Origin: Pseudomonadota bacterium
Lineage (GTDB): Bacteria > Vulcanimicrobiota > Xenobia > RGZZ01
Direction: 5' to 3'
Length of the DNA: 40,919 nucleotides
NCBI GenBank assembly: GCA_010028905.1
Contig: RGZZ01000005.1
Span: 1 to 40,919, forward strand
Below the pieces are notes generated by a model that ran no database searches, was not told the DNA's origin, and worked only from the letters and a program-made list of their open reading frames with translations. Made by a program: the position numbers and the translations under genes. The first letter of the stretch is position 1; each line of letters starts with the position of its first letter. Positions 1 through 40,919 of this stretch are shown here, in pieces.

Positions 1-441
1 GATGGCGTCGAGGGCGAGCGAGATGATGCCCTGCTTCTTGAACATCCAGCCGACGCACCCGCTCTCGCCGAGATTGCCGCCGTACTTCGAGAACAGGTGG
101 CGCATGTCGGCCGCGGTGCGATTGCGGTTGTCGGTTGCCGCGTCAACCATGATGGCCACGCCGTGAGGACCGTAGCCCTCGTAGGTGATCTCCTCGAAGT
201 TGGCCCCGTCGCCGCCTCCCGTCGCCTTCTCGATGACGCGCTTGATGTTGTCGGCGGGCATGTTCACCTCGCGGGCCCGCAGAATGGCGTTCTTGAGCGA
301 GAAGTTGGCGGCCGGATCACCCCCGCCGCGCCGCGCGGCAAGGAAGATCTCCTTGGAGACCTTGGTGAACATCTTGCCCTTCTGGGCGTCGACCTTCGAT
401 TTCTTGACCCGGATGTTGTGCCACTTCGAATGTCCGGACAC
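1..441 (-). CDS. yebC: YebC/TACO1 family protein, N-terminal 147 codons (cut by window edge)
   Basis: Starts at a GTG at 441 and reads open to base 1, so the C-terminus lies outside the window. The start [10 protein letters not shown], followed by KxKxDAQKGKxFTKxxKEI and the later [13 protein letters not shown], is diagnostic of YebC. An AAGGAG motif lies about 8 nt upstream of the GTG, supporting it over any internal ATG. Family members were long annotated as transcriptional regulators (PmpR); more recent work on YebC and mitochondrial TACO1 points to a ribosome-associated role in relieving stalls at proline-rich stretches. It lies 61 nt downstream of a histidine kinase gene on the same strand, so the two could be cotranscribed. 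Identification is secure; the role is from family knowledge. Confidence 0.93.
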
Positions 442-502
442 GACCGTCTCTCCTTCTCGAGGTTTGCCTGGTTCTTGGGATGGATGCCGCTCTCTTCCTG
501 TC

Positions 503-1642
503 TCAGGGAGGGCTGGCGGGACAAGGGGGAATGGGAAGGGAGAGGATGAACGCAGCGCCCCCGCTCGCCGTGCCCTCTACCCGCACGTCGCCCCCATGCG
601 CCTGGGCAAAGGCGCGCCCCGCCACCAGCCCCAGGCCAGCGTTCTCGCTGGACGCGCGCGTGGTGTAGAACGCCTCGAAGATGCGCGCGCAATCCTCTTG
701 CGCCACTCCCGGTCCGCTGTCGGCGACCACGATCTCGATGACCGATCCGGAGGTGCGGGTGGTCACCTCGAGCAGTCGGTCCCCCGTGGTGAGCATCGCT
801 TCGATGGCGTTGAGCACGAGGGCGAGCACGGCATGGCGCAAGGCGCTCACGTCGACCACGATGCCAGGGAGGTGCGCGTCGAGTGAGACGCTCACGCGAA
901 TGCGGTTGCGCTTCGTGAGGTACTCTGTGAAGGCGAGGACATCATCGACGATCGGGCCCACCTCGACGGCCACGGGGGCGGCGCGATCGACGCGGCAGAA
1001 GCGAGCCAGCCGTCCCACGAGGTCGCGACAGCGCTGGGCGCATCCCTCGATCTCCTTGATGTCTTCGAGCGCTGTGCCGCTCATGCTCTCTTGCAGCAGC
1101 TGTGCGTAGCCGAGGATGCCGGTGAGCGGATTGTTGATGTCGTGGCACACGCCGCGCACGAGTGACAGGGCGGCCCCCGCTCGATGCGACGCGACAGCGA
1201 GCCGGGTCACGCGCGCCAGCTCCTGCTGTGCGAGATCGCGCTCGAGACACGCCTGCCGCCCTTCCCGGATCAAGGCGCGCACCGCTGTGGTCTGCGCCGA
1301 CAGCAGAAAGATCCGCGCCAGTGCGGCTTCCTCGTCGATGACGTCGCCTTCGACCGTTTCATCGGCCCCGTTCCGCAAGGCTTCGAGGGCGCGCTCCGGC
1401 GCCCCCGAAGGGGCCAGCGCGACCACGACGGCTGTGGGGTGTGCCTGTCGCACCGCAGAGAGAAGCGCGGAAACCTCGATGTTCGCCGTTCTGAGGTCGG
1501 CGATGATGGCGTCGGCGGGCACGGCCGCGATCCGGGCCACCGCTTCGGTCGCGGCGAGCACCGTGACAGACGGGGGCGCAGACGGCCCCAGTGCCGCGCG
1601 GGCGGATGCTTGCTCGAGGGGCGTGATGAACAGCAGGTGCAT
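503..1642 (-). CDS. Histidine kinase with N-terminal receiver-like domain
   Basis: The 379-residue protein has no membrane segment, so it is probably cytoplasmic. Residues 1-115 resemble a degenerate response-regulator receiver fold, with Asp49 at the end of the beta3 strand. A linker helix leads to a dimerisation/phosphoacceptor helix with His167 in the H-box HDINNPLTG. The C-terminal ATPase domain shows an N-box (NAIEAM), G1 (DSGPGV), F-box (FEAFYTT) and G2 (AGLGL). The HDxxNPL type of H-box is typical of NtrB/hybrid-like kinases that dock with a separate regulator. No response regulator is encoded in the window, so its partner is unknown. The gene precedes yebC and is divergent from the small secreted protein gene at 1760. 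Kinase call is firm; whether Asp49 is phosphorylated is inference. Confidence 0.85.
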
Positions 1643-1759
1643 GGGTCGTGGGGGCTTCTACGCGTCCGAGATGCCTCCTTTCGCTCACAGAGGCGGTGGC
1701 TCTCTCCTCCCTCCCCGTCTGCAGGAACCCTTGCATCGTGTGCGAAGAGAAAGCGCCCT

Positions 1760-2359
1760 ATGAAGCACCTGAACCGTCGATTCCTGCTCGTTCTCGCCTC
1801 GCTGATCGTGCTCGCCGTGCCCGCGCGCGCCTACGAAGACTATCTCTTCAACTTCAGCATCAAGGGTCCGAAGGGCTGGCTCGCCATGCCCACGGCCAGC
1901 GTTCCCGGCACCTACCGCTTCGGCTGGACGTCTCCAGAGTGGGGAATGCCAAAGGCCCGCAACGTCTGGGGGTCCACCATCAGCGTGTTCGTCCAGGACA
2001 CCGAGGGGCACACCGCACAAGACCTGCTCGAGAAGAACGTCGCCGTCATCTCGGGCAAGACCGAGGTCAAGCCGGATCCGCGCGCCAATCTTCGCGTCGT
2101 GAAGCAGCAGACCATCACGGTCGACGGCAATCCGGGGTTCGTGATGGAGGTGCTGGGAAACGGCACGGGTTTTGCCATCTCGGTGCCCGTCGACCCGAAG
2201 GCGAAGAACCCGTTCAAGATGGTGCCCACGCGTCAGCGCTGGTTCTGCGTGGTGAAGGGCAAGAACCTCATCGGGGTGCTCAGCACCTGCCCCGACAGCC
2301 TCTACAAGAAGTATGCGCCGACGTTCACCGCGACCGAGAAGACGCTTCAGGTGCGCTAG
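1760..2359 (+). CDS. Small secreted protein of unknown function
   Basis: This 199-residue protein starts at ATG 1760. A Sec signal peptide is plain: basic MKHLNRR, hydrophobic core LLVLASLIVLAV, cleavage near PARA-YE. The mature part (about 175 residues) opens with YLFNFSIKGPKGWL and contains alternating beta-rich stretches and several tryptophans. This loosely resembles PsbP/Mog1-like or DUF1795-type periplasmic proteins, which often start with a phrase such as 'FSIKxPxGW'. I do not recognise a catalytic motif. The same frame stays open far upstream, but that part lies antisense to the kinase gene and lacks a signal sequence, so the internal ATG is the better start. Function unknown. Confidence 0.8.
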   Translation: MKHLNRRFLLVLASLIVLAVPARAYEDYLFNFSIKGPKGWLAMPTASVPGTYRFGWTSPEWGMPKARNVWGSTISVFVQDTEGHTAQDLLEKNVAVISGKTEVKPDPRANLRVVKQQTITVDGNPGFVMEVLGNGTGFAISVPVDPKAKNPFKMVPTRQRWFCVVKGKNLIGVLSTCPDSLYKKYAPTFTATEKTLQVR

Positions 2360-2371
2360 TACGTCAACCGA

Positions 2372-2617
2372 ATGACGCTCCCGCGCTCGCAGTGCCGTGC
2401 ACGCCCATCGCTCAGCACACTCGCGAGCGCTTTTCTTTTGCTGGCGCTGATATCGGCTGCTGGCGCCAGTCCGCCTGAAAAAGAGGTGTGTCTCACGCTC
2501 AGCACTGACCCGCCTGGTGCAGCTGTGTTTCTCGTGACTGGGTTCTGGGCGATTTTCGCCTGGTCGAACGGCTGGGGGGCGGAGCCACCGGAACCGTCTA
2601 CCGCGGTGTGCCCGTGA
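2372..2617 (+). pseudogene. Secreted PEGA-domain protein, truncated after its first strand
   Basis: Reads a signal peptide (MTLPRSQ..., hydrophobic core ASAFLLLALISAAGA) and then VCLTLSTDPPGAAVFL, the opening strand and turn of a PEGA domain (consensus LxIxTxPxGAxVxLDG). After this the frame runs into nonsense that overlaps, one frame off, the start of a protein-kinase domain. PEGA domains are about 70 residues and bind surface or envelope components; here only about 16 survive. The reading is a gene truncated by a deletion that joined it to kinase sequence. A functional 81-residue peptide is possible but unlikely. Confidence 0.55.
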
Positions 2618-3027
2618 AGGCTGTGAAAGAAGATTCTGGCCTGTCGAGCGTGGCCGTGAAAGTGCTCTCGCCGGAGCTGTCGTCTGATGACGTGTTTCGA
2701 CGGCGCTTCGAGCGTGAGGCCCGCCTGAGCTTGTCCCTGAAGCACCCCAATCTGCTGCGGGTCATCGATGCCGGCGCACATGACGGCCTCCTCTACCTGG
2801 TGATGGACCTCATCCAGACCGGTTCGGGAGGCTGGCGTCCAGGCGACGGCGTGCTGAGCCCACGCGCCACGCTCGATGCGCTTGCGCAGGTCTTCGCCGG
2901 CGTGCAGGCGTTGCACGACGCGGGCATCGTGCACCGCGACCTCAAGCCAGAGAATGTCTTGTGGACCCGAGCGCGGGCTGGCCAACGTGTTGCGCAGCTG
3001 CTCCGGCGCCGTGCAGGGGGGGCATGA
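2542..3027 (+). pseudogene. Ser/Thr protein kinase fragment, lacking start codon and DFG half
   Basis: In the frame 2542-3027 one reads a Hanks-type kinase N-lobe: glycine loop LGGGATGTVYRG (about 2575-2607), VAVK with the ATP-anchoring lysine (near 2655), REARLSLSLKHPN with the alphaC glutamate, and the catalytic loop HRDLKPENVL (near 2932-2961). A TGA at 2506 closes the frame upstream and there is no ATG or GTG before the glycine loop. The only GTG (2608) would remove it. Downstream, the DFG motif, activation segment and the rest of the C-lobe are missing. In the +1 frame DPSAG follows the catalytic loop, hinting at an extra frameshift. Together with the PEGA remnant just upstream this looks like a decayed receptor-type kinase locus. 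Confidence 0.75.
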
Positions 3028-3204
3028 GCGTGCTGCGGCGGCCTGCCCCCCCCGTTGGGGTGAGACAGTGTGCGAAGCGCGTTGATCTCGCGACGCAGCC
3101 GACGCGTGAAACCTTCGTCTCGCACGGTTGCTCTTCAACCCCACCTGGACCAGGCCCCCTTGCGTGCGCTCGCTGCGATGAGAGACGTTGCTTCTCTCGC
3201 GCGG

Positions 3205-4527
3205 CTACGGCGTCATGCGATAGAGCATGCGCGCGAAGGGAATCGTCTCGCGAATGTGGTCGAGCCCACAGATCCAGGCCACCACGCGCTCGATGCCCAT
3301 GCCAAAGCCGGCGTGCGGTACCGAGCCGAAGCGGCGCAGGTCGAGGTACCACGTGAACGCCTCTTCCGGGAGCTTGTGCTCGTGGATGCGCGAAAGCAGG
3401 GCGTCGAGGTCGTCCTCGCGCTGGCCGCCGCCGATGATCTCGCCGTACCCCTCGGGTGCGAGCAGGTCGGCGCAGCGGGCCAGCTCGGGACGCTCGGGGT
3501 TGGTCTTCATGTAGAAGGCCTTGCACGCGATGGGGTAGCTGTGCACGAACACCGGGGTCTCGAACGCCTCGGCCAGCACGGTCTCCTCATCGCCGCCGAA
3601 GTCGTCTCCCCACTTCACGTCCTTGCCCTTCTCTTGCAGCAGCTTGATCGCGTCGTCGTACGAGAGCCGCGCAAACGGTGCCACCACCTTCTCGAGACGA
3701 GCGGTGTCGCGCTCGAGCACCTTGAGCTCGGCGGCGCGCTTCTTCAGGACGCGCTGCACCACGTACGAGACGAACTGCTCCTGCACGGCCATGTTCTCTT
3801 CTTGCTCGCAGAAGGCCATCTCCGGCTCGATCATCCAGAACTCCATGAGGTGACGGCGCGTCTTCGACTTCTCGGCCCGAAAGGTCGGCCCGAAGCAGTA
3901 CACCTTGCCGAAGGCCATGGCGGTGGCTTCGTTGTAGAGCTGTCCGCTCTGCGAGAGGAAGGCGTCGCTGTCGTCGACATACTTCGTCTTGAAGAGATTG
4001 GTGGTGCCCTCACACGCGTTGGAGGTGAGAATCGGCGCGTCGACCCGCAAGAAGCCCTGCTCGTCGAGCCAGTCCTCACACGCCTTGATGATTTCGTGTC
4101 GAATGCGCAATATGGCGTGCTGACGCGAAGAGCGCAGCCAGAGATGGCGATGATCCATCAAGAAGTCGACGCCGTGGTCCTTGGGCGTGATGGGGAAGTC
4201 TCTCGAGTCTCCGATCACCTCCACGTCGCGCACCGCGAGCTCGAAGCCCCCTGGGGCACGGCTGTCTGCGCGAACCTCACCCGTGACCACCAGCGAGGTC
4301 TCCTGCTGGAGCGCGCCGAGCGATTCGAACAGCTCAGGGGTCACGTCGTTGCGTCCGGCGACCCCCTGTATCTGCCCGGTCCCGTCTCGAAGGATGAGGA
4401 AATGGACGTTCTTGCTCGATCGCTTGTTGCGCAGCCACGTGCGCAGGCGCACGAGGCTTCCCTCATGAGCGCCCACGCCCTCGATGGTGGAGTACGGCGG
4501 AAGGGTCTGGACGGTGATGTCGGACAT
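3205..4527 (-). CDS. asnS: Asparaginyl-tRNA synthetase
   Basis: The 440-residue class IIb synthetase charges tRNA-Asn with asparagine. An N-terminal OB-fold anticodon-binding domain (about residues 20-110, [19 protein letters not shown]) is followed by the catalytic core. Motif 2 is [20 protein letters not shown]; the AEKSxTRRHLxEF form is AsnRS-specific and differs from the AspRS version. Motif 3 reads [15 protein letters not shown] near the C-terminus, and the protein ends shortly after, as usual. Length matches bacterial AsnRS (430-470). It is the third gene after rimO and a TPR gene, 73 nt behind the latter, and probably depends on the rimO promoter. Confidence 0.97.
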
Positions 4528-4600
4528 GGCTCTCCTGGAATGCGTGGAATGGCGGGCGGCGCTTCGGCAAGGGCGTTGCGCACCCCTGTGACGCGGGGGT

Positions 4601-5866
4601 CTATTTCTTGTTCGAGACGCGGTTGTCCCGACGGGTCACGACGAGAAGGCACTCCTGGGCCTCTTCGCAGTCCGGCTTGAGGTCGAGGGCCTTCTTCCAG
4701 GCGTTGCGCGCCTGCACCCCAAGACCTCGCGCGTGGTAGATGCGACCCATCAGCACGTACCCGTCGACCAGACAGGGGTCGATCTGCAGCGCCTTCTTGA
4801 TCTCCTTGAGCGCGGCATTGTGGTTTCCCAGCTCGAAGTACGCCTGCGCCAGGCCCTTGTGCAGAACCGACGATCGTGCGTCGTTCTTGAGGGCCTCCTT
4901 GTAGCAGGCAATGGCATCTTCCCAGCGGTTGTTGCGCCCGTGCACCAGCGCCAGCGACGCCATGGCCTCGGCGTTCTGGGGCTCGAGCTCGAGCACGCGC
5001 TCGAACATCTCCTGGGCCTCGCGCTCCCGGTTCTGCTGCAGGTACAGCGAGCCCAGGAGAACGTAGGTCTCGGTGAAGCTGGGCTCGAGTCGCAACGCCT
5101 CTTCGAGACGGGTGACGGCTTCGTCGACGTACCCACGGTGGGCAAGCGAGTGGCCCAGGTTGTAGAGGGCGTCAGGATTGGTGGGTGAGAGGCGCGTGGC
5201 CCGTCGGAACTCGACGATGGCCGGATCGAGCCAGCCCAGATGCATGTAGACAACGCCCAGGTTGATGTGGGTGCGCGCAAAAGAAGGGTCGAGCTTGATG
5301 CAGGCCTTCAGCTCGTCGACGGCGGCGTGCAGCTCACCCAGCGAGAGATGGATCACGCCTCGCAGGTTGCGGGCATCGAGGTGATACGGATTGACCTTGA
5401 GGATCTTCTCGATCTGGGACTGGGCCTTCTTGTACTTGCCCTGCTCGACGTAGGCCTCGGCCAGGGACAGCCGCAGCTCCCAGTCTTCCGGGTTCAGCTG
5501 CAGCGCTTCCTGCCAGTACTTGATGGCCGTGGCGTACTCTTCTTTCTGGAAGTAGGCCAGTCCGAGGTAGAAGAGGGCTTCTTCGCAAGCGGGCCCGAGC
5601 TCGAGGGCCATCTTGAAGAAGTGGATGGCGCGTTCAAGGTCGCCTGTCTCGGCATATGCGACGCCGAGATCGAGCCGCACCTCAGCGTGCTCGCGGTCAA
5701 GTGCCGCAGCCTGGAGCCACGCCTTGATCGCCTCGTCGAGCTGCCCCTTCTCGCGATGCGCCCGCCCCATCTGGAGGCTGCTCTCAAACGAGTGCGCCTT
5801 CTGGTACGGGAACAGACTGATGACCTTCGAGTCTGCGCTTCGTACCCGACCGCCCTCGTCTTCCAT
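4601..5866 (-). CDS. Tetratricopeptide-repeat protein, eleven tandem 34-residue repeats
   Basis: Apart from a roughly 25-residue N-terminal lead and a short basic tail, all 421 residues are TPR repeats. From [12 protein letters not shown] onwards one can lay out eleven consecutive units of exactly 34 residues with the usual pattern (W/L-x2-LG-x3-Y/A at the first helix, A at position 20, P at 32: ELGPAC, QLNPED, KVNPYH, RLEPSF, QIDPCL). Such a solenoid would make one and a half superhelical turns and serves as a protein-binding scaffold. There is no signal peptide or membrane segment. It sits between rimO (47-nt gap) and asnS (73-nt gap) in one operon, which suggests a cytosolic housekeeping partner but does not identify it. 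Confidence 0.93.
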
Positions 5867-5913
5867 GCGAGCCGTTCGCGCCTTTCGCTGATCTGGGCCT
5901 GGGGCGTCTGCCG

Positions 5914-7338
5914 TCAGGCGAGGGCCGCCGACACGGCGTCGATGGAGCCCACGAGGTCGTAGGGGTGCGCGCCCGTGATGCGCACGTTCTGGAACTCGCC
6001 CACGCGCGCTCCACGACCGTTCACGAACACGGTGCCGTCGATCTCGGGTGCGTCGGACTCGGTTCGACCGAGGTACCGCGCGCCTGCCGGGAACTTCACG
6101 ATAGCGCGCCCGATTCCTGCCTCAGCCTCGCCGCCACGGCTCTCCGGCGCGTCTGGGCGCAGGTCGGCACCGGGCACTTCCTGGTCGATGAGAACGCGGA
6201 TGGTCTTTCCGATGCGGGCCGCATTGCTCTCGTGGGAGATGCGCTGCTGCAGCTCGTAGGCGCGCTTGAAGCGGCGGCGCTTCACCCCGTGGGCCACCTG
6301 GCCCTTGAGCAGCGCGGCGGGCGTGCCCTCTTCCTTGCTGTACGTGAAGACGCCCACGCGGTCGAAGCGCACATCGCCCATGAAACCGAGCAGCTCTTCA
6401 AAATCGTCTTCGGTCTCCCCCGGGTAGCCCACGATGAATGTGGTGCGAAGCGTGATGCCGGGCACCTTCTCGCGCAGCTTCATCATCAGCTCGGTGTAGA
6501 ACTTCCGATCGCCGGGCCGCGACATGGCGCGGAGCACCCGGCCGCTGGCGTGCTGCAACGGCATGTCGATGTACTTGCAGACCTTGGGGTTGCGCGCGAT
6601 GACGTCGATGGTGGCGTCATCGAGCGACGTGGGATAGGCATACATGACGCGAAGCCATTCCACGCCGGGCACCTCGGAGAGACGGTCGAGAAGCTCTCCC
6701 AGGGCGCGGCGCCGATACAGGTCGCGCCCGTAGTCGGTGATGTCCTGGGCGATGAGCACCAGCTCCTTGGCTCCTCTGGCTGCGAGTCGCGTGGCTTCCT
6801 CCACGATCGACTCCATGCTGCGCGAGCGGAACCCCCCGCGGATGGTGGGGATGATGCAGAACTTGCAGGTGTGGTTGCACCCCTCCGAGATCTTGAGGTA
6901 GGCCCAGTGACGGGGTGTGGAGACCTGGCGCTCGAGGACCTGCTCATAGTCGATGCGCTCCTCGGTGAAGGCCAGCGCCTTGCCGCCTTCGAGCGTCTTG
7001 TCGATGATCTCGTCGATGCGCGGAAACTCGTCGGTGCCTATCCAGACGTCGACCTCGGGCATCTCCTTGGGCAGCTCGGCGCGGTAGCGCTGCGAAAGGC
7101 ATCCCGTCACGGCAAGGAGCTTGCAGTCACCCTCGCTCTTGTAGCGTGCGAGCTCGAGGATGGTCTGAATGGATTCCTCCTTGGCCGATCGCACGAAGGC
7201 GCACGTGTTCACGATGATCATCTGAGCCTCGCCGGGCGTCGCGATGGCCTGATGCCCGCGCTGGTCGAGACGGCTCATCATGATCTCGGAATCGACGAGG
7301 TTCTTCGGGCATCCGAGGCTCACGAGATGGTAGTTCAC
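5914..7338 (-). CDS. rimO: Ribosomal protein S12 methylthiotransferase RimO
   Basis: Radical-SAM enzyme that adds a methylthio group to a conserved aspartate of ribosomal protein S12. The 474 residues comprise a UPF0004 N-domain with Cys10, Cys46 and Cys80 for the auxiliary [4Fe-4S] cluster, a radical-SAM core with C154-N-H-T-C158-K-F-C161, and a C-terminal TRAM domain. The opening VSLGCPKNLVDSE and the ending YDLVGSI distinguish RimO from MiaB. The start is GTG 7338. The TRAM region carries a low-complexity insert (about PGADLRPDAPESRGGEAEAG) that lengthens it relative to typical RimO (430-450). It heads the rimO-TPR-asnS operon and has a good promoter at 7370-7398. Confidence 0.96.
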   Translation of the reverse strand: MNYHLVSLGCPKNLVDSEIMMSRLDQRGHQAIATPGEAQMIIVNTCAFVRSAKEESIQTILELARYKSEGDCKLLAVTGCLSQRYRAELPKEMPEVDVWIGTDEFPRIDEIIDKTLEGGKALAFTEERIDYEQVLERQVSTPRHWAYLKISEGCNHTCKFCIIPTIRGGFRSRSMESIVEEATRLAARGAKELVLIAQDITDYGRDLYRRRALGELLDRLSEVPGVEWLRVMYAYPTSLDDATIDVIARNPKVCKYIDMPLQHASGRVLRAMSRPGDRKFYTELMMKLREKVPGITLRTTFIVGYPGETEDDFEELLGFMGDVRFDRVGVFTYSKEEGTPAALLKGQVAHGVKRRRFKRAYELQQRISHESNAARIGKTIRVLIDQEVPGADLRPDAPESRGGEAEAGIGRAIVKFPAGARYLGRTESDAPEIDGTVFVNGRGARVGEFQNVRITGAHPYDLVGSIDAVSAALA

Positions 7339-7369
7339 GGTGCGGCTTCCCCTTGCGAAATCAGCCCGC

Positions 7370-7398
7370 AGTATAGCACTTCACGCGTCAAGTTGCAA
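7370..7398 (-). promoter_or_regulatory. Sigma-70-type promoter for the rimO operon
   Basis: On the minus strand TTGCAA (7398-7393), a 17-nt spacer and TATACT (7375-7370) precede the rimO GTG at 7338 by about 30 nt. A second hexamer, TTGACG, lies only 10 nt from the -10 and is probably not used. Confidence 0.6.
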
Positions 7399-7422
7399 AT
7401 CTGGCGAGCAGCGTGGGGGTGA

Positions 7423-7438
7423 CGTGACGGCGGTCACG
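7423..7438. promoter_or_regulatory. Palindrome CGTGAC-N4-GTCACG, possible operator
   Basis: A perfect 6+6 inverted repeat with a 4-nt centre lies between the divergent rimO promoter and the PilZ-like gene, 57 nt upstream of the latter's first possible start. The size suits a dimeric regulator site. No regulator can be named and it may be chance in GC-rich DNA. Confidence 0.3.
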
Positions 7439-7494
7439 GTCTGTCTGCCGCTGTTTGAGGGCCATCACGGTGCGCGCCGTGGAGAAGGCGTATC

Positions 7495-7899
7495 GTGAAG
7501 ACATCGAGAGAAGAGAGCTGTGAGGAACGAAACGTGAGAACCTTCGAGGCCATCGTCGAGACCCAGGTGCGTCAGATCAACCGGCGTGAGGCCAGTCGCT
7601 ACCACATGACGCCTGCGCAGATGGGCATCGGCCTGTCGTCAGAGCCTGGCGCCGAGGTGCTCGACTACAGCCACGGCGGTCTGCGCCTGCGCACATCGAC
7701 GCCGCTGGCCGAGGGCACACGACATCGCTTCACGGTGAGCCTTCCCTGCGCAGCATCGCGCGACATCACCTTCCAGGTGCGCTGGTCGAAAGGCTGTGAA
7801 TGTGGCCTGGAGGCCGTCAACACCCCGGAGGTGCCAGAGGCGGTGCGCCTGATGACTGAAGCCGTCATGGCCCTGGTGGCGCGCAGCGAGGCGGCTTGA
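7495..7899 (+). CDS. PilZ-like domain protein
   Basis: The 134-residue cytosolic protein has PilZ traits: an arginine cluster (NRREASRY) before the barrel, then DYSHGGLRLRT, matching the (D/N)xSxxG motif, then beta strands ending FQVRWSKGCECGLEAV. PilZ domains bind cyclic di-GMP through the RxxxR and D/NxSxxG motifs; here the arginine motif is RREASR, slightly off consensus, so ligand binding is uncertain. Two GTG starts are possible. GTG 7495 has GGAGAAGG upstream; GTG 7534 has GAGGA 7 nt upstream, and the shorter product would lose only 13 polar residues. It stands alone, with a candidate operator at 7423-7438. Confidence 0.7.
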   Translation: MKTSREESCEERNVRTFEAIVETQVRQINRREASRYHMTPAQMGIGLSSEPGAEVLDYSHGGLRLRTSTPLAEGTRHRFTVSLPCAASRDITFQVRWSKGCECGLEAVNTPEVPEAVRLMTEAVMALVARSEAA

Positions 7900-7954
7900 C
7901 CTGCCGGGGCGCGCAGCGAGGGCAGACGCGAGCGCTGCGGCCGATGCCCCCCCC

Positions 7955-7987
7955 AAAAAAACCGACAGGCGGCTTGCGCCGCCTGTC
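7955..7987 (-). terminator. Strong intrinsic terminator of the small RNA
   Basis: Minus-strand hairpin GACAGGCGGC-GCAA-GCCGCCTGTC (7987-7964): perfect 10-bp stem with a GNRA loop, followed after GG by seven U (7961-7955). It is the clearest rho-independent terminator in the window. Confidence 0.85.
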
Positions 7988-8177
7988 GACGGAGAACTCG
8001 CGCGTAGCGTGCTACGCGCCCACCCCTCCGAGGGTGGGTCTCATACTGTCAGAAGGAATCGGACCCACCTCCTTCCCTGCCGCGCGTGCGCGACATGCGA
8101 GCTCCAGGGCGGCCAACCCTCGCCCGCTATCGCGATCCCTGGCCGGGGACCGCGAGTTCTAAAACGTTGCTTGCGAT
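7955..8177 (-). ncRNA. Candidate structured small RNA (about 220 nt) with own promoter and terminator
   Basis: The 362-nt gene-free stretch 7900-8261 holds on the minus strand a promoter (8184-8213), a segment closed by a perfect 10-bp stem (arms 8151-8160 and 7993-8002, AGAACTCGCG/CGCGAGTTCT) enclosing 148 nt, and an intrinsic terminator (7955-7987). Within it, GGTGGGTC/GACCCACC (8062-8069 with 8033-8040) can form an apical hairpin. The same GACCCACC can instead pair with GGGTGGG at 8019-8025, giving two exclusive folds. A further hairpin GCGCGTAG/CTACGCGC abuts the closing stem. No ORF fits it and no minus-strand gene follows closely, so it is not a leader. Size and closed-stem layout recall 6S RNA, but I see no diagnostic 6S, RNase P, SRP or tmRNA motif. 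The 5' end is inferred from the promoter. Confidence 0.6.
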
Positions 8178-8183
8178 GCGTGC

Positions 8184-8213
8184 ATCGTAGCACATCTCCC
8201 CTCTGTCAGTCAA
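8184..8213 (-). promoter_or_regulatory. Promoter of the candidate small RNA
   Basis: Minus strand TTGACT (8213-8208), 18-nt spacer, TACGAT (8189-8184). It lies 49 nt beyond the stop of the dicarboxylate symporter gene and points away from it, so it would drive an independent transcript starting near 8177. Confidence 0.6.
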
Positions 8214-8261
8214 GAAGAGATGGCGTTGCGCAACACGCGTGAATCGGCGTCACTGCGCCAT

Positions 8262-9623
8262 TCATGCCCGATCGATCGGGCCCGCGGCCAAGGCGTTGCG
8301 CGCACGATCCACATCGAGCTCTCCCTCCCAGTGTGACACCACGAGCGCCGCCACGCCGTTCCCCACGAAGTTGGTGAGCGCGCGCGCTTCCGACATGAAG
8401 CGATCGACGCCCAGGAGCATGGTGATCGACGAGACGGGCAGCGTCTGGGTGGCGTTCAGGGTTGCGGCAAGGGTGATGAAGCCGCCCCCCGTGACGGCCG
8501 CCGCTCCTTTCGAGGTGAGCATGAGCACGAGCAGGAGGAACATCTGATCTTGCAGCGGCAGCGGCGTGTTCGTGGCCTGCGCCAGGAAGACCGCCGCCAT
8601 CGTCAGGTAGATGGATGTTCCGTCGAGGTTGAATGAGTAGCCTGTCGGCACCACGAGACCCACCACCGATCGAGGACAGCCCAGTTCCTCCAGGCGTGCC
8701 ATCAGGTTGGGCAATGCCGCCTCTGAAGATGAGGTTCCCAGCACCACGAGGAGCTCGTGCCGGATGTAGGCGATGAAGGCAACGATGGAGAGACCGAGAG
8801 CGCGCATGGCAAGCCCGAGCACCACGAGCACGAAGAGCAGGCAGGTTGCGTAGACGCACAGCATCAGCCAGACCATGCTGGCCAGCGACTCGACCCCGTA
8901 CCGCCCCACGGTGAATGCCATGGCCCCGAAGGCACCCAGGGGCGCCAGACGCATGATGAGGGCTACAATGTCGAACAGGGCCTCACTCCCCCGTTCGGTG
9001 AGCTCGAGCAGCAGATGGCCACGCTCTCCCAGTCGTGCAAGGCTGAATCCGCAGAGCACCGCAATGACGAGCACCTGAAGCATGTCACCGCTCGAGAACG
9101 CGCCGACAAAGGTTTCTGGAACGGCGCCCATCACGAAATCGACAAATCCTCGTGCCTTGCTGGGGTCGGCCACCTTGGCCAGATCGGCTGTGCCCACGGT
9201 CGACGGCGGAGGCGTCACGCCGCTGCCGGGCTTCACCAGATTCACCACGACGAGTCCGATGACGAGGGCCAGCGTGGTCATTCCCTCGAACCATATCAGG
9301 GCCTTCACGCCCACGCGTCCGACTTTGCGCATATCGCCCATGCCCGCGATGCCCACCACCACGGTGGCAAAGACCAGGGGCGCGATCACCATCTTCACCA
9401 GCTTTATGAAGATCAGCCCCAGCGGCTCGAAGCGGACCGCGAGCGCGGGCGAGACGAATCCGACCGCCGCGCCCAGTGCCACGGCTACGAGCACCGCGAG
9501 ATACAGGCGTCCGGAGGCCGGAGAGGCAGAGGCGTCTGGAGTGATGGGAATCTCCTCGGGTCGTGTTGAACCGCCTCTTCGCGAATCCGGCCCCTTCTCC
9601 CTGGCTTCGGCCGACCTGCGCAC
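8262..9623 (-). CDS. Dicarboxylate/amino acid:cation symporter (DctA/GltP type)
   Basis: The 453-residue inner-membrane protein has the DAACS family signatures. A first hairpin motif GTSSSEAALPNLM is followed by VPTGYSFNLDGTSIYLTMA (the conserved NxDGT cation/substrate site) and, in the last helix, GVDRFMSEARALTNFVGN, which supplies the substrate-binding Asp/Arg/Asn set. The RFMSEARALTN form is closest to DctA, importing succinate, fumarate or malate with protons or sodium; glutamate transport cannot be excluded. Eight helices and two re-entrant loops are expected. The first 38 residues are polar and unconserved, so an internal start is possible. It is divergent from the nitroreductase gene (42-nt gap). 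Confidence 0.92.
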   Translation of the reverse strand: MRRSAEAREKGPDSRRGGSTRPEEIPITPDASASPASGRLYLAVLVAVALGAAVGFVSPALAVRFEPLGLIFIKLVKMVIAPLVFATVVVGIAGMGDMRKVGRVGVKALIWFEGMTTLALVIGLVVVNLVKPGSGVTPPPSTVGTADLAKVADPSKARGFVDFVMGAVPETFVGAFSSGDMLQVLVIAVLCGFSLARLGERGHLLLELTERGSEALFDIVALIMRLAPLGAFGAMAFTVGRYGVESLASMVWLMLCVYATCLLFVLVVLGLAMRALGLSIVAFIAYIRHELLVVLGTSSSEAALPNLMARLEELGCPRSVVGLVVPTGYSFNLDGTSIYLTMAAVFLAQATNTPLPLQDQMFLLLVLMLTSKGAAAVTGGGFITLAATLNATQTLPVSSITMLLGVDRFMSEARALTNFVGNGVAALVVSHWEGELDVDRARNALAAGPIDRA

Positions 9624-9665
9624 CGTTCAGCTGGCGCGGGCATCAAGCGCTCAGGAGCAAATCTC

Positions 9666-10343
9666 ATGACCGACAAAGAACCCTTCGGCATGCCCATCGA
9701 AGAGGCGATGCGCACCCAGCGTGCCATGCGCCGGCTCAAGGCCGACCCCGTCGACGACAGCCTGGTCTTGCACCTCGTCGATCTGGCCATGCGAGCGCCC
9801 AGCGGGGGCAACCAGCAGAGCCAGCAGTTCATCGTGGTGCGCGACCGTGCGGTCATTCGCCGTCTCGGCACGCTCAACCGAAGAGCGTGGCGGGTTTATG
9901 GAGGACTCGGTCGGCTTGCCATGCGTGGCAACGATAAGATGAATCGGCTCATGGACGCGGGCGATCACATGGCCGAGCACTTCGACGAGATCCCGGTCGT
10001 CGTGGTGGCCTGTCTGCGCGGGCGGGCTCCCCTGCTCCCCCATCTGGCCGTCGCCTCGTACTACGCGTCGATCTTCCCATCGGTGCAGAACCTGCTGCTC
10101 GCTGCGCGGGCGGCGGGGCTCGGGGCGTGCCTCGTCACCCTGCCGCTGTGGAACGTGCGCGCCCTGAAGCGCGCCTTGTCTCTCCCGGGGAATGTGACGC
10201 CCTGCGCCATCATCCCCCTGGGCTGGCCGATGGGGCGTTACGGGCCTACGACCCGTCGCCCGGTGGGCGAGGTGGTGCATCTCGATCGGTGGGGGAACCA
10301 GCCTTTCAGAGACCTTGGAGGCGCCACATCTGACCCGTCCTGA
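9666..10343 (+). CDS. Nitroreductase family FMN oxidoreductase
   Basis: The 225-residue protein has the family's N-terminal FMN phosphate motif, TQRAMRRLKADPV, followed by MRAPSGGNQQSQQFIVV. The cofactor-binding GLGACLVTLPLW comes later, and the C-terminal IPLGWPMGRYGPTTRRPV corresponds to the usual (I/L)xxGxPxxxxGPxxRRPx segment of this branch. Such enzymes act as homodimers, reducing nitro compounds, quinones or flavin-like substrates with NAD(P)H; the true substrate cannot be read from sequence. The ATG at 9666 fits the usual N-terminal length. It is followed 88 nt later by the STAS gene. Confidence 0.9.
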   Translation: MTDKEPFGMPIEEAMRTQRAMRRLKADPVDDSLVLHLVDLAMRAPSGGNQQSQQFIVVRDRAVIRRLGTLNRRAWRVYGGLGRLAMRGNDKMNRLMDAGDHMAEHFDEIPVVVVACLRGRAPLLPHLAVASYYASIFPSVQNLLLAARAAGLGACLVTLPLWNVRALKRALSLPGNVTPCAIIPLGWPMGRYGPTTRRPVGEVVHLDRWGNQPFRDLGGATSDPS

Positions 10344-10431
10344 GCGCGAGGGTTTTGAACTGCGTGCGCGTGGGTAGCCTGACCCCCGTGCGAAGGCGCC
10401 GTGGAAGCCTTCCATCGACGAGGGAGATGCC

Positions 10432-10782
10432 ATGGACCTTTTGCAGGTGCGCGAGCGCGCGCTGTCGTCAGAGATCGAGATCGTGGAGGTTGCCGGTGAG
10501 ATCGACGTCTACACGGCCCCGCGGCTTCGCAGCCATCTCGAGGAGGTCATCGCACGCGGCGCGCCGCTGGTTGGCGTGGCGCTCGACGATGTGCGGTATC
10601 TCGACAGCTCAGGACTGGCGGCACTCATCGCTGCTCAGGCCGCACTCGACCAGCGACACGGGCGCTTGATACTGATCACGTCGAAGCCGCGCATCGTTCG
10701 CCTGCTGCAGCTCACGGGGCTGGCCGATGTCTTCACCGTTGTGGGGGAGATCAGCGAGGTGCCCCGCCTTCTCGAGGCCTGA
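10432..10782 (+). CDS. STAS-domain anti-sigma factor antagonist (orphan)
   Basis: The protein is a single STAS domain of 116 residues, like SpoIIAA/RsbV. It has the initial strand IEIVEVAGEIDVYTAPRLR and the phosphorylation loop YLDSSGLAAL (Asp58-Ser59-Ser60-Gly61), in which a serine is the target of an anti-sigma kinase. In the known partner-switching scheme the unphosphorylated form captures the anti-sigma factor and frees a sigma factor. Neither an anti-sigma kinase, a phosphatase nor a sigma gene is near, so its partners are encoded elsewhere. The preceding gene is a nitroreductase; the next gene is convergent. Confidence 0.9.
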   Translation: MDLLQVRERALSSEIEIVEVAGEIDVYTAPRLRSHLEEVIARGAPLVGVALDDVRYLDSSGLAALIAAQAALDQRHGRLILITSKPRIVRLLQLTGLADVFTVVGEISEVPRLLEA

Positions 10783-10786
10783 AGGT

Positions 10787-10822
10787 GCCGGCTTTGGCGG
10801 GAACCGACCTGTCGAAGCCGGC
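10787..10822. terminator. Hairpin between convergent genes, possible bidirectional terminator
   Basis: GCCGGCTT (10787-10794) and AAGCCGGC (10815-10822) are perfect inverted repeats with a 20-nt loop in the gap between the STAS gene and the ABC permease, which converge here. A T4 run lies 18 nt away, so it is not a standard intrinsic terminator on the plus strand. Confidence 0.35.
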
Positions 10823-10848
10823 GCGCGGCAGCCTCACGTCTTTTACAC

Positions 10849-13017
10849 TCAGGCGGCGGGATCGAGGACCTCTGCCGTAAGGCCCTTCGACGTGTGGTTC
10901 GACAGGCGCTGCATCGTGGCGCTCCACAGCAGCAGCGTGAGCGAGACCATCACGCCCGTGGCCGCCACGAGGTGGACGAAGCTCACGAACGGATCGTGTG
11001 AGACGATGCCGAGGTCAGCCAGGAAGCGGGATCCTGCCGTGAGCGACGGCATGAACGAGAGCACGGCCGTGACGGGAGAGCCCGCGCCCAGTGAGGCATA
11101 GAGGCAGAAGGTGAGGCCAAGAGCCGCCACGCGTCTCACTGGAGAGGAACCGCTCGCCATCGCGCTCATCGAGCCGTAGAGAAAGCCGCCGGCCAAGACG
11201 AGCGGGAGCAGGACGGGCGCGGCGAAGAAGCTTGCCAGCACGATGGTCAGGCCCAGCAGATGGGCGTCGTGCGACGTGCGGCTCACCGCAGACGCCCACA
11301 ACCCGAGCGCAGCCGCCGCGGCGGCGACAGACAGTGCATAGATGTAGAGCGAGAGCACCTCGAAGCTCGTGAGCCCCCCCGTGCAGACGAAGATGACCAG
11401 CACGGGAAAGGCCACCGTCATCTGCGTGAGGGGCAGCGTGATGGCGCCCATCAGCTTGCCGAACATGGCCTCGTCGCAGGAGATGCCGGTCAGGGCCAGG
11501 TCTTCCCAGGTGCGTCGTGAGCGCTCTCCCGTGACCGCCGTGGCCAGGAACGCGGAGAAGCGCATCGAGAGATACAGCAGCAGGAGAACGATGGCTCCCG
11601 TGAGACCGACGTGCAACGAGGTCTGAGAAGCCGCCGCTGCCTGGGTCGGGGTGATTTTCGAAACGGGCTTCGCCGGCGTGTCGAGGCCCAGGGCTCTGGC
11701 CGTTCCCGCGTCGGGTTGGCGCTGCTCCACCATGGCGGGCTGCGCGGTCTGGTTGCGGGGAGAGGTGTAGAACTTGAGCGAGCCCTTCGGCAGGCTGACG
11801 CCGTAGCTCTCGAGGAGCATCAGGCGCAGGCAGGCGATGGACGTGTGCCCCTCGACCACCACCGTCGTCTCGTATGCCGAGGTGTAGTCGTTCGGCGCAC
11901 TCGTGGGGGCGACGTAGAGGGCCAGCGTCCCTTCCTTGGGAGCGGCCTCACGGGTCGCCTTCGCATCGGTGGTGTGGATGAACGCGGTGGAACGGATTTT
12001 CGCACCGCGCTCGCGAGAGGTCTTCAGATCGTTGAGGGTCCAGAAATGGGAGTAGAAGCTCGGGGCGATCAGCAGGACCACGAAGACCAGGTAGCCGGGC
12101 CAGCGGCCCGCCCCCGCCCGCAGCTGACCCACCATCTCTCGCAGGAACGACGGGTTCGAGGCGAGAGAGGGGAGCAGCCGGGTCACGAAGGTCTGCGCGC
12201 CCGCCCGATAGACGGGGTGGACCTGGGTGTCAGAGAGCCCTCCCCCACCCACGAGGCCGCGATTGAAGCGCGCGGCCGTGGCGGCCCAGAGAATCGCGCA
12301 GATCACGGGAACGGCCGCGATGTACAGGGCGGGCAGCCAGGTGTGAAGACCGCTGAATGCCTCAGGCACATCGAGCGAGGCAAGCGCGGCGAGCGGGTTC
12401 ACGCTCGTGAAGACAGGAGGCGGGGTGGGCTGCAGGAACACGGCACCCACCACGAGATCGAAGAGCGGCGTGAGGAGCAGCCAGACGCCTCGGGCAACCC
12501 ACCCAGTCACCACGGCCTGCGAGGTGCTGGCGCAGACGCTCGAAACGAAGAGTCCCCCCAGGGTGGCGAGCAGACCGGCCAGTGCGGCGATCACGATGGC
12601 GCCGAACGTCACCACGACCCCCTGATCGCCCCATATCCCGACCGCAACGACGGTGGGTGAGAGCACGGCCAGGAGGGTGAGCAGGCGGGTCAGCTCGGGT
12701 TGGATCTTGAGCAGGAGCACCTCGTTGGTGGTGAGCTGGGTCAGGCGCAGGCAGTCGAGGGTCTTCTTCTCGCGCTCCACTGTGAGGGCTCCGAAGGTTC
12801 CGTTGCCCACCCAGAGCGATGTGCCCAGAACCATGAAGAAGGTGGCGATGCTGAACATGGTGCAGCCGCAGACGCCGAGCATGAACGGCGTGAGAATGGC
12901 CACCGCGAACGCGAGCCCGACGGTGATCTCCCATCGGACCTGGGGAGACGCGTCGCCAGGGATGCGGCTCACAGGGGGCGTGAATGGCGTTCCTGGGCTG
13001 GTGTTCGACTGATTCAT
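10849..13017 (-). CDS. ABC-2 type permease, apparently two fused half-permeases
   Basis: Start ATG 13017 overlaps the ATPase stop as ATGA, giving translational coupling; 722 residues result. A first set of membrane helices precedes a hydrophilic stretch (about residues 340-470, probably extracytoplasmic), then a second set. Each half contains the cytosolic coupling-type motif: EREKKTLDCLRLTQLTTNEV in the first and ERSRRTWEDLALTGISCDEA in the second, both followed by a helix beginning with a lysine-containing 'K(I/L)'. This duplication suggests that one polypeptide forms the whole transmembrane channel, with an ATPase dimer beneath. The substrate is unknown; ABC-2 systems export drugs, lipids, polysaccharides or peptides, or form gliding-type complexes. 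Confidence 0.8.
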   Translation of the reverse strand: MNQSNTSPGTPFTPPVSRIPGDASPQVRWEITVGLAFAVAILTPFMLGVCGCTMFSIATFFMVLGTSLWVGNGTFGALTVEREKKTLDCLRLTQLTTNEVLLLKIQPELTRLLTLLAVLSPTVVAVGIWGDQGVVVTFGAIVIAALAGLLATLGGLFVSSVCASTSQAVVTGWVARGVWLLLTPLFDLVVGAVFLQPTPPPVFTSVNPLAALASLDVPEAFSGLHTWLPALYIAAVPVICAILWAATAARFNRGLVGGGGLSDTQVHPVYRAGAQTFVTRLLPSLASNPSFLREMVGQLRAGAGRWPGYLVFVVLLIAPSFYSHFWTLNDLKTSRERGAKIRSTAFIHTTDAKATREAAPKEGTLALYVAPTSAPNDYTSAYETTVVVEGHTSIACLRLMLLESYGVSLPKGSLKFYTSPRNQTAQPAMVEQRQPDAGTARALGLDTPAKPVSKITPTQAAAASQTSLHVGLTGAIVLLLLYLSMRFSAFLATAVTGERSRRTWEDLALTGISCDEAMFGKLMGAITLPLTQMTVAFPVLVIFVCTGGLTSFEVLSLYIYALSVAAAAAALGLWASAVSRTSHDAHLLGLTIVLASFFAAPVLLPLVLAGGFLYGSMSAMASGSSPVRRVAALGLTFCLYASLGAGSPVTAVLSFMPSLTAGSRFLADLGIVSHDPFVSFVHLVAATGVMVSLTLLLWSATMQRLSNHTSKGLTAEVLDPAA

Positions 13018-14150
13018 GGGGTGGAGTCCTCCCATCCTTCGCCTGCGCTGGTGACATTGAGATATGCGGTTTCGAGCGTGGACTGCTCTTCCGAGAAGCG
13101 GACGACCGGAAAGCCGTTCCGCACGAGATCGGTGAGCAGCGCGGCCAGACTGGCCTCATCGGCTCCCGCCATGCGGAAGATGACGCAGTCGGCGTCCCAC
13201 CGAAGGCCATCGACATCGGTCCGGGCGCCGAGGAAGCTGAACATCTCCTCTTCGCGCGCCGCGGCCTTGACGCGGACGCGACGCCCGCCCTTGTCTGTGA
13301 TGAGCTGCGCGGTCTGGGTCATGCACTCGAGGCGCCCGCGTCTGATGATGGCCACGCGAGTGCAGATGTCGGCCAGATCCTCGAGGACGTGCGAGCTGAT
13401 GATCACGCTCGTGCCACGTCGCTGGGTACGCCTGAGGATCTCGCGGAGCTCGAGGCGGGCGAGGGGGTCGAGCCCGCTGGCCGGCTCGTCGAGGAGCAGC
13501 AGCTTTGGCCCGTGCTGCAGCGCGCGGGCCAGCCCGAGACGTTGCTTGAGGCCACGGGACAGGCCATCGACGGGCTGGTTCTCCATACCCTTGAGCCCAA
13601 CCAGGGCAAGGGTCTCGTCGATGGCGTAGTCACGTGTCGCCGGTGGAAGGTGGTGGGCGCGCGCGAAGAACTCGAGATACTCGCGCACGAGCATGTCGTC
13701 GTAGACCCCCAGCACGTCCGGCATGAAGCCGATGCAGGCACGAACCTCTCGCGTGTCGGCCAGATCGAACCCGCACACCGTTGCGGAGCCCCGATCAGGC
13801 GAGGTGAGGGTCGCCAGGATGCGGAGCAGCGTCGTCTTGCCCGCACCGTTCGGCCCGACCAGGCCGACGATCTCGCCCGATTCGACGGTGAGCGACACGT
13901 CGTCGAGCACCGTGGTGCCGAGATAGCGCTTCGTGAGCCCGACAGCCCTTACCAGCGGAGTGGATGTCGCATCTGCGCCACCGCGCTGCCCGCGGCCCTC
14001 GCCGCGTGCCCGCAGACCGGCCAGATCGGCGTCGTGGGCAGCGCGTGACGCCACGTCGTCTCGATGGCGGTCGACGTCGACCCCGGTCTCCGTCGCGGAT
14101 TCTAAAGGGACGAGGCGGCTGGTGGAGACCTGCCGCGGGTCTGTCGTCAT
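13014..14150 (-). CDS. ABC transporter ATP-binding protein
   Basis: The 378-residue nucleotide-binding subunit carries Walker A GPNGAGKTT, signature LSRGLKQRLGLARAL, Walker B LLLLDEPASGLDP and H-loop SSHVLEDL. The sequence is of the CcmA/NatA/GldA kind that pairs with ABC-2 permeases, and the C-terminal 90 residues form the regulatory extension seen in that group. The first 65 residues are polar, Arg/Asp/Ala-rich and unlike the family, but the ATG at 14150 has AGGAG about 9 nt upstream. The stop overlaps the permease start by 4 nt. A 22-codon reading frame ends 3 nt before this ATG. Confidence 0.93.
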   Translation of the reverse strand: MTTDPRQVSTSRLVPLESATETGVDVDRHRDDVASRAAHDADLAGLRARGEGRGQRGGADATSTPLVRAVGLTKRYLGTTVLDDVSLTVESGEIVGLVGPNGAGKTTLLRILATLTSPDRGSATVCGFDLADTREVRACIGFMPDVLGVYDDMLVREYLEFFARAHHLPPATRDYAIDETLALVGLKGMENQPVDGLSRGLKQRLGLARALQHGPKLLLLDEPASGLDPLARLELREILRRTQRRGTSVIISSHVLEDLADICTRVAIIRRGRLECMTQTAQLITDKGGRRVRVKAAAREEEMFSFLGARTDVDGLRWDADCVIFRMAGADEASLAALLTDLVRNGFPVVRFSEEQSTLETAYLNVTSAGEGWEDSTP

Positions 14151-14153
14151 CGG

Positions 14154-14222
14154 TCACGCTCCTGTCTGCTGCCCGCAATCGGGGGGAGCAGCCTGCTGAG
14201 ACGTAGGGTCGTCATTGGCCAT
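14154..14222 (-). CDS. Possible 22-residue upstream peptide of the ABC operon
   Basis: ATG 14222 opens a 22-codon frame (MANDDPTSQQAAPPDCGQQT...) whose TGA lies 3 nt before the ATPase ATG, so ribosomes finishing it could reinitiate there. It has no convincing ribosome-binding site and may be chance. The rest of the 215-nt gap 14151-14365 shows nothing else I can support. Confidence 0.2.
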   Translation of the reverse strand: MANDDPTSQQAAPPDCGQQTGA

Positions 14223-14365
14223 TGCTTTATTCCCAGGATGGGGGCGGATCCGTGCCCTCGACCGGCGGAGCACGGGTCGGGTGAGCGTCTGGGGCGGAAG
14301 GCCAGACTCCGCATGGATTCACGCTCGAGGCCGCCTGTTCCTTCGTCTGCGGCGGTCTGCGCGGG

Positions 14366-15739
14366 TCAGAGAAGAACGTAGGTAGGCATCTGACCGCCGC
14401 CCGTGGTGACATTGCTCACCCGGCTGCGCGACATGCGGCTCATGAAGCCGTGCATGCGCTCGCGGTAGAAGAACGGATCGATGTCTACGTAGTAGGGGTT
14501 CCAGGCACCGTCGAGATCCGGGAACGACGACTCGTGCAGCGCGATGGCGCACTGCACGACGTACCCCCCCTCGTGCGCTGCCCGCTCGACCTCGGCAGCC
14601 CAGGCATCAGGGGTGGCCTGCGAGCCGAGCAGCAGACCCTTGCCGCCGTAGTCGTCGTTGGGCTTGAGCACGAGCTCGCGCTGGCGGTCACGCGCCCAGG
14701 AAACCACGTTCGTGCGCTCTCCTTCGATCTCGGCCTCTCCGTTCGTCAGGGCGATCGTGAACGGCACGTGCGCGCGCGCCAGCGCTCTCTCCTCTTCGGT
14801 GAGGCTGCCGGTCCATCGCGGATCGTGCAGCAGGGTGAACACCAGCTTCTTGTGCAGCAGCTTGGTCCGGAAGCTGTTGACGAAGCACGCGGCCTGACGT
14901 CGGTAGGCCTCCTCGAACACGGCGCACGTGTCCTTGCGCTCGATGAACTCGGCGGTCAGCAGCCGGCGGTAGACGAGGTCGATGGGCCCGCCCCCGCCGT
15001 AGAGACGACCGTCGCGCAGCTCGAGCGCCCGCGGATCGACGATGACCGTGTCGATGTCGCGCGCGCGGAAGTGCTCGGCGAAGATCTCGAACTCGCCGCG
15101 GGTCACGACGGTCTCCCAGTCGACGATGCCGATGCGCGGCGACGAGCGGCCTCCCCATTCACGCCAGCAGGACAGCAGCGTGTCGAGGACGTCGTCCGCG
15201 CCGTCTTGTCGGTCGAGCGGCCGGGTGCGCCGGAAGTCGACGAGCGGAGGCAGGCGGTCGAACACGCGGAACAGGCGCTGGTTGTATCCGACGCCCGTGG
15301 GGCATTCGGCGTTGTACTCAACCAGATGGACCCCTTCAGCCGACACGAATGTGTCGAGGCGTGAGAGCGCGCTGAGATCGCTGTACCCTGGATCGACGGC
15401 GATGAGCGAGCGCTCGGCCTCGGTCACGCCCAGCGCGTCCTGCATCTCTCTATCTTCGAGGGCTTGCCGCGCGATGCGGTGCAGGGCGCGGGTCAGCGTG
15501 GTCACGACGTGGGTGATGTGATCGTGTAGCGCGGCGGTGAGGAAGTGAGGGCGGAAGGTGCTGCAGAGCATGCGGTTGGGGCCGTAGTCGAGACGCTCGG
15601 CGCGCATGTCTGCCTCGAATGCGGCCCGCAGGGTGGGCGTGGAGGCCAGATGGGCGTCGAGCACGGTGCGATAGGCCTGCGCGGCGGTTTCTGTGCGCTG
15701 CACCTCAACGGCGACGTCGAGGTCTGGGGAGACTTCCAT
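14366..15739 (-). CDS. Circularly permuted ATP-grasp family enzyme
   Basis: Start ATG 15739 has AAGGGGAG close upstream; the frame stays open further but without conserved sequence. The 457-residue protein resembles circularly permuted ATP-grasp proteins. It has YNAECPTGVGYNQ in the middle, then PIDLVYRRLLTAEF, and near the C-terminus ELVLKPNDDYGGKGLLLG, the nucleotide-binding lysine and glycine-rich loop of the grasp fold. The acidic metal-binding part follows (YYVDIDPFFYRERM). ATP-grasp enzymes join a carboxylate to an amine via acyl phosphate; relatives make small peptides or modify peptides. The substrate is unknown. It lies 44 nt behind a TRAP-type binding protein gene. Confidence 0.75.
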   Translation of the reverse strand: MEVSPDLDVAVEVQRTETAAQAYRTVLDAHLASTPTLRAAFEADMRAERLDYGPNRMLCSTFRPHFLTAALHDHITHVVTTLTRALHRIARQALEDREMQDALGVTEAERSLIAVDPGYSDLSALSRLDTFVSAEGVHLVEYNAECPTGVGYNQRLFRVFDRLPPLVDFRRTRPLDRQDGADDVLDTLLSCWREWGGRSSPRIGIVDWETVVTRGEFEIFAEHFRARDIDTVIVDPRALELRDGRLYGGGGPIDLVYRRLLTAEFIERKDTCAVFEEAYRRQAACFVNSFRTKLLHKKLVFTLLHDPRWTGSLTEEERALARAHVPFTIALTNGEAEIEGERTNVVSWARDRQRELVLKPNDDYGGKGLLLGSQATPDAWAAEVERAAHEGGYVVQCAIALHESSFPDLDGAWNPYYVDIDPFFYRERMHGFMSRMSRSRVSNVTTGGGQMPTYVLL

Positions 15740-15783
15740 GGGGCTCCCCTTCTCGGTTTTTCGAGCGGGCTCCTCTCGCGCGG

Positions 15784-16781
15784 TCAGCGGCTCGCGGGGG
15801 GGCGCAGCGCTTCGATGTCGTGCAGGATCGATGGATCGACGCGTCTGCACGCGAGCGCGCGCGCCATCGAGAGGGCCGCGCCGAGCTGCGCGCGCTGCCT
15901 CGCGTCGAAGGTGAGAAGCCGGTGCGCCCGCTCCGCGCTCGCCCGCCACGCCCATGACAGGCGCTGCGCTTCGTCGCGGGCTGAACGCATCGAGGCCAGG
16001 GTCGCTCTCCAGATGAGGAGACGATTCTCCGGCGCCAGCTCGTCGAAGAACCGACGATTGGCGATGAGAACGCTGGCGCTGATGGCGTGACGGGTGTCGA
16101 GCGTAAGCGGCCAGGACACGTCTGCGCTGCTCGCCCTCAAGCTCGAAGGCGCCAGGTCAGCGCCGTCCACGAATCCCTTCTGCGCCATCTCGGAGAGCCG
16201 TTCCAGCGGGGCAGGGACCGCCTCGCCGCCGAGCGCTTCCACGAATGCACCGGCGCTCGTGCTCTGCAACGTGGCCATGCGTGTCGACCGCAGCGTCAGC
16301 GGATGCCCCAGGCCCGCGGGTCCGACGAGCACGCGGAAATCGGGCCCCAGAAAGGCCAGGCCACGCATCCCTGCGGGACCGAGGGTGTCGAGGAGCGCCC
16401 TGCCGCACGGGCCGTGCAGCACGGTGATGGCGTGCGCCTCATCGACGAAGAGGCCGGGGGCATCGAGCACATCGAACGACGGGGAGAAGTTGGTGAGGGC
16501 CGCGCTGCTCACGACGGCCGCGGGGGGATCTCCGGCGATCACCGCTCTCACGAGCTCGAGCTCGCTGGCACTCGGCCGCCCCCACAGCGCGGGTCCAGCC
16601 ACCGAGGCGTGCATCCGCCCTCCCGAGATGCGTTCGATCTCGGCACGGAACGAAGTCGCGGCCGCCTGCCGAATGGGATCACCGTCGGCGCCCAGCCCTA
16701 TTCGGAGAGGGATTGCGCCCTGCACGCACGGGATCGTGATCAGGGCGATCAGAATCGCCGCGATGGCCGCTGCACGCACCC

Positions 16782-16785
<4 letters not shown>
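15784..16785 (-). CDS. TRAP-type (DctP-like) solute-binding protein
   Basis: ATG 16785 overlaps the upstream kinase stop (ATGA). The 333 residues start with a signal peptide (MRVRAAAIAAILIALITIPCVQG). The mature part follows the DctP pattern: IRIGLGADGDP-type first strand, AEIERISGGRMHASV, RAVIAGDPPAAVVSSAAL, DVLDAPGLFVDEAHA, LRSTRMATLQS with the carboxylate-binding arginine region, VPAPLERLSEMAQKGFVDGA and FDELAPENRLLI. No TRAP membrane subunits (DctQ/M) are nearby, so this is an orphan binding protein. Lying directly behind a membrane histidine kinase, it more probably serves as a ligand sensor for that kinase than for transport. That role is inference. Confidence 0.8.
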
Positions 16786-17945
<1,160 letters not shown>

Positions 17946-18474
17946 GCGATGCCCAGAGGCAGCGCCAGCCGGTGGGCCGCGATGACCGTGAGCACGGAGA
18001 CGGCCAGCAGCAGCAGCAGGGAGGTCACCAGAACCTGCTGACGAGCCTGCCCCACGGCGTCGAGCATCGAGCGCGTCGAGAGCGACAGGTCGACCCTTCC
18101 GAGCGATCGCCCGCCGAGCGTGACGGGCGCGCTGACGTTCAATGTCTCGCTTCCCGCCGCCTCCGGCTGCGCGGGGCTGCCGCTCAGGGACGGGTCGCTG
18201 CAGGCGATGACCCTGCCGTGCGTGTCGATGACGCTGACCTGACGCACGTCCGGCTGAAGGAAGGCGCTGTTGACGTTCGACTGCAGCAAGGTCGGGTTCA
18301 CGGTCTGCATCGCGTAGGCGCTGCTCGATGCCAGCAGGTCTGCCGTGGCCTGCGCCCGCGCGCGTGTCTCCTCCGCGAGCTGGACACGCTCACGACGCAG
18401 CAGCAGCAGCGAGTTGTAGGCCGCGAAGAGAAGCAGCACAGGCAGGGCGGCAATGAAGAGACGTGATCGCAGCG

Positions 18475-19642
18475 TCATCGCGCGAGGGTCCAGTGGCCGC
18501 TCTCGACCCGGATCATCACGAAGGCGTCGCGCCCCAGACCGTTGTGATCTGCAGGCGAGAAGTGGTAGCGCCCTCCGGTTCCGATGAAGTTCCGGGTCTC
18601 CTCGAGCCACGCGCGCAGCTTGACGCGAGACGGCTCACCGCCTGCCATCGGCAATGTCGCGTTCAGGCCGTCCCGAAAGAGGTTGAGGGCGTCCCAGGCG
18701 TGTCCGCCGAACGACGAGGCTGGCGTGTGGAAACGGCTCTCATACCATCGGCTGTACTGCGATTCGACCGCGCGCAGCGGGTGGTTCCACGCGAGCGTGT
18801 CAGACACCAGGAGGAGGCTTCCCGGGAAGAGGATTCCCTCGGCGGCCGGACCGGCCTCGTCGAGGAACTCCCGGGATGCGATGCCGTGACTGAAGATCAG
18901 CATCTGCGGCAGATCTGAAGCGCGAGCGAGACGCGCCACGATCGCGGGCCCCGGGCGCGTCGCCCATGTGATCAGCGCGCCGGCGTCGGAGCGCTTCACG
19001 TCGCTGATGAAGCGAGCGAGCGCTGCGCTGTCCGGGGTTGTCGCACTGAAGCGTGTAGAGGCGACGACGCGAATGCCCGCCGCCTCGGCCATCTCCTTCA
19101 GCGCAGCCTCCCCGCCCCGCCCGAATGAATCGTCGGCGCAGGCGATGGCGACGCGGGCCACATCGCGACGGGCGAGATGGTCATAGATGCGGCCCACGGC
19201 CTGGGTGTCGCCTGGAGCGTCCTTGAAGACCCACGGCCGCACCGGCTTCACAACCTCGTCTCCGGCTGCGAGCGACATCAACGGCACCCGGGCCGCTTCC
19301 ACCACTGGGACGACCGCCATCGTCTCGGCGGTCGTGCTGGGGCCGATGATGGCCGACACCCGCGGGTTGGCGACCAGCTGCCGGGCGGCAGCGACTGCCG
19401 TATCGGGCTCGCCTCGCGTATCGAAGAGCTGCAGCTCGAGCCGGTGGCCATCGATGCCCCCTGCGGCGTTGAGATCGTCGATGTGCGCCCGCAGGGTGTT
19501 TGCTTCCGGCTGTCCGATGAACGAGGTTCGGCCGCTCGATGAGACCAGGGCGCCCACGACGATGGGTGCGGGCGCACATCGACGAGCACCCCGTCACGCT
19601 CAGTGCGGCCAGGGCGACGACGCAGAGCAGGCCGGTTCGCAT
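18475..19642 (-). CDS. LivJ-type periplasmic binding protein, frameshift after the lipobox
   Basis: From 19557 one reads a type I periplasmic-binding fold of the branched-chain amino acid receptor family: GALVSSSGRTSFIGQPEANT, LNAAGGIDGHRLELQLFDT, VSAIIGPSTTAETMAVVPV, VARVAIACADDSFGRGG, LIFSHGIASREFLDEAGPAA and SSFGGHAWDALNLFRDGL. The secretion signal is present but in another frame: ATG 19642 starts MRTGLLCVVALAALSVTGCSS, a lipoprotein signal with lipobox SVTGC. One surplus base between about 19560 and 19588 separates the halves; removing it gives ...GCSSCAPAPIVVGAL. Without correction only a GTG at 19557 could start a signal-less protein. It is the first gene of the sensory cluster, presumably its ligand receptor. 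Confidence 0.78.
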
Positions 19643-19685
19643 TGACCGGGAGGGTGTGCCGTAGACGCGGGGAATCAACCCGACT

Positions 19686-21416
19686 GTGTTCGGCCTGCCC
19701 TTCCCCTGGCCCCTTCCCGAGCGGTTTCGCCTGCAGCCTCTGCTCCGCTCGCTCGTGCTCCGCTTCATGATCGTCGCGGTGCCGCTCCTGCTTGTGTTCG
19801 TGGTGTTCAACCTGTTCTTCGTGGCCCAGCGCGAGCAGGTCGTTCTCACCGAGGCCCTTCGCACGCGCGCCTTCTCCCTGTGCCGCAATCTCGCCCTCAA
19901 CGGCGCGCAGGCGAGGGAGTCGTTCGGCGATTACCTGCTGCAGCCGATCTCGCGTGCCGCTTCTCGACTTCCCGACGTGGCGTGGGTCGTGTTCGCCGAC
20001 GAGCGGGGGCACGTGCTGGCCGAGGCGGGTCCCGACACGGTCGAGGCGCATCGAAGAGGTCCGCTGGCTGACGCGCTCCTGCACCAGCACGAGGCCGTGG
20101 AGGTGATCGACGACGGCGCCCCCGGCTTCATCGGTGTCTGCGTTCCGATGAGCTCGCGAGAAGGCGGGATCGGAACGGTCTCCCTCGGGCTGAACGCCCA
20201 GCGCCTGCGGGTCGCCGCGGCGGGTTCGCGACAGGACGCACTGAACCTGACGCTCCTGCTGGTGCTGGGCATCAGCACGGTGACCTTTCCCCTCGTCTAC
20301 CTGGCGGTTCGCCCGCTCAGCCGCATCGTGCAGGCCGCGCGCGAGATCTCGAAGGGGCGCCTCGAGACGCGGGTTGCCGTGGAGCGCAAGGACGAGCTGG
20401 GACGACTGGGGCTTGCCCTCAACCGGATGGCTGAGCGCCTGGGAGGCGTCATGGCCAGGGAGCGGGCGAAGCGCGCGGTTCTGGAGGCCCGCGTGGCCGA
20501 GCTGCGTGCCTGTGGGGAGCGGGTGGCGTCTGGAGATCTGGCGGCCCGTGCCCCGGCGGGAGATGATGAGCTCGGCAGGCTCGCTTCCGGCTTCAACGAG
20601 ATGGTGGAGCACGTGCAGCGCCTGCTCCACGCGGAGCGTTCGATGCAGAAGGACCTCGAGGCCAACCAGGCGGTTCTGCAGGCCGCGAACACCCGCCTGC
20701 TTGACCTCGACCGCAGGAAGAGCGATTTCCTCAACACGGTCTCCCACGAGCTGCGCACCCCGTTGACGTCCATCAAGGCCTTCACCGAGATCCTCCTCGA
20801 CCAGGAGGGCAGATACATCTCGGGCGATGAGGCTTCGGGTCGCGCGGAGGAGCGCGAGTTCCTCTCGATCATCGACCAGGAGGCTGATCGGCTCACGCGG
20901 CTCATCGATGATCTCCTCGATCTCACGCGCATCGAGGCAGAGTCGACGGCCGAGGCCTTCGTCACCTTGCCGCTGGGCGTCGTCGTGGAGGGAAGTGTGC
21001 GGTCGTGCCGCGCCCTGGCGGAGCAGAAGGACATCTCGGTCTCCCTCGACATCAGCGGTGAGGTGACGGTTCGTGGAGACCGTGATCGCCTGGCCCAGGT
21101 CGTGACCAACCTGCTCAGCAACGCCATCAAGTTCACCCCGTCTGGCGGCAGCGTAACCGTGACAGTGAGCCGTTCCGGCACCGATGCCGTGCTGTCGGTG
21201 AGCGACACGGGCGTGGGCATTGCGCACACCGACCTCGAGCGCATCTTCGAGGAGTTCCAGCAGGTCGACCGTTCGCGCGGAGATGCGCCGAGCGGGTCGG
21301 GCCTCGGTCTTCCCATCGTACGCCGCATCGTGGAGCGTCACGGGGGCCGCGTCAGTGTCAGAAGCGCGGTATCGCAGGGGAGCACGTTCACCGTGACGCT
21401 GCCGTCGGTGGGCTGA
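19686..21416 (+). CDS. Membrane sensor histidine kinase, intact
   Basis: The start is GTG 19686; 576 residues. Two membrane helices (FMIVAVPLLLVFVVFNLFF; LNLTLLLVLGISTVTFPLVYL) flank a periplasmic domain of about 150 residues. Two HAMP units follow: VRPLSRIVQAAREISKGRLE...LNRMAERL and ERVASGDLAARAP...FNEMVEHV. Then come a coiled coil, the H-box DFLNTVSHELRTPLTS, N-box NLLSNAIKFTP, G1 SDTGVGI, F-box FEEFQQVDRS and G2 GSGLGLPIVRRI. The order is the same as in the frameshifted kinase at 16782-18478, from which it diverges across about 40 bp, so the two are paralogues. No regulator gene adjoins it. Confidence 0.92.
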   Translation: MFGLPFPWPLPERFRLQPLLRSLVLRFMIVAVPLLLVFVVFNLFFVAQREQVVLTEALRTRAFSLCRNLALNGAQARESFGDYLLQPISRAASRLPDVAWVVFADERGHVLAEAGPDTVEAHRRGPLADALLHQHEAVEVIDDGAPGFIGVCVPMSSREGGIGTVSLGLNAQRLRVAAAGSRQDALNLTLLLVLGISTVTFPLVYLAVRPLSRIVQAAREISKGRLETRVAVERKDELGRLGLALNRMAERLGGVMARERAKRAVLEARVAELRACGERVASGDLAARAPAGDDELGRLASGFNEMVEHVQRLLHAERSMQKDLEANQAVLQAANTRLLDLDRRKSDFLNTVSHELRTPLTSIKAFTEILLDQEGRYISGDEASGRAEEREFLSIIDQEADRLTRLIDDLLDLTRIEAESTAEAFVTLPLGVVVEGSVRSCRALAEQKDISVSLDISGEVTVRGDRDRLAQVVTNLLSNAIKFTPSGGSVTVTVSRSGTDAVLSVSDTGVGIAHTDLERIFEEFQQVDRSRGDAPSGSGLGLPIVRRIVERHGGRVSVRSAVSQGSTFTVTLPSVG

Positions 21417-21438
21417 ACGCGCGCATGGACAAGTTCTG

Positions 21439-21514
21439 TGGTGGGCGAAGAGGGATTCGAACCCCCGACCCTCTCCGTGTAAAGGAGACACTCTAGCCGC
21501 TGAGTTATTCGCCC
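21439..21514 (-). tRNA. tRNA-Val (anticodon UAC), CCA encoded
   Basis: The 76-nt cloverleaf on the minus strand has acceptor GGGCGAA (21514-21508) pairing with TTCGCCC (21449-21443), discriminator A and an encoded CCA (21441-21439). The anticodon stem TCTCC/GGAGA holds loop TTTACAC, giving anticodon TAC, which reads GUA and other valine codons. T-arm loop is TTCGAAT. It lies 22 nt beyond the histidine kinase stop, on the opposite strand, with its own promoter at 21526-21555. Confidence 0.97.
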
Positions 21515-21525
21515 GAGGTTCACGC

Positions 21526-21555
21526 ATCTTATCACTGCCCCGCGCCCGTGGTCAA
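21526..21555 (-). promoter_or_regulatory. Promoter of the tRNA-Val gene
   Basis: Minus strand TTGACC (21555-21550), 18-nt spacer, TAAGAT (21531-21526), 11 nt before the mature tRNA 5' end. Confidence 0.7.
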
Positions 21556-21603
21556 GGAAGGCTTCGGCGAGGCAGGTTCACGGGCAGCGACGAAAGTGCT
21601 GCG

Positions 21604-21656
21604 GAACGCGTGTTCACCCGACTGGAACATGCGTTCTGTGGTAGGAACACATGTTT
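21604..21656. promoter_or_regulatory. Three phased GAAC-N4-GTTC boxes (LexA/SOS-box type operator array)
   Basis: GAACGCGTGTTC (21604-21615), GAACATGCGTTC (21625-21636) and GAACACATGTTT (21645-21656) match the Gram-positive LexA (DinR) box GAAC-N4-GTTC exactly, exactly and with one mismatch. They repeat every 21 and 20 nt, two helical turns, so bound dimers would sit on one face of the DNA. The array lies 116 nt before the SGNH hydrolase start and about 50 nt upstream of the tRNA-Val promoter. The rest of the gap 21515-21771 shows no gene. Which gene is controlled is unclear. Confidence 0.6.
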
Positions 21657-21771
21657 GTCGTGTGCGCCCTGAATCTGTTGGTGGCCCGTTGAGGGCGCTG
21701 CGGTCGCCGGCGAGATACAAGCCCCCTCCCCAGGGCCGAGGGGGAGCGGCAGATGCCGCGAAATCACCCGC

Positions 21772-23271
21772 ATGAATCAGTCAGATGGGCTCGACCCCTC
21801 CCGCCGTTCGGGACAGGAAGCGGTCGAACGCGGTGATCGCGCGGTCTCTCCGCGCCGACGCGGCTTTGCCGTGGCGTTCCGGCGCGCATTGCTGGTTCTT
21901 CTCGCGGTCGAGGCGATTCTGCGCCTGCTGCCTCCTCCTCCCTTCATCGCGCCTGCCGCCCTGCGCGGCAGGCCAGTGCATCTGCGAGGCGTGCGACCTG
22001 TCGTCGCCGATTACGAGACGAGAACCCCGCCGTTCGCCCGAGATCCCTCGACGACGGTCACGCGTGTGGTCTGTTGCGGGAGCTCGTCCACGTATGGCCT
22101 GGGCCTTCCTCCTCAAGGGGCCTGGCCGTGGCGTCTGGCCACGATGCTCGGGGGCAGGGGCGAGGTTGTGAACCTCGCCCGTGTAGGTGCGTGCAGCGCC
22201 GATCAGGTCGAGATCGTGCGCGCCGCGCTTCTGTTGCGACCGTCGGTGATCGTGGTGATGGAGGGGAACAACGAGCTGCTCGCCATCATGGCCGCGCGGG
22301 CCAGCGGAGCGCCGCTGGAAGCCCGTGTAGAGCGCTGGGTGCTGGAGGCGTCGACGCGGAGCCGCCTCTGCGGATGGGTGCGGGCCCTCGTGGCCTCTCC
22401 CGCGTCACCCCCTCCCGTCGACGCGCCTGCACCGCTGGGACTGGCGCAGGTCGAGGTCACCGATGACGAGCTGGCGCTCGCTCGCGAGACCTTTCGAGGC
22501 AACCTTCACGAGATTGTGCGGTTGTGCTCAGCGGCTGGGGTCGGACTGATGCTCTGCACGGTCCCGGTGAATCGCGTGCTCCCCTGCCCGCTCGAGCGCG
22601 ATCGGCATCCCGTTCGTGCCAGCGACGCGCTCAACGAGGTGGTGAAGGGCGTTGGACGAGAGGACGGCACGCTGGTGTGCGATCTCGGAGGGTTCGACGC
22701 GTCTCTCTTCCTCGACGCCTGTCACTTCAACGACGCGGGCGCGAGACGCGCTGCCGAGGAGGTTGCGAGCGCGCTTCGGCGCTCGGGTCACGCGCCACCG
22801 ACAGGCCCTGGAAGAGCAGATGGGCCGGCCACCGACGAACCACGGATCGGGGGGAAGCGGTCGGCCTGGATCGACCTCGCGCACTTCGGCGATCTCCTCA
22901 CCTACCTCGACACGCAAGGCCGCGCACTCCCCCCTGAGCTGGTGACCCATCTGCGCGCCGCCTACCAGCGGCACACCTCGGTCTCGTTCGCCCTCGCCGA
23001 CGCCCTCGAGCCGCTCGACCCCGCCCATACCGACGATCTCTCGGTGCTTGCGCTCTACGGCCACATCCTCACCACCGCGCATCGATACTCCCTGGCATGC
23101 GCCTGTTATGCCAGGGCCCGCAGCCTCGACCCTGAGGCCACCGTCGATCTCGGTTGGGCGCGATGGTTTGCGAACGACGCTGCAGGGGCGCTCGAGGCCT
23201 GGCAGCAGGGCGGACTCGACGACGTCACGCAACAGGCCTGTCGTGTGCTCGACCCGATGGCTCGCCCTTGA
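21772..23271 (+). CDS. Membrane-anchored SGNH/GDSL-type hydrolase with TPR-like tail
   Basis: In this 499-residue protein a basic N-terminus precedes one membrane helix (about 38-53), so the body is probably extracytoplasmic. The SGNH blocks are visible: VVCCGSSSTYGLG (block I, probable nucleophile Ser105 in G-S-S), NLARVGA (block II, Gly139), MEGNNE (block III, Asn166-Asn167) and FLDACHFND (block V, Asp315 and His318). From about residue 350 the helical segments (ALYGHILTTAHRYSLACACY, SLDPEATVDLGWARWF) resemble one or two TPRs. The family includes esterases and O-acyl-carbohydrate transfer or deacylation enzymes; the substrate is unknown. Its stop codon overlaps the ffh promoter. A triple GAAC-N4-GTTC array lies upstream. 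Confidence 0.78.
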   Translation: MNQSDGLDPSRRSGQEAVERGDRAVSPRRRGFAVAFRRALLVLLAVEAILRLLPPPPFIAPAALRGRPVHLRGVRPVVADYETRTPPFARDPSTTVTRVVCCGSSSTYGLGLPPQGAWPWRLATMLGGRGEVVNLARVGACSADQVEIVRAALLLRPSVIVVMEGNNELLAIMAARASGAPLEARVERWVLEASTRSRLCGWVRALVASPASPPPVDAPAPLGLAQVEVTDDELALARETFRGNLHEIVRLCSAAGVGLMLCTVPVNRVLPCPLERDRHPVRASDALNEVVKGVGREDGTLVCDLGGFDASLFLDACHFNDAGARRAAEEVASALRRSGHAPPTGPGRADGPATDEPRIGGKRSAWIDLAHFGDLLTYLDTQGRALPPELVTHLRAAYQRHTSVSFALADALEPLDPAHTDDLSVLALYGHILTTAHRYSLACACYARARSLDPEATVDLGWARWFANDAAGALEAWQQGGLDDVTQQACRVLDPMARP

Positions 23272-23296
23272 CAGCCACTTGCACGGGGGATATACT
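23268..23296 (+). promoter_or_regulatory. Consensus sigma-70 promoter of the ffh superoperon
   Basis: TTGACA (23268-23273), exactly 17 nt, TATACT (23291-23296); overlaps the SGNH gene stop codon. Expected transcript start near 23303, giving a leader of about 90 nt before ffh. Confidence 0.85.
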
Positions 23297-23356
23297 CTTC
23301 GGGGCCTCGCGCGGCTGTTCATCACAGCGTGCAGCGTCGAGGCAACGCGCGACAAC

Positions 23357-23378
23357 GGCGCACGACGCGCCATTTTTT
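23357..23378 (+). terminator. Possible attenuator hairpin in the ffh leader
   Basis: GGCGC-ACGAC-GCGCC (23357-23371) followed by A and six T (23373-23378), 16 nt before the ffh ATG. The stem is only 5 bp, but the pattern is that of an intrinsic terminator placed between promoter and first gene. Confidence 0.4.
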
Positions 23379-23394
23379 GTTTAGGGCGATTTCG

Positions 23395-24762
23395 ATGCTC
23401 GATTCCATCGGCCAGAGACTGACGGCCATCTTCAAGAACCTGCGCAGCCGCGGAAAGCTCACCGAGAGCGATGTGAGCGAGGCCATGCGCGAGGTGCAGC
23501 GTGCCCTTCTCGAGGCTGACGTCAGCCTTCCCGTGGTCAAGGATTTCGTGGCGCGGGTCAAGGAAAAGGCCATCGGCGAAGATGTCTGGAAGAGCCTGAC
23601 GCCGGGCCAGCTGGTCATCAAGTACGTCCGCGACGAGCTCGTCGAGCTCATGGGCGGCCAGAACGAGAAGATCCATCTCGCGTCTCAACCGCCCACCGTG
23701 ATCATGATGGTCGGCCTGCACGGTCAGGGCAAGACCACCAGCACGGGCAAGCTGGCCCGTCTGCTCAAGGAGCAGGGCCGCAAGCCGCTGCTCGTGGCGT
23801 GCGACGTGTACAGGCCTGCGGCTGTCACCCAGCTTCAGGTGCTCGGCCGCCAGCTCGACATTCCCGTCTATGCCGAGGAAGGCAGCCAGAACCCTGTCGA
23901 GATCGCGCGGCACGCACTCGAGCACGCCGAGCGCACGGCCCGTGACGTGATCTTCGTCGACACCGCGGGCCGCCTCCACGTAGACGACGGCCTCATGACC
24001 GAGCTCAAGGAGCTGCGGGCTGCGGTGAACCCTCACGAGACCCTGCTCGTGGTCGATGCCATGACCGGCCAGGACGCGGTGAACGTGGCCAAAGCCTTCA
24101 ACGACGCAGTGGGCGTCGACGGTGTCGTGCTCACGAAGTTCGACGGCGATGCGCGCGGTGGCGCGGCGCTCTCTGTGAAGGCCGTCACGGGCAAGCCCAT
24201 CAAGTACATCGGCACGGGGGAGAAGCTCACCGCCCTCGAGCCGTTCCATCCAGACCGCCTTGTGGGTCGCATGCTCGGCATGGGTGACGTGCTCACCATG
24301 ATCGAGAAGGCTGAGCAGACGATGTCGGCCGAGCAGGCCGAAGAGCTCGAGCGCAAGCTCCGCTCACAAGACTTTGACCTCCAGGACTTCATGGAGCAGC
24401 TCGAGCAGGTACGCAAGATGGGGCCGCTCCAAGAGCTCCTGGGCATGCTCCCTGGCTTCTCCAATGCCGCGGCACTGAAAGACCTGCAGGTCGACGAGCG
24501 CCAGTTCAGCCGAATCACGGCCATCATCAAGTCGATGACCCCGAAGGAGCGGCGGAACCCGGATCTGCTGAACGCGTCGCGCAAGCGTCGCGTCGCCAGC
24601 GGCTCGGGCACCCAGGTCGAAGACGTGAATCGCCTGCTCAAGCAGTTCGACATGACCAAGCAGATGATGAAACGTCTCACCGGAGGCGCAGGGCCGTTCG
24701 GCGGAGGTGGCAAGAAGAAGCCCAAGAAGCGCATGAAGCTCCAGCTCCCGTTTGGCTGGTAG
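23395..24762 (+). CDS. ffh: Signal recognition particle protein Ffh
   Basis: The ATG at 23395 matches the family start MLDSIGQRLTAIFKNL; upstream sequence in frame is leader. The 455 residues comprise the N-domain four-helix bundle, the SRP GTPase and the methionine-rich M-domain. G1 is GLHGQGKTT (107-115; usually GLQGSGKTT, so His and Gln replace Gln and Ser), then DVYRPAA, DTAGR (189-193), TKFDGDARGG (247-256). The M-domain ends in a Gly/Lys-rich tail (GGAGPFGGGGKKKPKKRMK). Ffh with 4.5S RNA binds signal peptides at the ribosome and docks with FtsY. It opens the ribosome/secretion operon; the next gene begins 277 nt later. No SRP RNA gene is seen in the window. Confidence 0.98.
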   Translation: MLDSIGQRLTAIFKNLRSRGKLTESDVSEAMREVQRALLEADVSLPVVKDFVARVKEKAIGEDVWKSLTPGQLVIKYVRDELVELMGGQNEKIHLASQPPTVIMMVGLHGQGKTTSTGKLARLLKEQGRKPLLVACDVYRPAAVTQLQVLGRQLDIPVYAEEGSQNPVEIARHALEHAERTARDVIFVDTAGRLHVDDGLMTELKELRAAVNPHETLLVVDAMTGQDAVNVAKAFNDAVGVDGVVLTKFDGDARGGAALSVKAVTGKPIKYIGTGEKLTALEPFHPDRLVGRMLGMGDVLTMIEKAEQTMSAEQAEELERKLRSQDFDLQDFMEQLEQVRKMGPLQELLGMLPGFSNAAALKDLQVDERQFSRITAIIKSMTPKERRNPDLLNASRKRRVASGSGTQVEDVNRLLKQFDMTKQMMKRLTGGAGPFGGGGKKKPKKRMKLQLPFGW

Positions 24763-25039
24763 TCGAAGGCGACGACCTAGACATTGCAGAGGAATCCCTG
24801 ACCCCAAAAGCATATAACCGTTGTCCTGGAATCGCCCGTCCGCTCCATGCCGAATGGCACGTGTCGACGATTTCAAGACCGTCCAGGCACAGATGTCCCG
24901 TGAGCACCCGCGGCGCGCAGCCTCCATCCTTGCAGGTCTGCCTCAGCGCCGCTCCGACCGCGTCCGAAGATACGGCGCGCTCAGATGCGAACGGGGTCTT
25001 CCAGGTTGAAAGTCCCAACAACAGCGAGGTGACAAACAC

Positions 25040-25327
25040 ATGGTCAAGCTCAAACTGCGTCGGCAGGGCAAGAAGAAGCAGCCCACCTATCGTCTCGTGG
25101 CCGCCGACAGCCACAGCCCGCGCGATGGTCGATTCATCGAGATCCTCGGGCACTACAACCCCCGCACCGAGCCCCCGACGGTGGTGCTGAAGGAAGAGAA
25201 GATCCGCGAGTGGCTCGGCAAGGGCGCCCAGCCCACCGAGTCGGTGCGCTCTCTGCTGCAGTCCGCCGGCATGCTCGCGCGTGAGGTCTCGTCGCCCAAG
25301 GCCGCGGCCGCCGTCGCCGCCGAGTAG
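25040..25327 (+). CDS. rpsP: 30S ribosomal protein S16
   Basis: The 95-residue protein begins with the S16 sequence MVKLKLRRQGKKKQPTYRLV and has DGRFIEILGHYNP and the KEEKIREWLGKGAQPTESV segment typical of the family. An Ala-rich tail (AAAAVAAE) ends it. S16 is an early assembly protein of the 30S body. GAGGTGA lies 7 nt before the ATG. The 277-nt gap from ffh (24763-25039) contains a TATAAC hexamer near 24813 but no good -35, so a weak internal promoter or a leader is possible; I see no gene there. Confidence 0.97.
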   Translation: MVKLKLRRQGKKKQPTYRLVAADSHSPRDGRFIEILGHYNPRTEPPTVVLKEEKIREWLGKGAQPTESVRSLLQSAGMLAREVSSPKAAAAVAAE

Positions 25328-25506
25328 GCGCTCGCACCCGCTCACGAAGTCGTGGGTGGGGCCTGCGTTCGACGGGTCGCTCTCGTTTCCCCGATCTCAC
25401 GGCATCCGAGCGGTCTCCTATGATCGCTCGCGATTTCCTTTCCGTTGCGTCGCCCGCCTCGTCGTTGACTCACAGGTGGGACGGCCGGTCAGACAGTGGA
25501 GGACAC

Positions 25507-25734
25507 ATGAAAGAACTGCTGGAGTTTCTCGCCCGCAACCTCGTCGACCATCCAGATGCCGTCGAGGTCGACGTGATCGATGAAGATCGCACCACGGTGC
25601 TCGAGCTTCGGGTTGATCCCGACGATCTCGGCCGCATCATCGGTCGCCAGGGACGTGTCGCACAGGCCCTGCGCACCCTCGTGAAGGCGGCCGCCGCTCG
25701 CGACGGCCGTCGCGTGACAGTCGAGATCGTCTGA
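25507..25734 (+). CDS. khpA: KhpA-type KH-domain RNA-binding protein (YlqC)
   Basis: The start ATG 25507 has GGAGG 5 nt upstream; 75 residues, the usual KhpA length. The KH motif is RIIGRQGRVAQALRTLV (the GxxG loop GRQG), followed by a short strand VTVEIV. KhpA dimers, or KhpA-KhpB complexes, bind small RNAs and mRNAs in Gram-positive bacteria. It lies between rpsP and ylqD, the conserved place, and its TGA overlaps the ylqD ATG. Confidence 0.94.
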   Translation: MKELLEFLARNLVDHPDAVEVDVIDEDRTTVLELRVDPDDLGRIIGRQGRVAQALRTLVKAAAARDGRRVTVEIV

Positions 25735-26108
25735 TGGGCGCTTCCGCCATCGAGCTGCGTCGCCCGGTGGACGTCAAGGTCATCATGTCGCCGGGGTTTC
25801 GCGAGCAGCTCACTGCTGAAGCGCGTGACACCCTTGCACGCATCGACCGCAACCTGTCGATCATCGAGGGACTTCCCGAGCCACGTGATGCGCAGCAGGA
25901 GACGGAGCGCGCACGCCTTCTATCACTGAAGGCGCAGCTCGAGTGGCGCATGCGCGAGGTCGAAGGCGTCGAAGATGGCGCGGAGCTGCCGTTCCGCTCC
26001 TTCGAGGGAACCGTGACCCTCGCTGAAGGCGATGACTTCCTTCAGAAGATGGGGCACGCCGAGGTCGTGCTGCTCGACTGGAAAGTGGTCGAGATCCGCG
26101 GGCTGTGA
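25734..26108 (+). CDS. ylqD: YlqD family protein
   Basis: The 124-residue soluble protein matches the small YlqD family by position (between khpA and rimM, as in Bacillus subtilis) and by features. It opens with VDVKVIMSPGFREQL, continues with a charged helical middle (RIDRNLSIIEGLPE... ERARLLSLKAQLEWRM), and ends in a beta-rich tail around SFEGTVTLAEGDDF and EVVLLDWKVVEIRG. The biochemical role of YlqD is not established; the C-terminal strands look like an RNA-binding barrel (inference). ATG overlaps the khpA stop; its stop overlaps the rimM GTG. Confidence 0.82.
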   Translation: MGASAIELRRPVDVKVIMSPGFREQLTAEARDTLARIDRNLSIIEGLPEPRDAQQETERARLLSLKAQLEWRMREVEGVEDGAELPFRSFEGTVTLAEGDDFLQKMGHAEVVLLDWKVVEIRGL

Positions 26109-26659
26109 GCACGCAGGACTGGATCACCATCGGCACCGTGGCCGCACCCCACGGGGTGCACGGTGAGCTGCGGGTGAAGATCGAGACCGATTTCCCGGAG
26201 CGCTTCACCGAGACCGACAAGCTCACGTTTCTCCCCCCCGCGGCGCGAGGTGGGCGTGAGCAGGAAGAGGAATGTCCGCGGGCCTATGCGGTGGAAGCTG
26301 CTCGGCCGCATCGCGGCATGTTCCTCCTGACGCTTGCCGGGGTCGCGTCGCGCGAGGATGCAGACCGCCTGCGCGGGCACCGCGTGGTGGTGCGTCGAGA
26401 CGAGGTGAAGCCGCTGCCCGAGGGCACCTGGTACATCTTCGAGCTCGAGGGCCTCGACGTGTACACCACCCAGGGGGTCTGGCTCGGCGTTCTGACAGAG
26501 GTCCTGCAGCCCGGCGCCAACGACGTCTATGTGGTGAAGCGCGACGGCCGGGAGACCCTTCTGCCGGCCATCAAGCAGGTGATCGTGGGCGTCGATCTCG
26601 AGCGTCGCCGCATGACCGTCAATCCGCTCGAGGAGTACGAGGAGTCCGCACCGTCGTGA
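26105..26659 (+). CDS. rimM: Ribosome maturation factor RimM
   Basis: The GTG start overlaps the ylqD stop (GTGA). The 184 residues show the RimM barrel ([20 protein letters not shown]), the mid segment [22 protein letters not shown] and the PRC-barrel ([18 protein letters not shown], then [10 protein letters not shown]). RimM binds S19 and helps mature the 30S head. It carries an acidic insert GGREQEEE in the first barrel. It sits directly before trmD, the near-universal arrangement; its TGA overlaps the trmD ATG. Confidence 0.96.
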
Positions 26660-27408
26660 TGCGCATCGACATCGTGACCCTCTTCCCGGAGATGTTCGCG
26701 CCGCTCGAGCACAGCATCATCCAGCGCGCTCGCACCGCCGGCCACATCACCGTCGCGCTCCACCAGCTCCGCGACTACGCCACCGACAAGCATCGCATGG
26801 TCGACGACGAGCCCTACGGTGGAGGCGCGGGCATGCTGTTGAAGCCAGAGCCCGCGGCCGCAGCCGTGCGGGCGGTGCAGCAGATGGCCGTTCCACGGGC
26901 ACGGGTGATCCTGATGTCGCCCCAGGGGGCCCCCTTCAGCCAGGCCATCGCGGAGCGCCTGGCGGGCTACCCCCGGCTCATCGTCTTCTGCGGTCACTAC
27001 GAGGGGATCGACGAGCGGTTCGTGGAGGCGCTCGTCGACGAGGAGATCTCCATCGGCGATTTCGTGCTCACGGGAGGAGAGATCCCAGCCATGGCACTGG
27101 TCGACGCGGTGGCGCGCCTTCAGCCTGACGTCATCGACGCGGCTTCCCTCGAGCAGGAGTCCTTCACCCATGGCCTTCTCGAGGCCCCTCACTACACCCG
27201 CCCCCGCACGTGGGAGGCGATGGAGGTTCCCGCGGTCCTGCTGAGCGGGCATCACGCCGAGATCGATCGATGGAGGCGTCGGGAATCGCTGCGGCGAACC
27301 GCCCTGCGCCGACCCGACCTGCTGGCGCAGGCTGAGCTCAGCCCGGTCGATCGGCGCATGCTCGAAGAAGCGCTTGCCCATACGCCTTCCGAGGGAGTCG
27401 ACGCGTGA
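26659..27408 (+). CDS. trmD: tRNA (guanine-N1-)-methyltransferase TrmD
   Basis: ATG 26659 shares its A with the rimM stop; 249 residues. The start [13 protein letters not shown] is diagnostic. The SPOUT knot that binds S-adenosylmethionine spans [15 protein letters not shown] and [13 protein letters not shown]. Near the C-terminal domain boundary are [15 protein letters not shown], with the conserved catalytic region, and VLLSGHH. TrmD makes m1G37 in tRNAs reading CNN codons and prevents +1 frameshifting. The stop overlaps the next start as GTGA. Confidence 0.98.
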
Positions 27409-28187
27409 GCTCGAAGGTCTTGATCCTGGCGGTCATCCTGCTGGCCTGTCTGCGCCTGTGGATCTACGTGTTCCCACAGCGTCGCATCCTCGCGCTCCCG
27501 CTGAAGGGCGTGCTGCTGGCCATGCTCGGATCCATCACGGTCTATGCCTGGGTCAGCGAACCGCTCGACAGCCTCTCCCCTCCCCTGCGGATCGCGCCGG
27601 TCATCGTGCTCCTGGCGCTGATCACCATCTTCCGACTTCCCCAGGGCGAGCTCGACGACGATCAGAAGCGCGAGCTGATCGAGATGCTCGACACCCTCGT
27701 CATCGCGGGGGTTACGGCGCTTGCTCTCATCGGATTCGTGGTTCGGCCGTTCTTCATCCCCAGCGAATCGATGGTGCCGACCCTCAAGGTCAACGACATG
27801 GTCCTGGTGAACGAGACCGTGTACCGCGTCTACGACCCGTCCCGTGGAGACGTTGTGGTGTTCCGCCCCCCCGCCGAGGCGAACATGGGAGACAAGGACC
27901 TCATCAAGCGCATCGTCGCGGTGGGGGGCGATACTCTCGAGATTCGCAACGCGCGTCTCTACATCAACAGCGTTCCGCAGAACGAGCCGTTCATCAACAG
28001 CAGCGGCCCGTTCGGCATGGGCGACTTCGGGCCTGTGCGCATCCCTGAGGGCGATGTCTTCTGCATGGGTGACAACCGCGGCAACAGCGACGACTCTCGG
28101 TTCTGGGGCACCCTGCCCCGCAAGAACATCATCGGAAAGGCATTCTGCCGGTTCTGGCCGCTACAGCGCATCGGCATCCTTCACTGA
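27405..28187 (+). CDS. lepB: Signal peptidase I, first of three
   Basis: The GTG start overlaps the trmD stop; 260 residues. Three hydrophobic segments occupy about 5-23, 35-50 and 63-76, more than in the Gram-positive one-helix type. A further membrane helix (about 97-113) precedes the catalytic domain. Motif B is [10 protein letters not shown] with nucleophile Ser122, box D is [11 protein letters not shown] with general base Lys168, and box E is [12 protein letters not shown]. It cleaves Sec/Tat signal peptides on the outer face of the inner membrane. A lepB gene after trmD is unusual; two more follow after rplS. All active-site residues are intact. Confidence 0.95.
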
Positions 28188-28218
28188 GCACCGGGCCCAA
28201 ACTCGGTGCGCGCGAGCG

Positions 28219-28247
28219 TTGCGACGGCTTGACAGGCGTGATATAAT
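28219..28247 (+). promoter_or_regulatory. Internal promoter before rplS (extended -10)
   Basis: TTGCGA (28219-28224), 17 nt, TATAAT (28242-28247) preceded by TGA, an extended -10. It would start a transcript near 28254 with a leader of about 130 nt, making rplS and the genes after it partly independent of the ffh promoter. A TTGACA 7 nt before the -10 is too close to be its partner. Confidence 0.65.
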
Positions 28248-28284
28248 CTGGCTTGTCTGAAAATTCGCCGTACCAGGCATACGA

Positions 28285-28320
28285 GCGGGCCACTCCCGAC
28301 ACGCCTGACCACGGGCCCGC
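28285..28320 (+). promoter_or_regulatory. Hairpin in the rplS leader
   Basis: GCGGGCC (28285-28291) pairs with GGCCCGC (28314-28320) across a 22-nt loop, 64 nt before the rplS ATG. It could be an L19 autoregulatory site, as ribosomal-protein leaders often are, but the sequence does not prove it. Confidence 0.35.
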
Positions 28321-28384
28321 AGCCGACCACACTCGAAGCGGCCTCCCGAGACGCGGCACACCCGACCAGAGAAGGGAACCCACC

Positions 28385-28741
28385 ATGGACCTCATTCGCG
28401 CAATTGAGAACGAGCAGCTGAAGAAAGACGTCGCTGACTTTCGTCCTGGCGACACCATCCGCGTCCAGATCATGGTCGTGGAAGGCGGCAAGGAGCGTCC
28501 GCAGGCGTTCGAAGGCATCTGCATCGCCCGCGGCAAGGGAGGGCTCAAGGAGTCCTTCACCGTTCGCAAGATCTCTCACGGTGTGGGAGTAGAGCGTACC
28601 CTGCTCCTCCACTCGCCCCGCGTGACCAAGATCGAGGTGCTTCGCCGCGGCGACGTCCGCCGTGCGCGTCTGTTCTACCTCCGCGACCTGGTTGGCAAGG
28701 CGGCTCGTGTGCGCGAGAAGAAGCACGGCGAGAAGGGCTGA
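28385..28741 (+). CDS. rplS: 50S ribosomal protein L19
   Basis: ATG 28385 with AAGGGA about 8 nt upstream; 118 residues. It starts [19 protein letters not shown] and contains the L19 core [53 protein letters not shown] and the ending [19 protein letters not shown]19 bridges the 30S-50S interface. The frame is open upstream but that is the leader. It is separated from trmD by lepB, whereas trmD-rplS are usually adjacent. Confidence 0.97.
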
Positions 28742-28753
28742 GAACCAGCCGCG

Positions 28754-28780
28754 ACCCTCTCTCGCAGTGCGGGAGAGGGT
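28754..28780 (+). other. Long hairpin between rplS and the second lepB
   Basis: ACCCTCTC-T-CGC-AGT-GCG-G-GAGAGGGT: 11 paired bases with one symmetric mismatch, 13 nt after the rplS stop. No T run follows, so it is not a standard intrinsic terminator; a processing or mRNA 3'-stabilising element is a fair guess. Confidence 0.45.
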
Positions 28781-28801
28781 GCGTGCTGACGTGCCCGCCC
28801 G

Positions 28802-29725
28802 GTGACGTCCCAGGGCCTCTTGTTCATCGTGGGAATCCTCTCGGTCATCCGAGGGGGTTTCCTGCTTTTTCCCGGGTTGCGCGTCCGACCGTTCTGGCTC
28901 AAGGCGGGGCTCCTCATCGCAATTGCCCTCGTGTTTCGCTACACGGGTGCATTTGCCGCGGCGGCGCCGCCGGATCAGCCCGACGCGCCGCCCTTCGACA
29001 CGCGCCGCTTCACCGTGCTGGCCACTGCCCTGATGGCCGTCCTCTTCATCCCCAACGGCACGCGCGAGCATGCACCCGACGAGAGCGACGAAGAGGGTGA
29101 CGAGGGCTCCTCGGAGACCGCCCACCACGAAGCCCCGCCTGCTGCGTCAACGACCCCCTCTGCGATCAGCAGCGCCTGGTCACGTGAGCAGACGCGGGTC
29201 ATGCTCGAGTATCTCGATTCGATCATCGTCGCGGGGGTCACGGCGCTCTTCCTGATCCACTTCGTGGTTCGCAGCTTCTACATCCCATCTGAGTCGATGG
29301 TTCCAACGCTGCTTGTGAACGACATGATTCTCGTCGATGAGCTGGTGTATGACTTCTATCGACCAGGCCGAGGCGACATCGTGGTGTTTCGCCCTCCGGA
29401 GAGAGCCCACAGCGAGGGAAAGGACTTCATCAAGCGCGTGATTGCCGTCGAGGGAGACACCGTCCGGGTCACGAACGATGTCACCTACGTGAACGATCAG
29501 CCGCTCGTCGAGCCCTATCGCAATCCGCCGTCAGATCGCTACGGCTGGCAGGGCCTGCGAACCTTTGACCCGGTGACGGTTCCCCCCGACCACGTGTTCT
29601 GCATGGGCGACAACCGACCGAACAGCGAAGACTCCAGGTACTGGGGGGCCGTTCCCGTCAAGAACATCGTCGGAAAGGCGTTTCTGACGTTCTATCCGCT
29701 GCGCAGGGCGAGGCTGCTGCGTTGA
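28802..29725 (+). CDS. lepB: Signal peptidase I, second of three
   Basis: GTG start at 28802; 307 residues. Hydrophobic segments near 5-25, 33-50 and 70-84 are followed by an acidic, Ala/Ser-rich linker (about 86-127, DESDEEGDEG) and another membrane helix (about 140-156). The catalytic domain shows [11 protein letters not shown] with Ser165, FIKRVIAVEGD with Lys211 and MGDNRPNSEDSR. The layout copies the first lepB, with an added linker, so the two are probably duplicates; the catalytic domains differ enough to make the event old. The stop overlaps the TTG start of the third copy. Confidence 0.94.
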   Translation: MTSQGLLFIVGILSVIRGGFLLFPGLRVRPFWLKAGLLIAIALVFRYTGAFAAAAPPDQPDAPPFDTRRFTVLATALMAVLFIPNGTREHAPDESDEEGDEGSSETAHHEAPPAASTTPSAISSAWSREQTRVMLEYLDSIIVAGVTALFLIHFVVRSFYIPSESMVPTLLVNDMILVDELVYDFYRPGRGDIVVFRPPERAHSEGKDFIKRVIAVEGDTVRVTNDVTYVNDQPLVEPYRNPPSDRYGWQGLRTFDPVTVPPDHVFCMGDNRPNSEDSRYWGAVPVKNIVGKAFLTFYPLRRARLLR

Positions 29726-30348
29726 GCTTCGAGGAGACGGGTTCCACAACGCCGGGCGCGAGCCGCCAGGCGTCCGAGGAGACGGTCGAGACCCAGGGAG
29801 GAGAAGGCGGCGTGACCGCTGCGCCCGCTGGTGCCCGGCAGCGCCTTCCCCGGGTTCACGGTGTCCTCATGTACGCCCTGCAGGTGATGATTCTCACCGT
29901 GCTGCTGCTGCACTTCGTGGGGCGGGTATCGGTGGTGCAGGGCGCTTCCATGGAGCCCGGCATCATGACGGGCGAGCGCATCGTGGTCGATCTCGTCACG
30001 TACTCGTTTCGCGCGCCGCGTCGCGGTGACGTGGTGGTGTTCCGCAGCCCTCGCAACAAGAGCCGTGACTACATCAAGCGCATCGTCGGGCTCCCGGGTG
30101 AGGAGATCGAGATCCGAGAAGGGCAGACCCGCATCAACGGGGTTTCCCTTGCTGAACCGTACGTCACGCTGCGTGACCGTGACGACACCCCCCGCACCCT
30201 CATCGCCCCGACCTGTGTGTGGGTCATGGGAGACAACCGAACCAACAGCGAGGACTCCCGTCGGTGGGGTCAGCTCCCGATGTCCCTGATTCGCGGCAAG
30301 GCCAGCATCGTGCTCTGGCCGCCGGAGAGAATGGCGGTGCTGCCGTAG
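29722..30348 (+). CDS. lepB: Signal peptidase I, third of three (short form)
   Basis: TTG 29722 overlaps the previous stop (TTGA); 208 residues. The polar N-terminus of about 48 residues is followed by a single membrane helix (MYALQVMILTVLLLHFV), then VQGASMEPGI with Ser76, YIKRIVGLPGE with Lys119 and MGDNRTNSEDSR. The single-helix build and GxSMxP motif are like Bacillus SipS and differ from the multi-helix IPSESMVP type of the two preceding copies, so this is a different lineage of the enzyme, not a third tandem duplicate. All catalytic residues are kept. Confidence 0.94.
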   Translation: MSFEETGSTTPGASRQASEETVETQGGEGGVTAAPAGARQRLPRVHGVLMYALQVMILTVLLLHFVGRVSVVQGASMEPGIMTGERIVVDLVTYSFRAPRRGDVVVFRSPRNKSRDYIKRIVGLPGEEIEIREGQTRINGVSLAEPYVTLRDRDDTPRTLIAPTCVWVMGDNRTNSEDSRRWGQLPMSLIRGKASIVLWPPERMAVLP

Positions 30349-30350
30349 CC

Positions 30351-31265
30351 ATGTCGTTCAGCTGGTTTCCAGGCCACATGGCGAAGGGGCTTCGTCAGAT
30401 TGGTGAAGACCTGAAGCTCGTCGACCTCGTTCTGCTCGTGGTCGACGCGAGAATCCCACGCAGCAGTCGACACGTCCAGATCGAGACCATGCTGCGCAGC
30501 CGCGGCAAGGGGTACTGCATGGTCCTCAACAAGACCGACCTCGCCGAGCCTGTTGCGACGGCAGCGTGGGTCGCCCTCCTGCGCAAGGAGGGCGTTGCGG
30601 TGGTGTCGGCGTCTGCCCTGATGGGACGTGGCATCGAACCCATCAAGAAGGTGGTGGCCGATGTCCGAGGGAGAGTGCTCGAGCGCGCACGCAAGAAGGG
30701 GCGCCTCGATGCCCCGGTGCGTCTGCTGGTGGCGGGAATCCCCAATGTCGGCAAGTCGTCGCTCATCAATCGCCTGACCGCAGATGCCGGCGGCTCCCGC
30801 GGCCGCACAGCGCCTGCCCGCACAGGCAGGCATCCGGGCGTGACCCGCAGCCGGCAGTGGATTGCGCTTCCAGGTGGGCTCGAGCTTCGCGATACGCCCG
30901 GCATCCTGTTCCCCCGCATCGCGTCTCGCGAGATGTTCCTTCACCTGGCGGCTACCGGCGCCATCAAGGAAGACAACCTTCCGCTCGACGAGGTCGGAGA
31001 GGGCCTCGCCGAGCTGCTTCGCAGACGCGGCGCGCTCGCGGTTGCGCCCCGAGACGGCCAGTCGATGCTCGAAGCCGTTGCGGCGAGCAGGGGCATGCTC
31101 CTGAGCGGTGGGGTTGTCGACGTTGAGAGAGCGGCTCACTTCCTGCTCAAGCATACCCGGGAAGGGCGGTGGGGTCCGATGACGCTGGAAAAGGTCGATG
31201 ATGTCCAGCCGGAAGACACGCCCACCACCCAAGACGACGACGAGGTCGACGAAGACGCGCTCTAG
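30351..31265 (+). CDS. rbgA: Ribosome biogenesis GTPase RbgA (YlqF)
   Basis: ATG 30351 lies 2 nt after the third lepB stop; 304 residues. It begins FSWFPGHMAKG, the YlqF signature. The GTPase is circularly permuted: G4 NKTD (60-63) precedes G1 GIPNVGKSS (129-137) and G3 DTPG (181-184). A basic insert of about 20 residues (GGSRGRTAPARTGRHPG) lies between G1 and the G2 region. RbgA acts late in 50S assembly. The C-terminal tail is acidic (TQDDDEVDEDA). Position before rnhB is as in Bacillus, but rnhB is inverted here. Confidence 0.95.
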   Translation: MSFSWFPGHMAKGLRQIGEDLKLVDLVLLVVDARIPRSSRHVQIETMLRSRGKGYCMVLNKTDLAEPVATAAWVALLRKEGVAVVSASALMGRGIEPIKKVVADVRGRVLERARKKGRLDAPVRLLVAGIPNVGKSSLINRLTADAGGSRGRTAPARTGRHPGVTRSRQWIALPGGLELRDTPGILFPRIASREMFLHLAATGAIKEDNLPLDEVGEGLAELLRRRGALAVAPRDGQSMLEAVAASRGMLLSGGVVDVERAAHFLLKHTREGRWGPMTLEKVDDVQPEDTPTTQDDDEVDEDAL

Positions 31266-31330
31266 CGCGCACGAAGAGGCAGGCGTTTCTCAACGTCCTG
31301 GGCCCACGTTCCGGGCCAGCAGAGCGCCCC

Positions 31331-32110
31331 TCAGAAGAGCGGGAGCTGCTGCTCGAGCGCCCGCGCCACCGGCCCGAACCGCACGCGATGGGCCTCACAG
31401 GGGCCAAGACGCGCGAGCGCCTCGAGATGATCCGGGGTTCCATAGCCTTTGTTCACCGCGAAGCCATAGCCGCTGCACCGTGCATCGAGCTCGGCCATCC
31501 GGCGGTCCCGGATCACCTTGGCCACAACCGAGGCCGCGGCAATGCTCACAGACGAGGCGTCGCCCTTGACGATGGTCTGCTGTGCGCACGACAGGCCGGG
31601 AACCGCGTGGCACCCGTCGACGAGAACCAGGCTCGGCTGTGGCGCAAGCTGGGAGAGCGCGCGCCGCATGGCCTCGAGACTCGCCTCGTGAAGATTGGAG
31701 GTGTTCAGCTCTTCGACCTCGACCACACCGACCCCCACGCTCATCGCTCGCTCGAGCACCAGCGCGTGGAGCGCTTCGCGCAGCTCTTCCGCCAGCTTCT
31801 TCGAGTCGTCGAGCATCGGGATCCAGGGCTGGTCGTCAAAGATCACCGCCGCCGCCACCAGGGGACCCGCCAGGGGACCACGCCCCACCTCATCGACCCC
31901 CGCCACGATCTCGAACCCTTTTTTGCGCGCGGCACGCTCATGCAGCTCTAGGCTTCGCAGACGCGCGCGCTCTGCCTCGAGCAGGGCAGTGACGTCGTCG
32001 CGCCCGCGTTCGAGCGCGGCCACCATCGGGTCGTCGAGAAGCAGCACTCCCCTGCTCGCCTCTGCCTCGAACATCCGCTTCCAGCGCGTCCAGGTCAATC
32101 GCGAAGACAA
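31331..32110 (-). CDS. rnhB: Ribonuclease HII
   Basis: The 259-residue protein cuts RNA in RNA-DNA hybrids and single ribonucleotides. The catalytic carboxylates are visible: GVDEVGRGPLAGP (Asp73, Glu74), VLVDGCH (Asp165) and the RD of VVAKVIRDRRM, with DSKKL and KGDASSVSIAAAS between them. A helical N-terminal region of about 65 residues matches the long form found in Bacillus. The listed start is a TTG at 32110; an ATG at 32074 (after GGAAGCGG) is a good alternative and would cost 12 residues. Convergent with rbgA, divergent from yraN. Confidence 0.94.
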   Translation of the reverse strand: MSSRLTWTRWKRMFEAEASRGVLLLDDPMVAALERGRDDVTALLEAERARLRSLELHERAARKKGFEIVAGVDEVGRGPLAGPLVAAAVIFDDQPWIPMLDDSKKLAEELREALHALVLERAMSVGVGVVEVEELNTSNLHEASLEAMRRALSQLAPQPSLVLVDGCHAVPGLSCAQQTIVKGDASSVSIAAASVVAKVIRDRRMAELDARCSGYGFAVNKGYGTPDHLEALARLGPCEAHRVRFGPVARALEQQLPLF

Positions 32111-32198
32111 TTCAGTGGCGCTCTCGTCTGCGCATCAGCGAAGTACCGCAACGCAGCGTGATTCGAGCCGTTTTAACATCGCGTTCACGGCCTGTTCT

Positions 32199-32227
32199 TT
32201 GCTTTGTGGCTTCCGGGGCTCTATGAT
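32199..32227 (+). promoter_or_regulatory. Promoter of yraN
   Basis: TTGCTT (32199-32204), 17 nt, TATGAT (32222-32227); about 25 nt from expected transcript start to the yraN ATG. Confidence 0.5.
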
Positions 32228-32258
32228 GGCGCCACCTCAATCCGAACGGAGGCACTGC

Positions 32259-32621
32259 ATGCATCTCGAGTCGAAGGAGCTTGCACGTCGTGGTGAAGCA
32301 CTGGCGGCCCGCTTCCTCGAGGAGCGGGGATATCAAATCGTTGCTCGCAACTGGCGGGTCCGCGGGGGTGAGATCGATCTCATCGCGACGGCTGGGGAGC
32401 AGATCGTGTTCATCGAGGTGAAGACCCGCTCGGGTCGAGGATTTCCTGCAGCGGAAGGGGTCGATGGGCGAAAGCAGCACCGCATCCGCGCGCTGGCGCT
32501 CCAGTGGCTGTCGCAGGCGCGCTTGCACGGTTCGCCTGTGCGGTTCGACGTGCTTGCCGTGTACATGGCGCGGACCCCTCCCTATGCGGCGCGCGTCGAG
32601 CATCTCGAGGGCGCGTTCTGA
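32259..32621 (+). CDS. yraN: YraN family (UPF0102) nuclease-fold protein
   Basis: ATG 32259 has GGAGG 6 nt upstream; 120 residues, the usual length. It shows GEALAARFLEERGYQIVARNWR and the restriction-enzyme-like core GGEIDLIA...IVFIEVKTRSG (E-x-D ... E-V-K). The fold resembles Holliday-junction resolvases; a biological role is not established. Its place between rnhB and comM is conserved in many bacteria and suggests a DNA-processing link. Confidence 0.94.
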   Translation: MHLESKELARRGEALAARFLEERGYQIVARNWRVRGGEIDLIATAGEQIVFIEVKTRSGRGFPAAEGVDGRKQHRIRALALQWLSQARLHGSPVRFDVLAVYMARTPPYAARVEHLEGAF

Positions 32622-33149
32622 TCAGGGAGTGGAGGTCGACGCAGAAGGGGCGTCGATGACGTCACCTGAGGGGGAGGGTTGAAGGCGCGCGCGCTCAGGC
32701 GACGACGACGCATTGCCGGAGGGAGCGTCGCCAGGGGTAGGCTGGCTGGAGCCTGTGGCTGACGGCGATTCACCGTCAGACGTGCGAATGGCTTCGGTGC
32801 GCAGCACCTTGATGGTTCGCGCGAGCAGAAACGAGGCGTCACCGGAACGGATGGTGCGGAACAGGACCTTCACCTCCACGCCGGCCTGCACCCGCGTGTT
32901 GCCCCGCAGGATGAAGCGCGTGTTGCCATCGATCTTGAACTGCATGTTGTCTCCCCTGTGGGGATGCAGCACAAGCTTTCGGTCGTCGATGTCGACGACG
33001 ACGCCGGCATACGAGTTTCCGCGCCACCACATCGGCGCTTCGTCACCCATGTCGTCTTCACTCGTGCCAAGCAAGATGTAGAACACGAAAAAGACCATTC
33101 CGAGCGTAGAGCCCAGTAGCACGTAGGTTACGATTCTCTTGACATCCAC
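32622..33149 (-). CDS. Single-pass membrane protein with small beta-barrel domain
   Basis: I choose GTG 33149 (VDVKRIVTYVLLGSTLGM) because sequence further upstream in the frame is antisense to comM. The 175 residues hold one membrane helix (about 6-25), a compact beta-rich domain (YAGVVVDIDDRKLVLHP, FKIDGNTRFILRGNTRV, EVKVLFRTI) and a Ser/Pro/Gly-rich tail. The beta domain resembles DUF5666-type OB-like domains, where 'G.V..id...l.l' precedes 'v.v..dT.i'. No enzyme motif. The stop codon abuts the yraN stop (convergent, no gap). Confidence 0.65.
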   Translation of the reverse strand: MDVKRIVTYVLLGSTLGMVFFVFYILLGTSEDDMGDEAPMWWRGNSYAGVVVDIDDRKLVLHPHRGDNMQFKIDGNTRFILRGNTRVQAGVEVKVLFRTIRSGDASFLLARTIKVLRTEAIRTSDGESPSATGSSQPTPGDAPSGNASSSPERARLQPSPSGDVIDAPSASTSTP

Positions 33150-33203
33150 GGGGCGGGGACTTCGGTCCACCGCACTCCTGATCCTGCATCTCGGGAGGAG
33201 CCC

Positions 33204-34739
33204 ATGCTCGCCAGAACCCACTCCATCGCCATCATCGGACTGCAGACCCATCCGGTGGAGGTCGAGGTCGTCGTCAACACCGGCGTGCCTCGTTTTGACA
33301 TCGTCGGCCTGCCAGACGCCGCCGTGTCGGAATCTCGTGATCGCGTTCGCTGCGCATTGCGCACCAGCGGGCTGACGTACCCGGAAGGTCGCATCACCGT
33401 CAACCTGGCACCTGCGGACCTGCGAAAGGAAGGACCTTCCTTTGACCTGGCCATCGCCCTGGCCATCGCCGCCGCTACCGGTCAGCTCTGCCCAGACCGC
33501 GTGGCGGCGGTGTCGGCCATAGGAGAGCTCTCTCTCGACGGGCGCGTCCGCGGCGTTCCAGGCGTGCTTCCCGTGGCGCTCCACCTGTCACGGGAGTCTG
33601 GTCGCAGAACACTGGTCCTGCCTGTGGAGAACGCAGCGGAGGCCAGCCACGTCGGGGATCTGCCTCTCATCGCCGTGGAGACGCTGTCTGAAGCGGTTCA
33701 GGTGATTGCGGGCAAGCGTCCCCCGCGTGACGTGTGCACCCTCACCGACGATCCGATCGACGAGCCTGACCCGTCCCACGATCTCTCGGAGGTCCGCGGT
33801 CAGGCACTGGCCTGCCGCGCCATCGAGGTCATGGCTGCAGGAGGGCACAACGCGCTGCTCGTCGGCCCTCCCGGATCGGGAAAGAGCATGCTGGCTAGCG
33901 CGCTCCCTGGGATACTTCCCCGCCTCTCCCGCACCGAAGCGCTCGAGGTCACCCAGATCTACAGCGTGGCAAACGCGCTGCCCCACGACAGCGGGATCAT
34001 CTGGCGCCCCCCGTTCCGCTCTCCCCACCACTCGTGCTCTCCTGCGGGTCTCATCGGTGGCGGCTCGAATCCCCGGCCTGGTGAGCTCTCTCTCGCGCAC
34101 TGCGGTGTACTGTTCCTCGATGAGGCGCTCGAATTTCCGAGGTCGGTGCTCGAGACGCTTCGTCAGCCGCTCGAGAGCGGCCTGGTCACGCTGTCGCGAG
34201 CACAGCTCTCTGTGACCTACCCCGCGCGGATCATGCTCCTGCTCGCCCTCAACCCCTGCCCCTGCGGATTCCTCGGAGACGCCCAGTCTCGCTGCGGGTG
34301 CTCGGCGCACGCGGTAGAGCGCTATCGCGCGCGCCTGTCCGGACCGCTCCTCGACCGCATCGACTTGCACGTGGAGGTGAGCCGAAGAAGCCTGACCGAA
34401 CGCGAGAGCCTCTCGAGCGCCCCGCCATCGGCGCAGGTGCGTGCCGCCGTCGAGGCGGCTCGGGAACGTCAGCGCGCGCGATCGAACGGTCTCCTCAACG
34501 CACGTCTGCGTACGCGAGACGCGGCACGCTGGTGTGTCGCGACGCCGACGAGCGCTCGCTTCCTGCGGGAGACGGCCGAGCGCCTCGGATGGTCTCAGCG
34601 CTCTCATCAGCGGGTGCTGCGGGTGGCCCGCACCATCGCCGATCTCGAAGGGCGCGAGCGCATCAGCGACGATCACGTCGAGGAGGCGATCACGCTTCGC
34701 AGGGCGGGCTATACCGAGTCTCCCCTCATCCTCCGGTGA
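33204..34739 (+). CDS. comM: ComM/YifB family Mg-chelatase-like AAA+ ATPase
   Basis: The 511 residues hold an N-terminal Lon-protease-like domain (VPRFDIVGLPDAAVSESRDRV, GELSLDGRVRGVPG), then an AAA+ module with Walker A GPPGSGKS (221-228), Walker B VLFLDE (302-307), a Zn-type cluster C352-x-C354 ... C364-x-C366, and a C-terminal helical domain (ISDDHVEEAITLR). In Vibrio ComM is a branch-migration helicase that helps integrate transformed DNA. The neighbouring CinA-like gene is another protein historically tied to competence. The start ATG 33204 has GGGAGGAG upstream. Confidence 0.95.
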   Translation: MLARTHSIAIIGLQTHPVEVEVVVNTGVPRFDIVGLPDAAVSESRDRVRCALRTSGLTYPEGRITVNLAPADLRKEGPSFDLAIALAIAAATGQLCPDRVAAVSAIGELSLDGRVRGVPGVLPVALHLSRESGRRTLVLPVENAAEASHVGDLPLIAVETLSEAVQVIAGKRPPRDVCTLTDDPIDEPDPSHDLSEVRGQALACRAIEVMAAGGHNALLVGPPGSGKSMLASALPGILPRLSRTEALEVTQIYSVANALPHDSGIIWRPPFRSPHHSCSPAGLIGGGSNPRPGELSLAHCGVLFLDEALEFPRSVLETLRQPLESGLVTLSRAQLSVTYPARIMLLLALNPCPCGFLGDAQSRCGCSAHAVERYRARLSGPLLDRIDLHVEVSRRSLTERESLSSAPPSAQVRAAVEAARERQRARSNGLLNARLRTRDAARWCVATPTSARFLRETAERLGWSQRSHQRVLRVARTIADLEGRERISDDHVEEAITLRRAGYTESPLILR

Positions 34740-34920
34740 TCGCCGCCGGACCTCTCCGATAGATGCTGAAGGTCGCCCCAAGAACCGAAAGGCTTTCGAC
34801 AGGGGCGATGCGAAGGCTTCCCGTCCGACGTCGTCCGCACATTGCCGCCAGCGTGCAGCCGTCAGCAGCGACCGGCACACAGCGCCGATGTCTCTGCCAG
34901 TTCCCGAAGGGCCCTCATCC

Positions 34921-35691
34921 ATGAGCAAAGCCGCGAGCTCTCGCTGCCCTCGCGTTCTCTATCTCGGCGACGTCCAAGGGGCGTCCGCGCGCTATCTCGT
35001 CGGGGTGCTGAGCTGGCTCGGCTATCCCTGCACCCATCTCGACATGCATCAGCCTCCTCCCGCCGCGCTGCACAAAGGGAAGCGTCCGTTCGACGTGATC
35101 GTGCTGAGCGATTATCCCTACGAGCGATTGGGGCGGGAGAGCGACGCCAGAGTCGCCCAGCTCGTGCACGACGAGGGCGTGGGCCTGGTGATGCTCGGTG
35201 GCTGGTCATCCTTCACGGGGCTGAACGGCGGGTATCGAGGCAGTCAGGTCGCCGCGGCTCTCCCCGTGCGCATGGCAGACGAAGACGATCGGCGCAACGT
35301 GCCCAGCGGTCTTGTCGCCTGGCCCTCCGCGGGGCACACCCTGGTCGACGGCCTGAGCTTCAGGCGCCCGCCCGTCATCATGGGCTACAATGCCGTTCTG
35401 GCTCGCAGCACCTCCACCGTGGTCTTGAGCGCCTGGGAGATGCGGTTCCGCGGCCGCGGGAAGACCCCCGTCTCCGATCTGGGCGCCGCCCGACCGCTGC
35501 TCGTCATCGGGCAGCACGGCGCCGGGCACACCGCGGCGTTCACCACTGACGTTGCGCCGCACTGGTGCGGCGGTCTCGTTGATTGGGGGCGGGGTCGCAT
35601 TCGTGCGGGAGACGCGGAGGTCGGCGAGGTGTACGTCGAGTTCATCCGACGCCTGCTGACCTTTGCCGCGTTTGGAGAGAGCGCCCTGTGA
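34921..35691 (+). CDS. Glutamine-amidotransferase-like domain protein
   Basis: I choose ATG 34921 (MSKAASSRCPRVLYLGDV), preceded by GAAGGG; ATG 34888 would add 11 residues. The 256 residues look like the putative glutamine-amidotransferase fold of the ThuA/DUF1355 group: RVLYLGDV, FDVIVLSDYPYE, GVGLVMLGGWSSFTGLNGGY (the usual nucleophile-elbow position, here Gly-Gly-Trp-Ser with no cysteine), and late HGAGHTAAFTTDVAPHW. Lacking the catalytic Cys it is probably not an amidotransferase in the strict sense; relatives bind sugars or act at the cell envelope. The gap 34740-34920 shows no gene. Confidence 0.65.
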   Translation: MSKAASSRCPRVLYLGDVQGASARYLVGVLSWLGYPCTHLDMHQPPPAALHKGKRPFDVIVLSDYPYERLGRESDARVAQLVHDEGVGLVMLGGWSSFTGLNGGYRGSQVAAALPVRMADEDDRRNVPSGLVAWPSAGHTLVDGLSFRRPPVIMGYNAVLARSTSTVVLSAWEMRFRGRGKTPVSDLGAARPLLVIGQHGAGHTAAFTTDVAPHWCGGLVDWGRGRIRAGDAEVGEVYVEFIRRLLTFAAFGESAL

Positions 35692-35782
35692 GCGGTGAGG
35701 CCGACGGCCGGGAGAGCGGCGGCCGAACCCTGGGGCTCACAGGTCGCCAAGCGCGCCTGGCGAGCGCATCCAACGCGCTCGC

Positions 35783-36535
35783 ATGAGCGCCCTTCCCTCC
35801 GCGGCTTCAGCCACCGCCGCGATTCTCGTCATCGGAAACGAGATCCTCAGCGGCAAGGTCACCGATCTGAACTCTCCCTTTCTCTGCAAGGAGCTGCGCG
35901 CGCTGGGCGTGAGCCTGCGTCGCATCGAGGTCGTTCCCGACGAGATCGATGTCATCGCTGAAGCAGTCGCACGATTGAGTCAGACCTACGACCACGTGTT
36001 CACCTCGGGGGGAATCGGACCGACCCACGATGACAAGACCATCGAGGCAGTGGCGCAAGCGTTCGAGGCCGCCGTCGAGCAGAGCCCCCTGCTGGTCGAG
36101 CTGCTCGAGCAGTGGTACGGCGACACGTTGAACGAGGCGCGGCTGCGCATGGCGCTCGTTCCCGCTGGGGCGGAGATCGCGCACGGGGGAGACGTGAAGA
36201 TCCCGGTCGTGTTCGCGCGTAACGTCATGATCCTTCCAGGTGTGCCGGAGCTCTTCCGAAAGGCCTTTCGCCCCCTGCGCGAGCGATTCTTGTGCCACCC
36301 CTATCACTGCAGGCGTGCGTATGTCACGGTCATGGAGGGAGACATCGCTGATCTGCTGACCCGGATCGAGCGCGACCACGAAAGCGTCGATGTGGGTTCC
36401 TATCCTGTGTTCGAGGCAGACAGCCCCTACCGCGTCATGCTCACCTTCGACAGCAAGAGCGCGGACGCTGCGCAAGCGGCACTGAATGCGTTTCTCTCGG
36501 AGGTTCCTGCGGCGGGGGTCTACAAGGTCGAGTGA
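35783..36535 (+). CDS. CinA N-domain / molybdopterin-binding-type protein
   Basis: The 250-residue protein matches the MoCF-domain family found at the N-terminus of CinA: ILVIGNEILSGKVTDLNS at the start, TYDHVFTSGGIGPTHDDKT in the middle and ILPGVPELFRKAF after. The second part (AYVTVMEGDIADLL...VDVGSYPVF) is the COG1058 extension. The deamidase domain of full CinA is missing, so this is the short form; its substrate is not known, and pyrophosphatase or molybdopterin-like binding is suggested for relatives. Its end overlaps mutY by 16 nt on the opposite strand. Confidence 0.86.
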   Translation: MSALPSAASATAAILVIGNEILSGKVTDLNSPFLCKELRALGVSLRRIEVVPDEIDVIAEAVARLSQTYDHVFTSGGIGPTHDDKTIEAVAQAFEAAVEQSPLLVELLEQWYGDTLNEARLRMALVPAGAEIAHGGDVKIPVVFARNVMILPGVPELFRKAFRPLRERFLCHPYHCRRAYVTVMEGDIADLLTRIERDHESVDVGSYPVFEADSPYRVMLTFDSKSADAAQAALNAFLSEVPAAGVYKVE

Positions 36536-37635
36536 GCCCGTCTTCCCTTTGTGCGGCGAGGGCTGCCGTCGAAGGCCAGGGCGAACACGTGGTGCGTTGC
36601 TCTCGGAAAGGCCAGCGCGTCACGTTCTCTCGGCTCGATCCACCGCGAGATCGCAGACGCCGACGCCTTCTCGTCACAGGTGCACTCGAAGGCGTGCAAT
36701 CGCATGCGGAAGTGTGTGAACACGTGCGCTACCACCCCCATCTTGCGGATGATGCGCCCCTCCCGCTCGGTCCAGGTCTGGAGGGCTCTCGTGCAGGTCT
36801 GTTCAACGGGCTCACGACTCTCCCGTTCCGCCCACGGCAGGTCCCAGAGACCGCCCAGCAGCCCTTCTGAGGGCCGTCGCACGACGAGGAAGCGCTCGCC
36901 GCTCCATACCAGCGCTGCAACCACATCACGCTGAGGCAGGGCCTTCACGCGCTCCTTCTCTGGGAATCGCGTCGGATCACCGAGACGGCGCGCAGCGCAG
37001 AGCAGCCCGAGAGGACAGACGTCGCACTGGGGAGCGCGCGGGGTGCACACCGTCGCACCGAGCTCCATCAGAGCCTGGTTGTGTGCGGAAGGGTCGCTGG
37101 AGCCTCTCACCAGGGCTTCCGCAAGCGGCCATGGATCGAGCCGGGATGCGGCCAGCAGGCGCGAGAGCACCCGCTCCACGTTGCCGTCGACCGCGGCCAC
37201 GGCCTCGCCGTATGCGATGCTCGAGATGGCGCCCGCCGTATAGCGCCCCACCCCGGGCAGCGCGAGAAGGGCGTCCCGCCCGCGTGGCATGCCCGACTCG
37301 GCGACGATGCGCGCCGCACGGTGAAGATTGCGGGCGCGCGCGTAGTAGCCCAGCCCCTCCCATCGCTTGAGCACCTCGTCGACAGGCGCTCTCGCCAGCG
37401 ACTCCACCGTTGGGAAGCGCTCGAGGAAGCGCTCATAGTAGGGAATGACGGTGTCGACCCGCGTCTGCTGCAACATGATCTCGGAGATCCAGATGGCGTA
37501 GGGATCGCGGCTGCGACGCCAGGGCAGATCGCGATGCTGGCGAGCGAACCAGCGCCCCAGGCGATGGGCGGCATCTGCCGCATCGAGGTCGACGCTCAGC
37601 GCGGAGAGGCTGTCGCTCGAAGGCTTTCCGCGCAT
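36520..37635 (-). CDS. mutY: A/G-specific adenine DNA glycosylase MutY
   Basis: The 371-residue enzyme removes adenine mispaired with 8-oxoguanine. The HhH-GPD core shows ISEIMLQQT with catalytic Glu52, LPGVGRYTAGAI (126-137) and VDGNVERVLSRL with Asp150. A [4Fe-4S] cluster loop C197-X6-C204-X2-C207-X5-C213 follows. The C-terminal 140 residues are the NUDIX-like 8-oxoG-recognition domain (FLVVRRPSEGLLGGLWDLP; HVFTHFRM). The start ATG overlaps the end of the cysteine desulfurase gene by 40 nt, and GAGGTGG lies upstream. Confidence 0.96.
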   Translation of the reverse strand: MRGKPSSDSLSALSVDLDAADAAHRLGRWFARQHRDLPWRRSRDPYAIWISEIMLQQTRVDTVIPYYERFLERFPTVESLARAPVDEVLKRWEGLGYYARARNLHRAARIVAESGMPRGRDALLALPGVGRYTAGAISSIAYGEAVAAVDGNVERVLSRLLAASRLDPWPLAEALVRGSSDPSAHNQALMELGATVCTPRAPQCDVCPLGLLCAARRLGDPTRFPEKERVKALPQRDVVAALVWSGERFLVVRRPSEGLLGGLWDLPWAERESREPVEQTCTRALQTWTEREGRIIRKMGVVAHVFTHFRMRLHAFECTCDEKASASAISRWIEPRERDALAFPRATHHVFALAFDGSPRRTKGRRAHSTL

Positions 37636-38744
37636 GCCGCCACCTCGCTCACCACCTGCTCGACCTCTTCGGTGGTATTTCCAACCCCAAGGCTGAATCG
37701 CAGCGCGCCGAGCGCGAGCTCGCGCGACACGCCCATGGCGGCGAGAACGTGGGAAGGCTCGGTCACTCCCCAGTGGCAGGCGGCGCCATTCGAAGCCGCG
37801 ATGTGGGGAAGGCGGCGCAGCAGCTCCGTGCTGTCGAGTCCGGGGATGCAGACATGGAGCGTGTTGGGGAGATGGCGATGGGGATGGCCGCTGACGTAGA
37901 TATCCGGGAAGTGCTTCTTGAGACCATCGAGAAGCTGCTGTCGCAGGGTGAGCAGATGGGTTCGATGGACCGCGATCCTCTGGGTGACGATCTCGATGGC
38001 GGCACCCATGCCGACGATGCCGGCCACGTTCACCGTGCCCGCGCGACGCCCACCCTCGTGGGCGACCCCGTGCACAAGCGAGACGAGCGGCGTTCCTCGC
38101 CTCACGTAGAGCGCACCCACGCCCTTGGGGCCGTAGAACTTGTGCGCGGCAATCACGCAGAGATCGACATCGAGTGCCCTCACGTCGACGTCGATCTTGC
38201 CCACGGCCTGCGACGCGTCGGTGAGCATCGTAACGCCACGGGCCCTGGCCTGTGCGCTGACCTCCGCGACAGACATCACGGTTCCCACCTCGTTCTGTGC
38301 GAGCATGAGGGCACAGAGAACGGTATCGTCTCGAAGGGCCGCGACCATCTCATCTGTTCGCACGCTGCCGTGGGCGTCTACTCCGATGGAGGTCGCACTG
38401 GCGCCCTGCTCACAGAGCCAGGCGACCGAGGCCCGAACAGACGGGTGCTCGACTGCGCTGTGCACGAGATGGCGCCCGCGTTGATGGCGAGCCCAGGCTG
38501 TGCCTTTCACGGCAAGATTGTTGGCCTCGCTGCTCCCGCCTGTGAACGTGACCTCGTCTGCCTCGCATCGGAGGGCGCGGGCAACCTGCTCGCGGGCGTT
38601 CTCGAGCCCACGCTTCGCCGCGGCCCCGAAGTCGTGGCCGGTTGCGGAATTCCCGAAATCGGTGAGAAGGTAGGGCCGCATGGCCTCATACACCTCGGGC
38701 AGCAGCGGCGTGGTCGAGTTGTGATCGAAGTAGACCTGCGTCAA
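37596..38744 (-). CDS. Cysteine desulfurase (NifS/IscS-like)
   Basis: The start is TTG 38744: GGGGGGAGGG lies 5-6 nt upstream, and the TTG overlaps the preceding stop as TTGA. The 382-residue PLP enzyme opens YFDHNSTTPLLPEVYEAM, has His100 in SAVEHPSV, the PLP lysine Lys202 in AAHKFYGPKGVG, EGGRRAGTVNVAGIVGMG, and the sulfur-carrying Cys323 in SNGAACHWG. The GAACH form is closer to NifS-group/selenocysteine-lyase-like enzymes than to IscS. It transfers sulfur from cysteine for Fe-S clusters or other uses. mutY, an Fe-S enzyme, follows with a 40-nt overlap. Confidence 0.92.
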   Translation of the reverse strand: MTQVYFDHNSTTPLLPEVYEAMRPYLLTDFGNSATGHDFGAAAKRGLENAREQVARALRCEADEVTFTGGSSEANNLAVKGTAWARHQRGRHLVHSAVEHPSVRASVAWLCEQGASATSIGVDAHGSVRTDEMVAALRDDTVLCALMLAQNEVGTVMSVAEVSAQARARGVTMLTDASQAVGKIDVDVRALDVDLCVIAAHKFYGPKGVGALYVRRGTPLVSLVHGVAHEGGRRAGTVNVAGIVGMGAAIEIVTQRIAVHRTHLLTLRQQLLDGLKKHFPDIYVSGHPHRHLPNTLHVCIPGLDSTELLRRLPHIAASNGAACHWGVTEPSHVLAAMGVSRELALGALRFSLGVGNTTEEVEQVVSEVAACAESLRATASPR

Positions 38745-39661
38745 CGATACCCTCCCCCCTGACTGAGAAGAAGAGTGAACATCTGAGACCCGTTGATGTA
38801 CCAATGGCCATCGTCGGAGACCAGCTGCACGGCATCGCGCACCGGGTTCGACTGCGGTGCCTGACCCGGCGCACTCAGCGTGACCGTGTAGCTGGCTTGC
38901 ACGATGCACGCTGTCTCGCTCTTCTGGGCGACCTCGAGGGTGCGCTGGTCGACCCGCACGGTGAGGCCCTTGGCCTTCATCTGCTCGAAGACGGTGGGAA
39001 GGCCAGCGTACATGGCGCGCTCGGCCGGTCTCACGCATTCCAGGACCTTGCTGGCGTTCCACTCTTGAATGCCGTCGAGACAGCGATTCACCACGCTCTT
39101 CGGCTCGCTTCCGGTCAGATGGGTTGCCACGTAGTAGATCAGCGCGAGCGCGATGATGATGATGACCGCCGTGCGATTGCCCCCTGTGCCTGTGGGACCT
39201 GCCGACGGTGGAAAGCCCTGTGGAGGTCCGGCAGGCCAGGCTCCTGACCCCCCCTGCGCATAGCCTGGCATCTGCTGACCCTGCACGGGCGGCATCTGGC
39301 CATAGCCTGGCATCTGCTGACCCTGCACGGGCGGCATCTGGCCATAGCCTGGCATCTGCTGACCCTGCGCGGGCGGCATCTGGCCATAGCCCGGCATCTG
39401 CTGACCCTGCGCGGGCGGCATCTGGCCGTAGCCTGGCATCTGGCCGTGGCCCGGCATCTGCTGACCCTGCCCGGGCGGGGCCGGCATCGGAGGCGTGAAG
39501 GCGTGCTCTGTGCTGTAGGGAGACGGGTTGGGGGCACCGCTCGGACGCAGCGTGTCCGGCGCGCTGCTTGCGGGCGGTGGAACGGCGATTGCCTCTCCGC
39601 AGGCGACACATCGGCTGGCCCCTTGATCGAGACGGGCACCGCATACTGTGCAGAAGGCCAT
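38741..39661 (-). CDS. Zinc-ribbon membrane protein with repetitive linker
   Basis: I choose ATG 39661 (MAFCTVCGARL), with AGGAG about 9 nt upstream. The 306 residues consist of a zinc ribbon (CTVCGARLDQGASRCVACG, two CxxC pairs), a Pro-rich stretch, four to five near-identical 14-residue units (QGQQMPGYGQMPPA/V), one membrane helix (VIIIIALALIYYVATHL) and a C-terminal domain of about 110 residues (SVVNRCLDGIQEWNASKVLECV... WYINGSQMF) like NTF2/DUF4878-type outer domains. The zinc ribbon would be cytosolic and the last domain outside. Function unknown. Confidence 0.75.
   Translation of the reverse strand: MAFCTVCGARLDQGASRCVACGEAIAVPPPASSAPDTLRPSGAPNPSPYSTEHAFTPPMPAPPGQGQQMPGHGQMPGYGQMPPAQGQQMPGYGQMPPAQGQQMPGYGQMPPVQGQQMPGYGQMPPVQGQQMPGYAQGGSGAWPAGPPQGFPPSAGPTGTGGNRTAVIIIIALALIYYVATHLTGSEPKSVVNRCLDGIQEWNASKVLECVRPAERAMYAGLPTVFEQMKAKGLTVRVDQRTLEVAQKSETACIVQASYTVTLSAPGQAPQSNPVRDAVQLVSDDGHWYINGSQMFTLLLSQGGGYR
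39261..39470. repeat. 42-bp tandem repeat coding for the QMPGYGQMPP linker
   Basis: Units starting at 39261, 39303, 39345 and 39387 are exactly 42 bp apart and nearly identical (14 codons each); a diverged fifth begins at 39429. Changes are mostly single bases (A/V alternation at one codon). The array is in frame, so slippage changes linker length without breaking the gene. Confidence 0.9.
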
Positions 39662-39855
39662 GGCTGCTGCTCCTAAGACCCACAGGGAATGATGCTTGCG
39701 GGGCTTCAGGCCGTCAGAGCCCATTTCCTTCCCCGACGAGGCGGGCGCGTCAGAGAGGGGGCGCTGCGACTCGACCTCCTTTCGAGGCAGGCATGTGCGC
39801 GTGCTCTGGCGAAACACCCATAAACATCTCCCTGAGCACTCCGGAGCATCACGGC

Positions 39856-40919
39856 ATGCCGTTCAACTGGTTGCAGACAAAGATGAAAAGGCAGGCGCGC
39901 CGAGAAGACGCCAATCCGGTCGCAGCCACCGTGCCGACGTCTCCCGCTGTGTTCGGGCCCGTGCCGTGGGCATTGGAGTACGACTCTGGCCTCGAGGTCG
40001 TGTGTGAGGGGGGGCGCGACAACGGCCTCACCTTCTCTCTCGACCACGGATTTCTCGTCATCGGCCGCGGGAGAACTGAAGAAGAGCGGCGCAAGGGCTG
40101 GCTGCTCTTCACCGATGAGACGGTATCGCGGCGGCAGGCGGTTCTGGCGTGGAACGAGGAGAAGGGCTGCTACTTCCTGTTCCATCTCGAGGGCGCAACC
40201 AACCCCACCTTCGTTGACAAGCGCGCGGGAGAGCACTGGCGCATCGGCGTCGGCAGCACCGTGGAGATGGGGAACTGCAGGTTCAGGGTTCAGCGACGCA
40301 TCCGGCACGGGAAGCCGTCTCCCTTTGCCAGCAACCTCACGACCCGCTTCAATGGCGTCGGAGACGACGCTTGCGTCTCGTCCGGCTTTGCGCTGACGAT
40401 CATGAACGGCCCCAACAAGGGAGACACGTTCATCCTGTCGCGCAAGCTGCACGTTCTCCACGACACCGTCGACGAAAACGGTCATCGGCTGCTGGAGCGC
40501 GGCCAGCAGAACACGCTCGAACGCGACGCGCTGGTCTGGAACGACGAGGCGTCGAGCTACGCGCTCGTACACAACACCGACTTCACCAGTGTCGACTTCT
40601 CCAGCACCGTGGTCTACGCGGGACGCGCTCGTCACGGATCTGACCTGCGGGCTGCCCCACCAGAGCCTGGCGTCGAGGTGGTGAGCGAGACGCCCATGCT
40701 GCTGCGTGACGGCGACACCATTCGCCTCGGGTCGCTTCGGCTGCGCCTGCATCGCAACGTCCAGTGTCTGCTCGAGGGCTGCGTGGGTCACATCATGCAG
40801 AAGGGGTACATCGAAGAGATCCCGGCGCCGGAAGACATCATCGCCATCTCGCTCGGCACCCCCACCCTGGTTGACGCCCCTGTGGCGGCCGTCGATGTCG
40901 TGCAGGGTGCTGATGCTGT
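39856..40919 (+). CDS. Double-FHA-domain protein, 5' part (cut by window edge)
   Basis: ATG 39856 opens a frame that stays open to the last base (354 codons seen). After a basic start (MPFNWLQTKMKRQARRED) comes a first FHA-like domain: LDHGFLVIGRG, DETVSRRQAVLAWN (the SxxH position is S-R-R-Q, lacking the usual His), NPTFVD. A second domain follows (LTIMNGPNKGDTFIL ... ERDALVWNDEASSYALVHNTD ... DGDTIRLGSLRLRLH), also off consensus. FHA domains bind phosphothreonine, so a Ser/Thr kinase partner is expected; only a dead kinase fragment (2542-3027) is in this window. No membrane segment in the visible part. Divergent from the zinc-ribbon gene. Confidence 0.75.
   Translation, partial: MPFNWLQTKMKRQARREDANPVAATVPTSPAVFGPVPWALEYDSGLEVVCEGGRDNGLTFSLDHGFLVIGRGRTEEERRKGWLLFTDETVSRRQAVLAWNEEKGCYFLFHLEGATNPTFVDKRAGEHWRIGVGSTVEMGNCRFRVQRRIRHGKPSPFASNLTTRFNGVGDDACVSSGFALTIMNGPNKGDTFILSRKLHVLHDTVDENGHRLLERGQQNTLERDALVWNDEASSYALVHNTDFTSVDFSSTVVYAGRARHGSDLRAAPPEPGVEVVSETPMLLRDGDTIRLGSLRLRLHRNVQCLLEGCVGHIMQKGYIEEIPAPEDIIAISLGTPTLVDAPVAAVDVVQGADA

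Follow-up and report, generated by a model that had tools for sequence, protein, structure and literature searches.

The extended Shine-Dalgarno initiation sites of Staphylococcus aureus cvfC1, ccpN and aur (PMC13009471) are among the nearest described counterparts of the locus reported here, sharing with it Shine-Dalgarno to anti-Shine-Dalgarno pairing beyond the canonical core and an AUU codon at suitable spacing. These sites precede protein genes, whereas the corresponding block here lies within a terminated RNA gene that lacks a conserved protein or coding bias. Translational riboswitch platforms and other Shine-Dalgarno-sequestering RNAs likewise have exclusive hairpins, through which a Shine-Dalgarno sequence is either masked or exposed, but the present RNA has no downstream protein gene in two of the families that carry it (f1 and f4), and its terminator ends the structure. 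Further likenesses are found in 6S RNA (RF00013), also a stand-alone structured RNA of ~200 nt; in tmRNA (RF00023), which is likewise structured, encloses a short open frame and makes a contact resembling a pseudoknot; and in the CsrB/RsmZ-type sponges, which share a decoy-like concept with exposed GGA motifs.

A promoter-to-terminator unit in a gene-free gap

The window, the whole 40,919-nt stretch of DNA analysed, comes from a genome (G000) that is 100% complete. On the minus strand, positions 7955-8213 hold a compact structured segment between a σ70-like promoter and an intrinsic terminator (Table 1) and lie in a gene-free gap of ~360 nt between a PilZ-domain ORF convergent to the RNA gene (7495-7899, plus strand) and an SDF-family symporter ORF (8262-9623, minus strand). 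The promoter and the 10-bp, GNRA-loop terminator with seven U proposed in the first-pass annotation were both recovered as described; the promoter scored nine of 12 matches with a TG preceding the −10 element, and was the sole site in 1.4 kb (shuffles give 0.1 ± 0.2). The segment folds with an energy of −114.5 kcal/mol compared to −95.9 kcal/mol for shuffles, none of 200 being as good. In both G000 and G002 the surroundings of the RNA include a gene of the nitroreductase family and one for an ABC-2-type permease (window 9666-10343, plus, and 10849-13035, minus, in G000; L002 240-1052 and 1365-2792, both minus, in G002), a case of partial synteny.

Table 1. Predicted features of the RNA gene, in window coordinates
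Feature	Position	Strand	Basis or remark
σ70-like promoter TTGACT-N18-TACGAT	8184..8213	−	Promoter scan; −35 TTGACT at 8213-8208, spacer 18, −10 TACGAT at 8189-8184; predicted transcription start ~8177
Predicted mature RNA, ~223 nt	7955..8177	−	Distance from promoter to terminator; z = −4.3 for folding; eight other genomes hold homologues
5' hairpin HP1, loop CGGCCA	8131..8154	−	Loop complementary to UGGCCG of HP2; possible kissing loops
Hairpin HP2, loop holds UGGCCG	8097..8127	−	Partner of HP1 loop
Hairpin P2 (GUCGCG..CGCGGC)	8079..8094	−	All cells paired (100%); both sides differ at one pair; covaries across families
GGGAAGGAGGUGGGU, block complementary to 16S rRNA 3' tail (extended Shine-Dalgarno)	8063..8077	−	Pairing in nine members
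Possible 15-codon ORF, AUU start (IPSDSMRPTLGGVGA-UAG)	8012..8059	−	AUU 8 nt after GGAGG
Hairpin H2 CCCACCC-U-CGGAG-GGGUGGG	8019..8038	−	Covariation; 5' arm pairs alternatively with GGUGGG of block (H1)
Hairpin P3	8000..8018	−	Both sides differ at four pairs among the members
Invariant CUCCG	7990..7994	−	Complementary to invariant CGGAG in H2 loop (8026-8030); just 5' of terminator
Intrinsic terminator, 10-bp stem, GCAA loop, seven U	7955..7987	−	Sequence and terminator/promoter analysis; 7987-7955 reads GACAGGCGGC-GCAA-GCCGCCTGTC-GG-TTTTTTT

Distribution and relation to known RNA families

The search for homologues started from a nucleotide comparison with 58 relatives, which gave strong matches limited to the RNA body (G002, query 65-242 at 77% identity; also G008 and several f2 genomes), and the G007 member was identified through the common core. 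A covariance model trained on eight members recovered a further one, in G010, that lay outside the training set (106 bits, E = 2e-26). Covariance-model search yielded nine single-copy members, in G000 and G002 (f1), G003, G007, G010, G013, G016 and G017 (f2) and G008 (f4); none has an E-value worse than 1.8e-18, and a gap separates them from the next matches. These members cover three of the four families of one uncultured bacterial class, Eremiobacterota. The model found no convincing match in eight f3 genomes, in the 61%-complete G001 or in the remainder of 149 genomes of the phylum. The f3 genomes without the RNA are G004-G006, G009, G011, G012, G014 and G015, of which at least G014 shares the 16S 3' tail described below. 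When 84,980 species genomes from all phyla were scanned with a sequence pattern, the matches were seven contigs, all from that class and equal in length to the contigs of seven of the nine members, in records titled Candidatus Eremiobacterota, bacterium SZAS-1, CPR1 and BWSM_10, with one labelled Armatimonadetes. The members come from metagenome-assembled genomes and, because all belong to one class and most to one genus, they represent an independent evolutionary depth of ~five lineages.

Several weaker candidates were set aside. A second match in G000, at C424 (24.5 bits), lacks the 16S-complementary block described below, as do the two best, which were inspected, of the weak matches elsewhere in the phylum (18-26 bits). 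A phage or mobile origin was rejected, there being no match among phages and none in viral contigs in the collections searched.

Inspection by eye revealed that promoter-like TTGAC(T/G)-N17-TA..(C/G)(C/G)T-like sites precede the members in G008, G013 and G010 and that TTGATC-N17-TACATT precedes the one in G007, with no such site evident upstream of the G002 member. Terminator hairpins lie 3' of the RNA in the members examined.

None of the known families accounts for the locus. With 4227 Rfam families at gathering scores the window matched tRNA only, and relaxed thresholds gave no match at the RNA locus; five relatives searched at E ≤ 1 gave two sub-threshold hits and none above threshold, one of the two, located at the terminator end in L002, scoring 23.1 bits where the cut-off is 218. 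The first-pass annotation had offered 6S RNA as its nearest guess, and size and stem-loop shape do recall either 6S or a degenerate housekeeping RNA; such an origin is hardly credible, since neither the 6S model nor the tmRNA model with its tRNA-Ala-like domain matches the locus, which lacks a tRNA-like domain, and all four RNAs occur elsewhere in G000 above Rfam cut-offs, canonical 6S at C183 (49.6 bits), tmRNA with a full match at C85, SRP RNA at C11 and RNase P RNA at C75. As a separate observation, the f1 RNase P RNAs (G000:C75:8151-8533, G001:C6:7194-7575 and G002:C30:1596-2001) diverge strongly from the bacterial type A model, scoring 87-107 bits, whereas others from the class score 256-282.

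Covarying hairpins, a 16S-complementary block and two folds

The conserved core consists of a Shine-Dalgarno-like block, three covarying hairpins and a match between a hairpin loop and CUCCG. Covariation of helices across homologues, the mark of a structured non-coding RNA gene, was found for P2, H2 and P3, which form in 95-100% of alignment cells. Over the nine members, 98.2% of pair cells are formed, and seven pairs (15 cells) are changed on both sides; only 0-1 of 500 shuffles did as well, slid controls reached at most about 53% paired, and an earlier alignment of eight members gave the same result.

The helix that had been singled out for a covariation test, a perfect 10-bp stem closing around 148 nt, behaved differently from these three. 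The repeat AGAACTCGCG/CGCGAGTTCT (8160-8151 and 8002-7993) is present exactly as claimed in the window, but it is weakly kept in relatives: at most 8 bp are visible in G008, G002 has it in weak form and f2 shows nothing of it. Four of its base pairs compete with a 5' hairpin. We rejected it as a hallmark, as it is not clearly kept outside f1 and f4.

The loop of H2 reads NCGGAG, with CGGAG invariant, and CGGAG can pair with CUCCG in all nine members, forming a pseudoknot with H2 or a nested stem with H1. Because the pair never varies, this contact is no more than suggestive. The complementary loop letters of HP1 and HP2 are identical in G000, G002 and G008 only and are not evident in f2, so kissing between the two loops is a possible subgroup feature. 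Each of these loops also holds the palindrome GGCC, which could support dimerisation as well.

The conserved hallmark of the RNA, overlooked in the first-pass annotation, is the near-invariant block GGRRRGGAGGUGGGU, which is complementary to the 3' tail of 16S rRNA. The tails, located with a short sequence pattern and verified by the adjoining 16S signature, read ...GGATCACCTCCTTTCTA in G000 and in further genomes of its class, most of them carriers. The 16S tail of Escherichia coli has the same ACCUCC core. Block and tail form 11 contiguous pairs in every member, after which, past one bulged G, GGU:AUC adds three more; the block's three variable positions oppose UUU and are filled by A or G alone. 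Duplex energies range from −21.7 to −26.2 kcal/mol, equalled or bettered by at most two of 300 shuffles per sequence, and on both strands of the 41-kb window no site for the 16S tail is stronger. A ribosome-engaging extended Shine-Dalgarno RNA is expected to be complementary to the 16S tail of its own genome, and this one is.

The proposal of two exclusive folds also held. GACCCACC can pair with either the upstream GGTGGGTC or the downstream GGGTGGG, and forced folds of the two in G000 are nearly equal in energy (−113.9 and −113.3, the pseudoknot being left out). Among members the gap between H1 and H2 is about 0-10 kcal/mol; f2-g4 favours H1, and G007 favours H2. Including G-U wobbles, H1 (GGUGGG:CCCACC; positions 34-39 with 65-70) is pairable in all nine members (54 of 54 cells for its six core pairs), and none of the changes in the CCCACC arm costs either H1 or H2 its ability to pair; as the upstream arm of H1 is fixed, this helix does not covary. 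When single-sequence ensembles were computed with the pseudoknot left out, GGUGGG within the block was paired for the most part. Given the pairing of the block and its duplex energies, the most economical description is an extended Shine-Dalgarno block that would be gated by H1 versus H2.

Judged from sequence, the locus is an evolutionarily conserved structured RNA gene. The homologues, covarying helices, terminators and lack of an Rfam match uphold the earlier view of a self-contained gene, with transcription predicted, and it very probably founds a new RNA family.

Proposed ribosome docking and competing explanations

We propose that the locus encodes a stand-alone RNA of ~220 nt that engages the 30S subunit through its extended Shine-Dalgarno stretch and is gated by the alternative folds, a reading to which the sequence evidence lends about an even chance. 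Its supports are the conservation, the three covarying hairpins, the complementarity to the verified 16S tail and the retention of both alternative pairings; from them we infer that the RNA is transcribed, binds the 30S subunit, is gated and plays a physiological part in controlling translation. The block would pair with the 16S tail in the manner of an unusually long Shine-Dalgarno sequence. In the H1 fold CCCACC would mask the GGUGGG of the block, and in the fold combining H2 with CGGAG:CUCCG, CCCACC would be occupied elsewhere and the block exposed. The balance could be tipped by temperature, by a ligand or protein, or by the ribosome itself, such that the RNA would capture or release ribosomes under particular conditions. 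A narrower form of the proposal, in which the RNA sequesters the anti-Shine-Dalgarno tail as a natural ribosome trap switched by the two folds, is possible but tentative.

Counting against ribosome docking, the long Shine-Dalgarno block could simply serve a small ORF, whose frame and stop persist. The RNA would then be a messenger for a peptide of 15 codons starting at AUU (UUG in G002), with the extended Shine-Dalgarno sequence compensating for the weak start and with H1 and H2 gating translation; what mattered could be either the peptide or the act of translating through H2 and P3. Extended Shine-Dalgarno sequences with AUU or AUA starts are documented in S. aureus (PMC13009471). The frame is open in all nine members and ends at the same UAA/UAG, loop lengths differ by 3 nt such that the shorter loop of two members stays in frame, and AUU lies 8 nt past GGAGG in eight of the nine. 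In the GUAR that contains the stop, GUA is invariant while the remainder of the helix covaries. The frame has no conserved AUG, however, G002 has ACC in place of AUU, and the internal residues are poorly conserved. Variable columns fall at codon positions 1, 2 and 3 in the numbers 10, 12 and 11, and with no third-position bias no selection on the peptide is visible; the codon-level purifying selection expected of a small-protein mRNA was not found, although the open frame and UAR stop are kept nonetheless. We regard the messenger as a doubtful alternative and favour docking on the 30S subunit, as regulator or trap, over a 15-codon message.

An ordinary trans-acting antisense sRNA, using GGAGGUGGG or CUCCG as a seed on C-rich mRNA sites, would also have its own promoter, a terminator and single-stranded conserved stretches of the kind seen here. 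An mRNA seed would not predict that the block fits the 16S tail over its full length or that its variation opposite UUU is restricted to purines, making this explanation improbable.

Still less probable is a riboswitch-like leader or attenuator acting in cis, which would govern its downstream neighbour through conditional termination. In f1 and f4 the next downstream gene is convergent, so that a leader role cannot be general. At the f2 loci L004, L052, L010 and L080, btuFCD-type ABC transporter genes lie upstream of the RNA and a same-strand PNPOx_N-domain gene downstream, directly so in G007 and G010 and with one inserted gene between in G013. This association is confined to f2; no downstream gene is common to all families, and the terminator closes the conserved structure with no antiterminator visible.

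A sponge for CsrA is scarcely conceivable: both the conserved block and the loop of H2 contain GGA, as such a decoy would need in its loops and single strands, but CsrA (PF02599) is missing from G000 and from five of the nine carriers, and the partner suggested here, in contrast to that of CsrB/RsmZ, is 16S rRNA and not a protein.

In the literature searched, with incomplete coverage, we found no natural RNA that binds the anti-Shine-Dalgarno sequence, and a search combining the phylum with non-coding RNA returned nothing apparently on the subject. If the block does dock on the 16S tail, the RNA would be a natural example of regulating or sampling ribosomes via the anti-Shine-Dalgarno sequence outside ordinary mRNA initiation, and if the trap is true, the class would possess an RNA acting as a global brake on the initiation of translation. 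Hardly any non-coding RNAs have been described from this phylum, to which the locus contributes a conserved family.
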